Of a stretch of 56,622 bases of DNA, positions 1-56,622 are shown piece after piece. Position 1 is the stretch's first letter, and each line of letters starts with the position of its first letter. The DNA comes from Candidatus Roizmanbacteria bacterium (GTDB lineage: Bacteria > Patescibacteriota > Microgenomatia > UBA1406 > GWC2-37-13), in assembly GCA_013335175.1 (NCBI GenBank), contig JAAXWC010000009.1, positions 1 through 56,622 of the forward strand. The letters are read 5' to 3'. A program made the position numbers and the translations under genes. The notes beneath the pieces are model-generated. The model was not told the origin of the DNA, ran no database searches, and saw only the letters and a program-made list of their open reading frames with translations.

Positions 1-1089
1 GTACTTATTTTGTATGGAGCTCGAAGAGTCGGAAAAACTACGCTTCTTGATAACTTTTTAAAAGTTACTAAACTGCGGTATCGACTCGATACGGGAGATA
101 ATATTCGAACGCAAGAACTGTTGTCATCCCTTGATTTAACCAGAATCAAAGAATATATTGAGGGGTATGAACTGCTCGCAATTGATGAAGCGCAATTTAT
201 TCCCCATATTGGTAAAGCCCTTAAAATAATAATTGACACAGTTCCTGGCATTAAAGTTATAGTGACAGGGTCATCTTCGTTTGATCTTTCGCAGGAGGTT
301 GGAGAACCGCTCACTGGTCGAAAAACAACGCTGACGATGTATCCAATTTCTCAGCATGAGTTATTGAAGAGCTACAAAAATAAATTTGATTTAAAACAAA
401 AACTTGAAGAATTTCTCATATATGGAAGTTACCCTCAGGTAGTAACAGCTACCTCACGAGAAGAAAAAATTCGTATTATCACCGAGCTTGTAAATTCGTA
501 TCTCTTTAAAGACGTACTCGCACTTGAAACGATAAAAGCACCGCAATTATTATTGGACTTACTAAAACTACTTGCGTTTCAAATTGGAAGTGAAGTGTCC
601 TTCAACGAGTTATCAACTCAACTTGGAGTTGATATAAAGACTGTTAGTCGATACTTAGATCTTCTAGAAAAAACATTTGTAATTACGCGACTTGGGGGAT
701 TTAGTCGAAACTTAAGATCAGAAATAACAAGTAAGGCAAAGTATTACTTTTTAGATAATGGCATTCGAAATGGTGTCATTTCACAGTTTAATGAATTAAG
801 TTTAAGAAATGATATTGGGCAGTTATGGGAGAATTTTATTGTTATTGAACGACTGAAAAAAAGAACATATACAAACATATATGGCCAGTCTTATTTTTGG
901 AGAACGTATGAACAACGAGAAATTGATTTAATTGAAGATCGTGATGGAGATTTGTATCCTTATGAGTGCAAATGGTCAACGAAAGAAGTAAAACTTATAA
1001 TTCCGAGAGACTGGGTCACTGCATATCCCCTGTCAAAACAACTTGGAGTAATTCATCCTGACAATTATTTAGATTTTGTTGCCGGCTAG
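1..1089 (+). CDS. AAA+ ATPase with DUF4143 (5' end outside window)
   Basis: The frame is open from base 1, so the true start lies upstream and the protein is truncated by the window edge. The visible part begins in the P-loop (GARRVGKTT, a Walker A motif) and has a Walker B-type LLAIDEAQF about 50 residues later. This is the AAA_14 ATPase domain. The C-terminal half has the DUF4143 layout: a winged-helix-like stretch (FNELSTQLGVDIKTVSRYLD) and then a PDDEXK-like end with EIDLIEDRDG and YECKWS. Family members are common in mobile and accessory DNA of archaea and small bacteria; their cellular role is not settled. Two other members lie in this window (28269 and 49790). Family assignment is firm; function is unknown. 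Confidence 0.85.
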   Translation, partial: VLILYGARRVGKTTLLDNFLKVTKLRYRLDTGDNIRTQELLSSLDLTRIKEYIEGYELLAIDEAQFIPHIGKALKIIIDTVPGIKVIVTGSSSFDLSQEVGEPLTGRKTTLTMYPISQHELLKSYKNKFDLKQKLEEFLIYGSYPQVVTATSREEKIRIITELVNSYLFKDVLALETIKAPQLLLDLLKLLAFQIGSEVSFNELSTQLGVDIKTVSRYLDLLEKTFVITRLGGFSRNLRSEITSKAKYYFLDNGIRNGVISQFNELSLRNDIGQLWENFIVIERLKKRTYTNIYGQSYFWRTYEQREIDLIEDRDGDLYPYECKWSTKEVKLIIPRDWVTAYPLSKQLGVIHPDNYLDFVAG

Positions 1090-1144
1090 GCTCCCCTTGA
1101 AAAGACCTAGTGACTGTAGTTTGGCACTGCGGTATAGTTATCAT

Positions 1145-1396
1145 ATGCCATGGTATGTTTATATTCTTCTTTGCGATGGCAAATTCTACTACGGAAAGAA
1201 AACGTAGCGACGAAAGAATTTGCCACTGTTCTACTTGTCTACTCAGAGGCACCCTATCCGCATCCATGCCGAACTGCGAGAACGTCAACTCAAGAAATGG
1301 ACTGTCGCAAAGAAGAAAGCATTACTAACCGGAGATCTTGACCGGCTAGAGGAGCTGAGCAAATCCCGGAGTGAGGCGAAGGTTACCGAAGAGTAA
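1145..1396 (+). pseudogene. Decayed GIY-YIG endonuclease gene
   Basis: The frame starting at ATG 1145 reads MPWYVYILLCDGKFYYGKKT and then hits TAG. MxWYVYILLC..G.FYYG is the signature start of small GIY-YIG (UvrC/YhbQ-type) nucleases. The next conserved block (ATKEFATVLLVYSEAPYP) appears in the +1 frame, and the C-terminal block (HAELRERQLKKWTVAKKKAL) is back in the first frame, ending at TAA 1394-1396. A stop plus two compensating frame changes, and loss of the segment after the first block, make this a pseudogene. Intact relatives are about 80-100 aa. The product would have been a small DNA-cleaving enzyme. Confidence 0.7.
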
Positions 1397-1653
1397 TGGT
1401 GAGCTTGTCGAACCATCCCTGTTGGCTCACAAATGCAATAATCAAGGATGAAGTTATCTTCGGCTTTTTACTCGTAAATTACTTCCTTAATTTTTTGCGG
1501 CTAAATGTACTATGGGTTCCTGTCGAATTGTCATTTATATTGTCAGATAGAATAGCGTATCCAAAAAGCGATAGATACTCTGATCAAATTTCGATTGAAT
1601 TAGTTACATATTCGTAGTAAAATTCGCTTTAAAATGTACTTGTTTCAATTGCT

Positions 1654-2517
1654 ATGAAAGAATCAGATGTTCATCCAAAAAAGGATCTGCAATCAAAACT
1701 TCCTAATTTTTATCAGGGGCTTACTGTAAAAATTCCTGATGCTTTTCTTGCGCCTGAATATAACGAATGGCCAGCTTCAATAGAAGGGACGTTTAAACAG
1801 GTTGAGAAAACTATGGGAACATTTTCTGGTAGCCATCAACAAGCTACTAATTTGGTCGGAAAAGCAGTGCTACAACATCTAGTTAATACTCATAAGTTAC
1901 ATCATCCATGGGGGAATACTGAGATATCCGATACCAGACATGCCCACTTAATCAAGGATCTATCCAACTGGTGGAGTAGTTCAGCTGCGCAGGACCCTAC
2001 AATTATGCCCGTAACTTACGAGTTAATGGAAAATATAGGATTAACTGGTGGTAAACCAGTTGCAGATATGGTTTTTCGACTATTTGCCTATAGATCAGAC
2101 CGGGAATTGCTAGATTGTCAACTTATGGCTGCTTTAGCCGAGAAGAATTTTCAGTATTCTTCAGATAATAGCACTGATCGTATTTTACACAGGTTGGTTG
2201 CGTTGTTTGCAGATCAGGCAGAGGAGATGAGTGGAAAAAGAGAGACCTGTGCATACGCATTTGGACACCTAAGTAACTTACCCCATGTTCAGGAATTTTT
2301 AGCGTCGACAGAAGGAATAAGGTTGGGTCAATTATCATCGAAAAGTTGGTATTTAAGAGTAGTGAAAAACTCTGATGTGCTTATGGAACCCGAAAGGCAG
2401 CTTATAAACAAGGCACTTGATCCCGATTTGGATGAAATTACTCATTTTCAAGCTAATTCGGTTACTATCTTAAAAGATTCATATCAGGAGTTTTTAACAA
2501 ACAGCGATTTAGGATAA
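1654..2517 (+). CDS. Hypothetical protein, 287 aa
   Basis: I do not recognise a family. The protein is soluble, with no signal peptide or membrane segment, and is mainly helical by composition, with a charged N-terminus. A TAAAAT hexamer at 1630-1635 lies 18 nt before the ATG and could be the -10 box of its own promoter; no Shine-Dalgarno motif is seen. It stands alone between two short intergenic stretches that share the sequence CCCTGTTGGCTC (1417-1428 and 2592-2603), so it may be a single-gene cassette. Length and codon-like composition support a real gene. An overlapping reverse frame at 2123-2338 was judged a shadow. Confidence 0.6.
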   Translation: MKESDVHPKKDLQSKLPNFYQGLTVKIPDAFLAPEYNEWPASIEGTFKQVEKTMGTFSGSHQQATNLVGKAVLQHLVNTHKLHHPWGNTEISDTRHAHLIKDLSNWWSSSAAQDPTIMPVTYELMENIGLTGGKPVADMVFRLFAYRSDRELLDCQLMAALAEKNFQYSSDNSTDRILHRLVALFADQAEEMSGKRETCAYAFGHLSNLPHVQEFLASTEGIRLGQLSSKSWYLRVVKNSDVLMEPERQLINKALDPDLDEITHFQANSVTILKDSYQEFLTNSDLG

Positions 2518-2591
2518 AGCTATTTTCTACAAATTCTTTATTCATCTTTGCATATTTTTCAAATACAGACTCAATAAAGTTCCAAAATTTA

Positions 2592-2620
2592 CCCTGTTGG
2601 CTCGTTCACAAAACAAAAAA
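2592..2620. repeat. Intergenic spacer repeat, copy 2
   Basis: CCCTGTTGGCTC followed by GTTCACAAAACAAAAAA. The first 12 bases recur at 1417-1428, and the part from TCGTTCACAAAAC onward recurs at 6624-6642. Copies sit between genes and not inside them, so it behaves like a spacer or cassette-junction sequence. Confidence 0.55.
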
Positions 2621-2681
2621 ATCGAGGCTAAAACAATCGACTATACTCTTCCTAAAATAGGATAGCAAATTGCATTATGTA

Positions 2682-2717
2682 TGTTATAATACGTACTTAT
2701 AGTATATTACTATAAGT
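2682..2717 (+). promoter_or_regulatory. Extended -10 promoter with palindromic operator
   Basis: TGTTATAAT at 2682-2690 is a perfect extended -10 box. Starting five bases downstream is an uninterrupted palindrome with 10-nt arms ACTTATAGTA (2695-2704) and TACTATAAGT (2708-2717) and a 3-nt centre. It covers the expected transcription start, an ideal place for a repressor to bind. No good -35 box is seen, which fits an extended -10 promoter. It would control the radical SAM gene starting at 2745. Confidence 0.6.
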
Positions 2718-2744
2718 GTTAAATAGGTGGTATTTGTTAAAAGT

Positions 2745-4859
2745 ATGAGTAAAATTGAAAGATCATTTGGCGTTAATTGGCCAATAGAAGTTGGTAATCA
2801 TCCTATTGTATGTCAATCGAATGTGCTAGAGGAATCGATAGACACCGCATCTATTGAATTCGCGTTTCAACATCCCGATGAATTGCGAAATATTATTCTG
2901 AAAAGTGTTAAAGTTGAACCACTTGAGAAATTTGATGGTAAAAGCTTTGTGTGTGTATGGCCAACAAAATTTTGCCCTGTAGGCTGTGATATGTGTTTTT
3001 TTCATTCTCCGAAAGCAAATATGGAGAAAAAAACTCCGGAAACAACCCTTACTCAGGCTGGTCAAAGTAAATTTATACAATTTGTTAACGCAGCGAATAC
3101 AGGTGAACTGGTTATAGCAGGAGGCGGCGAGCCGTTCCACGAACCGGATTTCATGAATCAAATTGCGGAACAGGTGAAAGCAGATAAAATATTCCTAACA
3201 ACAAGTGGTATATGGGCAAAAAGCAAGCAAAAAGCGGAAACACTATTGAGTAACCTTTATGATGCTCACACACGGAACGGAAACGATACTCGATTAGATA
3301 TACGATTAAGCTTTGACAAATTTCATGCCAGTAAAATTTCACCTGACCATAGTTTGGGTTACGTATGGAACTTACTAGAAATATTTCGTGAGAAGTATAG
3401 AGATGCTGACTTTCGATTAAGCTTTCACACGATGTGGGGCGATGAAACTATGCAGGAGCTGTTAGATAAGCTTCCCGTAAGTGCGCGGACTCAGAAAAAT
3501 AACAAGACTGAGTTAATTTCTTTAGCAGACGGATTTACGTTTGAAATCAGATGGAGAAGGTTGTTTTATCCGAACCAGCACGCGAATTTAAATGATCGAG
3601 CAAGTGTTAAGAGCGCGAAGGATATTATGAATGAAGACATACTTACAGAACATAATGGAAACATGTCAGTAGTCTATCAAAACAATGGTGAGCCTTCGGG
3701 AGCTGATTTTCTTATCCATTATGATGGAACAGTCCTTAACTGGGGAGCCACATCGCCTGATAATGAACCAAGCTTATACAGTCAAGAATATGAAGAGGTT
3801 ATGGAACGTGCTTTAAGCGATGTCTTATCTCTAAGCGTTTTAGAGAAAGGAAATGCATATAGAGATTCTCTCATTGAGGAAATTAACCCAAAAGCGGTTG
3901 AAAGAGCAAAGGCATTTAATCTCCGTGATTTTTACTCAAGAACACAACTTGAAGAGTCATCTACAAGACTATACGCTTCGGTGAGAATAATCCAGGATTA
4001 CATCGCGGAAGGAAGAATTTCGCAGGAGCAAGTCCATAATTGGCCAAAAATCTTGCAAATGCTTATATCAGCTAAACCCAATACTCTTATTGATGTTTAC
4101 AATAAAATCAACCATAACATTGTTCACCAATACCTGGAACACGAAGGAACAACAGCAGATCAATTGGCACATCTTTACATGCTTACGCGCTTAGGCCAGT
4201 ACAATGTATCCCCACAAAATATGGTTGAAACTGTATCGAAGTCTGATTTTAGAGATAAAGAGCAGTTTAATAAGTATGTAGCAAAAATATTAGCTTTCGA
4301 GTTTATTGATAACCTATCACATTCGCTACATTCTGAACAAACTCCAGAAGGAGAAACGTCTCTACTATTAGAAGCATCCAGAGTTGTATTGATGAATCTT
4401 GACGAACTGAGAATTGGCGGTAGTGAAATAATAAAGGCATTACCTAGCACACTTAGAAGCAAGTTTAACGAAGTTATTGAAATACTATTAAGCGGTAGAT
4501 TGAATGATTTACCACCTGGCGAATATGCAATAGATTCGCTTTTTCTGAAAAGGATTTCAAAGAACGCAAGACCTACTACTACTGCAAAGGCAGAGCTTCA
4601 CACGGGTAATATTGACATTCACATAAATATTGGCGGGGGCGAGATGGCAGGTTTCAATACACAGGGGACCGCTACACTGGATAATGCAAAAAAAGACCCA
4701 AATACAGAGGGATTGATTCTCGATTGTCAACCAACGCAATGGAAAACTCTATCGCCGGGAGAAATCGCTTTTATATTTCCCCATACACCTCACGCTTTAG
4801 GAAAAGGAGAAACTGAACATAAAATAGAAAAAGCCGTAATAAAGCTTAGTTTAAGTTAA
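2745..4859 (+). CDS. Radical SAM protein with C-terminal YhcH-like domain
   Basis: The 704-aa protein carries a radical SAM cluster motif CPVGCDMC (Cys 77, 81 and 84; CX3CX2C), which would bind a 4Fe-4S cluster and S-adenosylmethionine. A GGGEP motif follows about 50 residues later, as usual for the SAM-binding strand. The middle third is helical and unrecognised. The last ~95 residues resemble the YhcH/YjgK/YiaL (DUF386, NanQ) beta-barrel family: HTGNIDIHINIGGGE near the start and PGEIAFIFPHTPHA near the end match its HxxxIDIHxxxxGxE and GxFAIFFPxxxH patterns. Those proteins act on sugar anomers. Start chosen at ATG 2745; an AGGTGG at 2725-2730 is a distant Shine-Dalgarno, and the upstream GTG at 2727 overlaps it. 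Substrate is unknown. Confidence 0.8.
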   Translation: MSKIERSFGVNWPIEVGNHPIVCQSNVLEESIDTASIEFAFQHPDELRNIILKSVKVEPLEKFDGKSFVCVWPTKFCPVGCDMCFFHSPKANMEKKTPETTLTQAGQSKFIQFVNAANTGELVIAGGGEPFHEPDFMNQIAEQVKADKIFLTTSGIWAKSKQKAETLLSNLYDAHTRNGNDTRLDIRLSFDKFHASKISPDHSLGYVWNLLEIFREKYRDADFRLSFHTMWGDETMQELLDKLPVSARTQKNNKTELISLADGFTFEIRWRRLFYPNQHANLNDRASVKSAKDIMNEDILTEHNGNMSVVYQNNGEPSGADFLIHYDGTVLNWGATSPDNEPSLYSQEYEEVMERALSDVLSLSVLEKGNAYRDSLIEEINPKAVERAKAFNLRDFYSRTQLEESSTRLYASVRIIQDYIAEGRISQEQVHNWPKILQMLISAKPNTLIDVYNKINHNIVHQYLEHEGTTADQLAHLYMLTRLGQYNVSPQNMVETVSKSDFRDKEQFNKYVAKILAFEFIDNLSHSLHSEQTPEGETSLLLEASRVVLMNLDELRIGGSEIIKALPSTLRSKFNEVIEILLSGRLNDLPPGEYAIDSLFLKRISKNARPTTTAKAELHTGNIDIHINIGGGEMAGFNTQGTATLDNAKKDPNTEGLILDCQPTQWKTLSPGEIAFIFPHTPHALGKGETEHKIEKAVIKLSLS

Positions 4860-5196
4860 ATTTAATAAGTAGTTTCATCTGTTTAAGAATACTTTACATT
4901 ACAACGAGTAAAGCCGAGAGCTTGTAGCTTCGCGTTTAGGCGGATCAGGCTCGCAAAAAAGGGGTTCGAAGCACGACCTTGGCTGTTCAACGAGTCAAAC
5001 TCGGCTTCGCAAAGTGTTTAAGAAGCTAGAGTTTTGACGAGGTAGTCGAGTTTGACTCGACACCAAAATTTTATATACTCACATATGGTAGCGTCTGACG
5101 CTTCATCTCGCGAAGCGAAATATTTTATCCTCGTTCGATTTCGAGGCGAAAAGAGGTTAGAATACCGTGTATCTGAAGTGTTCTATGAAATATCCA
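4860..5196. other. Hairpin-rich intergenic stretch
   Basis: No gene is visible between the radical SAM and AbiEii stop codons, which converge here. The stretch holds a copy of the spacer repeat (4944-4985) and several short palindromes: CGAGTCAAACTCG, its reverse complement CGAGTTTGACTCG about 70 bases on, AGCGTCTGACGCT, and CCTCG/CGAGG around 5130. These could end transcription from both sides, though none has a clear T-run. Confidence 0.45.
4944..4985. repeat. Spacer repeat flanking the AbiE pair, left copy
   Basis: Begins ATCAGGCTCGCAAAAAAGGG and continues through GGTTCGAAGCACGACC to GGCTG. It matches 6582-6623 in the same orientation with only a few differences (for example GAAGC against GAGGC). 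The two copies bracket the AbiEii/AbiEi genes. Confidence 0.65.
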
Positions 5197-5904
5197 TCAA
5201 GATGAAGACACAGTATCTGTATTAATTCTTAATTTTAGAAGAGATATAGCTTCTGCTTTCAGGTGAGATTTAACCCAATCTTTCTGCGATATAGTCAACA
5301 GTTCTCCTATTCCAAGCAATATATTCTTATTATCCAACTTTTCCAGTTGAGTAACACACTTTGCTAAAAAATCATTAAAACCTATCTCTGATCGCTTTTC
5401 AATAATTTCCTTATTAATCGGAAAGCGGTTCTTCAGAAAAAACCAAACGTCATAAATATCGCGGCTAGTTTTGTTGATTCGTTCGGACATCGCCATGAGT
5501 TTATGTGCAAACATATCTTCTTTGACCATGACTAGCATTGATACTCCCATATACGTTTTTAATTCGTAGTGAGAGCCAAACTGACGTCGATTTATTTCGA
5601 TTTTGATATTGTGAGCTTTTTCCTCGTATGAGATCAGCCAGAATAGGTTAAATCTTTTTATATATGACTCCTTGAGAATGCCATACTTTTCAGCTATTTT
5701 AGAAACTCTCTCAAAGATATAATCCTCCTTTGACTCATCGAGCAAGTCAAAGTCTAAATCAACCGAAAAACGGTCCAGATTATAAAACAGGAGTGTCGCT
5801 GTTCCGCCCTTAAAACCTAAAAAAGGTGCAATTGTGGTGTCAGAGTAGATTTCTTTGAGAATCTGAAACAATATGGTTTTGTGAGTGGGAATATTGAGAG
5901 TCAT
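5197..5904 (-). CDS. abiEii: AbiEii/AbiGii-type nucleotidyltransferase toxin
   Basis: A 235-aa protein with the nucleotidyltransferase signature of the AbiEii/AbiGii toxin family: FKGGTA at residues 31-36, then DRFSVDLDFD (44-53) with the paired Asp 49 and Asp 51 that bind the metal. A lysine and arginine-rich second half follows, as in the family. AbiEii toxins transfer nucleotides (for example to tRNA 3' ends in the MenT branch) and stop growth, giving abortive-infection phage defence. Its start overlaps the stop of the upstream antitoxin gene by 4 nt (ATGA), so the two are translationally coupled in the order antitoxin then toxin. Length is shorter than AbiEii of Streptococcus but normal for compact members. 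Confidence 0.88.
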   Translation of the reverse strand: MTLNIPTHKTILFQILKEIYSDTTIAPFLGFKGGTATLLFYNLDRFSVDLDFDLLDESKEDYIFERVSKIAEKYGILKESYIKRFNLFWLISYEEKAHNIKIEINRRQFGSHYELKTYMGVSMLVMVKEDMFAHKLMAMSERINKTSRDIYDVWFFLKNRFPINKEIIEKRSEIGFNDFLAKCVTQLEKLDNKNILLGIGELLTISQKDWVKSHLKAEAISLLKLRINTDTVSSS

Positions 5905-6473
5905 TTTGTTTGATATAAATCGTTTACTTTTGTAGCCATTCTTTGATTATTGTATATTGGTAGGATCTCATACACTTTATCCCAATTTATTGACCTTAAA
6001 TTATCAAAATGATAATCATTGTATGTATATAATGTATCAAGAAACGCACGTTCCTTGCTGGCTATTGACATTTCGTCGGTAATATCTACTCCCTGTGAGT
6101 TGGTGAGGATTTCATTTTTTAACTTTTTATATGAGTATATCTGCGTTTCGATAGTGATGTCCCGGGTTGTGTACGAAGCAAGAAAAATAGGATCATATAC
6201 CTGAAAGATTAATCCTTCTCTCGCTAAAACCGTTTCAAAACTGATGTAGGCGGGTACAAATATTTTTGTCGCCAGTTCTAACCTGGAATAATTGTGGCTT
6301 TTTGCATAAAGGCCTTTTCGAATTCTATATAAATCGCCCTTTTTGATATAGTAACTCATCCTTACTCGTGCGGCTGATGTGCTTTGACTTTGCCATAATA
6401 GAGAAATGTCTTTCGAGGTAAAAACTGTCCTATTTGATTTTAAAATAGTGCTTAAATAATCTCCTTTTTGCAT
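5901..6473 (-). CDS. abiEi: AbiEi-type antitoxin / transcriptional repressor
   Basis: A 190-aa protein with an N-terminal winged-helix part (TSKDISLLWQSQS..ARVRMSYYIKKGDLYRIRKGLY) typical of AbiEi antitoxins, followed by the conserved middle IFVPAYISFETVLAREGLIFQ and an SKERAFLDTLY block. Family members neutralise the AbiEii toxin indirectly and repress their own operon by binding inverted repeats upstream. Both expectations fit here: the toxin gene overlaps by 4 nt, and an imperfect inverted repeat covers the predicted transcription start (6482-6512). Start ATG at 6473 is the only sensible one, with MQKGDYLSTILKSN opening the winged-helix domain. Confidence 0.88.
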   Translation of the reverse strand: MQKGDYLSTILKSNRTVFTSKDISLLWQSQSTSAARVRMSYYIKKGDLYRIRKGLYAKSHNYSRLELATKIFVPAYISFETVLAREGLIFQVYDPIFLASYTTRDITIETQIYSYKKLKNEILTNSQGVDITDEMSIASKERAFLDTLYTYNDYHFDNLRSINWDKVYEILPIYNNQRMATKVNDLYQTK

Positions 6474-6481
6474 ATATTTAT

Positions 6482-6545
6482 ACTGGTTGTTAGTTTAAAG
6501 CTAACTTCTAGTATTAATTTTAAATATATGTGCTTCTCCTGTCAA
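6482..6545 (-). promoter_or_regulatory. Consensus promoter and inverted-repeat operator of the AbiE operon
   Basis: On the minus strand TTGACA (6545-6540) is followed by a 17-bp spacer and TAAAAT (6522-6517), a near-perfect sigma70 promoter. Transcription should begin near 6510. An imperfect inverted repeat at 6482-6512 (left ACTGGTTGTTAG, right CTAACTTCTAGT; 9 of 12 positions pair) covers that start. AbiEi proteins are known to bind such repeats, so this is the likely autoregulatory operator. Confidence 0.7.
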
Positions 6546-6581
6546 GTGTTAATCCAAGCGTAATGTTTTGCATTCAGTCGT

Positions 6582-6642
6582 ATCAGGCTCGCAAAAAAGG
6601 GGTTCGAGGCACGACCCTGGCTGGTCGTTCACAAAACAAAAA
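6582..6642. repeat. Spacer repeat flanking the AbiE pair, right copy
   Basis: The first 42 bases match the copy at 4944-4985, and the tail TCGTTCACAAAACAAAAAA matches 2602-2620. This is the longest copy and links the two halves of the repeat family. Confidence 0.6.
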
Positions 6643-6838
6643 ATCATCAAAAACTGAAGCTAATATCATCCTACTGCATTTTTAACACTAAATACTTCCT
6701 TCTATTTTGAGTAAAATAAATTCTAATCTCTGTTGGCGTTAATTGTATTTAGCTATATAGTAAAGTATTGATCATTATCAATATTAGCACAAATAACCTA
6801 AATTTTTCAGTGTGAGATTTGATATACTACTATCAAAT

Positions 6839-7699
6839 ATGGGAATTATATTAGCAGTCTTAAGTTGCCTCCTTTTAGGAATCGCAAATGTTTTACTTAA
6901 GAAGAGTTTTAAAGATTTTCCTCCGGCAATCTCTTTTTTTATTTTTACCTTAATATCGGCGTTTACTTGGCTGCCTACCGGCCTCATTTTAGGTGTTAAT
7001 CTCGATACATGGCTATTTGGTATAGGAGTTGGTTTTCTTAGCGCGGTACTAGGACAAGCGTTTTATATTTATGTTCTTGAAAAGGGTGAGATAAGTATTA
7101 CTGCAACTATACTTTCAAGTTTTTCGATCTATACTATTCTGTTTTCTGTGCTTTTTAATCACGAAGTTTTAACAAGTGCTACATCTTTCTTTATCTTGCT
7201 CACCATACTGGGAACTATAATTGTCTCATTTCCAGAGAAATTTAGTCGATCGGAATTGAAAAAAATGAGCCTTGTATTATGGCCAATTGCAGCTGCCGTT
7301 GCGATTGGAGCCTCTGATACGATTACAAAAAATTACATAACGAATTCTTCCGTCGGATCGTTTTTGTTTTTCGTTTCATTTGCGCAGTTGTTTGTCAGTA
7401 TTGCATACCTTAAGTGGGCTAAGCAACCGTTGAACCAATTACAAATTATTTTTAAGAGTTACAAAGATTACGTGTTTGCGGCGTTTGGAAGTTTATGTAT
7501 CTCGATATCAACATTGTTTCTATTTTTATCCTTCCGTTTTACCCTTGCTTCAATTGCGTCGCCTATCGTAGCGAGCGCGCCAGTTATAACCGTTATTTTA
7601 GCGGTATTCTTTTTGAAAGAAAAAATTAGACCAAAGGATTTTATTGGACTAGCATTTGTTTTGATCTCCATTATTGCTATAGGATATCTAAATCCCTGA
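6839..7699 (+). CDS. EamA/DMT-superfamily membrane transporter
   Basis: A 287-aa protein made of about ten hydrophobic helices in two similar halves, the layout of EamA (drug/metabolite) transporters. The first half opens with LSCLLLGIANVLLKKSF. The second ends with SIASPIVASAPVITVILAVFFLKEKI followed by the last helix (FIGLAFVLISIIAIGYL), which is the typical family ending. It probably moves a small metabolite across the inner membrane; the substrate cannot be read from sequence. The start at ATG 6839 is preferred over an in-frame GTG at 6812, because an extended -10 box (TGATATACT, 6820-6828) lies between them and would place the transcript start about 4 nt before the ATG. Confidence 0.85.
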   Translation: MGIILAVLSCLLLGIANVLLKKSFKDFPPAISFFIFTLISAFTWLPTGLILGVNLDTWLFGIGVGFLSAVLGQAFYIYVLEKGEISITATILSSFSIYTILFSVLFNHEVLTSATSFFILLTILGTIIVSFPEKFSRSELKKMSLVLWPIAAAVAIGASDTITKNYITNSSVGSFLFFVSFAQLFVSIAYLKWAKQPLNQLQIIFKSYKDYVFAAFGSLCISISTLFLFLSFRFTLASIASPIVASAPVITVILAVFFLKEKIRPKDFIGLAFVLISIIAIGYLNP

Positions 7700-7871
7700 T
7701 GTATTTTGTGCGGTCTTGAAACTATTTTTGCAAGACAGTAGACAAGTCGTGAATATAAATATGAGAACGGAAAACGAGTGTTTGAAATATGGTTCCTGAT
7801 TCTGATTATTATAATTTAGATAATTTTATTAATCCATGTGAGCCATAAAGAAGATTATATTGATATTGTGG

Positions 7872-8360
7872 TTAGCCAAATATGAGTTCTGCTGCTTCTC
7901 TTATACCCCTCAGTCCAGGTTTTGGCTTGATTACTTCCGAAACATTTGTCTTCTTATCTGTAACTATCAGATTTACACCCAATTTTTGAGCCAATAATCG
8001 TGCTCGTTCCCATTGTTGACTAACAGGTCCGTTCAAAACATTAAATTTTGATGGGTAGCCTTCCATTTCATTCAACGTTGTCCCTGGGCATACCCAATTA
8101 ATAGCACTTGTTACCGTTGATATTATTGTACGACCGTTGTCTCCTTTTATAGTAGTTTTAACTCCTTTTTCAATGGTTGATGTTTCAGCTAATTCTCCAT
8201 CTACTTGCAAAAGTACTTCGTGAACAGATATTCCACACTCTTTCATGTATTGCCGATAGTTATGAACATCTATTGCAGCAGGAACTTCTGAGAAATGTTC
8301 GAAATAGTCTGTAGGATATCCGTGAGTTGTTTCACCAGTATGTCTTTGTTGTCTTTCCAT
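7872..8360 (-). CDS. Hypothetical protein, 162 aa
   Basis: Not recognised. The protein is soluble and has a histidine-rich N-terminus (RQQRHTGETTHGYPTDYFEHF). The middle, TIKGDNGRTIISTVTSAINW, looks like beta strands, and the C-terminus is basic (KPKPGLRGIREAAELIFG). It is divergently arranged with a broken GNAT-like gene at 8387. It has the same isolated single-gene setting as its neighbours. Nothing suggests a signal peptide or membrane segment. Confidence 0.55.
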   Translation of the reverse strand: MERQQRHTGETTHGYPTDYFEHFSEVPAAIDVHNYRQYMKECGISVHEVLLQVDGELAETSTIEKGVKTTIKGDNGRTIISTVTSAINWVCPGTTLNEMEGYPSKFNVLNGPVSQQWERARLLAQKLGVNLIVTDKKTNVSEVIKPKPGLRGIREAAELIFG

Positions 8361-8386
8361 AGGAATGATTTTAACACACGAAATTT

Positions 8387-8660
8387 ATGAGTCAATACAT
8401 TTTTGGATGGTCTTGTTACGAAACTTTTGGTGAAGAGGTACCGAGGGACTACTTCGTATAAGGAGAGTTGGACAAAAAGCTTTTATGAATTTGAAGAAAT
8501 GCTAAGTGAACATCTTCAGTGGGTGGAGAAGTATGTTTTTTTTACAACCGCCAACAATGAACCGTTAGGTTTCGTTTCCTTTGATTCACGCAGAAAACCT
8601 TTTTATTCCAGCTCAAAAGCAATATATGTCTGTAGAAATGCATGCTTATTTTTGCAATAG
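8387..8660 (+). pseudogene. Frameshifted remnant, possibly a GNAT acetyltransferase
   Basis: ATG 8387 opens MSQYIFGWSCYETFGEEVPRDYF, which stops at TAA 8459-8461. The neighbouring frame takes over at the same point with YKESWTKSFYEFEEMLSEHLQW and then VFFTTANNEPLGFVSFDSRRKP, so one base appears lost near 8456. The LGFVSFDSRxxP block resembles the strand before the acetyl-CoA loop in a subgroup of GNAT acetyltransferases, but the acetyl-CoA site itself is missing because the frame runs into unrelated residues and ends at 8660. I read it as a broken, 3'-truncated gene. It overlaps the end of the convergent gene at 8646. Confidence 0.45.
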
Positions 8661-9317
8661 GTACGCAGTTGTAACAGAGATCAGTCGGTGTAAATCTATC
8701 ATTGCATTTGTAAATTTTCCATTATCTCCATGACAACGTACATCTGGTAATACTGCAAGACCATCCTGTGTAATCATGATATTCGGCGTAAAAAATGGGT
8801 TAATAACCTTTACTGGATGTGGTATTTGCCTACCAAAAATTGAAATTTTATCTCCTCCTGTCAAATCTGCTTTTCTACGATAGGTTTGGTATACTTCCGC
8901 AGCGAGAAGAAATATTTCCGCGAGACTTTCTCTTGTGGTTGGGTTAGCCAGGATTTTCTTGACGGACATGCTTTTCATTGCAGTTCCCGTTATCCATTCT
9001 TGAACTGCGTACAATTGAGCTGATTGATCCTCACCTCCGTTTGCAATAAAAAAACTAGTTTGAATGACTTGGTTTTTTGTTGCTCCAACAGTGTAAAAGC
9101 GAGTTTCATCTTGTTTTACTTGTCGAGCGTATGCTAATAATTGATCTACACTTTTTCCAGATAAACTTGCATACCATTTGAATGCAATATCTCCAGCTTG
9201 TATAACAAATGCTTCTTGCCCATTAAAGATCTTGATACTTTCTTGAGGCTTACCTAAATTTGTTGCATCTGGAAAAGGATTATTATTAAAATGTATTTTT
9301 TGCTCTGTCTCCAACAT
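8646..9317 (-). CDS. Hypothetical protein, 223 aa
   Basis: Not recognised with confidence. The order of blocks recalls a reduced kinase-like fold: an early FNGQEAFVIQAGDIAFKWYA that could be a lysine-bearing strand, a hinge-like YAVQEWITGTAMKSMSVKKI, a helical stretch, and a late MITQDGLAVLPDVRCHGDNG where Asp residues sit as in a metal-binding loop. That is inference from pattern only, and the glycine-rich loop is absent. No signal peptide or membrane helix is seen. The 3' end overlaps the convergent pseudogene by 15 nt. Confidence 0.5.
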   Translation of the reverse strand: MLETEQKIHFNNNPFPDATNLGKPQESIKIFNGQEAFVIQAGDIAFKWYASLSGKSVDQLLAYARQVKQDETRFYTVGATKNQVIQTSFFIANGGEDQSAQLYAVQEWITGTAMKSMSVKKILANPTTRESLAEIFLLAAEVYQTYRRKADLTGGDKISIFGRQIPHPVKVINPFFTPNIMITQDGLAVLPDVRCHGDNGKFTNAMIDLHRLISVTTAYLLQK

Positions 9318-9415
9318 AGTATCGGATTATACCAGTTTATTAAGGAAACGAGACACAATCCTGAATTCAATGTGCTAGCGTAGTCTGAGTTTCACATGGA
9401 TATTAACTACGGGCG

Positions 9416-9430
9416 TGTGATAAAATCACA
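9416..9430 (+). promoter_or_regulatory. Palindrome overlapping an extended -10 box
   Basis: TGTGAT AAA ATCACA is a perfect 6-nt-arm palindrome, and TGATAAAAT inside it (9418-9426) is an extended -10 box. The start codon of the next gene is 10 nt after the box. A dimeric regulator bound here would block RNA polymerase directly. The arms resemble a CRP site but with 5 instead of 6 central bases. Confidence 0.45.
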
Positions 9431-9436
9431 TGTAAT

Positions 9437-10090
9437 ATGATAGAAGCAGAAGTCAATAGTTTAAAAAAACCTGAACGGGAAGAAACAATTCATAAAATGC
9501 GTGCTCTCCTCGCTTCTGAGAATTTTGACCCACAATGTTTTTCACAGGTAATAGGGGAAATTGGGAGATTATCTGGAGGAACATGGGATAACAGTCCACG
9601 GAGGCAGGGATATGTTACTTCATTCTTCGTAAATAATGAAACAAGACGCGCTTTTCAAATAGTATTTAATCCCAACAAATCGGAAAATGAATTGCTCATA
9701 GTCCCAGATTGGATGGCACTACCCCCTCAAATGTTGAATGCTCATGGATCTTATACTGTGGAGTCCACTCAGCTATTATTTCAACTACCACCTCACATTT
9801 CAGATATAGGCGGTCCAAGTATGGGGAGTTCATCTAGTGCAACTCCGATTCTTCAACTAACCAGTACCCTATGGTTTCCGATTCAGCAGGTTGAAGTACC
9901 AGATTATTTTGGTTATTCACATTGGGATGAGAGTGATGAGGGGTGGGCAAGCAAAACAAATAGATACTATCTAGATGAAAAGGAACAACGATGCCTTGCA
10001 GTCGACGTCTTTGATACCTGGAATGCTTCAGCAAACTACCGAAGCCCACCTGAAGAATATAGCGCGGAGTTTGTCCAATCTGAAAAATGA
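9437..10090 (+). CDS. Hypothetical protein, 217 aa
   Basis: Not recognised. An N-terminal helical part (KKPEREETIHKMRALLAS) is followed by a strand-rich, proline-rich region (LLIVPDWMALPPQML) and an acidic, aromatic end with YFGYSHWDESDEGW. It is soluble, with no signal peptide. The palindromic promoter just upstream is its most notable feature. It faces the unknown gene at 10181 across a 90-base gap in which no convincing terminator is visible. Confidence 0.55.
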   Translation: MIEAEVNSLKKPEREETIHKMRALLASENFDPQCFSQVIGEIGRLSGGTWDNSPRRQGYVTSFFVNNETRRAFQIVFNPNKSENELLIVPDWMALPPQMLNAHGSYTVESTQLLFQLPPHISDIGGPSMGSSSSATPILQLTSTLWFPIQQVEVPDYFGYSHWDESDEGWASKTNRYYLDEKEQRCLAVDVFDTWNASANYRSPPEEYSAEFVQSEK

Positions 10091-10180
10091 AGGGAGTAAT
10101 CGCAATCGCCTGACGGTAGGTTTTTCTTTTATGCTCTTGGTAAGGAGGTACAACTGGTTTCCACATAGTAGTAGTATAAC

Positions 10181-11200
10181 TTACCTGTGTCCATTATTTG
10201 CCGAAATCAAATTGTCGAAAGCGACTTTTATAGTGTCCGCTTCTTGTTTCTGCCATGCAGTTGCAGCCGTTGTATCATACCCGTACCATTTATTCATTCC
10301 AAAATTAAGCGTCCTATCAAATCTTCGTGCCCTTAAAATTTCAATAAAATTAGATAATTTTTGTGTAAATTGATCCCTCTCGCTCGTTGGTTGAAAACTC
10401 TCTATATGGCCGATTACGTTTTCATACCACGCGTAGATCAAATCATAATTATCGGTAAATACGGTTGACAGGCGCTGGGAGCATATGTTTGTCTCTCCGG
10501 CATCGGCTTCTAAAATACTTTTTAATAAAATGAAATTGTATACGTTAGGTAAATATTGTTTCGTTCCATATTTTGATACCGGTGTAATATCAATTATTGG
10601 GAAATACCTATGCAGTAATGATTGTTGATATACTGAATATTTTAACTCTTTAATTGCGCTTAAAGCAAAAAAATCTAGGGTTGACCACCTCATTACTAGT
10701 TTTTCAGGATTAGCCTCTTCTTGCTTCGTAGTGCGTTCAAAATTTTCAACAGGTAAAATATTCGATGAAGCGCTTACTTGATCCAATATTTCACCCGCTA
10801 CTGCTTTATAAACGTACCTATCTTTTACATCATGCTGTTGTAGTTTTATGACCAAAGCGTGCAAATCTTCAGGTTGAAAATGATCCATAAACTCACTATC
10901 TTCGTAACGTTTTTTTCCAAATAATGAGATGTACCCTTCAAGTACGTGTAAATCATTCATCAACTGGGTCTGTTCGGGAGTAAATTTTGCGATGGGTGTC
11001 TGTTGAGCCAGAGCTTTCTGAGTACGGACGCAGGTTTGTCTTCTTTCCTCATTAAATTGATCTATATCAAAAGTATGAAGGACAGGAAAAGTTGGCAAAG
11101 ACGGTACTTTAAGTTTTTCCACTGGTTCCTCAAAGTCAGGTAATCTGACTTGCCTTTGAAACTTCTGATCTAAACCGCCGTTTGCTACTTCGTGTGTCAT
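10181..11200 (-). CDS. Hypothetical protein, 339 aa
   Basis: Not recognised. It is a large, mostly helical soluble protein with many Gln, Lys and aromatic residues. The N-terminal ~60 residues are proline-rich (VKLP.. type, LKVPSLPTFPVLHTF) and look unstructured. No cysteine pattern, nucleotide-binding loop or membrane helix is visible. It lies upstream of msrA and msrB on the same strand but is separated from msrA by 86 bases, so co-transcription is possible but not evident. Confidence 0.55.
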   Translation of the reverse strand: MTHEVANGGLDQKFQRQVRLPDFEEPVEKLKVPSLPTFPVLHTFDIDQFNEERRQTCVRTQKALAQQTPIAKFTPEQTQLMNDLHVLEGYISLFGKKRYEDSEFMDHFQPEDLHALVIKLQQHDVKDRYVYKAVAGEILDQVSASSNILPVENFERTTKQEEANPEKLVMRWSTLDFFALSAIKELKYSVYQQSLLHRYFPIIDITPVSKYGTKQYLPNVYNFILLKSILEADAGETNICSQRLSTVFTDNYDLIYAWYENVIGHIESFQPTSERDQFTQKLSNFIEILRARRFDRTLNFGMNKWYGYDTTAATAWQKQEADTIKVAFDNLISANNGHR

Positions 11201-11286
11201 TATTTGTATAAAATAAATAGTAAAAACATTGACATTATAACCTAAATCATAGTAAATTCAACAGGCAAAGGAGTGAAATTTGTCGG

Positions 11287-11826
11287 CTATATTTTATAAT
11301 TCTTTGCGTATTTTTCCTGCAGTTTATGAAGTTTTGGAGCGATAACCAACTGACAGTAGGGAGCTTCTTTATGGGTTTCGTAATAATTTTTGTGATAATC
11401 TTCCGCTTTATAAAAACTCTCCAGTTTTCTTACTTCTGTTACGATTGGAAGTGTGTATTCTCCAGAATGTTGAAGATTTTCGAGCGACTGTTCCGACTCC
11501 ATTTTTTGATCTTCATTGGTGTACAAAATAATTGATCTATACTGTGTGCCGACATCATTTCCCTGCCTGTTGAGAGAGGTTGGATTATGTGTATTCCAAA
11601 ATACATCCAGTAAAACTGAGTACGGTATTACGGTCGGATCGAACTCAATTCCAATAACTTCGGCATGCCCTGAGTCTCCTTTGGAAACATCTTCGTATGT
11701 GGGATTTATCATTTTTCCTCCTGCATATCCGGGTATAACAGAAATTACTCCTTTAAGCTGCTGAAACACGGCCTCGGTGCACCAGAAACATCCTCCTCCA
11801 AAAACAGCAAATTGATACATAGGCAT
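11287..11826 (-). CDS. msrA: Peptide methionine-S-sulfoxide reductase MsrA
   Basis: A 179-aa protein with the active-site motif GGCFWC (residues 11-16, Cys 13 nucleophile) and the conserved GYAGG, YEDVSKGDSGHAEVI, FWNTHNPT and GTQYRSIILY blocks of MsrA. It reduces the S epimer of methionine sulfoxide in oxidised proteins in the cytoplasm. There is no signal peptide. The resolving step probably uses thioredoxin, although no cysteine is visible in the C-terminal tail apart from that in APYCQLVI. It sits directly downstream of msrB (22-base gap, same strand), so the two repair enzymes for the S and R epimers form one unit. Confidence 0.96.
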   Translation of the reverse strand: MPMYQFAVFGGGCFWCTEAVFQQLKGVISVIPGYAGGKMINPTYEDVSKGDSGHAEVIGIEFDPTVIPYSVLLDVFWNTHNPTSLNRQGNDVGTQYRSIILYTNEDQKMESEQSLENLQHSGEYTLPIVTEVRKLESFYKAEDYHKNYYETHKEAPYCQLVIAPKLHKLQEKYAKNYKI

Positions 11827-11848
11827 AAAATTAATCTAATTTATAACG

Positions 11849-12220
11849 TTACCCCTCAGTATTTTTTGGTATAAATTGCATGGAAATAGAATTCACACAA
11901 TGGCGGGTATTTGTTTTGGTAAATTCCTCCCCCTCAAAGACGTGCCCAAGATGCGCTCCGCAGTGAGTACAGCTAATTTCTGTACGCATACCATCGGGAT
12001 CGGCCGTGCGACTTACGGAACCAGGGATCTCCTGATCAAAACTCGGCCATCCACAGCCGGAGTTAAACTTTTGAGAAGATATATACAGAGGTGTCCCACA
12101 CTGTTTGCATACGTATGTTCCTTCCTCAAAAAAGTCATCGTACTCTCCACTAAACGGCAGCTCTGTACCTTTATTTAGCATAACACGCTCTTCTTCAGGA
12201 GTAAGTTTTTTGTATTCCAT
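11849..12220 (-). CDS. msrB: Peptide methionine-R-sulfoxide reductase MsrB
   Basis: A 123-aa MsrB with two zinc-binding pairs, C38-x2-C41 and C84-x2-C87, the GCGWPSFD signature, and the catalytic cysteine 108 in RHCVNS. It reduces the R epimer of methionine sulfoxide and complements MsrA encoded just downstream. On the minus strand TATAGT lies 6 nt before the ATG, so transcription should begin at or next to the start codon, giving a leaderless msrBA message. Length and motifs are canonical. Confidence 0.96.
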   Translation of the reverse strand: MEYKKLTPEEERVMLNKGTELPFSGEYDDFFEEGTYVCKQCGTPLYISSQKFNSGCGWPSFDQEIPGSVSRTADPDGMRTEISCTHCGAHLGHVFEGEEFTKTNTRHCVNSISMQFIPKNTEG

Positions 12221-12295
12221 ACTGTTACTATATCGTTTCAGGATAAATATTGGGTAAGAAAGTAAAAATGGTAAAAATGGACGTGAGATGAGTAC

Positions 12296-12985
12296 CTAGA
12301 TCTGGACGACAACGGTAATTTCTCCTTTATACGTTCTTGTTTTTAAATCTTGTGCACTTCCCCGAACCGTTTCTTCAAATAATTTGGTAAGTTCACGTGA
12401 AACAGATACCTCTGCATCAGGTAGCATTTTTTCTATACACGCCAAGGTTTCTTGTATTCGATTTGGAGACTCGTAAAAACTTATTACAAGTTTGTCTTTC
12501 AAAACAGCACGAATTGCCTTCATTTTTTCAAAAATAGCCTCGATTTGCGAGGTTTTTTTGGGAAGAAATCCAAGATAAAGTACGTATTCAGGTTTAAAGC
12601 CAGAATACAATAAAGCGGTAGTTGCTGCTGAGGGACCGGGAATTACGGTAAATGGGATCTGTCTTTTAATAAGTGTTGAGGCAAGCAAAAATCCCGGATC
12701 GGAAACAATGGGCATTCCTGATTCAGAAATGAGGGTAATTGTTTTATCCTCTTCGATCCAATCAAGCACCTGAGGTAGTTTTTGGAACTCCTGATCTTTA
12801 TAGTACGAAACAAGACGTTGGGATGAGTGTGGTTTTTTTCCTGTAAATTCGGTGAGTTTCTTTAAAAGCATACCGGCAGTTCGGGTATCTTCACACAAGA
12901 GAATTTCGGCAGATAAAATGGTATCGGCCGCTCGAAAAGAAATGTCCTGCAAATTTCCAATAGGTGTGGCTACAAAAGAGATCAT
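12296..12985 (-). CDS. rsmI: 16S rRNA (cytidine-1402-2'-O)-methyltransferase RsmI
   Basis: The 229-aa protein begins MISFVATPIGNLQD, the typical RsmI opening, and continues with LLCEDTR, LISESGMPIVSDPG (SAM-binding region) and VIPGPSAATTALLYSG. It belongs to the tetrapyrrole-methylase fold and methylates the ribose of C1402 in the decoding centre of 16S rRNA. It ends at YKGEITVVVQI, so the C-terminal extension found in E. coli RsmI is absent. I chose ATG 12985. In-frame ATGs lie upstream, but a TGGTACAAT extended -10 box on the minus strand would place the transcript start just upstream of 12985 and within those longer versions. Confidence 0.94.
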   Translation of the reverse strand: MISFVATPIGNLQDISFRAADTILSAEILLCEDTRTAGMLLKKLTEFTGKKPHSSQRLVSYYKDQEFQKLPQVLDWIEEDKTITLISESGMPIVSDPGFLLASTLIKRQIPFTVIPGPSAATTALLYSGFKPEYVLYLGFLPKKTSQIEAIFEKMKAIRAVLKDKLVISFYESPNRIQETLACIEKMLPDAEVSVSRELTKLFEETVRGSAQDLKTRTYKGEITVVVQI

Positions 12986-13071
12986 ATGGTACATCCATTG
13001 TACCATATCTTGCATCCCAAAAAATTACGTATTGAAATCAGTAATAAAAGCGGTATAATATCCGACTATAT

Positions 13072-14940
13072 ATGGTACAACAAACAGAAAATAGCCCATT
13101 AACCAAGGTGATTGAAGCAACAGGTGCTCTTTCAAATAAATATAAAAATCCAGATAATAAAAATATTTTTTTATATAACTTTATGAGGGATTTTAATGCT
13201 CTTGATAAGGCAGCAATAGATGGATTCAGTGCTATGACGATAGTAGCAAACGCACGGCTTGTCGATACACCGGATTATCTTACCTACTCAAGATTGATAT
13301 GTGATTTTAATGCAGCTGCTTGTTTCGGGACGGATTTGCGCGAAGATAGAAACAAAGCTTCTTTCCAAATCTATAATGAACTCATAGATAATATTCCTCT
13401 GTCTCCAGAAAATGTTGTTGTTGCTGGCTATAAAAAAATTTCAAAACCTAATCATGACACTACGGTCCTAGAACTTGGCTCTCAAATATATTTATTAAGC
13501 GTTTTAAATCAATTATCTCAGATTGCGCAAAATAATAATTTTTTGAATGAGTATAATGCCTTTGCTAAGTCGAACCGACTTTACTATGCTTTTGATTCTG
13601 TTTTTCCTATGTTGGGGGTGTGTTTGGAGGATCTGCATAATTTAGAAACGAAAAGTACGATATCAAAGATCGAGGCATTCAACTATTTACTTTCTTCACT
13701 CAACTGCACACCTACGGATGACATAACTGATTTGGTGTTAAATAGCGGAACTAACTACCTTTGGTACACCAGCAACTATGCGAGATCCCTGAGTGCACGA
13801 ATTTCTCAGCTTGTTGAAACTCCTTTGAGTGAAATGGAGTATCAAATAAATAGGAGCAATAAAAAAAATGACAATACTAGAAAAATATCTGCAATGTGTG
13901 GAAAGCAACTTCTATTAGCAGTGCAACAGATTGGAAATGAAGTACAAGAAATAGTATTTGATCCCGAACGACCAGAATTCTCTACAATTAGTACTTCGCT
14001 TTCCAATTACATTGGACGGGAGGGATACGCTTGTAATACTGCTCTTCAATTTGCAGGTTTTACAACGAAAAAAGCGGTTATCGAAGGATATCGAAACGCA
14101 CGAGAACGATCTTATGTAGACGACGAGCATAAGTCGTTTTATGAAAATTTAGCTATTGGCTTATTGGAACTGGGCACGTATAAATTTAACCTGAAAAATA
14201 TTGCCGATGTCGAGCAGATTATGACAGAAGAATGCGACTATGTTCCCGCTGTTATTGATCCGCTAACGAATCATATAAATGAGTCACTAGCAGTTTTACC
14301 TCAAAAAAAGCGCACGATAACTCCCTTTGTTGATTTTGAAAAAATAACCGGATTTTTACCTCCTAAAAAAATCACTTTTGAACCAGGAACTCAATGTGTT
14401 TTTACCCTGGAATACAAACCGTACGAAAATGATCAAGACCCATTTACTTTTAAGCTTACTTACGATTCCGAAACTTCGGAATTAGATTGGTCACTGGAGA
14501 ATGATCCGAATGCTGCGGAATCGCAATTCGTAAAAACGCAAGCTCTCAGATTAATAGATGGTATCGTTACTCATATTGACAATGGTCAAAGTACTGTAAA
14601 GGGAAACGGAGGCAAAGTATATATAGAACCGATACCAAAAATACCCGCCATGGTACCTCCTGTAAGAAAGCCAGAAGAAGTAACAAGCACTCATTTAAAG
14701 AGAATTGAATTCTCTACTGTGAAGCCTATCAAATTGAGTGAGGAGTATGCGACAGCTATTTCAGAAGCACTGACTGGATTTAATAATAGAAAAACAATCA
14801 ACGATACTCGTATGCAACAGCATTCGCTTAGGGTATCTTCTATACAAGAAGGGGCGATAACTATTGTTGTAGAGGACATGGGATTCTCTTACGAGGTACG
14901 AACGGTGCTGTACCAAGATAAACGTGTATACCAATACTAA
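13072..14940 (+). CDS. Hypothetical protein, 622 aa
   Basis: A long soluble protein that I cannot place in a family. The first ~390 residues are helical, with many Asn and Tyr residues. The last third is strand-rich, with repeated VKPIKL / ITFEPGTQCVFTLEYKP-type segments and a proline-rich joint (IPKIPAMVPPVRKPEEV) near residue 525. No signal peptide, membrane helix or catalytic motif is visible. TATAAT at 13054-13059 ends 12 nt before the ATG, giving a near-leaderless transcript that diverges from rsmI. It lies 28 bases before uvrB, so it may share transcripts with the repair genes. Confidence 0.65.
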   Translation: MVQQTENSPLTKVIEATGALSNKYKNPDNKNIFLYNFMRDFNALDKAAIDGFSAMTIVANARLVDTPDYLTYSRLICDFNAAACFGTDLREDRNKASFQIYNELIDNIPLSPENVVVAGYKKISKPNHDTTVLELGSQIYLLSVLNQLSQIAQNNNFLNEYNAFAKSNRLYYAFDSVFPMLGVCLEDLHNLETKSTISKIEAFNYLLSSLNCTPTDDITDLVLNSGTNYLWYTSNYARSLSARISQLVETPLSEMEYQINRSNKKNDNTRKISAMCGKQLLLAVQQIGNEVQEIVFDPERPEFSTISTSLSNYIGREGYACNTALQFAGFTTKKAVIEGYRNARERSYVDDEHKSFYENLAIGLLELGTYKFNLKNIADVEQIMTEECDYVPAVIDPLTNHINESLAVLPQKKRTITPFVDFEKITGFLPPKKITFEPGTQCVFTLEYKPYENDQDPFTFKLTYDSETSELDWSLENDPNAAESQFVKTQALRLIDGIVTHIDNGQSTVKGNGGKVYIEPIPKIPAMVPPVRKPEEVTSTHLKRIEFSTVKPIKLSEEYATAISEALTGFNNRKTINDTRMQQHSLRVSSIQEGAITIVVEDMGFSYEVRTVLYQDKRVYQY

Positions 14941-14968
14941 GGAGAATCTGGTACAATAGAAGGTTGCT

Positions 14969-17023
14969 ATGTTCCAACTATCATCTTCATACGTTCCAAC
15001 CGGAGATCAACCACAGGCGATTGAAAAACTATCCGCAGGTATTTCTGCTGGCCTCAAAAATCAGGTTTTGGTCGGTGTTACCGGATCTGGTAAAACCTTC
15101 ACCATGGCCAACCTCATTCAAAAACTCCAGATGCCGGCACTCATTATTTCCCATAACAAAACCCTCGCTGGGCAACTGTATCAGGAAATGCGCGATTTCT
15201 TTCCCACAAACGGTGTGTCGTATTTTGTTTCTTACTACGATTACTATCAACCTGAAGCATATATCCCTTCTTCCGATACCTATATTGAAAAAGAAGCAGA
15301 TATTAACGATCTCATAGATAAACTTCGCCTCCAGGCAACTACGAATATTATGACGCGTCCCGATGCTATTACCGTAGCTTCCGTTTCGTGTATCTACAAT
15401 ATTGGTTCACCGGTTGAGTATGGCAAGTTTATTTTAGAGCTAACCGTCGGGCAGATAATAAACTGGAACGATGTGGCAAGCAGACTCGTACAGCTGTTAT
15501 ATGAGCGTTCTGAGTTTGATTTCAAACGAGGTTCCTTTCGTATTCGCGGGCAGAATATGGATATTTATCCCGCATACGAAGATTATGGAATTCGAGTTAT
15601 GTCTGAAAACGGAAAAGTCGTAGGTTTCTCCAAATTCGACCCACTCACCGGAAAACAATTAGACAGTTCGCCAAAAGAACAGCAAAAAATGGTTATCTAC
15701 CCAGCAAAACACTATATGACGGATCCCGAAGTATTTGCAAAAGTCGAAAAGCAAATCCGACACGACCTGGAAATTGAAGTAAATGATTTAAAAACACTTG
15801 GAAGAATAGTAGAGGCCCAACGGCTTCTTCAAAAAGTAAATTACGACTTAGAAATGATAAAGGAAGTTGGTTTTGTAAATGGAATTGAAAACTATTCTCG
15901 CTATTTTGATGGACGAAATATCGGGGACCCCCCATTTAGCCTGCTCGATTATTATCGAGAAGCGTATGGCGATAATTTCCTTGTTTTTATAGATGAATCG
16001 CACATGACTGTTTCTCAGATTGGGGGAATGTACAACGGGGACCATTCGCGTAAAAAAACACTTATCGATTTTGGCTTTCGACTACGGGCTGCGTTTGATA
16101 ACCGTCCTCTGAAATTTGAAGAATTTTATAAACTGCCGCCTCATGTCATTTATGTTTCTGCAACACCGAACGAATGGGAAATGGACATGGCAAAGCAGGA
16201 AACTAAATCAAAAAAGTTCACACTCCACGATGGGCAGGTAGAACAACTTATTCGTCCAACAGGAATTATTGACCCGCACATTGAAATTCGGCCGGCAGTC
16301 TCAGAGATTCAAGATTTGATCGGAGAATTAGAAAAAAGGGTGCCAAACGGTGAAAAAGTACTGGTAACTACTTTAACGAAAAAAACCGCAGAAGATTTAA
16401 CCGAATATTTAAAAGAAAAACAGATTAGAGCCGCATATCTTCATTCAGATGTTCATACACTAGAACGTTCCGATGTTCTTGATAATTTGCGCAAAAATCA
16501 ATACGACGTCCTTATTGGAGTCAATTTACTTCGCGAAGGCCTCGATTTACCGGAAGTTTCTCTGGTTGTTATTTTGGACGCAGATCGGGAAGGATTTTTA
16601 CGATCTCGAACATCGCTTATTCAGACCATGGGGCGTGCGGCTCGAAATATTAAGGGTGAAGTTATTTTGTATGCTGATAAACAAACAAAGTCTATTGAAG
16701 CAGCTGTTTCTGAAATTGAACGGAGACGCGAGTATCAGATGGAGTATAATAGGACGCACAACATTACGCCGCAAACTATTCTCAAACCAATCCGCGAGCG
16801 CATCGCAGAAAAGGAAGAGATTACGGATACGATGATGATGCTCGATCGAGGTACTGCAGAAGCTGAATCGCTCCTCGATCTGGACACTACCTCTCTTACG
16901 CCGTTTGACCGGAAACGAGTTGTAAAAAAATTAGAGCGGGAAATGAAAAAAGAAGCAGATGATATGAATTTTGAAAAAGCAATTATGATCCGAGATAAAG
17001 TGAGAGAATTACAAAGCAGTTAA
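14969..17023 (+). CDS. uvrB: Excinuclease ABC subunit B
   Basis: A 684-aa UvrB. Walker A GVTGSGKT is at residues 36-43, the DNA-clamping beta-hairpin region (SYYDYYQPEAYIPSSDTYIE) near 90, Walker B DESHMTVSQIGGMY in the middle, helicase motifs V/VI (GVNLLREGLDLPEVSLV, QTMGRAARN) further on, and a C-terminal UVR domain (MNFEKAIMIRDKVREL) that docks on UvrC. It verifies DNA damage delivered by UvrA and loads UvrC in nucleotide excision repair. A TGGTACAAT box and GAAGG lie just before the ATG. uvrA follows after 56 bases. Length is normal. Confidence 0.98.
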   Translation: MFQLSSSYVPTGDQPQAIEKLSAGISAGLKNQVLVGVTGSGKTFTMANLIQKLQMPALIISHNKTLAGQLYQEMRDFFPTNGVSYFVSYYDYYQPEAYIPSSDTYIEKEADINDLIDKLRLQATTNIMTRPDAITVASVSCIYNIGSPVEYGKFILELTVGQIINWNDVASRLVQLLYERSEFDFKRGSFRIRGQNMDIYPAYEDYGIRVMSENGKVVGFSKFDPLTGKQLDSSPKEQQKMVIYPAKHYMTDPEVFAKVEKQIRHDLEIEVNDLKTLGRIVEAQRLLQKVNYDLEMIKEVGFVNGIENYSRYFDGRNIGDPPFSLLDYYREAYGDNFLVFIDESHMTVSQIGGMYNGDHSRKKTLIDFGFRLRAAFDNRPLKFEEFYKLPPHVIYVSATPNEWEMDMAKQETKSKKFTLHDGQVEQLIRPTGIIDPHIEIRPAVSEIQDLIGELEKRVPNGEKVLVTTLTKKTAEDLTEYLKEKQIRAAYLHSDVHTLERSDVLDNLRKNQYDVLIGVNLLREGLDLPEVSLVVILDADREGFLRSRTSLIQTMGRAARNIKGEVILYADKQTKSIEAAVSEIERRREYQMEYNRTHNITPQTILKPIRERIAEKEEITDTMMMLDRGTAEAESLLDLDTTSLTPFDRKRVVKKLEREMKKEADDMNFEKAIMIRDKVRELQSS

Positions 17024-17079
17024 TAAACGTCAATGCAGCTTGTATTTCGGCCAAGCATGACGATACAACCTATACTATT

Positions 17080-19968
17080 ATGTTAGACACCATAAAAATT
17101 AGAGGAGCACGGCAACACAACTTACAAAATATAGATGTTGATATTCCAAAGAATAAATTTGTAGTCATAACCGGAGTCTCTGGTTCTGGTAAATCTTCTT
17201 TGGCGTTCGACACGATCTACGCCGAAGGTCAGCGGAGATATGTGGAATCTTTGTCCGCTTACGCACGTCAATTCCTTGGAATTATGGACAAGCCAGATGT
17301 AGACCTTATCGAAGGGCTTTCTCCCTCCATTTCTATCGACCAGAAAACAGTCTCGCACAATCCTCGATCGACCGTTGGTACCATCACCGAAATTTACGAT
17401 TATTCACGTCTTCTTTTTGCCAGAATAGGGCATCCTCATTGTCCAAACTGTCATATTGAAATTAGTAAAATGTCGATAGACGAAATTGTAAATCGCATGA
17501 TGGACTTGATAGATAAAACAGTACGGACCGATAAAATTAAACCACACACCTTTCCGATACTTTCCCCGGTTGTTCGTCGGCGAAAAGGGGAGTTTAAAGA
17601 TTTATTTAGTAACTTGCAAAGCAAGGGGTACTCACAAGTACGCGTTGATAAAAAAGAGTTTTCACTCGAATCTGATATCGATTTATTAAAGACAAACAAA
17701 CACGATATCGATGTGTACATAGATGTGGTGACTGTTAGTTATTCAGATTTTAAAAATGAAGTTTATCAATCAAACGTTCGTTCTCGTCTTACCAGTGCAG
17801 TAGAGCAGAGCACGAATTTATCTGATGGACTCGTGCTATTAAAAACGGAAGATAAAGAGCATATGTTCTCCGAACGATTTTCGTGTCCCAACTGCAATCT
17901 TGTTCTTCCCGAACTGGAACCGCGGATGTTTTCGTTCAACTCACCTATTGGAGCGTGTGAAACCTGTCGAGGGTTGGGGACTATTCAAAAAGTAGACTCG
18001 GATCTTGTCATTAATCCAAATCTTAGTATAAATGAAGGTGGAATTATGCCGTTTTCTAAGTTCTTTTTCTCTGAAACGTGGTACACGCGCCTTTTAAAAA
18101 CAGTATGTGATGAAGAGGGTATTTCGGTAAACGCACCGCTTCGAGATGTCCCCAAAGAGAAGCAGGAAATTCTTCTGAATGGAACGGGTAAGGTATATAA
18201 AGTAGTCGGGGCAAACCGATTTGGAAAGGAAACAGCCATTTTTGAAAAATTTGACGGTATCGTGGGGGAGCTACAGCGTCGTTATAGTGACACAACCAGC
18301 GAATGGGGCGGTATGGAGCTGCAAAAGTATATGCGTGAAGAAGTATGCGATATTTGTCAGGGAGCTAAATTAAAACCCGAGGTACTGTCTGTCACCATTG
18401 ATGGTAAAAATATCGCACAAACCAGCGATCTTTCCGTAGACGAAATTTATGACTACTACAAAAATTACATCTGGGAGAAACTGAGTGAGTACGAACAGCA
18501 GATTGCAAAACCAATTCTGAAGGAAATTCAAACCCGATTGGCGTTTTTGCAAAATGTGGGATTGGCATACTTAACGGTTTCCCGGGCTGCTCGCACGCTT
18601 TCCGGGGGAGAGCTTCAGCGCATTCGTCTTGCTTCACAAATTGGGACAGGATTAACCGGAGTTTTATATGTGTTAGATGAGCCGTCGATCGGGCTTCACC
18701 CAAAAGATGTGAGTGCACTTATTGGAACGCTTCATAATTTGAAGGATCTGGGAAATACGCTTGTGGTGGTTGAACACGATCAGGAAACCATCGAATCTGC
18801 CGATTATCTTGTCGAACTGGGCCCGCATGCAGGAAAAAATGGAGGGCACATTGTATTTACGGGAACTATTGATGAGATTAAAAAAGACGCCAACTCGCTT
18901 ACCGGCCAGTACTTATCTGGGAAAAAACAAATAAACCTAAAAATGAAGCCCCTCAACAAAGAAAAAGGCAAAATCTCCCTCCGCGGAGCCACTCAGCACA
19001 ATCTTAAAAATGTACAGGTCGAGTTCCCCTTAGGAAATCTTATTTCCGTAACGGGAGTTTCTGGTTCGGGTAAATCTACGTTAATTGTCGATACCCTCTA
19101 TCCTGCGCTTAAATACCAACTCGATGGACATTATCTCGATCAAATGGGAGATTTTGACCGTATTGAAGGGTTCCATTACCTCGAACGAGTGTATTTGGTA
19201 GATCAGTCTCCCATTGGCCGTACTCCTCGATCGAATCCAGCAACGTATGTTGGTTTTTTTGATGAAATTCGTGAGCTTTTTGCGACTACCTCTGAAGCAA
19301 AGGCTCGAGGATTTGAAAAATCGCGTTTTTCATTTAATTTAAAAGGTGGACGGTGTGAAAAATGCCAGGGAGCAGGACTGATAAAGATAGAGATGCAGTT
19401 TTTATCCGATGTGTACGTAACATGTGATGTCTGCGAAGGCCACCGTTATAATCGCGAGACACTTGAAGTTCGATTTAAAGGCAAAAATATCTACGAAATT
19501 CTTAAAATGACGGTAGATGAAGCGGTAGATTTTTTTCAAAACCATCCCAATATTTTTATACGGCTAAAACTACTTCAGGAAGTAGGACTTGGATATATTG
19601 AAATAGGGCAGCCGGCGCCTACCTTTTCAGGAGGTGAAGCACAACGAATGAAACTGGTAAATGAACTCGCGCGGCGAGATACAGGAAAAACAATGTACAT
19701 CCTTGATGAGCCTACTACGGGTCTTCATTTTTATGACATTAACAAACTGCTTCATGCACTGCAACAGTTGGTCGAACGCGGGAATACTGTGGTGGTTATT
19801 GAACACAATTTGGATGTCATAAAAAATAGCCAATACATTATCGATATGGGTCCGGACGGAGGGAATAAAGGAGGGATGGTTGTCTATCAGGGAGATATTC
19901 AGGGCATTCTCAAAAGTGAAACGTCTCACACCGCTACCTATTTAAAACAGGTATTGAATAAAGACTGA
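17080..19968 (+). CDS. uvrA: Excinuclease ABC subunit A
   Basis: A 962-aa UvrA with two ABC ATPase modules. The first Walker A is GVSGSGKSS (about residue 32) and its signature is LSGGELQRIRLA. The second Walker A is GVSGSGKST and its signature FSGGEAQRMKLV. Zinc-binding CxxC pairs are present at CPNC/CETC and at CEKCQGAG/CDVCEG. UvrA dimers scan DNA for bulky lesions and hand them to UvrB. The gene lies between uvrB and a transglutaminase-like gene, with uvrC next after that, so all three excinuclease subunits are encoded within 8.2 kb on one strand. Confidence 0.98.
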   Translation: MLDTIKIRGARQHNLQNIDVDIPKNKFVVITGVSGSGKSSLAFDTIYAEGQRRYVESLSAYARQFLGIMDKPDVDLIEGLSPSISIDQKTVSHNPRSTVGTITEIYDYSRLLFARIGHPHCPNCHIEISKMSIDEIVNRMMDLIDKTVRTDKIKPHTFPILSPVVRRRKGEFKDLFSNLQSKGYSQVRVDKKEFSLESDIDLLKTNKHDIDVYIDVVTVSYSDFKNEVYQSNVRSRLTSAVEQSTNLSDGLVLLKTEDKEHMFSERFSCPNCNLVLPELEPRMFSFNSPIGACETCRGLGTIQKVDSDLVINPNLSINEGGIMPFSKFFFSETWYTRLLKTVCDEEGISVNAPLRDVPKEKQEILLNGTGKVYKVVGANRFGKETAIFEKFDGIVGELQRRYSDTTSEWGGMELQKYMREEVCDICQGAKLKPEVLSVTIDGKNIAQTSDLSVDEIYDYYKNYIWEKLSEYEQQIAKPILKEIQTRLAFLQNVGLAYLTVSRAARTLSGGELQRIRLASQIGTGLTGVLYVLDEPSIGLHPKDVSALIGTLHNLKDLGNTLVVVEHDQETIESADYLVELGPHAGKNGGHIVFTGTIDEIKKDANSLTGQYLSGKKQINLKMKPLNKEKGKISLRGATQHNLKNVQVEFPLGNLISVTGVSGSGKSTLIVDTLYPALKYQLDGHYLDQMGDFDRIEGFHYLERVYLVDQSPIGRTPRSNPATYVGFFDEIRELFATTSEAKARGFEKSRFSFNLKGGRCEKCQGAGLIKIEMQFLSDVYVTCDVCEGHRYNRETLEVRFKGKNIYEILKMTVDEAVDFFQNHPNIFIRLKLLQEVGLGYIEIGQPAPTFSGGEAQRMKLVNELARRDTGKTMYILDEPTTGLHFYDINKLLHALQQLVERGNTVVVIEHNLDVIKNSQYIIDMGPDGGNKGGMVVYQGDIQGILKSETSHTATYLKQVLNKD

Positions 19969-19979
19969 TATAATGAAGA

Positions 19980-21791
19980 ATGCGATCCCGGATTTTACTT
20001 TTTCTGTTCATAAGTCTTTTCTTGTTCGTTCGGCCTGTTTCAGCTTCTGAGATAAAAAGTGATTATGTTGTAGAGTATTTTTTAAGTGATTCCGGAGTAG
20101 CACTTTCTGCACATGTGAAATTTAGCGTAACGATAACCAACCTTACGAACACTTCTTACATCAAAAAACTTTCTTTATCGTTTCCAAAATCATACTCCAT
20201 AACAAATTTAAAGACGACCGATGACAAAGGGCAGGCTGTTTCTGAGATTCAGTACGAAGAGAATAAAATAAATATCCTTCTCGAATTCACGGATCCAACT
20301 ATCGGAAAAGACAAGCAAAATACCTTTTATGTAGAGTTTGATCAAGGCAATCTATTCCGCCAGAATGGCGCGGTTTGGGAGGTAATGTTGCCTACATTGC
20401 AAGATGCAAGTCGCGCAAGTTATCAGGTAAAAGTTCATTTACCAGAGAATACGACACGTAAAATTGCCATATCCAAGCCCAACCCGACCTCCATTCACGG
20501 TACCGAAATATACTGGGATAACCCAAAAACAAAAACCATTTATGCTATCTTTGGTGACAAACAGTTTTATGAAACACAGCTCCAGTATCATCTGGAAAAT
20601 CCCAAAGCTAGTCCGGTGTACATGGAACTCGCACTTCCTCCCGATACGCTGTACCAACGGATATATTTAGAAAGTATCAGTCCACAGCCGGTTAGTGTTT
20701 ACTCAGACGAGGATGGAAATTTTATCGCTCGGTATAATCTGAAAGCAAAAGAGAGAGTAGACGTTACGGCAAAAGCAGTTTTAGAGGTTGTTACAAAACC
20801 ACGTTCAGACATAGAGCAACTTACTGCTTCTCAGGTAGAAGGGCAGGCTTCGTATCTCCTTTCTCCCTCTAAATACTGGGATTTATCGAGTACCAACAGT
20901 TTTCCAAACCTGAGTAAACCACAGGATATATATTCGTACCTCGTATCGCACTTTTCCTACGATTATTCTCGCCTCGGAAAAAATCTAAAACGTATGGGAG
21001 CAGAACAAGCAGTTCTTCATCCAGAACAAGCAGTATGTGTTGAGTTTACCGATGCATTTGTAGCAATTTCCCGAGAAAAGGGGATCCTTTCACGAGAAAT
21101 GGAGGGGTATGGCTACTCTCAAGATCCAGAACTTCGTCCACTTTCAGCAGACGCAGACGTCCTGCATGCGTGGCCTGAATACTATCATCCGCAAAAAAAA
21201 ATCTGGATACCAATAGACCCAACCTGGGAAAACACCTCAGGACTGGATTATTTTTCATCATTTGATGTAAGTCATCTTGTATTCGTAATTCATGGAAAAA
21301 GCTCAGAGTTTCCCTACCCGGCAGGAAGTTACAAAACGGGTCAGTCAAAAGATGTATTTGTGCAACCGGTGGCGCTTGCTCCAGAAGCGCAGGTACAGAT
21401 TTCCGTAGATGCTATTTCTATTCCTTCCCAAATTATAGATCGGAGCACGTATAAAACAAAAATAACGATTGTGAATCAGAGTAACGTCTATGTTTACAAT
21501 GTCCCGCTGGAGATAAAGAGCGATTATTTATTTGTGTCTCCCGATACGATGAACATCCCCCTCATGGTACCCGGAGAACGAAAAGAAATTGTGTTAGAGT
21601 ACGGAGCCCGTGAAAAAGGCGTTCGGCGAGTAAGTAGAATTGATGTACAAGTGATGAATAAGAATGTGTATAGTGCAAAAGTAATTATTGCGCCATTTAC
21701 CTATAGTATTGCCCTTAAACTTGCGCTTGCTGTTGGTGCCATTGCTATTATTTGGCTGTTTTTCTTTGTGCTCAAAAGAAAAAAGGTATAA
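19980..21791 (+). CDS. Secreted, membrane-anchored transglutaminase-like protein
   Basis: 603 aa. A signal peptide (ILLFLFISLFLFVRPVSASE) is followed by a ~250-residue strand-rich extracellular region. Then comes a transglutaminase-like domain with the full triad: Cys 353 (AVCVEF), His 396 (LHAWPEYY) and Asp 413 (IPIDPTWENT). A further beta-rich domain and a C-terminal membrane helix plus KRKKV tail complete it. Such proteins act outside the membrane as cysteine proteases or cross-linkers; the substrate is unknown. Its extended -10 box TGATATAAT (19966-19974) uses the TGA stop of uvrA as its TG element, and the ATG lies 5 nt downstream. It separates uvrA from uvrC. Confidence 0.85.
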   Translation: MRSRILLFLFISLFLFVRPVSASEIKSDYVVEYFLSDSGVALSAHVKFSVTITNLTNTSYIKKLSLSFPKSYSITNLKTTDDKGQAVSEIQYEENKINILLEFTDPTIGKDKQNTFYVEFDQGNLFRQNGAVWEVMLPTLQDASRASYQVKVHLPENTTRKIAISKPNPTSIHGTEIYWDNPKTKTIYAIFGDKQFYETQLQYHLENPKASPVYMELALPPDTLYQRIYLESISPQPVSVYSDEDGNFIARYNLKAKERVDVTAKAVLEVVTKPRSDIEQLTASQVEGQASYLLSPSKYWDLSSTNSFPNLSKPQDIYSYLVSHFSYDYSRLGKNLKRMGAEQAVLHPEQAVCVEFTDAFVAISREKGILSREMEGYGYSQDPELRPLSADADVLHAWPEYYHPQKKIWIPIDPTWENTSGLDYFSSFDVSHLVFVIHGKSSEFPYPAGSYKTGQSKDVFVQPVALAPEAQVQISVDAISIPSQIIDRSTYKTKITIVNQSNVYVYNVPLEIKSDYLFVSPDTMNIPLMVPGERKEIVLEYGAREKGVRRVSRIDVQVMNKNVYSAKVIIAPFTYSIALKLALAVGAIAIIWLFFFVLKRKKV

Positions 21792-21797
21792 TAGGGG

Positions 21798-23111
21798 ATG
21801 GAGGAAAAAACAAATAGTACGGTACCAGTAACCCGACAGGCTATAAATACATTGCAAACTACCGCTGGAGTGTATATCTTTCGACACCAGGAAGAAATCC
21901 TCTATATCGGAAAGTCGGTAAATTTAAAGGCAAGGCTTCTATCTCATTTGGAAAATGCAAAAGCCGATGCAAAAGAGGCTGCTATCGTTGGTCTTTCCGA
22001 CTCCATTTCTTGTATTATTACTGATTCAGAGTTTCATGCACTCCTTCTTGAATCGTTTCTCATACAAAAATATCGTCCTCGGTATAACGCACGCTGGAAA
22101 GATGACAAAAGTTATTTGTATATAAAAATTACGGTAGCAGATGAGTTTCCGAAAATAGTTTCTACACGCAAAGAAAACGATAAAAAATCTGCCTACTTTG
22201 GCCCGTTTTCTTCCACTTACCAGGTAGAAGGAGTGATAAAAGCCCTTCGACGAGTTATTCCATTTTGTACTCAAAAAAGACTCACAAATCATGCTTGCTT
22301 TTACTCAAAGATAGGGCAATGCAATCCCTGTCCCAATACAATACACGGATTAACAGATCAGGTATTAAAACAGGATTTGACACGGCAGTACCGCAAAAAT
22401 ATTCGTCGGGTTATGCAAATATTGCGCGGCAAAAATGAAGCTGTTCAGAAGGATTTTCTCCGAGAAATGAAAGTGCTTGTAAAGGCAAAACAGTTTGAAC
22501 AGGCAATTGAGGTACGAAAACGGCTTTACCTTCTCGAAAACTTAAATAAATATTCCTTTTCCAATGGCATAGATATGGATAGAATAAACCAATCGGAGGC
22601 AAGTGTTCAGGAGCTTCAAAAGCTACTCCAGCCCTATTTCTCCAATTTAAGCAAGCTGCAAAGAATCGAGTGTTTTGACATTAGTAACACCAGTCAAAAA
22701 GAGGCTACGGCCTCAATGGTAGTTTTTACCGAAGGTTTAATTAATAAAAAGGAATATCGAAAATTTAAGATCAAAAATGAATTATTGCAGTCTGATTTTG
22801 AAATGATGAACGAAGTCCTAAAGCGGCGGTTTCGAAATAAATGGGAACATCCCGATTTGTTGGTAGTAGATGGTGGCAAACCTCAGGTTCGTGTAGCCCA
22901 AAAGGTACTAGCTGAGTTAGACCTTTCTCTTCCTCTTATTGGCATTGCAAAACATCCCGATCGATTAGTTCTTGCGGTACAGGATACTCCTTCGCTCCGT
23001 CCGTCGCTCCATAATCTCGGTTTTAATATGATTCGAGCCCTGAGAGATGAATCGCATCGCTTTGCCAAAAAATATCATATACAGCTTCGAGATAAAAACC
23101 TGTTGCGATAA
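21798..23111 (+). CDS. uvrC: Excinuclease ABC subunit C, short form
   Basis: 437 aa, against about 600 in most bacteria. The N-terminal GIY-YIG nuclease domain is clear (TTAGVYIFRHQEEILYIGKSVNLKARLLSH), a UVR-like linker (AKQFEQAIEVRKRLYLLENL) follows, and the C-terminal RNase H-like nuclease contains IECFDISNTSQKE, LLVVDGGKPQV and RDESHRFAKKYH. The protein ends there, so the helix-hairpin-helix DNA-binding domain is missing. It makes the 3' and 5' incisions around a lesion. TATAAT at 21787-21792 ends 5 nt before the ATG, so the gene can be transcribed separately from the one upstream. Confidence 0.95.
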   Translation: MEEKTNSTVPVTRQAINTLQTTAGVYIFRHQEEILYIGKSVNLKARLLSHLENAKADAKEAAIVGLSDSISCIITDSEFHALLLESFLIQKYRPRYNARWKDDKSYLYIKITVADEFPKIVSTRKENDKKSAYFGPFSSTYQVEGVIKALRRVIPFCTQKRLTNHACFYSKIGQCNPCPNTIHGLTDQVLKQDLTRQYRKNIRRVMQILRGKNEAVQKDFLREMKVLVKAKQFEQAIEVRKRLYLLENLNKYSFSNGIDMDRINQSEASVQELQKLLQPYFSNLSKLQRIECFDISNTSQKEATASMVVFTEGLINKKEYRKFKIKNELLQSDFEMMNEVLKRRFRNKWEHPDLLVVDGGKPQVRVAQKVLAELDLSLPLIGIAKHPDRLVLAVQDTPSLRPSLHNLGFNMIRALRDESHRFAKKYHIQLRDKNLLR

Positions 23112-23164
23112 TATACTTCACCTGTTTCTTTTTTGTTTGGTTTGGTTTATAATACTTTAATCAT

Positions 23165-23383
23165 ATGAAACCCGTGCTTCTTATCATAAACGTTGTTTTA
23201 TCAGTTGGGATTGTAGTCCTTATATTGCTCCAAGGAAAAGGTGCTGGCTTAGGAAGTGCCTGGGGTGGGGGAGGAGAGCTATTTCAAACGCGAAGAGGAG
23301 TCGAAAAATTTACTCTTCGGCTTACATTTGTTTTAGTAGCTCTGTTTGCACTTGTCTCCATCGTTAATTTTTTTGTTAAATAA
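23165..23383 (+). CDS. secG: Preprotein translocase subunit SecG
   Basis: A 72-aa protein with two membrane helices (LLIINVVLSVGIVVLILLQG and the C-terminal LTFVLVALFALVSIVNF) around the conserved loop GKGAGLGSAWGGGGELFQTRRG. That is the complete SecG pattern. SecG assists SecYE in moving proteins across the inner membrane. TATAAT at 23148-23153 ends 11 nt before the ATG, giving a leader of about 5 nt. The solute-binding protein gene follows after 9 bases. Confidence 0.93.
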   Translation: MKPVLLIINVVLSVGIVVLILLQGKGAGLGSAWGGGGELFQTRRGVEKFTLRLTFVLVALFALVSIVNFFVK

Positions 23384-23392
23384 ACCGTAATC

Positions 23393-24760
23393 ATGCTTTC
23401 TCAAAAGAAAAAGCTACGTTATTACTGGTGGATCGTGGTTGCTTTTAGTAAAAAGCACGCAAAGCTGATTCTGTTAAGTTTCTTCTTGAGTGTCATTTCA
23501 ATCATTAGTCTTATTTCTCTTTCTCCCTATATTTTTGGTATAACATCTACCAAAACGCAGGTAATTGGAATGATAAAAGACCTTGATGCAAACAGTATCC
23601 CAGACAGTATTTTATCCAAAATTTCCAATGGTTTGATATTTATCAACGATAAGGGGAAAATAGCACCTGCTCTGGCAGAGTCTTTGGATATCAAAAACAA
23701 TGGAAAGGATTATTATTTACGGCTTCGAAAAAATTTAGTTTGGAACGACGGGAAACCCTTTACGGCAAAGGATGTTATGTACAAATTTAAGGATGTTGAA
23801 GTAAAAGCAGTCGATACCTATACGGTTCGATTCACCTTAAAAAATCCGCTTCCTATATTCCCAACCTATCTGGTTGCTCCTATTATCAAATATCCCTTTA
23901 TTGGAGTTGCAGGCATGTATAAGGTAGACCGGATTAAGTGGAGTTATGGGGCAGTAAAAGAGTTGTACCTTGTCCCCAATACCACAAACTTACCCTTTAT
24001 CGTGTATAAATTTTATGATAATGAATCGCAACTTATCAATGCCTATAAGCTTGGTGAAATCAATGAGATGACCGTAAGTAAGAAAAGTGTTGCCGATACG
24101 TTTTCCACCTGGAAAAATACACAGATTGTGAAAAATATAGATTATTCGCGCCTTATGACGCTGTTTTTTCATATGGATAATCCGTTGCTCAATAAGCAAA
24201 AAGACGTACGACAAGCTATTTCTGAGTCAATTCAAAAGGATTTTATTCCGGAATACGGAGAGGAGGCTTTAGGGCCAATCCCTCCTACATCTTGGGCGTT
24301 TCAACCGTATTTGAAAAAGATAGTTCCCAATTCTCAGTTGGGGGAGAAGATTCTTAAAAAATACCTTGATGCCAGCTCGTCGGCAACATTAAATTTGATG
24401 ACCTCCTATGATTATTTTGACATAGCAAATCAAATTCGGGACGATTTGCAAGCGGTGGGCTTGAAAGTAAATGTAAAGTCCATATCGTTTGATCAGCCGA
24501 GTCAGTTTGATATGCTTTTGGCCTTTTGGAAAGTCCCTTCGGATCCTGATCAGTATTATTTTTGGCACTCCACTCAGTCTCAAGCTAATATTATTAAATA
24601 TAACAATGTGAAAATTGATAAACTATTAGAAGATGGAAGAAACACTACCTCGTTGGAAGAGCGAAAGAAGATTTATGTAGATTTTCAAAAGACCATGATG
24701 GACGATATGCCTGCGTACTTTTTATACTATCCGTACTTGTATACGGTAAAAAGGAAGTAA
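23393..24760 (+). CDS. Membrane-anchored family-5 solute-binding protein
   Basis: 455 aa. A cytoplasmic basic start, then one hydrophobic helix (LILLSFFLSVISIISLISL) that looks like an uncleaved anchor because no lipobox cysteine is present. The rest is the peptide/nickel-binding fold of SBP family 5, with LRKNLVWNDGKPFTAKDVMYKFK and VDTYTVRFTLKNPLPIFP as its hallmark blocks. These proteins normally deliver peptides to an ABC importer, but no permease or ATPase partner is encoded nearby. It lies 9 bases after secG and ends 42 bases before tRNA-Leu. In these small cells a role in envelope processes is also possible. Confidence 0.85.
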   Translation: MLSQKKKLRYYWWIVVAFSKKHAKLILLSFFLSVISIISLISLSPYIFGITSTKTQVIGMIKDLDANSIPDSILSKISNGLIFINDKGKIAPALAESLDIKNNGKDYYLRLRKNLVWNDGKPFTAKDVMYKFKDVEVKAVDTYTVRFTLKNPLPIFPTYLVAPIIKYPFIGVAGMYKVDRIKWSYGAVKELYLVPNTTNLPFIVYKFYDNESQLINAYKLGEINEMTVSKKSVADTFSTWKNTQIVKNIDYSRLMTLFFHMDNPLLNKQKDVRQAISESIQKDFIPEYGEEALGPIPPTSWAFQPYLKKIVPNSQLGEKILKKYLDASSSATLNLMTSYDYFDIANQIRDDLQAVGLKVNVKSISFDQPSQFDMLLAFWKVPSDPDQYYFWHSTQSQANIIKYNNVKIDKLLEDGRNTTSLEERKKIYVDFQKTMMDDMPAYFLYYPYLYTVKRK

Positions 24761-24802
24761 TGCACTTTACCAAAAGACAGAGGAATGATATAATGATCTT
24801 CA

Positions 24803-24884
24803 GCCGGGGTGGCGAAATTGGCAGACGCGTACGCTTGAGGTGCGTATGGAGCAATCCTTGGAGGTTCAAGTCCTCTCTCCGGCA
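24803..24884 (+). tRNA. tRNA-Leu (anticodon GAG)
   Basis: The acceptor stem GCCGGGG pairs with CTCCGGC (one G-U). The anticodon stem TACGC/GCGTA encloses the loop TTGAGGT, giving anticodon GAG. The T arm is GGAGG-TTCAAGT-CCTCT. A long variable arm fits a class II leucine tRNA. Discriminator base is A; CCA is not encoded and must be added. Confidence 0.93.
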
Positions 24885-24990
24885 CAAAATTTGGCTTCAA
24901 AAACAAAGGCTTTTATTATGCTCCAAATTACTTCTCATAGGTTCGAGCCACGCTCATATAATAACCATCATACTTTCTTAGCCTCGAAAT

Positions 24991-25005
24991 AGGTTCAAGT
25001 CCTCT
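24991..25005 (+). repeat. Copy of the tRNA-Leu T arm
   Basis: AGGTTCAAGTCCTCT is identical to 24862-24876 inside the tRNA. A second T-loop-like piece, ATAGGTTCGAGCC, lies at 24938-24950. Neither belongs to a complete tRNA. They may be worn remains of integration at the tRNA 3' end or of a duplicated tRNA. The rest of 24885-25130 shows no gene. Confidence 0.5.
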
Positions 25006-25130
25006 ATTTATATTTTATTATGGACATAAAAGAGGTAATTAACATATTGACAATATTTCATTGTGTTATAATTATCTTATACTTCATTTAAAGCAGTTCG
25101 CTTAATGAAACGTGCGAAGTTCGCACTTCC

Positions 25131-25880
25131 TTAAGGGGATAGTTGCAGCGGATTGCTTTGAGTGAAGTATTTTTTGTTGCAAATATCCTGAATTTTGCCT
25201 ATCTTCTTCGCAACCAGTTCAAACCAGCGCCACTGATTTCTCTCGTAAACTTGATATAAAGCAAATGCTATGTAATCTGCAATCTGCAAACCGCCATGGG
25301 TATAATGTGGATTATGGAAATATTGAAGGTTTAAATTTGACTGTAATTTTGGGTGTTTTTGAATATAATCAAGCCTTACTCGTTCTACTTCAATTTCAAG
25401 CTCCTGCCTCAATTTTAATTTACTATCTTTTCTTGAGAAAATTATTTCTGTGTTTGATGACTGGTGACAGATATTTTTAAGAAGTTGCCCTGACATAACT
25501 CCGTACAATTTGCCTGGATTGCGTTGGAGAGCGGGATAACATTTTAGTTTTTCAACAATAATTACATCGATTTTGATTTCTTCAAGCGACGCGATAAATG
25601 AGTAAAATCGTTCTCTAACTTGTGGATAATCAATTTGAGCATGAAACGCATCTAATGAGTACGCAGATGAAAATATATCAGTTAAGGTGGAGTCTTTTAA
25701 CAATTGTAGTTTAAAATCTACTACTTTCTGCTGCAATTGAAGTTGATCGTTTGTTCTAATTGCCGCAAGAATTAGATACCTTGATGCACTACCGTTTTCA
25801 ACTAAATTAGTACCTTTTGTTGAAAAAATTTCCGGCTTTCCCGACTCATCAATAAAAATATATGATTTTGCCGTGCTCAT
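25131..25880 (-). CDS. DUF3800 protein
   Basis: 249 aa. It opens with SYIFIDESGKPE, and its C-terminal part has LQIADYIAFALYQVYER; these are the two acidic blocks of DUF3800, a family predicted to have an RNase H-like fold. The members often lie in mobile and defence-related DNA, but the activity is not established. TAGAAT on the minus strand is 6 nt before the ATG, so the message is leaderless. The MFS transporter gene lies 9 bases upstream on the same strand, so readthrough is likely. It is the first gene after the tRNA-Leu remnants and may belong to an island joined there. Confidence 0.8.
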   Translation of the reverse strand: MSTAKSYIFIDESGKPEIFSTKGTNLVENGSASRYLILAAIRTNDQLQLQQKVVDFKLQLLKDSTLTDIFSSAYSLDAFHAQIDYPQVRERFYSFIASLEEIKIDVIIVEKLKCYPALQRNPGKLYGVMSGQLLKNICHQSSNTEIIFSRKDSKLKLRQELEIEVERVRLDYIQKHPKLQSNLNLQYFHNPHYTHGGLQIADYIAFALYQVYERNQWRWFELVAKKIGKIQDICNKKYFTQSNPLQLSP

Positions 25881-25889
25881 AGTTTGATT

Positions 25890-27083
25890 CTATGTTTTTA
25901 TGTGAATTTTTTTTGCGTAGTTCAATGATACTGTTATCGGAATTGCAATTAATGATACCGCTATTCCCATTCCAATTAAAACTGTGTCAATCTTGTATCT
26001 ATCTACTAAATAGCCAATACCGACAAACACGACAGCGGCAATGGTATTCTTCATAAATGAAATCACTGAGAGCACTGAAGCACGACTCTCTGAATCAATA
26101 AGTTTATTGATATAAGCATCCATAACGATATTTTTATAGCTATCTATAAAATAGAATCCTAGTACAAATAATATGGCGTACTGAGTTTTTACGATCCCCA
26201 TAAGCGTCATAAGAATCGTAAAAGAAATAAATATCAAAAAAAGTGAATACTTTTTCTTGAGGCGCCGATCTAGCACATGAGAAAATGAGGCAAGGAATCC
26301 ACTTATCCCAACAATAAAGGCAAATATATACCCCAGTGATGAAACCGTAAACCCTTTGCTTACAAAGTACGGCTGGCTAACGAGAGAGCCAAACAGATAC
26401 ATAGGTAATGCAAGTAGTACGGTAAAAATAATGAGTTCAATTACCTCTCTGTTATTCAGTGACACTACTAACGACTGGCGGAATGACGCAATCGACTTAC
26501 TTACTAGTTTTTCTTCAGATGTGCGTTTTGGCTCTATTACCGTCAAAAAGAGAAGAAAAGATAGAACAATTATTCCTGTAAACAAATACCAAGGAAGTCT
26601 GCGGTCGATCACATAAAGGTAAGCCCCTGTAATAGAGCCGATGATCATTACTGTGGTCAGTATGAGAAGCAATCTACTCTTGAGTTTCGCGTATTCTTCC
26701 TGTTTCCCTAACCCTTTAAGGGTGTCGTAGATTAAAGCATCTGTGGCCCCTGACTCAAATGCATCAGCTGCCCCGGATAGTGCCCAACCTAAAATAAAAA
26801 ATGGAGCAGTAGAAGAAATACTCATTAATGCAAACCCAGAAAATGAAAACACATAAGCCACAATCCTTGAAGCTTTTCTGCCGACTAAATCTGCAAATAT
26901 ACCAGATGGAATTTCTAGAATAAAAATTGTAATGGCTGCACCCAGCTCCATAAGCCCTATTTGTGTATAGGAGAGACCAAAAGAAAGCAAATACATAATG
27001 CGAATAGGCACAACGAAATGCAGCCCAGTAAGTAAATTTATTACATAAAATTTCCAAATATTTGATTGCAGTTTGTCTTTCAT
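25890..27083 (-). CDS. Major facilitator superfamily transporter
   Basis: 397 aa with twelve predicted membrane helices. The loop between helices 2 and 3 reads GIFADLVGRKASRI, the MFS motif A. The sixth-seventh helix gap holds a cytoplasmic loop rich in Lys and Glu. Its closest general type is an efflux or metabolite transporter; the substrate is unknown. A TGTTATAAT extended -10 box lies 10 nt before the ATG on the minus strand. The DUF3800 gene follows after 9 bases. Confidence 0.85.
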   Translation of the reverse strand: MKDKLQSNIWKFYVINLLTGLHFVVPIRIMYLLSFGLSYTQIGLMELGAAITIFILEIPSGIFADLVGRKASRIVAYVFSFSGFALMSISSTAPFFILGWALSGAADAFESGATDALIYDTLKGLGKQEEYAKLKSRLLLILTTVMIIGSITGAYLYVIDRRLPWYLFTGIIVLSFLLFLTVIEPKRTSEEKLVSKSIASFRQSLVVSLNNREVIELIIFTVLLALPMYLFGSLVSQPYFVSKGFTVSSLGYIFAFIVGISGFLASFSHVLDRRLKKKYSLFLIFISFTILMTLMGIVKTQYAILFVLGFYFIDSYKNIVMDAYINKLIDSESRASVLSVISFMKNTIAAVVFVGIGYLVDRYKIDTVLIGMGIAVSLIAIPITVSLNYAKKIHIKT

Positions 27084-27141
27084 GGTTAAGGGAATTATAA
27101 CATTCTCTTAAGTGTTATTTGGATGTCTATAATACACAATA

Positions 27142-27253
27142 TTAATACTCATCCTTTTCTTTAAAGTACTTTATCGCCAATACCAGTGCAGTCTTTTCTT
27201 TGGGATCAATCTTAGTTGTCAAATACGTTCGAACATCGGGATCGTAGGGGGGG
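27142..27253 (-). pseudogene. 3' remnant of the PLD-partner gene
   Basis: On the minus strand this reads DVRTYLTTKIDPKEK followed by a lysine-rich end and TAA. The same DVRTYLTTKIDPKEK block precedes the PLD-like gene at 31620-31754, with near-identical DNA. No start or upstream part remains here, and no PLD gene follows. The rest of 27084-27339 shows a run of G residues and nothing else coding. Confidence 0.55.
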
Positions 27254-27339
27254 GCTCTCCAAGACCTATTCTCAACGTTACTGGTTATTCTTCACGGGCA
27301 ATAATTGACTTTTCAAATTCAAGTCGGAGTTAAAGATAC

Positions 27340-27666
27340 TTAATTTTTACGTTTATGTTTAGTGGAATATTTTAGTAATCGATTTGTAATAAACCAAGGT
27401 AATAATAAAGAAATTGATATCATACTCAGCCAAATACCATATACTACAAATTTTGGAGCAATATAATAGTCCATAGGTTTTGTTTTATCGGCTATATGTA
27501 CTGTAGAACTTAACACAAATGGTGGGATAAAATTATCAAATAAATTATGATTCCATGCTACATACAGTTTATCTACTACAATAACTTGCCATAAGAATGC
27601 ATCCATCAAAAGCAAGATACCTAATAAAAACAAATATAATACTGCTCTGGTAATTTTTTTATTCAT
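27340..27666 (-). CDS. Small membrane protein, 108 aa
   Basis: Two strong hydrophobic segments: ITRAVLYLFLLGILLLMDAF near the start and VVYGIWLSMISISLLLPWFI near the end. A basic tail RLLKYSTKHKRKN follows. The loop between them (WNHNLFDNFIPPFVLSSTVHIADKTKP) would lie outside the membrane. No family is recognised. The start at 27666 is preferred; a longer in-frame version would run into the GC-rich hairpin repeat at 27760, where coding is implausible. Confidence 0.6.
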   Translation of the reverse strand: MNKKITRAVLYLFLLGILLLMDAFLWQVIVVDKLYVAWNHNLFDNFIPPFVLSSTVHIADKTKPMDYYIAPKFVVYGIWLSMISISLLLPWFITNRLLKYSTKHKRKN

Positions 27667-27759
27667 GTTGAAAGTAGTATAAAATATTTTTTGGGATAAA
27701 TACAACGTCAGCGTAATTCTAGTCAAAGCAATACGAATTAAACTATACACATTGCTCAC

Positions 27760-27829
27760 AATCAAGTGGGGGGGGGCATCCCCCCTCAGACCCCCTACCC
27801 CGCATGCAGGGTATGTACCCTGCACTTCG
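27760..27829 (-). repeat. GC-rich double-hairpin repeat (REP-like), intergenic copy
   Basis: Starts AATCAAGTG and ends near GCACTT. Inside are a G-run/C-run hairpin (GGGGGG..CCCCCC), CAGACCCCC, and TGCAGGG-TATGT-ACCCTGCA-type arms. The same order, reversed, occurs at 52521-52585 inside a PLD gene. The contrast with the AT-rich surroundings is striking. Confidence 0.65.
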
Positions 27830-27899
27830 CAACCAGAGGGGCCTGCCCGCAACGCTCTCGCGTATGCGAGGCGGGCGCGGCACTTCCCTTGCTCTCTCC

Positions 27900-27953
27900 T
27901 TATTGTTGTTAACCCCGTGTGCCTCGCTACGGGGTATTAAGAAACAACAATAA
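27900..27953. repeat. Long perfect-arm hairpin
   Basis: Outer arms TTATTGTTGTT (27900-27910) and AACAACAATAA (27943-27953) are perfect complements. An inner stem AACCCCGT pairs with ACGGGGT. Just upstream, GCCCGC...GCGGGC with an inner CTCGCGTATGCGAG adds another strong hairpin (27845-27876). Together with the repeat at 27760 this makes ~190 bases of folded, GC-rich DNA without a gene. Confidence 0.55.
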
Positions 27954-27987
27954 ATATTGATATAAAAAGACTATTATAGAAATCTAA

Positions 27988-28152
27988 AAAATCATTTCTA
28001 GCCGTACTTTTTTACCATTATCTCCAAAGTTGCTTGAATCAGAAAATTCTATAGCTGAAACCCACATTATTGAAGGAACAGGTCATGTATTTACGGGTAA
28101 AGAACAAGAACTAGTCGATACGATCATTGATTTCTTACAACGAAAAACGTAA
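27988..28152 (+). pseudogene. 3' remnant of an alpha/beta hydrolase
   Basis: The open frame before TAA 28150-28152 reads FLPLSPKLLESENSI, then HIIEGTGHVFTGKEQELVDT and IIDFLQRKT. The GxGHxFTGKExELV block followed by a final amphipathic helix is the usual end of a dienelactone-hydrolase-type alpha/beta hydrolase, and its His is the catalytic one. An in-frame TAA at 27985 and the lack of a start show that the 5' part is gone, probably lost when the GC-rich repeats arrived. Confidence 0.5.
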
Positions 28153-28227
28153 TACCAATATGACGAATAATAAAATTGTCCTCTAGGAATTTGAGGGAAT
28201 AGATAGTTTGTCTGATAACTTTAAAAA

Positions 28228-28268
28228 GTTTCCTTGACAAAAGGAAACATTTATTGCATAATTTCCTT
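28228..28268 (+). promoter_or_regulatory. Consensus promoter with inverted-repeat operator
   Basis: TTGACA (28234-28239), a 17-bp spacer and CATAAT (28257-28262). Transcription should start at about 28269, the A of the ATG, so the mRNA is leaderless. The inverted repeat GTTTCCTT (28228-28235) / AAGGAAAC (28241-28248) overlaps the -35 box, and a third TTTCCTT half-site lies right before the ATG. This looks like an operator. Confidence 0.72.
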
Positions 28269-29561
28269 ATGATAGGGAAAGATCAGATAAAGACCATTAT
28301 TGTAGATAATCAAAAAAGAAATTTGCCACATATCTGGGAAAGGACACTTCATATTCCACTAGATAGCGATAAAATAATTACATTAAGTGGAGTACGACGC
28401 AGTGGTAAGACCTACCATTTATTTCATGCAATGGAAGAGTTGCAATCCCAGGGAATACAGCAGGATCATATTTTGTATATTAACTTTGAAGATGAACGTC
28501 TACAGCTAACAACGAGAGAGTTAGATAATATTATTCAATCGTATCAAGAGCTCTATCCAACAATTATATTATCGGAGTGTTATTTTTTCTTTGATGAGAT
28601 TCAAGAAATTGAGGGTTGGGAAAAATTTATTGCACGAATTTATGCATCAATAAGTAAACATGTATTTATTACTGGATCAAATGCTAAATTATTGTCGAGA
28701 GAAATAGCCACTGCTCTTCGAGGTAGAACAATTACTTTTGAAGTTTATCCTCTTTCATTTTTTGAATATGTTCAAATATCTTCTCCTAAACTCAATCCTT
28801 ATAACAGTTCTGATCGTGCAACATTAATCAATCTATTTAATGATTTTATGCATCAAGGAGGATTTCCTGAAATCTTAAAAAAAAGTAATGAGTTAAGAGA
28901 GAAAATACTGCAAGAATATTTTAATGTAATGGTATTTCGGGATCTTATTGAGCGATATAAGATTTCACAGGTTAGCATTCTTAAATATTTCTGTAAAAGA
29001 GTTGTCGGGGCGAGTGGTGGTGAGTTTAGTGTGAATAGAATATATAACGAAATTAAATCTCAGGGATATCAAATAGGAAAAGATACTCTGTATGATTATC
29101 AAAGCTATGTTGAAGCGATATATTTAAATCGCTTCATATCTAAATATTCGCACTCTGTTGTGAAAACAGAAAATTCGCAAAAGAAAACATACGTAATCGA
29201 CCAAGGATTAGGTGTTTCGCTTGACTATAAGTTGAGTCTTGACAAGGGGAGATTGCTGGAAACAACTGTTGCGCTAGAGCTTTTTAAACAGGGTCATCAA
29301 ATAGCCTATGATCAAGATGGGGGAGAGTGTGATTTTGTAGTAATTGAAAAAGGGAATATAACAAAAGCAATACAAGTCACAACCGAATTTATAGACCAAA
29401 AAACAAAAGAACGTGAATTAAAAGGGTTAATTCAAACTTGTTTAAAATATAACTTAAAAGAAGGTTTTATACTTACGCTCGATCAAGCTGAAGAAATAAT
29501 GGTTGAAAATATTAAAGTTTCGATACTTCCAGCTTGGCTATATTTTTTACATTTTAAATGA
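28269..29561 (+). CDS. AAA+ ATPase with DUF4143
   Basis: 430 aa. The Walker A motif is GVRRSGKT and Walker B is CYFFFDEIQEIEGWE. The sensor-like block VFITGSNAKLLSREIATALRGR and PLSFFEY follow, all typical of AAA_14 ATPases. The DUF4143 region ends in a PDDEXK-like pattern, DQDGGECDFVV followed by AIQVTTEF. Relatives are frequent in mobile DNA, and their role is uncertain. It is the first gene of a two-gene unit with the SWIM zinc-finger gene 22 bases downstream. The ATG at 28269 is preferred because the -10 box covers the TTG start at 28254. Confidence 0.87.
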   Translation: MIGKDQIKTIIVDNQKRNLPHIWERTLHIPLDSDKIITLSGVRRSGKTYHLFHAMEELQSQGIQQDHILYINFEDERLQLTTRELDNIIQSYQELYPTIILSECYFFFDEIQEIEGWEKFIARIYASISKHVFITGSNAKLLSREIATALRGRTITFEVYPLSFFEYVQISSPKLNPYNSSDRATLINLFNDFMHQGGFPEILKKSNELREKILQEYFNVMVFRDLIERYKISQVSILKYFCKRVVGASGGEFSVNRIYNEIKSQGYQIGKDTLYDYQSYVEAIYLNRFISKYSHSVVKTENSQKKTYVIDQGLGVSLDYKLSLDKGRLLETTVALELFKQGHQIAYDQDGGECDFVVIEKGNITKAIQVTTEFIDQKTKERELKGLIQTCLKYNLKEGFILTLDQAEEIMVENIKVSILPAWLYFLHFK

Positions 29562-29583
29562 TTTGAATAATTTTATAAATCAA

Positions 29584-29865
29584 ATGAATAAACCAGATTT
29601 TACTCTAGAAAAGATAAAATTCGCGTTCGACAATCCTATTTTTGATAAAGCTATAGCTTTGTATGAGAGTGGAAAGGTAACGGATGTTGACGAAAGTATT
29701 CGATCATATACTGGAATTGTTATCCGTACGAAACCGTATCGAGTTTCAGTGGAAGCGCGAAGTTTTCGATACGCATACTGCACTTGTTACTTAGGTAAGA
29801 ATGACATCTATTGTAAACATATGTTGGCACTGGCAATATCCATATTATTAGGGAAAACTAAATAG
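29584..29865 (+). CDS. Small SWIM zinc-finger protein
   Basis: 93 aa. The C-terminal part has the SWIM motif CxCxnCxH: YCTCYLGKNDIYCKHMLALAI, with cysteines two apart, then a third Cys and a His. SWIM domains bind zinc and nucleic acid or protein. The N-terminal half has an AIALYESGKV segment and VDESIRSYTGIV, which match the usual pre-SWIM region. It follows the DUF4143 ATPase by 22 bases, so the two are probably co-transcribed and may act together. ATG 29584 gives the expected domain start; an in-frame ATG at 29503 overlaps the ATPase. Confidence 0.8.
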   Translation: MNKPDFTLEKIKFAFDNPIFDKAIALYESGKVTDVDESIRSYTGIVIRTKPYRVSVEARSFRYAYCTCYLGKNDIYCKHMLALAISILLGKTK

Positions 29866-30052
29866 CAGCAAGTAATTTTTTTAATCTGTACAGTAAATTA
29901 CCAGTACTTCCGAGTGCAAAACCATACATTTGCTTTCCAAATATTACTGATCTATCCATTATGATATATTATCAATATTCAACTCGAAAGACTACATTAG
30001 CTGGTACGATAGTTTCATACGAGCAAAATATTGCAATTTAACATAATAACAA

Positions 30053-30943
30053 ATGACAGAAAGTGAAGCTACGCCGATAAATCCGCAGGAAACTACCAAG
30101 AAGGATACTGAATATCCGTTTGAGTATTTTGATGCACAGGTGCGATTTGCTCAGAAATGGTCTGAACTTTCCGGAGAACCAATCTCTCAGTCGTTACTTA
30201 GCAAAACGGCCCTTTATCGCCGCTTAACAAACGTCAAGCCTACCGCTACAGGCGATCATCCGCTCTGGGAGGAAGCAATGCATGTAATTGATTCATCCGC
30301 TTCAACGGAGCAAATTTCTCAAGCATTGTATTCGCGATATCTGGCACAAGAACATAGCGTTTATGCGCCATCTTCGTATCCTGAAAATGATGGGAAGCAT
30401 TTTGGATTTTTCAGTTTCGATCACTATCCACCAAATCCTCAAACCGGAGAACGAGATAGAATAAAAGTACACTTCATCAATAAGAGCCGAGGTGAAAAAA
30501 GCGGTCTTGATCCCATGTGTTTAGAACAACGACAAGGCGATCTCCGGCGTATGTTTCAATATGTTCATGAACACTGCCCAGAAGCACAGGATGTTATTGG
30601 AGGCTCATGGCTTTATGCTTTACAGTCCTATCGCGATTCATTTCCTCAGGAGTTTGTTAGCCCGCAAAATATGAAACGTTTGGTTCCGAAAGGATTTGAA
30701 CATATACCTAATTCCGTACCTCTCATGTCATTTGACGGTAACTCGGTGTGGGGGCAATTTGTCAGTCGTACCGGAGGAGTCAGAGAGCATGTCTATCGAG
30801 AGTTTACGCAAAATATAGAAAAGTCAACAAATCTTGAACAGTTAGTAGAAGCTTTTCCCAATAAACCTTACCAGCCAAAAGTCCCCATTGAGGTGTTTTA
30901 TAAGTGGAGTAATGTACCGACTCAAAATAATCAAATTAGTTGA
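30053..30943 (+). CDS. Hypothetical protein, 296 aa
   Basis: Not recognised. The N-terminus is polar and probably disordered. The body contains conserved-looking blocks such as HFGFFSFDHYPPNPQTGERDRIKVHF and DVIGGSWLYALQSYRDSFP, then VPLMSFDGNSVWGQFV, suggesting an enzyme with His, Asp and Arg residues in the pocket, though this is only inference. No signal peptide or membrane helix. CATAAT at 30042-30047 ends 5 nt before the ATG, giving a leaderless transcript. The 3' end overlaps the convergent gene at 30936 by 8 nt. Confidence 0.6.
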   Translation: MTESEATPINPQETTKKDTEYPFEYFDAQVRFAQKWSELSGEPISQSLLSKTALYRRLTNVKPTATGDHPLWEEAMHVIDSSASTEQISQALYSRYLAQEHSVYAPSSYPENDGKHFGFFSFDHYPPNPQTGERDRIKVHFINKSRGEKSGLDPMCLEQRQGDLRRMFQYVHEHCPEAQDVIGGSWLYALQSYRDSFPQEFVSPQNMKRLVPKGFEHIPNSVPLMSFDGNSVWGQFVSRTGGVREHVYREFTQNIEKSTNLEQLVEAFPNKPYQPKVPIEVFYKWSNVPTQNNQIS

Positions 30944-31163
30944 GCTTTTTTCTTCTCACTACATCCTTTTCAATCATTTTCTGAGAAGATTGAAGAAGTG
31001 TCATAAACTCGGACACATCATTTATATAATGCTCCAAATCGATTTCCTTCAGGATAGTTCGAACATGCTCTTCGTTTTTGATATCTAAGTTGTGATCGTG
31101 AGCATAAGTTAATGCGCTCATAACTAGTTCTGCCTTCTTGACGGCCTGATCATCATTATTCAT
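30936..31163 (-). CDS. Small hypothetical protein, 75 aa
   Basis: A short, helical, highly charged protein (KKAELVMSALTYAHDHN near the start, MIEKDVVRRKKLN at the end). It lies downstream of the PLD-like gene on the same strand after a 25-base gap, so it may be the third gene of that unit. TACAAT on the minus strand ends 13 nt before the ATG, which would also allow its own promoter. No family recognised. Confidence 0.45.
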   Translation of the reverse strand: MNNDDQAVKKAELVMSALTYAHDHNLDIKNEEHVRTILKEIDLEHYINDVSEFMTLLQSSQKMIEKDVVRRKKLN

Positions 31164-31188
31164 AAATGTATCTAAAATTGTAACCTGA

Positions 31189-31623
31189 TTATATCACGTT
31201 CAAAAAATTCAATAACTTTCGAACCTCATTTTTATCTTCAATCCGGCGCATAATCTCCCGACTATTGTTTTGAGACAGGATATTGAGGCTGCCCTCATAT
31301 AGTATTTCCTTATCGATAATTGCTGTTTTTCGGTGAAGTCCGTCTATAAATTGAACATTCACCCCCATCTCAACACAAGATAAAATTTCCTCGGTTGCCT
31401 GGTCTCTAAAAATGTCTTCGTCATGTTCGCCCGGATACTTAGTAAACAGAATAATTTCAATTCCCTTTGTGAGGAGAGTCGCGAATACCGGTCTAAGCGT
31501 TTCCATCCGGTTTGAGGTGATAAAGGGACTTTCAATAATGATCTCACGCTTCGCGTGGAGGAGATCGTCAATAAACTGCTTGTAGAACGTTTGTTCATTG
31601 TACAAAGCGGAGTGTCGCATCAT
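31189..31623 (-). CDS. Phospholipase D-like nuclease domain protein
   Basis: 144 aa with a single HKD motif: His 97, Lys 99 and Asp 104 in HRKTAIIDKEILYEGSLN, followed by the usual SLNILS. An ESPFITSNRM block lies near residue 31. Single-HKD proteins of this size dimerise to form one active site and act as nucleases or phosphodiesterases (Nuc/BfiI type). The GGAGGTG just upstream is a strong Shine-Dalgarno, and the ATG overlaps the TGA of the upstream reading frame. A broken paralogue lies at 52445. Confidence 0.8.
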   Translation of the reverse strand: MMRHSALYNEQTFYKQFIDDLLHAKREIIIESPFITSNRMETLRPVFATLLTKGIEIILFTKYPGEHDEDIFRDQATEEILSCVEMGVNVQFIDGLHRKTAIIDKEILYEGSLNILSQNNSREIMRRIEDKNEVRKLLNFLNVI

Positions 31624-31754
31624 TTGCTCACCTCCTTTTTTTGGAAGTAGGCAAAAGCCACCAGAAGTTCCGCCTTTTCTTTGGGATCAATCTTAGTTGT
31701 CAAATACGTTCGAACATCGTCCCATATGGGGCACTCGAGAACATCTACTTTAAA
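31620..31754 (-). pseudogene. 3' part of the PLD-partner gene
   Basis: A 44-codon open stretch directly before the PLD gene: VDVLECPIWDDVRTYLTT, then KIDPKEKAELLVAFAYFQ, ending KKEVSK and TGA that overlaps the PLD ATG (ATGA). An in-frame TGA lies just upstream and no start is seen, so only the end of the gene survives. A near-identical DNA block occurs at 27142-27253. In the ancestral form the partner and the nuclease were translationally coupled. Confidence 0.55.
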
Positions 31755-31923
31755 TCAGTGCATTCTTACGCTCTAATTGTAGTTCAAATAACTATTCTAG
31801 AAGCTAAAGTATCGAAAACATGACTTTTTGAAGCTGGAAGGAAAATCACAGGCTTATGGTTGGAAAGAGAGAGAAGAAATGGTGATATTTACTTTTCATC
31901 TATAGTTTTATATCATAGTTATA

Positions 31924-32625
31924 ATGAAAATTATAGTTAGTAAATCTATTATAGTGGCATTGCTCGCTGCTGTATTGATTGCTGGAGCAATGCTTTTCAT
32001 TGGTTTTAAACGAGGTATAGACTATTCGAAAAAGGAGCAACAAAAAGAACTAGCAAAGCATGCACTTGATGCTCCGTTAGTAATGAACAAATATATACCC
32101 TTCCCTAATAACGCGGATTTCTGGAAAACAAAACTAATTCTAAAAAAACAGTATAAGGATTTTGAAGTGGGTTTATATAAATTGGACGAAGTGCAAAAAG
32201 GTGATGAGCCATTTATATTTGATTTTCTAGTAGTCCCTATTCTTAATGGTGCTCCACAGATCACATATAGGTCACATATAGTGTTAAATTCAAATGTAAG
32301 CTATGGTGGTTCTATGCTGAATGGATACATGGAAGTCATAGGAGACGAACTCTATATAGTAGATCAGATTAAAAACCAAATCGGATTGTATACGATAGAT
32401 AAAGTCTATGATGAATATATCCTTGAATATAAATCCTCAGTCATGTTGCCTAAACTGCCTATTCCATGGGATAAGAATGGAAAAACTGCCCAAATCACCT
32501 CATTTCAATGTGAAAAATTGCAGTGCAAAGCTCATTTTGCTTACAATATATCTTCGGGTTGTGATATAAACTATAATCCTGCAACTCAGCTATTCAGTAA
32601 GCCCGCATGCGTTTTAGGTAATTGA
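31924..32625 (+). CDS. Hypothetical membrane-anchored protein, 233 aa
   Basis: One N-terminal hydrophobic helix (IIVALLAAVLIAGAMLFIGF) and a ~200-residue extracytoplasmic part rich in strands, with three cysteines near the end (FQCEKLQCKAHF, SGCDIN) that may form disulphides. No lipobox is present. No family recognised. It resembles other anchored proteins of unknown role in this window. The 160 bases before it contain no gene; a TATATCAT stretch just upstream could be the -10 box. Confidence 0.6.
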   Translation: MKIIVSKSIIVALLAAVLIAGAMLFIGFKRGIDYSKKEQQKELAKHALDAPLVMNKYIPFPNNADFWKTKLILKKQYKDFEVGLYKLDEVQKGDEPFIFDFLVVPILNGAPQITYRSHIVLNSNVSYGGSMLNGYMEVIGDELYIVDQIKNQIGLYTIDKVYDEYILEYKSSVMLPKLPIPWDKNGKTAQITSFQCEKLQCKAHFAYNISSGCDINYNPATQLFSKPACVLGN

Positions 32626-32943
32626 GTAGTAATATAGTAAAAGGTTTTTTCATTCTTTACATGACCTAATTATCCTTATTAGAAATCCGCTCTAGGGTCG
32701 TAGAAAGTTTCTATTATATACTTAGCTCAACAAGCTACTTTGAAACGTCATAACTATTCTGGTAGTCTGTCATCAACTTGTAAAAAGTAGAAAGCACCGG
32801 TTCGAGTGTAGACCTCTCGGGTGCACATAGACCAACTTCTATCTTTTGTAAAGGGGAAAATAAGCTTTACTATAAAATAATGTGTATACCTTCGTTTAGT
32901 TACTTGTAATTGCTAATTACGGTTGATATATTGTTATATCTAT
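32626..32943. other. Gene-free stretch with imperfect hairpins
   Basis: No open frame is convincing. TTGTAAAAAGTAGAAAGCACC (around 32778-32798) can pair, with bulges, with GGGTGC...CTTCTATCTTTTG (32819-32848), forming a long interrupted hairpin. The significance is unclear; a small RNA or a worn repeat are both possible. Confidence 0.3.
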
Positions 32944-33648
32944 ATGAAGAAATTGCAAAAGAATGTTTGGGGGAACAATATTATTGTCATTTTGGTATTA
33001 CTTCTGTTTTGGCCCATAGGCTTATTTTTTATGTGGAAATATTCTGCATGGAAAAAATCGGTTAAGATAACCCTTAGTATTTTCTTTTTAATAAGTCTTG
33101 TTCCAATAATTCTCGTTGGCGGTCTCATATTTAGTTTAAAAGCAAGCACTACAATTAAAAGCATAACTACCCCAAAAATCATTAATACCTCACGTAACTA
33201 CACATGTATGCCTGTAGATTCTGAGTGGGGAAAATGCACAAATTTAAAATATCACATATCGTTTAATTACCCGTTAAGTTGGCATTACATTGATATTAAT
33301 CCTGAAGGATTGGGATTTACACCTACTGATAGCAGTTCTATTGATGATTTAGTAATTACATTTAATATTGATGAAGAAATGAATTCTAATTCTGAGGCTA
33401 TAGAATTTGCCAACGGAGGCGGCTCTAGTTCTAGGAAGCCTTTAAGAGTTAACGGTTTTTATGCAACAGAAGAGGAAATAAAATATCAAGATAAATATGA
33501 TTTTTTTGCTGTTTTAGTTGATGGAAAAAGAACTTTTAGATATATAACATTTACTTCAAATTTACACGAGAAAAAGACGACTTTAGATCGCGCTATGCTA
33601 AAATCTATTTTCGACCGTATGCTCAATAGTTTTAGGAGGGAAGAGTAA
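32944..33648 (+). CDS. Hypothetical protein with two N-terminal membrane helices, 234 aa
   Basis: Starts MKKLQKNVWGNN. Two membrane helices follow: IIVILVLLLFWPIGLFFMW and ITLSIFFLISLVPIILVGGL. The loop WKYSAWKKSVK between them is short and basic, a common pattern in Patescibacteria surface proteins. The extracytoplasmic part holds two Cys (TCMPVDSEWGKC) and a strand-rich domain starting at YHISFNYPLSWHYIDINPEGLGF. That last block recalls the PsbP-like/lipoprotein fold seen in many secreted unknowns ("F.YP.gW"). Function is unknown. ATG 32944 is preferred to an upstream in-frame ATG at 32923. Confidence 0.65.
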   Translation: MKKLQKNVWGNNIIVILVLLLFWPIGLFFMWKYSAWKKSVKITLSIFFLISLVPIILVGGLIFSLKASTTIKSITTPKIINTSRNYTCMPVDSEWGKCTNLKYHISFNYPLSWHYIDINPEGLGFTPTDSSSIDDLVITFNIDEEMNSNSEAIEFANGGGSSSRKPLRVNGFYATEEEIKYQDKYDFFAVLVDGKRTFRYITFTSNLHEKKTTLDRAMLKSIFDRMLNSFRREE

Positions 33649-33718
33649 ATATACCAAATAGCTTTTTGTCCGCATTTTGCCAGCAAAATCTAATGAACGT
33701 GATATAATGTCTGTTAAA

Positions 33719-34216
33719 ATGACAGAAATAGATAAACCACGTATTGAACTTGATCCAAATACCACAGTTCTGTACTTACGCCACCGTCCAGAAGATGGAA
33801 GTGTTCATATATCTGATGCGCCCTCAATTGGAAATTATCTACCAATTGTGTATTACCTAAGAGAACTATATAAAGAAAATGGAGTTCAGTTTATTGAAGA
33901 ATTGAATACGAGTGGTTCTATAACAACCTTTATCGGCCCAGGTGAAATTCCACAGCATACGCTTCTTTTTCCTCAAGTTACAAACGAGGAATTGTTGCAA
34001 TGGAAGCAAGCAAGAGAGATCCCAATAGTATCAAAACCCTGGAGGTTTAAAATGGGACAAGGAGCAATAATCGATTCAGTTACTGGATTTGAAGAATTTC
34101 CCCAATTTAATCTCATTGCCAAATTTTTGCAACAAAACTGTGACACACTTCAAGCGTGGGCAAGCGGTATTAAACGTGAATTTGATAAGCGTTCACTAGG
34201 TAACACCTCACAATAG
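33719..34216 (+). CDS. Hypothetical protein, 165 aa
   Basis: Not recognised. Soluble, with YLRHRPEDGSVHISDAPSIG and an aromatic, helical C-terminus (FNLIAKFLQQNCDTLQAWASG). The start is set by the promoter: an extended -10 box TGATATAAT (33700-33708) includes the ATG at 33707, so that codon cannot be the start of a transcript initiated there. The ATG at 33719 lies 10 nt after the box. It ends just before an insertion sequence. Confidence 0.55.
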   Translation: MTEIDKPRIELDPNTTVLYLRHRPEDGSVHISDAPSIGNYLPIVYYLRELYKENGVQFIEELNTSGSITTFIGPGEIPQHTLLFPQVTNEELLQWKQAREIPIVSKPWRFKMGQGAIIDSVTGFEEFPQFNLIAKFLQQNCDTLQAWASGIKREFDKRSLGNTSQ

Positions 34217-34220
34217 TACA

Positions 34221-35262
34221 TTTTGGCATAATGGTAAAAATGTATTGCTGAAAGCGTTTAATTAGACTGTTACAATAACTTCTTTTAATATATTTTTAAT
34301 TCAATGACTAAAAATGCGTTGCATGTGGTGGGAAAAACGTTAAAAAGAATGGGCTTGTTCGAGGAGTTCAACGGTATCGTTGCGCCACCTGTAACACCTC
34401 TTTTCAAAATCGATCACGAACGAGCAAACTCGGTGAGAATCTGTGACATGGGTTTGCACAAGAGAACCGAAGTTACGAATAACTTGGCAGACAATATGAT
34501 CTTTCCATTAAAACAGTACAGCAGAAATTGGATACCTTCGAAAAACTTCTTCGCACAAGAGTGAAGATGAAACAACAAGCCGTGATACCCAAGAAGGTGT
34601 TGCTTGTATGCGATATTACCTACTTCAAACGAGGATTCGGCGTCATGGTTGCTAAAGATTGGTGGCGAAATACCATCATTGCTCGACGCTACCTCGAATA
34701 TGAAACGGTGCAGATATTTACTGAGATGATCGAGCAACTCCAAAAAGAGGGGTGGCGCATTATGGGGATTGTCGTTGATGGTAGACGGGGTATGCTTGAG
34801 GCGTTCCCTAACCTCCCGATTCAGATTGTCACGCGCTACTTAACCTAACGACCCAAACTCAAAGCAGGTCAACAGCTTCGTAAAATTACCCTTCAACTGC
34901 CCTTGATTAGCAAAGCACAGTTCCAGTTGCGATTAGATATGTGGTACGAGGAATGGGAATCATTTTTGAAAGAACGAACCGTAGATGAAGAAACAAAAAC
35001 ATGGCGATATACCCATCGATCCATCAGATCAGCGTATTACAGCTTAAAACACAATCTTTCTTACCTCTATACCTACCAAGAACAAACAGTATCACACACC
35101 TCCATATGCCCAATACCACCAATTGTCTTGATGGATTTTTCTCTCACCTTAAAAGTGCACTTACTATTCACCGAGGTCTGAAAAACAGAAGAAAAATTCG
35201 GTTGATCGAATCCTTACTATGGGATTAATTCAGCAATACATTTTTACAATGCTACCTAAAAG
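34221..35262 (+). mobile_element. Degraded insertion sequence with terminal inverted repeats
   Basis: The inner part of the left end, GTAAAAATGTATTGCTGAA (34234-34252), is a perfect inverted match to 35229-35247. The outer ~13 bases (TTTTGGCATAATG against TTTTAGGTAGCATT) match partly, giving terminal repeats of about 33 bp and an element of about 1.04 kb. It encloses a broken transposase. No clear target-site duplication is seen. The family is probably IS256/IS1249-like, judged from the transposase. Confidence 0.8.
34304..35228 (+). pseudogene. Broken DDE transposase with N-terminal zinc ribbon
   Basis: One main frame carries CVACGGKN..GVQRYRCATCN (zinc ribbon, two CxxC pairs), a helix-turn-helix-like IKTVQQKLDTFEKLL, then VLLVCDITYFKRGFGVMV (first catalytic Asp) and GIVVDGRRGMLEAFPNLPIQ. 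In-frame TGA and TAA codons interrupt the first part. The MCQFHQ block that normally follows NLPIQ is missing, and a stop follows RYLT. The final block, NCLDGFFSHLKSALTIHRGL, is in another frame after about 35085. With several stops, a deletion and a frameshift it cannot make active transposase. Confidence 0.8.
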
Positions 35263-35344
35263 AAGTAGGAGTTGATTCTATAAGGGGAAAAGACTACTAT
35301 TAGATTGGTACAAGATTATTCTAATCAGTTCTGTGTTACACTGA

Positions 35345-37093
35345 ATGCTACGTAATCTCTGTTCATCCCTACCTATGCAAGAACCAAAAAATAAAAACAA
35401 CGCTCAATTGCTCAATCTCGGAAAACCGTATATTGGATTTATTGCCCTTGTACTCGTCCTCAGTCTATTCACAAACGGACTGAATCTTGTCATTCCTATC
35501 GTTATGGCCTCTGCCCTCGACACATTCCGGCACCCAGAGTTTACTATTTTCTACTTTTTAATAATTTTGTCTTGCATTTCCTTCGGGATATTCGCACTAT
35601 CTAGCTTTCAAACTATTTTACAGACATATCTTTCGGAGCGCATTGCACGCGATATGCGTTCTCAGTTAATCACAAAAATTTCGGAACAGCAATTTTCATT
35701 TATTACAAAAATAACTCCCGAAAAACTTCTTACTAATCTAACGGGTGACATAGATAACATTAAGCTCGTCATCGCACAGGGCATCGTCCAAATATTTTCC
35801 TCAGTAGTTATTATTTTTGGAGCGAGCATTTTGCTTCTTTCTATAAACTGGAAGCTCGCACTGATTGTGTTGATGATAATTCCTCTTATTGTAGTTTTAT
35901 TCTTTACTATCTTTTCCAGAATTAGAAAATATTTTGTTCAAGCCCAGTCGATTATAGATAAACTAAATAAAACTATCAATGAAAGTATTGTTGCATCTGC
36001 ATTAATTAGAATTGTAAACTCACAACAGGTAGAGTTTGAAAAATTCAGTAAAGTAAGCGGTGAAGCAAAACATGTAGGGACATCTATTGTGAACTTATTT
36101 TCCAGTATGATCCCGCTTATTGGAATCATAGCTAATGTTAGCATTGTAATCGTACTCTTTGTTGGCGGAAAATCTATCGTTGCAGGTACATTTACCCTAG
36201 GCGGATTTACTGCGTTCATGAGCTATATTTCTATGCTTATTTTCCCCATAATCGTAATCGGTTTTATTAGCAATGCACTGGCACGTGCTGCAGTTTCTTA
36301 TACTAGAATTTCTGAAGTGTTATATGCTCCTGCTCCAAAAGAACGAGGAACTGTTTCAAAAGAAATTACCGGCGATATACGTTTTAAAAACGTCGTCCTA
36401 GAGTTTAATCGCAGAGAAATTTTAAGGAATATTTCGTTTCATATTAAAGCAAAGTCTCGAACTGCAATTCTCGGGCCCACAGCAGCAGGAAAAACTCAGC
36501 TTTTCTATTTACTCGCGGGGTTGTTAGAACAAACTTCTGGGGAAATAGAAATAGATGGCATACCGTTACAAGATTATTCGCATACATGTTTGTCTGACCA
36601 GATTGGACTCGTGTTCCAGGATAGCTCGCTTTTCAATACTTCAGTGAAAGAAAATATAAATTTTAAAAATAGCGAAAACGAAAAATATTTAGAAAAAGCA
36701 ATCCAAACCGCGGAGATCGATGAGTTTATCCACACATTACCTCAGGGTATTCATACAAAGGTTGCTGAACGAGGAACAACGTTATCGGGAGGACAAAAAC
36801 AACGAATTACACTCGCTCGCGCACTGGTAATTAACCCTAAAATACTATTATTGGACGACTTTACAGCACGGGTAGATAAAGATACCGAAAAAAGGATCTT
36901 TGCAAATCTGAAACAGAATTATAGTGATATAACTCAAATCCTTATTACCCAACAAATATCGAGTGTAGAGGATTTTGACGAGATTATTCTTATTATGGAG
37001 GGGGAGATCTTAGCAAAGGGTACTCATGAAGAACTGTTAAGAACATCAGTTGAGTACGAACAAATATATAATTCACAAATGTCAGTATCATGA
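35345..37093 (+). CDS. ABC exporter subunit with degenerate ATPase site
   Basis: 582 aa: a six-helix exporter membrane domain, then an ATPase domain with Walker A GPTAAGKTQ, a normal signature LSGGQKQR, and Walker B ILLLDD in which the catalytic Glu is replaced by Asp. The switch His is replaced by Gln (LITQQISS). These are the changes known from the degenerate half of heterodimeric exporters such as TM287/288. The partner overlaps by 4 nt (ATGA) at 37090. The pair probably exports a lipid, peptide or drug-like compound. A start at the internal ATG 35375 is also possible. Confidence 0.9.
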   Translation: MLRNLCSSLPMQEPKNKNNAQLLNLGKPYIGFIALVLVLSLFTNGLNLVIPIVMASALDTFRHPEFTIFYFLIILSCISFGIFALSSFQTILQTYLSERIARDMRSQLITKISEQQFSFITKITPEKLLTNLTGDIDNIKLVIAQGIVQIFSSVVIIFGASILLLSINWKLALIVLMIIPLIVVLFFTIFSRIRKYFVQAQSIIDKLNKTINESIVASALIRIVNSQQVEFEKFSKVSGEAKHVGTSIVNLFSSMIPLIGIIANVSIVIVLFVGGKSIVAGTFTLGGFTAFMSYISMLIFPIIVIGFISNALARAAVSYTRISEVLYAPAPKERGTVSKEITGDIRFKNVVLEFNRREILRNISFHIKAKSRTAILGPTAAGKTQLFYLLAGLLEQTSGEIEIDGIPLQDYSHTCLSDQIGLVFQDSSLFNTSVKENINFKNSENEKYLEKAIQTAEIDEFIHTLPQGIHTKVAERGTTLSGGQKQRITLARALVINPKILLLDDFTARVDKDTEKRIFANLKQNYSDITQILITQQISSVEDFDEIILIMEGEILAKGTHEELLRTSVEYEQIYNSQMSVS

Positions 37094-38853
37094 ACTATTC
37101 ACTAAAAATATACGATTCAAAAAATAATGAGGGGATAAATGCCCTCAACTTGATAAAACAGTTTCTTGTATTTTTATCGGGTGAGCAAATCAAATTAATT
37201 ATTGCACTGATAATTATTCTTTTGAATGCAGCCGCAAATATACTCGCTCCGTTTTTACTTGGGTATACCATTGATCATTTCATACAACAGAAGAATTTAG
37301 CAGGTATTACTCAGTATTCACTCATACTTTTGGGGGTATATTGTGTTGTACTTGTTACCAGCTATCTTCAGACCGTCATTATGGGAAGACTTGGACAGGA
37401 TATTTTGTATCGGTTGCGAAACGCACTTTTTGCAAAAATACAGTCGCTTCCACTCGCTTTTTTTAATCAAAATAAACTTGGCGATCTTATCTCGAGAATA
37501 AATAATGATACGGATAAACTGAATCAGTTTTTTTCGCAGTCGCTCATACAATTTGTCAGTACTATTTTTACAATTTTGGGTATTGGGATATTTATTTTCT
37601 TTATACATATAGAACTTGCCGTAGTAACGCTCAGCACTGCATTCGTTTTAGTCATTATTACGTATGGAATTTCGTCGTGGATAAATAAGCAAAATAGATT
37701 GAGTTTGCAGTCTCTTGGAGGATTATCTGCCGAAATCCAGGAAAGTTTAAACTATTTTAAAGTTATTATATCGTTCGATAGAAGAGATTATTTTCGGCAA
37801 AATTTTGAGCAAGTAAACAAAATTAACTTTACTTCCTCTGTGAAAGCAGGTATCGCGAACAACATCTCAATGCCTTTATACGATTTATCGGGAAATATCG
37901 CAAGCGTGCTCGTCCTTATATTTGGAATGTATCTTATTCTTCATGGGCAAATGACGGTCGGGGTACTTGTTACCTTCCTAAGCTATACTGATAAATTTTA
38001 TACTCCCCTGAGACAAATGGCGTCTGTTTGGTCGAATGCACAACTTGCACTTGCAGGATGGAACCGCATTTTTGAAATATTGAAATTAGAATCAGATATG
38101 CCAATTGTACCGAGTGAACAAAGACATGAAACTGACCATATAATGCAGTTTAAGAATATCCAGTTTGGTTATACAGAGGATAAACGAATTTTAAAAAATG
38201 CTAACTTTACGTTTAATATCGGTAAAACCTATGCTATTGTTGGACCGACGGGTGGTGGAAAGAGCACCATTGCATCTCTTATGACACGATTATATGACCC
38301 TCAGGAGGGTACCGTGTATTTTGAAGGAAGCGATATTAAAACATATCCACGAGAAGTACTATCAGAGAAAATTGGTTTTATTTTACAGGATCTATATCTC
38401 TTCACCGGTACAGTGGGCGAAAATATAGCCTATGGAAACCCTAAGTATGCTACCTACTCGAAATCAAAGCTCGCAGCAGAATTAAAAAATTTGGGTCTCG
38501 AACTATTGATCGAAAAATTTGAGAACGGATTAGATACCGCTGTTACTCCTTCAACAGAATCTATTAGTACCGGCCAAAAACAACTTATTTCGTTTATTCG
38601 TGCAATAATTCGTCAACCAGATATTTTGATTATGGACGAAGCAACCGCAAATATCGATACGGTAACGGAAGGTATATTACAAACTATAATCGACGCATTG
38701 CCAAGCAAGACAACAAAAGTAATTATTGCGCACCGACTCAATACGATCAAAAATGCCGATGAGATTTACTTTGTGAATAACGGAGTTGTGCAGACTGCTG
38801 GTTCATTTGAACGCTCTATGGAACTTATTCTTAAAACAAAACGGAACAGTTAA
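37090..38853 (+). CDS. ABC exporter subunit with consensus ATPase site
   Basis: 587 aa, the partner of the gene before it. After the six-helix membrane domain comes Walker A GPTGGGKST, an altered signature ISTGQKQ instead of LSGGQ, a normal Walker B ILIMDEATANID with the catalytic Glu, and a normal switch His in IIAHRLNTI. Combined with the partner's intact LSGGQ this makes one working site, while the partner's Asp/Gln with this STGQ make the degenerate site. That division of labour is typical of heterodimeric exporters. Translational coupling through the ATGA overlap supports a fixed 1:1 complex. Confidence 0.92.
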   Translation: MNYSLKIYDSKNNEGINALNLIKQFLVFLSGEQIKLIIALIIILLNAAANILAPFLLGYTIDHFIQQKNLAGITQYSLILLGVYCVVLVTSYLQTVIMGRLGQDILYRLRNALFAKIQSLPLAFFNQNKLGDLISRINNDTDKLNQFFSQSLIQFVSTIFTILGIGIFIFFIHIELAVVTLSTAFVLVIITYGISSWINKQNRLSLQSLGGLSAEIQESLNYFKVIISFDRRDYFRQNFEQVNKINFTSSVKAGIANNISMPLYDLSGNIASVLVLIFGMYLILHGQMTVGVLVTFLSYTDKFYTPLRQMASVWSNAQLALAGWNRIFEILKLESDMPIVPSEQRHETDHIMQFKNIQFGYTEDKRILKNANFTFNIGKTYAIVGPTGGGKSTIASLMTRLYDPQEGTVYFEGSDIKTYPREVLSEKIGFILQDLYLFTGTVGENIAYGNPKYATYSKSKLAAELKNLGLELLIEKFENGLDTAVTPSTESISTGQKQLISFIRAIIRQPDILIMDEATANIDTVTEGILQTIIDALPSKTTKVIIAHRLNTIKNADEIYFVNNGVVQTAGSFERSMELILKTKRNS

Positions 38854-38870
38854 ACTCTTCATATAATACA

Positions 38871-40877
38871 CTACTTTTTGCGTATAGTTCGCTTTACTAA
38901 AATAAAAAGTAATGCAGCAGTAATGACACAAACTATCACGATCAAAACGCTTTGCTGAACATTCATACCTTTTGTTAGTACCCCTGCCCCAGACTTACGG
39001 AGAGAGGGGGTTATAAGATGTTCTGTTGCATTGACGATGAAATTCTCAATTGGATTATTTGAACTAATAGCTGACCTCTGTGAAACACGAGGAGATGGTG
39101 TAACAGAAGAAGACGCTGTAACCGAACCGGGGCCAGATGTAGGAGTTGGAGATTGAGTTGTTTGAGCAGTTGGTGACGGAGTAATCGTGGGAGTCGGGGT
39201 TGATGTCGGAGCTACATACGGGGCAAAAACAAGTGTATTTAATGAATACGGTGTGACAGTATAATTAAAAGTAGAATTCGTTTGAGTAAGAGATGATTGT
39301 TTTATTGGTACAGCTGTATTGACCGTCAATGCGTTGGTTTTATCGTAGGTATATACCCTTGCGGATGAATTTGCATTGTAACCTGGCAGAGAAATGGTAG
39401 TTGAATAAGAATTAGTTGGATCCTTATTGATTATCAATACGGCTATATTTCCGTTACTTTGTTTAACTGCGTGTGTCGTAATTAAACTATTCTGAGAAGT
39501 TGAACTTATGATCTTATCGCCTGCACTACCTAAAATTTGAAGCATCTTAAAACCATAATAGGGAGGGAATGGCGTGTTTGCGGTAGGGGATGATATCCCT
39601 TTGTATGGCTCTGATGCAATCATACCTAAATTACCGAAAGTTGCATCTCCAAATAAAGTATTACTGTTATTATTGTTAGGTTCAAAAGCTGCATGTAGTA
39701 CCCACCAGTCGACATTTGCTACTCCACTTTTTAGCCACGCCATATATGAGTCTGCCAAAAACATAGCGTTCACAAGGCTAACTGTCTGTTTACCGGGATC
39801 CTGTGATACAGAGTTGGTTTCCGTAACAAAAATGGGTATGTTGGGGCGACTCGGTACATATTCAGCAATTTGATCTTTGAGCCTACTTACAATATTCTCT
39901 ATTTGTCCTACTTTCTCTAACAGCGAAGCATCATTCTCTCCGTCGGTACACCATGGATTATTCGGAATTTTGGGACACTCGGGATACCAGTGAATAACTA
40001 CAAAATCAGCTTTTTCACCCAGTATTTCTGTCCCGTTTTCAGTTACTCTTTGTGCTGTCAAAACGTCGTGATTCCACTTTTTTAAACACTCGGTAGCACT
40101 ACAAATACCATTATCGGCATTCCCTTGAGTGAGATCAAGCACAATTCCGATTTTAATTGTCGGATCAACTGCTTTCATCTTGCTAATGTAATCGAGTGCA
40201 TTTACTCCATACGCTGTTGGTCCTTTTTCTGTCCGCGAATTTGGTTCCCAGTTCCAGCCAGAATACGTGCCATCGGCATAGGTTTCATTTCCAATTTCCC
40301 AGTATCGAATATGTTGATTATGCGTTATGTTTGAGTATTCAACCCAGTCAGCTGCTTCCTGAGCGGTTCCGGTGCCGTAATTGACTGTTATCATCATTTG
40401 AGAACCTATACCATTTACTTCATTAATCACATCTGGCGTTGTGATATCAGGAGCGTAATAAATTATGTTGGTATCGCCATAATCGTTGGTAATGCGTATA
40501 CCCGGATCACCCTTCCAATGGAAGGCATCTGAATATGTACCTCCCGGCCAGCGGACAATAGCAGGTTTAATATCTTTTAAGAGATCGGATGTATATGGTC
40601 CATTCGGAAGATTTACATCGGTGGCGTAGCGATCAAAGATTGCCATGTTCATTCCAAAGGCCAACTCTGGAATTGTAGTTATTTCATTGTCCTTATTTAC
40701 GGTAATTGAAATAGGTGTTAACTCAGCAAAAACAAAATGTGAAGACGGAACGGTAAGAAATATAGAAAGAACAATTAATATGGAGAAAATTATTTTACTA
40801 TTATTAAATCGTAATAATGCATTATCTAATGTATTCAAAAATGGAAACGGTGTAATATGCGCTTCAAATTTTGACAT
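38871..40877 (-). CDS. Surface-anchored arabinofuranosidase-like glycoside hydrolase
   Basis: 668 aa. A short basic start and hydrophobic helix (IIFSILIVLSIFLTVPSS) export the protein. A (beta/alpha)8 glycosidase domain of the GH51/GH39-like clan A type follows, with RWPGGTYSDAFHW, acid/base Glu 198 in WEIGNE and probable nucleophile Glu 353 in VTETNS. A C-terminal all-beta domain, a Thr/Pro/Ser-rich linker (TPTPTITPSPT) and a final membrane helix plus KRTIRKK anchor it to the cell surface. It likely trims arabinose- or other sugar-containing polymers of a host or the environment. TATAGT on the minus strand ends 6 nt before the ATG, a leaderless arrangement. Confidence 0.82.
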   Translation of the reverse strand: MSKFEAHITPFPFLNTLDNALLRFNNSKIIFSILIVLSIFLTVPSSHFVFAELTPISITVNKDNEITTIPELAFGMNMAIFDRYATDVNLPNGPYTSDLLKDIKPAIVRWPGGTYSDAFHWKGDPGIRITNDYGDTNIIYYAPDITTPDVINEVNGIGSQMMITVNYGTGTAQEAADWVEYSNITHNQHIRYWEIGNETYADGTYSGWNWEPNSRTEKGPTAYGVNALDYISKMKAVDPTIKIGIVLDLTQGNADNGICSATECLKKWNHDVLTAQRVTENGTEILGEKADFVVIHWYPECPKIPNNPWCTDGENDASLLEKVGQIENIVSRLKDQIAEYVPSRPNIPIFVTETNSVSQDPGKQTVSLVNAMFLADSYMAWLKSGVANVDWWVLHAAFEPNNNNSNTLFGDATFGNLGMIASEPYKGISSPTANTPFPPYYGFKMLQILGSAGDKIISSTSQNSLITTHAVKQSNGNIAVLIINKDPTNSYSTTISLPGYNANSSARVYTYDKTNALTVNTAVPIKQSSLTQTNSTFNYTVTPYSLNTLVFAPYVAPTSTPTPTITPSPTAQTTQSPTPTSGPGSVTASSSVTPSPRVSQRSAISSNNPIENFIVNATEHLITPSLRKSGAGVLTKGMNVQQSVLIVIVCVITAALLFILVKRTIRKK

Positions 40878-40911
40878 ATATACACTATATCAGATTAATA
40901 TTCAGGAACTA

Positions 40912-41541
40912 CTAAATTTCTTTAAAGCTCGGCCTGTTGCCTTCCATGTGATATACATATCCAGCACACTCACCTACATTTATTAGACTCTCTGCTAAAT
41001 AATCAACTTTCCGATAAAGTTGTTGAAGAGTGCCATTATTTACAATTTTCACATCTGCCATCTGAAGACATTGATATACATTGGGCTCATAGGGATCATG
41101 ATTTTCTCCTGACTCTTCAATAGCAACAAGTTTTTCGAATTCACCCATCGTCACTGGATCTCCCGGTCGGCCTCTATTTTTCATGAGTTCAAACCGTTTT
41201 TCCATAGGCATTGTTACGCCAACAACTGGAATACCTGCTTCCTGCAATAGAGCAACTTCAGCACGTAATCGAACACCATTTATAACAACTGGAATTTTCT
41301 GTTCTTGCGCCTCTTGTAATATTTGATCTGCATATACTTGTGGGCCATATATTTCCCGATAAGCGCGACTAATCGACCGCAAATCCGTGCGATCCGTTGA
41401 AAATCCACATCTTGCTGCCGTTCCCCGTATTATATCCGACATGGTTAGCACAGAAAATCCATACTTTTCATTAAGATGGGCACATAAAACGTCCTTTCCA
41501 CATGAACTGGGTCCTGTAATTGCAAGTATGGAATTTCCCAT
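40912..41541 (-). CDS. P-loop kinase, dephospho-CoA-kinase-like
   Basis: 209 aa. The N-terminal P-loop GPSSCGKD is followed by DIIRGTAARCGFSTDRTDL, an acceptor-binding-like segment, then IPVVINGVRLRAEVALL, a Walker B-like region, and a lid with KNRGRPGDP. This matches the dNMP/dephospho-CoA kinase branch of P-loop kinases. Substrate cannot be told apart by eye. It could also be a dNMP kinase like the phage T4 family. A TGCTACAAT extended -10 box on the minus strand lies 6 nt before the ATG, so it has its own leaderless transcript. Confidence 0.7.
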   Translation of the reverse strand: MGNSILAITGPSSCGKDVLCAHLNEKYGFSVLTMSDIIRGTAARCGFSTDRTDLRSISRAYREIYGPQVYADQILQEAQEQKIPVVINGVRLRAEVALLQEAGIPVVGVTMPMEKRFELMKNRGRPGDPVTMGEFEKLVAIEESGENHDPYEPNVYQCLQMADVKIVNNGTLQQLYRKVDYLAESLINVGECAGYVYHMEGNRPSFKEI

Positions 41542-41620
41542 ACGCGCATTGTAGCATATAAGAAATTATCTGTGAAAGTAAAATCACACTCCGATAACGA
41601 TACGGCTTTTTTTGCGTAGA

Positions 41621-43399
41621 CTAATAATTTATGGAGTAATATTTCCACCAGTTGGTAAAGAGCGTTCTATTTCCAACCTGTATTGTTCCTTGCTTCTGTG
41701 GAATATGTCCAAGCCAAAATATCTGAAATCCTTGTTCGTTGCATCCCCAATCAGTACAATTTATTGTTTTTGGATTATTTTTTAAGGGAGGAAAATCATA
41801 CCAGTTGTCACAATTTGATTTCCACGTATTAGTAACGGTATAGCCATATTCGACATCGGAATTAACTTTATCATGAACAACCCCACATCCAGACGGAATA
41901 CCTCTTGAATTAAATTTATAGGCATATTTTTCCCAATCATTGGCATCGTTGTAGTCCAGATTACCATTATTCACGGTGCCATACCCATTTAACCATCTTC
42001 CGTAAAAATATGCCATTGTCGTTTCAAAACGGTGCCCTGAATCGTGGAGCATCTCTTCGGTACCGCGCTCATAACTAAATCCCATAATGGGAAGAATCTT
42101 TGTACATGTCGTATTATCGTAATTTGGCCCACCATTCAATCTATATTTTAAAGGGCCAGTACTCGCTGCCTCATAAATGCCGAGCCAAAAACGGGAAAAA
42201 AGCCATAATTCGTCTATGGTATCGTTATTACGTGCTTCACACACTTGATAATCTGCAAGTATTTTTTGCATATCAATAGTGTTTGGGTTATGACAATAGG
42301 TATTAATATCATTATTATTCTGTTTTGCTGAAGCATCTAAACACTTCAAAAATTCATCCTCAGTAAAGGTAAATTTTTTCCCAATTTTACAATCATTTTG
42401 CTCACACTGTACGGGGAATGTATCTATTGTTTTGAATCCAACAATACTGTAATTCACATAATTACCACTCACTCGTTTCATATCGGCAATGTACTTATTT
42501 GCCATTATGAGCGGATCGTTTCCTCCTAAATCGCTCCTTCCTTCCCGTATTACTTCATGTAAAGGTATGTTCCCTTTGCTTTTGATTATCGGATCAATAT
42601 TGATAATCATAACTTTTTTAAAAGTCATTTCTGTTGAAGAACGAACTATGGTTGGTTCGGGTGTAACCGGTGCTTCAATGCAACACAAACTATTTGCTCC
42701 TTGGCATTCGTTGGTGATAAAAGTTTTAGAACAAGAAATAGCTGTATTGGTCCCAATACACATACCGTTCTGGAGGGTACAATCGGTGGGGGCATTGTTT
42801 GCCGGTGTTGGTGTTGTCAATGTACCGGCGGACACACCCATTCCATTGGCGCCCGTAGGTGTTACACCTTTCACTATATTTGGTGTCGGAGTATTGGTTA
42901 CCTTAATACTTGCCGCCGAAACGGGATATACACAACGAAAATATTTGTAGGATTCGCCATAAGTATTTTCTCCATTGGGACCGGTAAATCCATAACACCA
43001 GCCATAGGGCAGCTTTGTACAATTACTATTGTATTCTGCTTCGGAAGGATTTGACGGAGCAGGAGTTTGCGGCGGATATTTGTAACACGACTGGCTTCCA
43101 TCGCTCAGATTCGTAAGCGAGAATGGTCCTGTAGATACACTTACTGAACTTTTCGGACTACAATCTGCCTGGGCAACATAATTACTCATGTTCCCTTTGG
43201 GTGTAATGGGCGGATAGGCAATACATGGCCCATAGTAGGAATTAGCAGCTTTCGATTCTGTCTTGAGGAGATAAAACACGGTCACATACAGCGATAATGC
43301 AGCAATAATAACCAGAACAATTATGATACTTAAACGATAGATATGTGTTATAAATCCTTCCAGCTTTTCAGAAAATTCGTTACGTGAATTATGAGCCAT
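41621..43399 (-). CDS. Membrane-anchored extracellular protein with Thr/Pro linker
   Basis: 592 aa. One N-terminal hydrophobic helix (SIIIVLVIIAALSLYVTVFYLL) anchors a large outside part. About 110 residues rich in Cys, Tyr and Pro come first, then a TPTP linker, then a Cys-rich knot-like segment (CTLQNGMCIG...SLCCIEAP). The last ~330 residues contain SGHRFETTMAYFYGRW, which may hold a metal-binding His, and EWEKYAYKF. No known enzyme family is recognised. Start chosen at ATG 43399 because TATGAT on the minus strand ends 7 nt before it; an ATG at 43411 is also in frame. It belongs to the cell-surface block with the neighbouring glycosidase. Confidence 0.65.
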   Translation of the reverse strand: MAHNSRNEFSEKLEGFITHIYRLSIIIVLVIIAALSLYVTVFYLLKTESKAANSYYGPCIAYPPITPKGNMSNYVAQADCSPKSSVSVSTGPFSLTNLSDGSQSCYKYPPQTPAPSNPSEAEYNSNCTKLPYGWCYGFTGPNGENTYGESYKYFRCVYPVSAASIKVTNTPTPNIVKGVTPTGANGMGVSAGTLTTPTPANNAPTDCTLQNGMCIGTNTAISCSKTFITNECQGANSLCCIEAPVTPEPTIVRSSTEMTFKKVMIINIDPIIKSKGNIPLHEVIREGRSDLGGNDPLIMANKYIADMKRVSGNYVNYSIVGFKTIDTFPVQCEQNDCKIGKKFTFTEDEFLKCLDASAKQNNNDINTYCHNPNTIDMQKILADYQVCEARNNDTIDELWLFSRFWLGIYEAASTGPLKYRLNGGPNYDNTTCTKILPIMGFSYERGTEEMLHDSGHRFETTMAYFYGRWLNGYGTVNNGNLDYNDANDWEKYAYKFNSRGIPSGCGVVHDKVNSDVEYGYTVTNTWKSNCDNWYDFPPLKNNPKTINCTDWGCNEQGFQIFWLGHIPQKQGTIQVGNRTLFTNWWKYYSINY

Positions 43400-43474
43400 T
43401 TGTTTTATCATATACCATTTCCATGAATAAATACATTTGAAATTAGTATTCTGAATGATATTATTATACTTGAG

Positions 43475-43750
43475 ATGAATAAACAGACCGTCATATTAGT
43501 ATTTATTACGATCGTGTTGCTTATACTCCTTATAGGTACAGCACTCGTGGTTAGTTCCCGCAAAAAAGATCCTCAATCAGCATCTCCTACAATAAAAACA
43601 AATCAACCAAACTTCGGCAAGCAAAACGTAATGCTTCACTCAACACCAGTTGAGCAGTATTTGTCAGATTTACTTATTCAAAAAAAGGAATCAAGTCGCA
43701 ACTTTTTAAAAGAAGATAAAGACGCTATCCAATTTGTTTATCACCAGTAA
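43475..43750 (+). CDS. Small membrane protein, 91 aa
   Basis: A single N-terminal helix (TVILVFITIVLLILLIGTALVV) with a SRKK stop-transfer signal, then a polar tail. No family recognised. TATACT (43465-43470) is next to the start, suggesting a leaderless transcript divergent from the anchored protein at 43399. The secreted protein gene follows after 3 bases, so the two form an operon. Confidence 0.6.
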   Translation: MNKQTVILVFITIVLLILLIGTALVVSSRKKDPQSASPTIKTNQPNFGKQNVMLHSTPVEQYLSDLLIQKKESSRNFLKEDKDAIQFVYHQ

Positions 43751-43753
43751 CCT

Positions 43754-44281
43754 ATGAAATTTCATATCAATATAAGTATGAGCCTATTTATCGGTTTTAT
43801 ACTCGTTGGGGGAGGTATTGCCTTAGTCCAACCCGTTCACAGCGCTTCAGATTTTTGCAGTTTGTCTTCTCAATATATAAAAAGTAACATCGCAGATGCA
43901 CCTAAAAATATTTTAATGATACGAACAGCGGTTGATACTTGGAAAAGGAGTAACCCCTATGGAATGCTAGCAATTGCACAATCAAGGGGTATGGAAATGT
44001 ACGAGTTGAAAAGTGATTTATCCGTTCAAGACGATCTCCTTCGCACCTTAGCTTCTGAATGGGAAAAAGATTATTCAGATTATATTTTTAAGCTAGAATC
44101 TGCAACTCATTATAGTTGTTCCTCCCCTGAGTATATCGTATCTCTTACAGAGGCTACAAAAACATTTCAAACAATGGTAAAAAATCGTGAGATCAACCGT
44201 AATAAATTGAAAAACTATGTATCTCTTACATTAAATCCAGGTCTTTCCAACCTTTATACTACCCTTTACAAGAGTAAATAA
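43754..44281 (+). CDS. Secreted helical protein, 175 aa
   Basis: A signal peptide (SLFIGFILVGGGIALVQPVHSA) with a possible cleavage after HSA, followed by a helical mature part with two cysteines (FCSL, YSCSS) that could form a disulphide. It may pair with the small membrane protein encoded 3 bases upstream. No family recognised. Confidence 0.6.
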   Translation: MKFHINISMSLFIGFILVGGGIALVQPVHSASDFCSLSSQYIKSNIADAPKNILMIRTAVDTWKRSNPYGMLAIAQSRGMEMYELKSDLSVQDDLLRTLASEWEKDYSDYIFKLESATHYSCSSPEYIVSLTEATKTFQTMVKNREINRNKLKNYVSLTLNPGLSNLYTTLYKSK

Positions 44282-44408
44282 AAATTGCTGCATTTATTGC
44301 AATACTTATTTCCATCCTCAAGCTGAGGAGTGCGTACCATTAGCGGAAGACCTATTCGGCAGCGCCATACGCCGATTTCATCTCCCTAACAGTTCCATAC
44401 AGTATTCA

Positions 44409-45836
44409 TTATACCTTTACAGAAGTAGCGTTTTTTGGTAGCAATAAAGCAGCCACAAGCCCAATCAACCCTATCACAATTACCGTAACAAGAGCAAGGC
44501 CAAACCCTTCATTGCCCGTAGTACTTGAAACAAGAACCGTGCCCACAATGGCCGTTCCCAGTGAGGAACCTAAATTCGAGATACTCCGTGACAAACCCGA
44601 AATTTCTCCCTGCTCATTTTCCGGAAAGCTTGATTGCACCACATTTACCGATGCAGTAAGCATTATCCCTATACCTATGCCCATTGCAAACAGTCCAGGC
44701 ACAAACGTTAGCACGTTTGAGGTTGCGGTAACAAGGAACAGCAATAACATAATACCTGCTATAGTCAGAATAAAACCAGTACGAATAAGAGTGCTTTGAG
44801 CGTATTTTTTCGCCAACCTTCCCGAGAGAAGAGATGAAAGAAGAATTCCAATGGTAGATGGAGTTAGGATAAGGCCGGTTTCAATTGCATTATAGCCGCG
44901 AACCACCTGTAAAAATACCGAAACGACAAAGGAAGTTCCCAGAAGAATGAGCCATTGAATATTCTGAGTTAATAATCCTAGGTTTGATACTTTATTCCGA
45001 AATAAACTCGTAGATAACAACGGTTCTTTCCCACTTTTTTCACGTGATCGAATATGCACAAAAAACCAGGCCAACAAAATCGCCCCTATTCCAATAACTA
45101 TCCAAATAGGGGATATCCCTCCTTGCGGGATTATAACGGTCGACCCAATTGAAAAACTTTCTTTGGCAACAAACCACCCGTATGTTCCTGCTTGAAGTAT
45201 TCCAATTACAATAAATAGTAACCCGAGAGCAGATAAAACAGCACCAAAAAAGTCGAAGCTCGGCTTTTTCCCCGTGATACCTGCATCTGCTATGCGCCGA
45301 CCAAGGATAATAATTCCAGCCACAACCAACACCTGCAAAATAAACGAAGCTCGCCAACTGATAGTTGTAGTTATCAGTCCACCAATAAGTGGACCAGCGG
45401 CCGCACCAACCCCAGCCATGCCACTTATCACGCCAAATGCCTTGGCACGTGCCGAAAGTTCGGAGTAGGAAACCGTTACCAGAATATATATCGGCGGAAT
45501 CATAAGTGCAGATCCAATTCCTTCTAATAGCGAATAACCAATAATAAGAAGCGGTAACCCTTGCGCCAGTGCAGCAATAAGTGCTCCCAACCCATAGACA
45601 ATAAGACCAAGAATAAAACACCGTTTCCGTCCCCAGATATCGGTAAGTTTGCTTCCTGGAATCATAAGTGCAGCCATTGTGAGCGTAAAGAGAGTAATTG
45701 CAATCTGAATACCACTGACACTAGAACCTAAATCGTGTGCGATGCTGCTGATCGCTACATTCATATTGGAAGACGCATAACTTGCAATAAATTGCGCAAG
45801 CGCAAGAGGGATAAGGAGCGACAGCGAAGATTGCAT
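44409..45836 (-). CDS. MFS exporter, DHA2 (EmrB/QacA) type
   Basis: 475 aa with 14 predicted membrane helices. Motif A is GSKLTDIWGRKRCF between helices 2 and 3, and the antiporter motif C-like GVGAAAGPLIGGLI lies in helix 5. Fourteen helices and these motifs place it in the DHA2 drug:H+ antiporter family. Such exporters remove toxic hydrophobic compounds using the proton gradient. It stands alone, without a regulator gene. The 127 bases between its stop and the gene at 43754 show only a weak ATTGC/GCAAT hairpin. Confidence 0.88.
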   Translation of the reverse strand: MQSSLSLLIPLALAQFIASYASSNMNVAISSIAHDLGSSVSGIQIAITLFTLTMAALMIPGSKLTDIWGRKRCFILGLIVYGLGALIAALAQGLPLLIIGYSLLEGIGSALMIPPIYILVTVSYSELSARAKAFGVISGMAGVGAAAGPLIGGLITTTISWRASFILQVLVVAGIIILGRRIADAGITGKKPSFDFFGAVLSALGLLFIVIGILQAGTYGWFVAKESFSIGSTVIIPQGGISPIWIVIGIGAILLAWFFVHIRSREKSGKEPLLSTSLFRNKVSNLGLLTQNIQWLILLGTSFVVSVFLQVVRGYNAIETGLILTPSTIGILLSSLLSGRLAKKYAQSTLIRTGFILTIAGIMLLLFLVTATSNVLTFVPGLFAMGIGIGIMLTASVNVVQSSFPENEQGEISGLSRSISNLGSSLGTAIVGTVLVSSTTGNEGFGLALVTVIVIGLIGLVAALLLPKNATSVKV

Positions 45837-45928
45837 AAGTATAGGTTTTACTAATAAGGTAAACGATATCCTTTTGTTGTAATAACCGAAGCAGGAATTG
45901 CTATGAAGATGGTATGAAAGCGATCTTA

Positions 45929-46522
45929 TTATCCTTTCCAGTCGCCACTGGTAAAACGATTATTGCCCACCATATGCCAATCATTTGGATCAGAGTCCTG
46001 AAGCTGATTCCACAGTTCTTTTGCCGTTTTCGTATAGAGCTTATTCTCGGAGACATATTTTCGCATGTCTTTCCATTTATCGTTCAGAACGCCACCTTTG
46101 GCTTTTTGCTCTTGAAGTTCAAAATCTACATCGAGATTGTCTGCATCTTTCACGATTTGTGCTTCGATGGTGTCGAGCTTTTCATATTCTTTCCACAAAT
46201 CAATAAACTCTGGAGCAAGCGAGGTATCTTTCAAAATGTCTGTTATTGCTTTTTCCTCATTTCGCACGGTGTATTGGCGGGATAGATAGTTTACATCGCC
46301 AGTTCTGCCTTCAGAGATATCGTGAATGAGTGCCATTTTGATTACTTTTTCTGTATTTTCTACATTTTCGTGTTTGGCAAGAATAAGGGAAATCCAGGTT
46401 ACCCGAAGGGTATGTTCTGCAAGATTAGCAAAGCTTAGATTCAAAAACTGTCTCCAGGTCCGCTCGATAAAACGAATTGATCCCATTTCGTACAGCAAAT
46501 TAATGTCTTTTTTTATACTCAT
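45929..46522 (-). CDS. HD-domain hydrolase (5'-deoxynucleotidase YfbR-like)
   Basis: 197 aa with the HD signature: AEHTLRVTW supplies the first His, and ALIHDISEGRTGD supplies the HD pair. The last metal ligand is the Asp in KDADNLD. The order fits HD_3/YfbR-type deoxynucleoside-monophosphate phosphatases. A TGATACAAT extended -10 box on the minus strand ends 8 nt before ATG 46522. The frame is open further upstream, but that DNA is a REP-like repeat (MDPRLRGDDD), so the longer version is rejected. Confidence 0.82.
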   Translation of the reverse strand: MSIKKDINLLYEMGSIRFIERTWRQFLNLSFANLAEHTLRVTWISLILAKHENVENTEKVIKMALIHDISEGRTGDVNYLSRQYTVRNEEKAITDILKDTSLAPEFIDLWKEYEKLDTIEAQIVKDADNLDVDFELQEQKAKGGVLNDKWKDMRKYVSENKLYTKTAKELWNQLQDSDPNDWHMVGNNRFTSGDWKG

Positions 46523-46587
46523 ATCAGAACATTGTATCACGAAACCTTCGTACCGGAACGGAGAATCAATTTGTCTTGCCATCTCGG

Positions 46588-46860
46588 GCGGCCTGCCCTG
46601 GACATGTCGATCCAGGCTCAAGGTTGTCATTGCGGCCTTGACCCGGGATCCATGTATTAAATTATTGAATAGATTCCGGATCGCGCTCATTCCATTCGCT
46701 GTCTGGAATGACGTTGCATCGTCATCCCCGCGTAGGCGGGGATCCATCCCGACCCTTGCATCAGACTCCTACCATGGATTCCCTCCTTCGAGGGAATGAC
46801 GAGAGAGCCGGAGTGACAGTGAGGATAACAACGACTCCCGGCAAGCGGGAGTGACAAACA
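46588..46860. repeat. Cluster of REP-like palindromic repeats
   Basis: Several GC-rich palindromes in a row: CCCGCGTAGGCGGG followed by GATCCATCC, TTCCCTCCTTCGAGGGAA with TGACG, CCCGGCAAGCGGG with AGTGACA, and a diverged CCGGATCGCGCTC... copy. All share the GTCATTCC/GGAATGAC-type edges. They produce spurious coding in several frames (for example MDPRLRGDDD). Such repeats are widespread in bacterial genomes. Confidence 0.7.
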
Positions 46861-46862
46861 AA

Positions 46863-46976
46863 CCAAAAAAAAGAATGGGTGGCACGAGTCAGGGGTCTCA
46901 CGCACTTTTGACGGGGGGGTGATGCTCGAAGTCAAGTGCGGGGGAAAGACGAGTGGCAGGCCACCATTCTTTTTGG
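46863..46976. repeat. MITE-like element with inverted ends
   Basis: About 114 bp. The left end reads CCAAAAAAAAGAATGGGTGG and the right end CCACCATTCTTTTTGG, so the ends pair apart from extra A and G bases. Internally GCACTTTTGAC pairs with GTCAAGTGC, so the whole element can fold on itself. No coding capacity. Confidence 0.6.
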
Positions 46977-47091
46977 AACAGAGAGTGTTGAAGCATTCCT
47001 TTGGAAACTTGTGAATAATTACGGAACTTGCATTTGAAATAAAAAATGTTTCAGGTAAAATGTTTACACTATAAATTGAATCAATATACTC

Positions 47092-47652
47092 ATGGGAGAA
47101 CATCTCATTTTACTTCCAAATACCGTTACACGGGAAAAATATTCAAAAGCAGTTGGTGCTCAAACTCCTATAGCTCAATCAAAATCGAGAGATTTTGATC
47201 CTAACTATGTACCAGTAGAAATAGGCGCATCTGTCCCAAGAAGAGAAACATGCAATTTTGGAGGATGCACTGTAGCACCGGTGGTAAACGATGATGGTTT
47301 CCCTTTTGGCGAACGTCACGTCGTACCTGTTTATGATGCAAGAAAAAGCTTCCCACAGGATTATGGTATGGAAAATGAAATGGAACCTGAACAGGTTTTA
47401 GTTGGTTATACCCTGTGTCCCGATACCATTCACGGACGGAACAATGCAAGAGGTATTGATCCTACCCGACAGACTCTTATACGTACAAAAGATCAAGGGG
47501 AAGATATTCTACTCGTACAATCGATATTTCCTGATACGGATACTCTCGTATTATTAAAGGGAATGTTAGAAAAGCAAGGAAAGGGAAATCAGAAAAGTAG
47601 TAATAGAACGAGTCCTCAAAAAAAAGGGGTTATTTCAAAACACGCACGCTAA
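47092..47652 (+). CDS. Hypothetical protein, 186 aa
   Basis: Not recognised. It contains CNFGGCTVAPVVNDDG and VPVYDARKSFPQDYG, then VLVGYTLCPDTIHGRNN, with cysteines and histidines that might bind a metal. The last ~30 residues are basic and low-complexity (KGNQKSSNRTSPQKKGVISK). No signal peptide. The stop overlaps the convergent Nudix gene by 4 nt, and a hairpin spans the junction. Confidence 0.55.
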   Translation: MGEHLILLPNTVTREKYSKAVGAQTPIAQSKSRDFDPNYVPVEIGASVPRRETCNFGGCTVAPVVNDDGFPFGERHVVPVYDARKSFPQDYGMENEMEPEQVLVGYTLCPDTIHGRNNARGIDPTRQTLIRTKDQGEDILLVQSIFPDTDTLVLLKGMLEKQGKGNQKSSNRTSPQKKGVISKHAR

Positions 47653-47661
47653 AGCGTGTTT
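47638..47661. terminator. Bidirectional hairpin terminator candidate
   Basis: AAACACGC (47638-47645) pairs perfectly with GCGTGTTT (47654-47661) around an 8-base loop, overlapping the stop codons of both convergent genes. The T-runs are short, so it may only slow RNA polymerase. Confidence 0.4.
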
Positions 47662-48065
47662 GCAATTTTCATAAGATCTACGGTTTCAGGGAAAGCAATA
47701 AGTGCTTTGGCACTTTCGGGTGTAAACCAGCCAAAATCACATGCTTCTTCATTAATGACAATTGGTTGAGATGGGTCTTTCTGTCTTGCTAAATAAGTAA
47801 TAAATACTCCTTGCCAGTGAGGACGAAATGCCGTTCTGATATGAGGAATAACTTTTACAAGTTCAATATCTATCCCTGCTTCTTCTTTCAATTCACGTAC
47901 TGCGCACTGTTCAGGCGTCTCTCCAAACTCGAGACCTCCGCCAGGTATCTGCCAAATACCGTGAAATTCTTTCATGTGCTCCTCCAGTTCCTGCCGACAG
48001 GTGAGAAGATATTTGTTATCTTTCCGGACAAGTGCCATAACAACATATGTAATACGAGGTGACAT
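47649..48065 (-). CDS. Nudix hydrolase
   Basis: 138 aa with a perfect Nudix box, GGLEFGETPEQCAVRELKEE followed by AGI (GX5EX7REUXEEXGU). It hydrolyses a nucleoside diphosphate linked to another group; the substrate cannot be read, though the size and VMALVRKDNKYLLTCRQE start resemble MutT/ADP-ribose types. TACAAT on the minus strand is 6 nt before the ATG, giving a leaderless message. Confidence 0.9.
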   Translation of the reverse strand: MSPRITYVVMALVRKDNKYLLTCRQELEEHMKEFHGIWQIPGGGLEFGETPEQCAVRELKEEAGIDIELVKVIPHIRTAFRPHWQGVFITYLARQKDPSQPIVINEEACDFGWFTPESAKALIAFPETVDLMKIANTL

Positions 48066-48142
48066 GAATCTATTGTAGCCGATCCTTTAAGGAAAACAAG
48101 AGCCTCAATAAGGATAAACCATATTTGTTATATAATACCCTC

Positions 48143-49534
48143 ATGGAAATCGCGAGAAATGTGAGTCAGGGGGAAATATTTACAAAACCAGGTTGCGAAA
48201 ATTTGTACTTTGAACCATTGCCTTTTGTTGAGGGTAGGGAGGTCTTTATTAACGGAAGAAGGCATGAATTTACAATGCTTGCTCTGCAAGGGTACATAGG
48301 AGAAGTTGGATCAGTAGATCTCCATAAAGAAAGGAATGATGTTACAGAAATGTATTTTCCGTTATGTGGAAACCTTGAGGTTTCTGTGCAAAAACAAGGA
48401 GTAAATCCTAATACCTTGGAGCGAGACATCCTCACTGGTACCTATACGTGGGAAGAAGTATCCCGTTCTTACATGAGACTCATTCAAGGAGAAGAACCAC
48501 TATTAGTCGTAGCTGTTAATGGAAAAGAAACAGTTATTCGACCGACTATTCTGCCACCTGGTTTAAAACATGCAAGTAAAAAAGTAGGTTCCGAAACGGG
48601 AATCAACCCGCTATTTTTAGCTTTGAAGGCAAAACAATCATATACTCCCGCAGAAATACGAGAGAAAATATCTACTTCATCATTGAGCACAATGAATACT
48701 GTTCAATGGGGTTCTGGGCATCTTACAAAACTTGAGTGGGAAATGGTATGTAAGATGAAAACAACATTGGGAAGTTGGGAGGCTGTCCGAGATAATCTTC
48801 GACAGGGAAATCGGATACTACCTACTTATGTTTCTGACTTTGAAGTAGTCGAGGCTGGCGTTGTACACGGGTGTCCTATTATTACAGATTTAATGTTGGG
48901 ACCACGAACAAATGAAGATGTCTTTCAAGGCTATACCGAGAAAAATCGAGGATTTCGTGCTTTTGCAAAAATGATGAGAGACGAGAATAGAGCTGATCTA
49001 CTCTCCGCATGGACGGGTATTGAAGAAAAACAATCTACTGATTTTTCTCCTCTCAACGTGCAGTATGGGACACCGAAGGAACTGCAAGGAAAACTTGCCG
49101 GAAATGCAAAGATCGAGCCATTTTGGGTTAGTCAAATTCTCCGGGTGTTAGAAGACACACGAATGGGACGGCGTAAGGATATTCCAACATCACTTATTGA
49201 TAAATTTGCTATGCCTTGGGAGGAGAACTTTCTTGATATCATTAAATCCCCTTCGACAAGAACTATTCAAGATGTTACGGTAAAAACGATCGGAAGAATT
49301 GCAGATATCCTCCATACAAGGGGAGTAAAAGAGAAATATATTCTTCTCGTGTTAACGAATGGCTTACCTATAACTAGTATGCTTAACGAACATGGACAGG
49401 TAGAAAAAATGAAAATTCTTACAGGGCGAGTTGCAAACGAATTGGTTGAACTGAAACTGCAATCTCTAAGCAAATCCTTTCAATCCTATGCAGAACAGCA
49501 AATAGAGGCGTATATGGGTGCAAAAACGAAATGA
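48143..49534 (+). CDS. Hypothetical protein, 463 aa
   Basis: Not recognised. The N-terminal third is strand-rich (VFINGRRHEFTMLALQGYIG, then FPLCGNLEVSV) and may be a small beta domain. The rest is helical with repeated IREKIS- and VRDNLRQG-like segments. No signal peptide, membrane helix or P-loop. TATAAT at 48131-48136 ends 6 nt before ATG 48143, so an in-frame ATG at 48125 lies upstream of the transcript start and is rejected. Its 3' end abuts the first tRNA-end repeat at 49535. Confidence 0.6.
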   Translation: MEIARNVSQGEIFTKPGCENLYFEPLPFVEGREVFINGRRHEFTMLALQGYIGEVGSVDLHKERNDVTEMYFPLCGNLEVSVQKQGVNPNTLERDILTGTYTWEEVSRSYMRLIQGEEPLLVVAVNGKETVIRPTILPPGLKHASKKVGSETGINPLFLALKAKQSYTPAEIREKISTSSLSTMNTVQWGSGHLTKLEWEMVCKMKTTLGSWEAVRDNLRQGNRILPTYVSDFEVVEAGVVHGCPIITDLMLGPRTNEDVFQGYTEKNRGFRAFAKMMRDENRADLLSAWTGIEEKQSTDFSPLNVQYGTPKELQGKLAGNAKIEPFWVSQILRVLEDTRMGRRKDIPTSLIDKFAMPWEENFLDIIKSPSTRTIQDVTVKTIGRIADILHTRGVKEKYILLVLTNGLPITSMLNEHGQVEKMKILTGRVANELVELKLQSLSKSFQSYAEQQIEAYMGAKTK

Positions 49535-49556
49535 GTGTCCTCGGCGCGAATCGACG
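49535..49556 (-). repeat. tRNA 3'-end-like attachment sequence, copy a
   Basis: On the minus strand: GTCGATTCGCGC then CGAGGAC and ACTC, that is a T-loop and T-stem half, the 3' acceptor strand of a tRNA with a GTCCTCG 5' end, and the discriminator A. The rest of the tRNA is absent. It follows directly after a stop codon. The next 230 bases hold no convincing gene. Confidence 0.55.
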
Positions 49557-49789
49557 TAATCTTATTTTCTCGTATTTATCGCGTGAGTAACATACTCTAA
49601 ATTTGGTGTTAACAATGCTATTGCACAAATTTCCTTCTTCTTTCCATGTTACTGCAATTATTTTATTCGCTAGGGAAATATGGTTTTTCGAATTTTGATC
49701 ATAATTCGAGTATGCACTACTCATTTTTGCGGATCGAAATTCAGAAGGATAAATACAGTTGCATTTCAACAAATTATAAACACGGATAC

Positions 49790-50977
49790 CTATTGAATAA
49801 GTTCTAATATGCTGTTCAAATTATTCCAATTTAATAGCTCATAGTTTTCAGTCTTGTGAGTATTTGATCCATTATATATAACAAAACCAGCAAGGGCTTG
49901 TTTGGATTGAGGCTTGTCTATTTTTAGTTTTTTCCAGTATTCTAATCCTTTTAAAAATTCTGTTGAAAAAGTTGCACCCGACTTTATTTCGACTGGAATT
50001 TGGGTAATACCACCATCAATGAGCAGATCAACTTCGTTTCCATTGCTGTCACGATAAAAATAGAGGTTTGCTGATTTTGAATGATTAAGAATGTATTTTT
50101 TTAGTTCAACGATAATAAAATTTTCAAATAATCCCCCTACTAAATAGTGTTTACTGACTTCTTGAGCTGATGTTAAACCGAGCAAACGACATGCCAAACC
50201 AGTGTCAGTAAAGTAAATTTTTGCTGACTTGATATATCTCTTCCCATAATTTTCATAATATGGCTGAAGTCTGAATACGAGATAGCTTGCCTCAAGAATT
50301 GAAATCCAATTTTCAATTGTGTTCACCGCAACTCCAACATCGTTTGCGAGAGAAGAAAGATTAACCAGTTGACCAATTCTTCCAGCAAGCAATGCTAAGA
50401 ATTTTCTGAATAAACTCAGGTTTGTAATATTACTGATTTGCTTTAGATCTCGCTCAACATATGTCGCAATATATTGATCATAGTAATCAATAGGTGTAAC
50501 ATCTTTATCGTAAATTGCAGGATAGAAGCCGGTAAATATCTGCTTATATACGTTAGTTGCACTGTCACCATGGTTTTTGAGCTCTTCTACTGAAAGTGGG
50601 AGCAGATTAACATAGGCTGCTCTTCCCGCCAATGATTGATTAATTTTTTCTGAAAGCAATAAGTTTTCAGAGTCACTCAAAATGAAGTTACCTAAAATAT
50701 GTTGTTCATCGACCACTGCTTGAATATATGACAACAATTGGGGAACTCTTTGCACTTCATCAATGATAATTTTGTGAGTGTTCATATTGATAAACCCTGC
50801 AGGGTCATTTTCTACGATCCCAAGAGTTTCAGGATTTTCTAAATTAAAATAGTGATAGTCTGGGAATAATTTATTGATGAGTGTTGTTTTTCCCGATTGT
50901 CGAGGCCCAGTTACAACTACGACAGGAAAGCCTTTTTTCAAACGATCAACTCGAGAGGTAATAATACGTTTAATCAT
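49790..50977 (-). CDS. AAA+ ATPase with DUF4143
   Basis: 395 aa. Walker A is GPRQSGKTT, Walker B is IIIDEVQRVPQLL, and GNFILSDSENLLLSEKINQSLAGRA follows. The usual sensor motif reads SDS here, where most relatives have TGS, which may affect hydrolysis. The DUF4143 part has NLSSLANDVGVAVNTIENWI (winged helix) and ends with SNGNEVDLLIDG and VEIKSG, a PDDEXK-like site. It lies alone between tRNA-end copies a and b. It is the third such ATPase in this window and closest in style to classic archaeal and bacterial AAA_14 members. Confidence 0.9.
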   Translation of the reverse strand: MIKRIITSRVDRLKKGFPVVVVTGPRQSGKTTLINKLFPDYHYFNLENPETLGIVENDPAGFINMNTHKIIIDEVQRVPQLLSYIQAVVDEQHILGNFILSDSENLLLSEKINQSLAGRAAYVNLLPLSVEELKNHGDSATNVYKQIFTGFYPAIYDKDVTPIDYYDQYIATYVERDLKQISNITNLSLFRKFLALLAGRIGQLVNLSSLANDVGVAVNTIENWISILEASYLVFRLQPYYENYGKRYIKSAKIYFTDTGLACRLLGLTSAQEVSKHYLVGGLFENFIIVELKKYILNHSKSANLYFYRDSNGNEVDLLIDGGITQIPVEIKSGATFSTEFLKGLEYWKKLKIDKPQSKQALAGFVIYNGSNTHKTENYELLNWNNLNSILELIQ

Positions 50978-51129
50978 TTTATTATGTTATCACATATTAT
51001 GTATATTTGCAATGCGAATGAAATAATGCATAAAATGAATTATCCATGAACTTTCTCTTTTATGTATGAGGCTTTCTAATAAAAAATATTATGACAATCT
51101 GTGTCTAATCTGTGTCTATAGTTGAATTC

Positions 51130-51159
51130 AATACAATTTTTTAAAGGGTGTCCTCGGCG
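51130..51159 (-). repeat. tRNA 3'-end-like direct repeat, copy b
   Basis: AATACAATTTTTTAAAGG followed by GTGTCCTCGGCG. It matches 52273-52302 with one difference. On the minus strand CGCCGAGGACACC is a tRNA 3' end, and the next bases (CTCCC before it) extend the T stem. It forms the downstream edge of the caspase cassette. Confidence 0.72.
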
Positions 51160-51180
51160 GGAGTTGTTATATTTTTGACA

Positions 51181-51828
51181 TCACAACATCGCGTTAGTAC
51201 TTCCGATACACGTGAAATGCTGATAGTTCCACAACAGATATCGTAAACACGCTTTTTCTTCATAACTTGCTTCTGAAGTAAGAATACGTCGAATTGTTTG
51301 TCTCAACATTTCTTTTGATTTTCTGTACGCTTTCCCAGTAGTATGCCCCTTTATAAGCGCCATAGAAACTTTATTTGAAGGTTCCAAAAATAACTGTGCT
51401 AAAGGATCCTGTAGAGGTTTATTAAGCTTTGAATGATCATTGAGAAAAATAAAATCATCCTCATACCCAAGATAGCATAACGCGCCTTTTTCTATAGCGG
51501 CAACACCAAGGAGTTTGGCGGAAGAACATGAGATAGCATATACAATAGTATTTGTTACTATGGCTTCATTCATACCTTTTTTTACAAGCGATTCATTATC
51601 CTGACCTGCTATTTCATCATTACTTCCATGACCGTTTAAAACGATAAATCGTGGATGTCTTTTTTTTATAATAGACTCAAGTTCAGCTCTGTTAGCTCGT
51701 GAACCTTTTAAATCTATAACGGTATTACCGTGAGTTTTGGCAAGTTTAATAATTTCCTCTGCCCAAGCAGAAAGGTAGCGTGTAGCAAGGTCAAAATCAG
51801 GCTGGGTTACAACAATAATTTTACTCAT
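51181..51828 (-). CDS. Caspase-fold peptidase-like protein
   Basis: 215 aa. The alternating strand-helix pattern and two motifs mark the caspase/CHAT fold: PRFIVLNGHGSNDEI with His 67, and NTIVYAISCSSAKLLG with Cys 101, each after a hydrophobic strand. KGALCYLGYEDDF next resembles the following conserved strand. The His/Cys pair suggests an active cysteine protease. The protein is close to a bare catalytic domain, without the sensor or effector fusions common in larger homologues. ATG 51828 overlaps the stop of the upstream gene (ATGAGTAA), so it is coupled. A longer in-frame start at 51843 is less likely. In bacteria such proteases often act in phage defence or programmed death. Confidence 0.7.
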   Translation of the reverse strand: MSKIIVVTQPDFDLATRYLSAWAEEIIKLAKTHGNTVIDLKGSRANRAELESIIKKRHPRFIVLNGHGSNDEIAGQDNESLVKKGMNEAIVTNTIVYAISCSSAKLLGVAAIEKGALCYLGYEDDFIFLNDHSKLNKPLQDPLAQLFLEPSNKVSMALIKGHTTGKAYRKSKEMLRQTIRRILTSEASYEEKACLRYLLWNYQHFTCIGSTNAML

Positions 51829-52063
51829 CTGACAAAAACTCATTCGTTAAATTTTTGAGAGACTGTAAATAATTTAGCTCAACTTCAATCATTTTTTTCC
51901 CTATCTTATCAACTTTTTTCACATGACCTATCATTTGTTCTTTCGTAAACTCACCGTCTCCACCAATTGATATTCCACTGTTTTCAGGTAATGTCCGTAT
52001 TCTTGCCACAATAAGCTCTATCAGTTCTGCTTCTGAAACTGTATATGGCTGAGAAATTGTCAT
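51821..52063 (-). CDS. Small helical protein, 80 aa, in caspase cassette
   Basis: A polar protein with a glycine-rich centre (ISIGGDGEFTKEQ) flanked by helices (EAELIELIVARIRTLPENS; MIGHVKKVDKIGKKMIEVELNYLQSLK). No family recognised. It overlaps the caspase-like gene by 8 nt and follows the 60-aa gene by 6 bases. Its position suggests an inhibitor, activator or adaptor of the protease. Confidence 0.6.
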   Translation of the reverse strand: MTISQPYTVSEAELIELIVARIRTLPENSGISIGGDGEFTKEQMIGHVKKVDKIGKKMIEVELNYLQSLKNLTNEFLSDE

Positions 52064-52069
52064 AATACC

Positions 52070-52252
52070 CTAAATAATTTGTAATGCTTGAAGTTTTTGG
52101 AGGATCTCTTCTCCCAATTTTGTTTTTTGAGAAATTTCAATATATGCGATTTTCCAAGTAATTGGCTCTTTATGAATAACAAGTACTATTTCTTCTCTTA
52201 AATCAAAAGGCAGATTACTATAGATTTTAAAAAATGTTTCACTTCCCTTCAT
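52070..52252 (-). CDS. Small protein, 60 aa, first gene of caspase cassette
   Basis: Starts MKGSETFFKIYSNLPFDLRE, then EIVLVIHKEPITWKIAYIEI, and ends ELGEEILQKLQALQII-like (TKLGEEILQKLQALQII). The FFKIYSNLP...EPITWKIAY pattern is one I believe recurs as a small conserved unknown, but I cannot name a family. A TACAAT box on the minus strand ends 8 nt before its ATG and drives the three-gene operon. The repeat at 52273 lies immediately upstream of that promoter. Confidence 0.6.
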   Translation of the reverse strand: MKGSETFFKIYSNLPFDLREEIVLVIHKEPITWKIAYIEISQKTKLGEEILQKLQALQII

Positions 52253-52272
52253 ACGAATTTATTGTACTATAA

Positions 52273-52302
52273 AATACAATTTTTAAAAGGGTGTCCTCGG
52301 CG
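52273..52302 (-). repeat. tRNA 3'-end-like direct repeat, copy c
   Basis: AATACAATTTTTAAAAGG followed by GTGTCCTCGGCG, 29 of 30 bases identical to copy b and in the same orientation. It bounds the caspase cassette on its promoter side. Further bases to 52444 hold no full gene, only a short open frame ending KAREVKG just before the PLD gene. Confidence 0.72.
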
Positions 52303-52444
52303 CTGACCTATTTGAACGATGTATCGTAGTATTTAACAATTTGATTCAGATGTATGCAGTTGAAAATCAATACATTGTAATGCCGAGCGATATCAAGATG
52401 GTACCGCATCGAAGTAAATCAAAAGCTAGGGAGGTGAAGGGCTA

Positions 52445-52958
52445 ATGTTTTTCTTCAAAAAACCTCAACCAGTATTTGAGTCCAAACTGTTTGATGAAAA
52501 GACGTTTTACCCTCTGGTCGCAAGTGCAGAGTCCATACTCTGCACGAGAACGGGGGTCTGAGGGGGGGATGTCCCCCCACTTGATTAAGGATTTGGAATG
52601 TGCAAAGTCTGAAATCATTATTGAAAGCCCGTTTATTACCTCATCCAGAATGAGCCATTTCTTGAAGCTGCTTTATTAAATGAGGTATCAATTCATATTA
52701 TCACCGTCACCCAATTGAACACGATGAGACAATGAGATATCAGGCAACCGAGGAGATACTTGAGTGTGCGGAAAAGGGGATAGAGGTAACTTTAAAGAAA
52801 GGGTATTTTCATAGAAAGCTGGCAATTATTAATCGTGAAGTCATTTATGAGGGGAGCCTAAATATTCTTTCACAAAGTAATAGTTTAGAAATTATGAGAA
52901 GGATTAAAGATGAAGCTACTACTAAAGAGATACATATATTCATAGTGAAAATCGAATA
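52445..52958 (+). pseudogene. PLD-like nuclease gene broken by a repeat insertion
   Basis: A strong GGAGGTG precedes ATG 52445. The frame reads MFFFKKPQPVFESKLFDEKT and FYPLV, then a 65-bp hairpin repeat interrupts it. Afterwards DLECAKSEIIIESPFITSSRM continues in another frame, shifts again near 52700, and ends with the HKD block HRKLAIINREVIYEGSLN. The order matches the intact gene at 31189. Note the Asp of the HKD motif reads Asn here. Insertion plus frameshifts make it inactive. Another small frame (KAREVKG) ends just upstream, recalling the coupled partner of the other copy. Confidence 0.78.
52521..52585 (+). mobile_element. GC-rich double-hairpin element inserted in the PLD gene
   Basis: Starts CAAGTGCAGAG and ends CCCCACTTGATT, so the outer ends CAAGTG/CACTTG are inverted. 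Inside, TGCAGAG-TCCAT-ACTCTGCA and GGGGGG/CCCCCC form two hairpins. The reverse-oriented relative is at 27760-27829. The intact PLD paralogue lacks it, so this copy arrived by insertion. Confidence 0.7.
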
Positions 52959-53038
52959 GTTTGTAATATTGAAAAAGCCTTGTCTATAATTGGTTTAATT
53001 AGTAGATAGCTTTTTTAAATACATTTCCTATTTTTAAT

Positions 53039-53980
53039 ATGAACACCGAAAAAAATGAAGCTAGTATTAATCGAGTTGGCGTAATTGATATCGGAACACT
53101 TAAAACAAAATTTGTAATTGCCGAATTTGATGAGAATAAAGGTAGAAAAATTATAATAAGAGATAAAAAAATTACTAACTTAGGGAAAGGACTTAATTCT
53201 GGATCAAGAATTATTAATCCAGAATCTTTATCATTACAGCAAGATGTGTTAGTTAGTATGATGCAGACGATGGAAGCACTAAATGTAAATGCATATTCTG
53301 TGATCGGAACCGAAGCTTTAAGAAACGCTGAAAATGCAAGTGAAGTTATTGATCTAATTAATACTACTGTGCATCAAGACCTAGAAATATTAGATCAAGA
53401 ACAAGAAGCAAGACTATTTTTTGAAGTAGTTTCAAGATCAATATCAAATCAAGATCTTGCAACAGTAGATATTGGAGGTGGGAGTGTTCAACTGTGTATC
53501 GGTAAAGACCAGAATATGAGAGAACTCCACTTACTAAAAACTGGGACGCTTTCATTGCAATTAGGAGATGTAAATAGTAATTCTGGAATAATTCAAAACG
53601 AAAATTCATGGCAATTTGTAAAATCAGTTGTTTCAGAACTAAATCTATCTCCGATGGGCAATGCGTATTTAGTTTATGGATCAACAAATATATTGGATTT
53701 TTTTTCTGTCGCAAATATAGGCAATGAAGTCTCTTATTTAGGTGAAGAACATAGTCGTATTGCAAGCATTGAAGAGCTAATTCAAATTTACAATAGAATA
53801 ACCAGATTAGAGCGAAATGAACGAGAAAAATTTTTTCCTAATGATCCACAGTTTATGTGGGGAGTAGATAAAGGCCTAATAAATGTAGCAAATATTTGCG
53901 AAGCATTAGGTATAACAGAAGTAATTCCCACAAATCTAAATCTATCCGATGGGATATTATTAAAATTATCCGGAAACTAA
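53039..53980 (+). CDS. Ppx/GppA-type phosphatase
   Basis: 313 aa of the actin-like ATPase fold: GVIDIGTLKTKF (phosphate loop 1), VIGTEALRNAENA, VDIGGGSVQLCIG (loop 2) and the end NLNLSDGILLKL. These are the hallmarks of exopolyphosphatase / guanosine pentaphosphate phosphatases. It would release phosphate from polyphosphate or convert pppGpp to ppGpp. It has only the two core domains. The DNA is more AT-rich than the uvr region, in line with the next three genes, hinting at recent transfer. Confidence 0.9.
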   Translation: MNTEKNEASINRVGVIDIGTLKTKFVIAEFDENKGRKIIIRDKKITNLGKGLNSGSRIINPESLSLQQDVLVSMMQTMEALNVNAYSVIGTEALRNAENASEVIDLINTTVHQDLEILDQEQEARLFFEVVSRSISNQDLATVDIGGGSVQLCIGKDQNMRELHLLKTGTLSLQLGDVNSNSGIIQNENSWQFVKSVVSELNLSPMGNAYLVYGSTNILDFFSVANIGNEVSYLGEEHSRIASIEELIQIYNRITRLERNEREKFFPNDPQFMWGVDKGLINVANICEALGITEVIPTNLNLSDGILLKLSGN

Positions 53981-54032
53981 ATAATATATCAGAGCAAAGA
54001 AGGTTCAAATAGAAAAATCGAACAATAACTTT

Positions 54033-54965
54033 TTAAAAGAGTTGCAAATTTATTTGGTCGAGGGGTTTAGTATTGAGATAAGTATAGCTATAATTTGGTT
54101 TTTGAGGTAAGCTATCGTTAACTTCAAAAGTATAGCCTAGTAAAGCTTTTGAATTAACTGCAATAATTATATCTTCAAATTTTATGAATATTACCTCTCC
54201 ATATACGCCAATAAGTTGACCCCCAACATTATCCTCTGGGCTTATTTTCTCCACATATTTGATCTCCTGCAAATTATATAGCTCATCTGTATTACTATAA
54301 AGATTTTTATGAAAATAAAATTCTTTCATTAATGAAAAATTCCCTGTGTAATATTTGGAAAGCATCCCGGTAATTCCCTTATAGTAATCATTAAGAAGGA
54401 TTTCTGCTTGATCAATGCTTGCATATTTATTCAAAAGACTCAACTTTTTTTTCCAATTTACTGATTGCTTAATATTTAATGCTCTCGAAATATAATCTTC
54501 AATTTTCCTTATGCTATAGCCATCACCTGAAGAGAAAATAATAGTCGCAATGGCACCTTGTTCTAACAATCTCGTGAATTTGCGTGAATCAGCTACAACA
54601 CCTATTTTAATAAGATTATCACCAAATAGGTTAATATAATTGTAATGCTTTAACCCTTTTAACATTTCAATTTGAGTAGGTGATAAAATATCAACGGGAA
54701 GAAAATAGGTTGAATCGTTAAATCTACAACTAGAACATTGATTTGCTGGTTGATTTGAAAGATTGACATTATACTTGCAGTTTGCTTTCATGTAAGCAGG
54801 TGGCACATGATAACCTATACAGTTTTTGCAATTTAATACTTTTAATGATAAATACTGACCATAAATAAGAGGATAGTATAACTCTTCACCAGTATTTGAA
54901 GATAGCTTATACTTAATAAAAGGTTTTTTTGATAGGTTATCCCATTTGACACCTAAGAATTGCAT
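54033..54965 (-). CDS. DUF2797-like protein with cysteine pairs
   Basis: 310 aa. The N-terminal part has CKNCIGY, a Cys in CKYNV and CSSC, likely a zinc site. The centre, HYNYINLFGDNLIKIGVVAD followed by RKFTRLLEQGAIATIIFSSGDGYSIRKIE, matches DUF2797, a family distantly related to GIY-YIG nucleases. The C-terminal half ends with a small beta domain (LIGVYGEVIFIKFEDIIIAVNSK). The biochemical role is unknown. It faces the Ppx/GppA gene across 52 bases, and the Nudix gene lies 16 bases upstream on the same strand. Confidence 0.7.
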   Translation of the reverse strand: MQFLGVKWDNLSKKPFIKYKLSSNTGEELYYPLIYGQYLSLKVLNCKNCIGYHVPPAYMKANCKYNVNLSNQPANQCSSCRFNDSTYFLPVDILSPTQIEMLKGLKHYNYINLFGDNLIKIGVVADSRKFTRLLEQGAIATIIFSSGDGYSIRKIEDYISRALNIKQSVNWKKKLSLLNKYASIDQAEILLNDYYKGITGMLSKYYTGNFSLMKEFYFHKNLYSNTDELYNLQEIKYVEKISPEDNVGGQLIGVYGEVIFIKFEDIIIAVNSKALLGYTFEVNDSLPQKPNYSYTYLNTKPLDQINLQLF

Positions 54966-54981
54966 TTTAGTAAAATTATTT

Positions 54982-55428
54982 TTATTCCCAACCGTATTCA
55001 GAATATAACTTTTTATCTTTTATCATTTCTAGGGCTTGCTTCACGTATGGAATAATTAAAAAAGGTAACTCGCCTAAATTGCACCATTGCAAATCGCTGT
55101 GTTTTTCAGGTTCATTTATAATTAATGTCCCTTTCCATTTGGTTACAACATAATAAATTCCTTCCCATTCTTGGCCTTCTGTTTTTGTGTGCATTATATG
55201 TTTTAGTTTTAAGTCTTTGATATCAACTGTTGCGTTTACTTCTTCTTTTATTTCACGAACTATTGCATGTTGAAAAGTTTCATTTTCATCCAATGCTCCA
55301 GCTGGAACACTAAAATGTCCATCCATCCAACCTGTATTACATCGTTTTAGTAATAAAATTTTATCGTTGCGAATGAATAAGGCGAATACAGATACAGATA
55401 ACTTAAATCTTTCTCTTTTTGTTTTCAT
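54982..55428 (-). CDS. Nudix hydrolase
   Basis: 148 aa with Nudix box GALDENETFQHAIVREIKEE then VNA; the usual Gly of the ending xGU reads Asn here, which is tolerated in some members. The beta-strand openings FALFIRNDKILLLKRCNTG and GHFSVPAG are typical. It probably cleaves a nucleotide sugar or modified dNTP. It lies between DUF2797-like and hypE genes on one strand, with gaps of 16 and 30 bases, so they form a probable operon. Confidence 0.88.
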   Translation of the reverse strand: MKTKRERFKLSVSVFALFIRNDKILLLKRCNTGWMDGHFSVPAGALDENETFQHAIVREIKEEVNATVDIKDLKLKHIMHTKTEGQEWEGIYYVVTKWKGTLIINEPEKHSDLQWCNLGELPFLIIPYVKQALEMIKDKKLYSEYGWE

Positions 55429-55458
55429 AAAATAAATACCAAATATATAACTAATAGT

Positions 55459-56469
55459 TTAGCAAAGTCTAGGTAGTTCTTGCCCGTATAAATGTTCAAT
55501 TATTTCTGAGGTTCCATCAACACGAAGCCCTGTTACCTGTTGTTTATTATTTTCAGTAACAAAGCCTACTTTGACAGCATTTATACCATATTTATTCTTA
55601 TGCAAGGTATTAAGCACTTTAGATGTGATATTTGGCTTACATATGATACTTAAACATCCTTCATTTGCTAAATATAGGGGGTTAATTCCTAACATATCAG
55701 CTGCCATTTGGGTTTCACGCATTATTGGTAGATCACATTGATTTACAATTAATTCCTTATGAATTGCATCAGAAATTTCATTAAGAGCGCTTCCTAATCC
55801 ACCTCGCGTTAAATCTCGCATGTATTTAATATCCATTCCACCTACTTTTATCACTTCTGCGATCATGTGATTCAATGGAGCACAATCACTTAAAACATTG
55901 TTTTCATATCCCAATCCTTCTCTCATAGATAGTATGTGAATACTATGATTACCCAACATTCCTGTTATGATGATATCATCTCCTGCTTCTATTTTTGCTA
56001 ATGTTAATTTTGGGGATGTATTTGAGAAGACTCCAATCCCACTTGTATTCAAATATATTTTATCTAGCTCATTTTTTTTCACTACTTTAGTATCTCCAGC
56101 AACAATGTAAATATTTGCTTCAATTGCAGTTTCTTTAATTGATCTTAAAATTCTAATAAAGTCTTTCATCGGGAATCCTTCTTCAAGTATTATCCCGAGT
56201 GTTAAGTAACAAGGAGTTGCTCCAGATACAGCTAAGTCGTTTACTGTACCACATATAGCAATTTTGCCTATATCTCCGTTTTTAAAAAAAATTGGATCAA
56301 CAACAAACGAATCGGTTGTCATTGCTAATGTTTGAGATTGTACTTTAAATACCGCACTATCCTCCATTATTCCAAGGTATCTGTCACCTAAATTTGAAGC
56401 TATAACATTTGTTACAAGATCTTGGCTTAATAGACCGCCTGTACCATGATCTAAAATTATTGTTTCCAT
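55459..56469 (-). CDS. hypE: HypE-like hydrogenase maturation protein
   Basis: 336 aa. The AIR-synthase-like fold is shown by ILDHGTGGLLSQDLV, AMTTDSFVVDPIFFKNGDIG, NDLAVSGATPCYLTL, and GDTKVV. The end PRLC supplies the C-terminal cysteine that HypE carbamoylates and turns into a thiocyanate on the way to the cyanide ligands of [NiFe] hydrogenase. No hydrogenase or other hyp genes are visible, so its use here is unclear. ATG 56469 matches the usual METIxLDHGxGG opening; a longer start at 56487 is possible. The gene is AT-rich and lies next to a transposase fragment, in keeping with transfer. Confidence 0.85.
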   Translation of the reverse strand: METIILDHGTGGLLSQDLVTNVIASNLGDRYLGIMEDSAVFKVQSQTLAMTTDSFVVDPIFFKNGDIGKIAICGTVNDLAVSGATPCYLTLGIILEEGFPMKDFIRILRSIKETAIEANIYIVAGDTKVVKKNELDKIYLNTSGIGVFSNTSPKLTLAKIEAGDDIIITGMLGNHSIHILSMREGLGYENNVLSDCAPLNHMIAEVIKVGGMDIKYMRDLTRGGLGSALNEISDAIHKELIVNQCDLPIMRETQMAADMLGINPLYLANEGCLSIICKPNITSKVLNTLHKNKYGINAVKVGFVTENNKQQVTGLRVDGTSEIIEHLYGQELPRLC

Positions 56470-56528
56470 ATCTTTTGATAGAAGCATATTAATTATGGGT
56501 ACTGACTAGATAACTAATAACTACAGGA

Positions 56529-56622
56529 CTATTTGTTTTCCTTTTTGAGAAGACGTTTCAGATCTTTCAACATCGTAGCACGGTGATTAAACCGCCACTC
56601 CGATTCAATGATAAAGAGCGGA
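56529..56622 (-). mobile_element. IS1595-like transposase, C-terminal end (runs out of window)
   Basis: On the minus strand the open frame reads PLFIIESEWRFNHRATMLKD, continues LKRLLKKENK and ends at TAG. E.EWRFNHR is the hallmark end of IS1595-family transposases. The gene extends beyond 56622. Confidence 0.65.

Follow-up and report, generated by a model that had tools for sequence, protein, structure and literature searches.

A radical SAM protein with a C-terminal DUF386/YhcH domain in a Roizmanbacteria genome: a possible enzyme of sugar or nucleotide metabolism

Introduction

What could a radical SAM enzyme do with a domain of the YhcH anomerase family attached to its own C-terminus? The question is raised by a gene of Candidatus Roizmanbacteria bacterium, located in a contig (JAAXWC010000009.1, assembly GCA_013335175.1) whose whole stretch of 56,622 nucleotides was analysed and is here called the window. 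YhcH is a metal-dependent anomerase that opens the ring of Neu5Ac (PMC8141875). For orphan radical SAM enzymes, the domain to which they are fused gives a strong hint of what they act on. In the open-licence papers searched, no fusion of a radical SAM enzyme with DUF386 is described, and the radical SAM subfamily to which this protein belongs also appears to be undescribed there.

Gene and domain organization

On the plus strand, positions 2745-4859 constitute a single stop-free open reading frame that encodes 704 amino acids from the ATG at 2745; an in-frame GTG at 2727 is an alternative start, which would yield 710 amino acids. The architecture of the protein, namely a radical SAM core, a helical module and a C-terminal DUF386/YhcH domain, can be considered secure. 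It is a new arrangement within known superfamilies, and the exact fusion is known here from one genome. Its elements are the following:

2745..4859, plus strand: whole gene (uninterrupted frame, Pfam matches at both ends)
2922..3764, plus strand: radical SAM core, residues ~60-340 (Pfam PF04055/PF13353, model, motifs)
2973-2996, plus strand: CPVGCDMC cluster motif (motif position)
3120-3134, plus strand: GGGEP motif (motif position)
3303-3326, plus strand: RLSFDKFH (motif position)
3777..4274, plus strand: helical module, residues ~345-510 (alignment, in which the closer relatives conserve it along with the core; predicted helices)
4275..4406, plus strand: helical linker from the module to the DUF386 domain (pLDDT ~50-78; unconserved in relatives)
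4407..4856, plus strand: complete DUF386/YhcH-like domain, Pfam match 4437-4847 (PF04074, whole-chain YhcH structural match, invariant residues)
4590-4643, plus strand: AELHTGNIDIHINIGGGE (motif position)
4779-4793, plus strand: PHTPH (motif position)

Inspection of the domain junction by eye gave no convincing candidate for an internal start that has a ribosome-binding site close by. The gene is solitary: on one side lies a gene without an assigned family, on the other an AbiEi/AbiEii pair; no pathway neighbours were found and, by Pfam, no sugar-nucleotide genes were recognised adjoining it. The gaps that flank the gene contain no convincing small open reading frame resembling a precursor peptide, which could still be encoded elsewhere in the genome. 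Searches with PADLOC and PHROGs returned no informative family for the protein.

Regarding the rest of the window, the AbiEii/AbiEi type IV toxin-antitoxin pair occupies 5197-6473 on the minus strand, just downstream of the gene. Two other open reading frames, 1654-2517 (287 amino acids) and 13072-14940 (622 amino acids), belong to no Pfam family. The 469-residue protein encoded at 48125-49534, also without a Pfam match, has an N-terminal part that looks by eye like a cupin or sugar-binding barrel, and the 342-residue protein encoded at 55459-56487 resembles, again by eye only, the hydrogenase maturation protein HypE.

The radical SAM core and the helical module

The original prediction had recognised a radical SAM core from the CPVGCDMC and GGGEP motifs, and this was borne out: both were located, they are invariant or nearly so across 19 homologues, and the partial barrel predicted for this region has a clear counterpart among solved structures. 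In Pfam, the Radical_SAM family PF04055 falls narrowly under its cut-off (27.6 vs 29.5 bits) and Fer4_12 is over its own at the N-terminus (24.5 vs 22); the helical module matched no Pfam family. In a full-length structure model, built from an alignment with 22 other sequences, residues ~40-510 form, for the most part with confidence, a radical SAM partial barrel with helices C-terminal to it, the pLDDT being mostly above 85 in the core. The best solved match of the core model by VIA-align is EpeE (8ai6), with a Z of 19.6 over 293 residues, and its next structural neighbours are viperin (Z 13.9), BlsE (12.6), MoaA (12.3) and DesII (12.1). The family profile also finds EpeE, at an E of 3e-11. 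The protein nevertheless scores far below what is required for membership of either equivalent NCBI family: 32.5 bits vs 300 for EpeE/YydG (TIGR04078), and 18.6 vs 180 for viperin (NF038283).

Cysteines are scarce in the 704-residue protein, where they occur only at positions 23, 70, 77, 81, 84 and 661, with none in residues 85-660; C77, C81 and C84 are the only ones conserved in the family. As judged from the aligned sequences, the radical SAM part conserves no ligands for an auxiliary iron-sulfur cluster.

The DUF386/YhcH domain

The C-terminus had been assigned to DUF386/YhcH over its last ~95 residues. The identity is correct and the length is not, given that the domain spans ~137-150 residues: PF04074 matches residues 571-707 of the 710-residue frame at an E of 7e-19 (68.7 bits vs a cut-off of 26.5). 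The NCBIfam model TIGR00022 (YhcH/YjgK/YiaL) is also over its cut-off (52.1 vs 45.5 bits), and the one for the N-acetylneuraminate anomerase NanQ, NF040884, gives 54.5 bits vs the 160 required. The residues conserved in DUF386 are present (E617, H619, D624, H626, E633, H683, K696 and K700), and all the invariants of the DUF386 set, ExHx4DxH, GxE, H and KxVxK, are kept.

In the full-length model this domain was poor (pLDDT <50), probably a consequence of the small number of DUF386 sequences aligned. When the last 154 residues were modelled alone together with eight freestanding DUF386 proteins, the pLDDT reached 83 and the model superimposed on YhcH (1s4c) with a Z of 18.7, a TM of 0.80 and an rmsd of 2.4 over 145 residues, and on YjgK (9jrr) with a Z of 18.1. 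The original prediction had named another fold, such as that of an unrelated cupin family, as grounds for refutation; the best match of that kind, at a Z of 10.7, lies far under YhcH and YjgK, and the objection falls away. The domain shares 18-27% identity with freestanding DUF386 proteins of the same phylum, whose genes adjoin others that read as cytidylyltransferase and NeuB-like, i.e., as genes of nonulosonic-acid synthesis.

Relatives and their genomic context

When GTDB contigs were searched with a five-sequence alignment, 21 homologous loci were recovered, in Patescibacteria-type phyla, Omnitrophota, Nitrospinota, Bacillota, Pseudomonadota and Actinomycetota. The radical SAM core and the helical module (residues ~40-510) are conserved in six or more phyla, though very sporadically: the genomes bearing the module amount to 2/83, 3/373, 3/380, 1/49, 1/213, 1/142 and 3/308 per sample, with the seed genome counted in every case. 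No close relatives were detected by a single-sequence scan in GTDB contigs or in viral contigs, and the alignment query retrieved no homologue from the latter; phages gave no match and plasmids only one, in Rhizobium (22%).

Ten of the 21 loci (8 complete and 2 cut off; L014, L016-L024) encode proteins of ~710 amino acids in which the module is followed by a C-terminal histidine-phosphatase-type domain. They are hosted by gut Bacilli, Clostridia, an alphaproteobacterium and Patescibacteria, and their homology with the 704-residue protein extends over residues ~40-500, with about 27-34% identity. The extra domain matches His_Phos_1 at an E of 2e-26 in a Patescibacteria copy and is GpmB/alpha-ribazole-phosphatase-like in Bacilli, the remaining ones having been assigned through alignment and motifs. 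GpmB-type enzymes carry the motif RELNMG with a catalytic Glu. At this place, all seven complete aligned sequences (L014, L016, L017, L020, L021, L022, L024) read RGLNMG or RGFNMG, from which it appears uncertain that the domain is active as a phosphatase; it may serve for binding, or another acid may be in use.

In the GTDB scan, eight loci of this fused type (L014, L016, L018, L019, L021, L022, L023, L024) contain, mostly directly upstream, a gene for a ~325-residue protein similar to the AlaRS core and devoid of the other AlaRS domains. Seven of these eight also have a peptidase S51 gene, and three of the loci with these neighbours a gene for a second, RlmN-like radical SAM protein.

A second form comprises stand-alone proteins of ~430-444 amino acids from actinobacteria and Rhizobium (L004, L027-L033). 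A UPRTase-like PRTase gene lies immediately 3′ at 8/8 loci, the Rhizobium plasmid copy counted, an inositol-monophosphatase (IMPase) homologue is found at 5/8, and transporter genes at some. This group of genes, present in Streptomyces, Amycolatopsis (with an amidohydrolase too), Rhizohabitans, Janibacter and Rhizobium, looks like an undescribed small-molecule pathway. Examining the neighbours of homologues for sugar or peptide genes, as had been suggested, gave a divided answer, with PRTase and IMPase beside the stand-alone form and AlaRS-like and S51 genes beside the fused one.

Some relatives fit neither form: those of Tahibacter (467 amino acids), of a Roizmanbacteria genome (450 amino acids, adjoining ATP-grasp genes of the D-Ala-D-Ala ligase-like type) and of Nitrospinota (536 amino acids), and a frame of Omnitrophota with more than 4,000 codons. 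The latter (L013, 122-13021) is one open frame that combines the radical SAM module with a separate His_Phos domain, a DUF218-like part and a methyltransferase-like stretch. The idea that a phosphatase accompanies every relative was abandoned, since the metallophosphatase of Tahibacter is missing next to a second relative of the same order; only the links to fused His_Phos and to IMPase were retained. A phylogenetic tree built from the module places the 704-residue protein in one group (98/98) with the sequences of Omnitrophota, Tahibacter and the His_Phos type, the order inside this group lacking resolution, and the stand-alone form is set off by a long branch.

DUF386 is absent from all translated relatives, and no second radical SAM-DUF386 fusion exists among the relatives searched. 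The original prediction had feared a chimera seen nowhere else; within the sequences searched, this holds for the exact pair of domains, but the radical SAM module itself is found repeatedly, joined at the same position to a different C-terminal domain.

Proposed function and alternative explanations

The reading we prefer, to which we give a probability of roughly 40%, is that the protein represents an apparently undescribed radical SAM subfamily whose substrate is a small sugar, a sugar-phosphate or a nucleotide, with its own DUF386 domain for ring opening or anomerisation in this particular case. The radical SAM part would take a hydrogen from such a substrate and, without an auxiliary cluster, might carry out a rearrangement, an elimination, or an epimerisation with a hydrogen donor other than cysteine. 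The DUF386 half, in turn, would open or anomerise the sugar ring of the substrate or the product. In the relatives, the same slot holds the histidine-phosphatase-type domain, or a PRTase and an IMPase are encoded by neighbouring genes.

This class of substrate is favoured by the identity of the DUF386 domain and its intact conserved residues, by its replacement by His_Phos in the same C-terminal slot, and by the PRTase and IMPase neighbours of the stand-alone relatives, with further support from viperin, BlsE, MoaA and DesII, structural neighbours of the core that act on nucleotides and sugars. Several observations go in the opposite direction: the top match by structure and by sequence is a peptide epimerase, EpeE; the AlaRS-like and S51 genes beside the fused relatives suggest amino acids or peptides; the RGLNMG motif makes the phosphatase activity of their extra domain uncertain; and the gene studied here has no pathway neighbours, its pairing with DUF386 being a singleton. 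A broader proposal, that an undescribed subfamily spread over many phyla acts on a sugar-phosphate or nucleotide with a swappable C-terminal partner, the DUF386 anomerase here and a histidine-phosphatase-type domain elsewhere, is put forward only tentatively.

An enzyme related to EpeE that modifies peptides or amino acids, with a C-terminal domain secondarily acquired to bind another ligand, seems rather doubtful to us, despite the considerable distance between EpeE and the next family in the fold comparison, the profile match, the recurrent AlaRS-core-like and S51 genes, and the ATP-grasp genes of the Roizmanbacteria relative. EpeE contains two [4Fe-4S] clusters, is proposed to use Cys223 in catalysis, and modifies a peptide encoded adjacent to it (PMC8326336); here, conservation is limited to the three cysteines of the CPVGCDMC motif, the long stretch that follows is free of cysteine, and no precursor-like frame was seen in the flanking gaps. 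The original prediction had offered a sugar, or a sugar-linked peptide or nucleotide, as target, with the C-terminal barrel binding the sugar. Sugars and nucleotides gain from the partner domains and neighbours described above, while the sugar-linked peptide is weakened, with neither a precursor nor an auxiliary cluster nor a quenching cysteine.

It is improbable that the gene is a recent or non-functional chimera of functionally unrelated halves, arising either from the merging of a DUF386 gene with a radical SAM gene gained by horizontal transfer or from an assembly join. The uniqueness of the fusion would agree with such an origin, as would the lack of any match to DUF386 in 14/14 homologue-bearing genomes tested and of a close relative confirming the junction. 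Against it stand the 704 stop-free codons, a DUF386 domain that is complete, well diverged from its freestanding counterparts and intact in its conserved residues, the GC level, unchanged across the junction, the fact that this copy is the sole DUF386 detected in the 1.45-Mb genome, and the presence in relatives of another fused domain at this very position. Still less credit can be given to a role in the metabolism of nonulosonic (sialic-type) acids, with DUF386 serving that sugar as in NanQ/YhcH. The known Neu5Ac activity of the family and the setting of the freestanding genes of the phylum speak for it; it is made unlikely by the host genome, which has no NeuB match, and the low NanQ score and the lack of recognised sugar-nucleotide genes beside the gene also count against it.

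If the sugar or nucleotide reading is true, a step of radical chemistry with sugars, free or phosphorylated, or nucleotides as substrates would be added, and DUF386 would gain a role beyond the use of sialic acid. It would also be, to our knowledge, the first case of a single polypeptide uniting a radical SAM enzyme with a sugar ring-opening domain. Two unrelated partners of sugar type in one slot point to a single, testable class of substrates, and the stand-alone relatives of Streptomyces, Amycolatopsis, Rhizobium and others, placed beside PRTase, IMPase and some transporter genes, look like part of small-molecule metabolism.

Comparison with known systems

EpeE/YydG (TIGR04078; PDB 8ai1-8ai6) has the radical SAM fold and sequence in common with the 704-residue protein, including the S-x-D-x-x-H segment. 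Our protein differs in having neither the second cluster, nor a counterpart of Cys223, nor a peptide gene seen nearby, and in the added helical module and DUF386 domain. Since the cysteines of the auxiliary cluster and Cys223 are absent and no precursor frame was recognised in the flanks, it has the fold of EpeE without the apparatus known for that enzyme's reaction. Viperin, MoaA, BlsE and DesII, radical SAM enzymes of nucleotides and sugars, have a similar fold (Z 12-14), less similar than that of EpeE.

With YhcH/NanQ and YjgK (PF04074, TIGR00022; 1s4c, 9jrr), the C-terminal domain shares the whole fold and the family invariants, but here it is fused behind a radical SAM enzyme, scores under the NanQ equivalog cut-off and occurs in a genome without NeuB. 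The stand-alone radical SAM proteins of actinobacteria and Rhizobium have a homologous core in which the motifs CPVxCxxC and GGGEP recur, although they lack a C-terminal fusion and have instead the PRTase gene 3′ at all their loci. Finally, the radical SAM-His_Phos fusions carry a metabolite-enzyme domain at the same C-terminal place, but of GpmB/alpha-ribazole-phosphatase-like type rather than DUF386, and are distinguished by their recurrent AlaRS-like and S51 neighbours.
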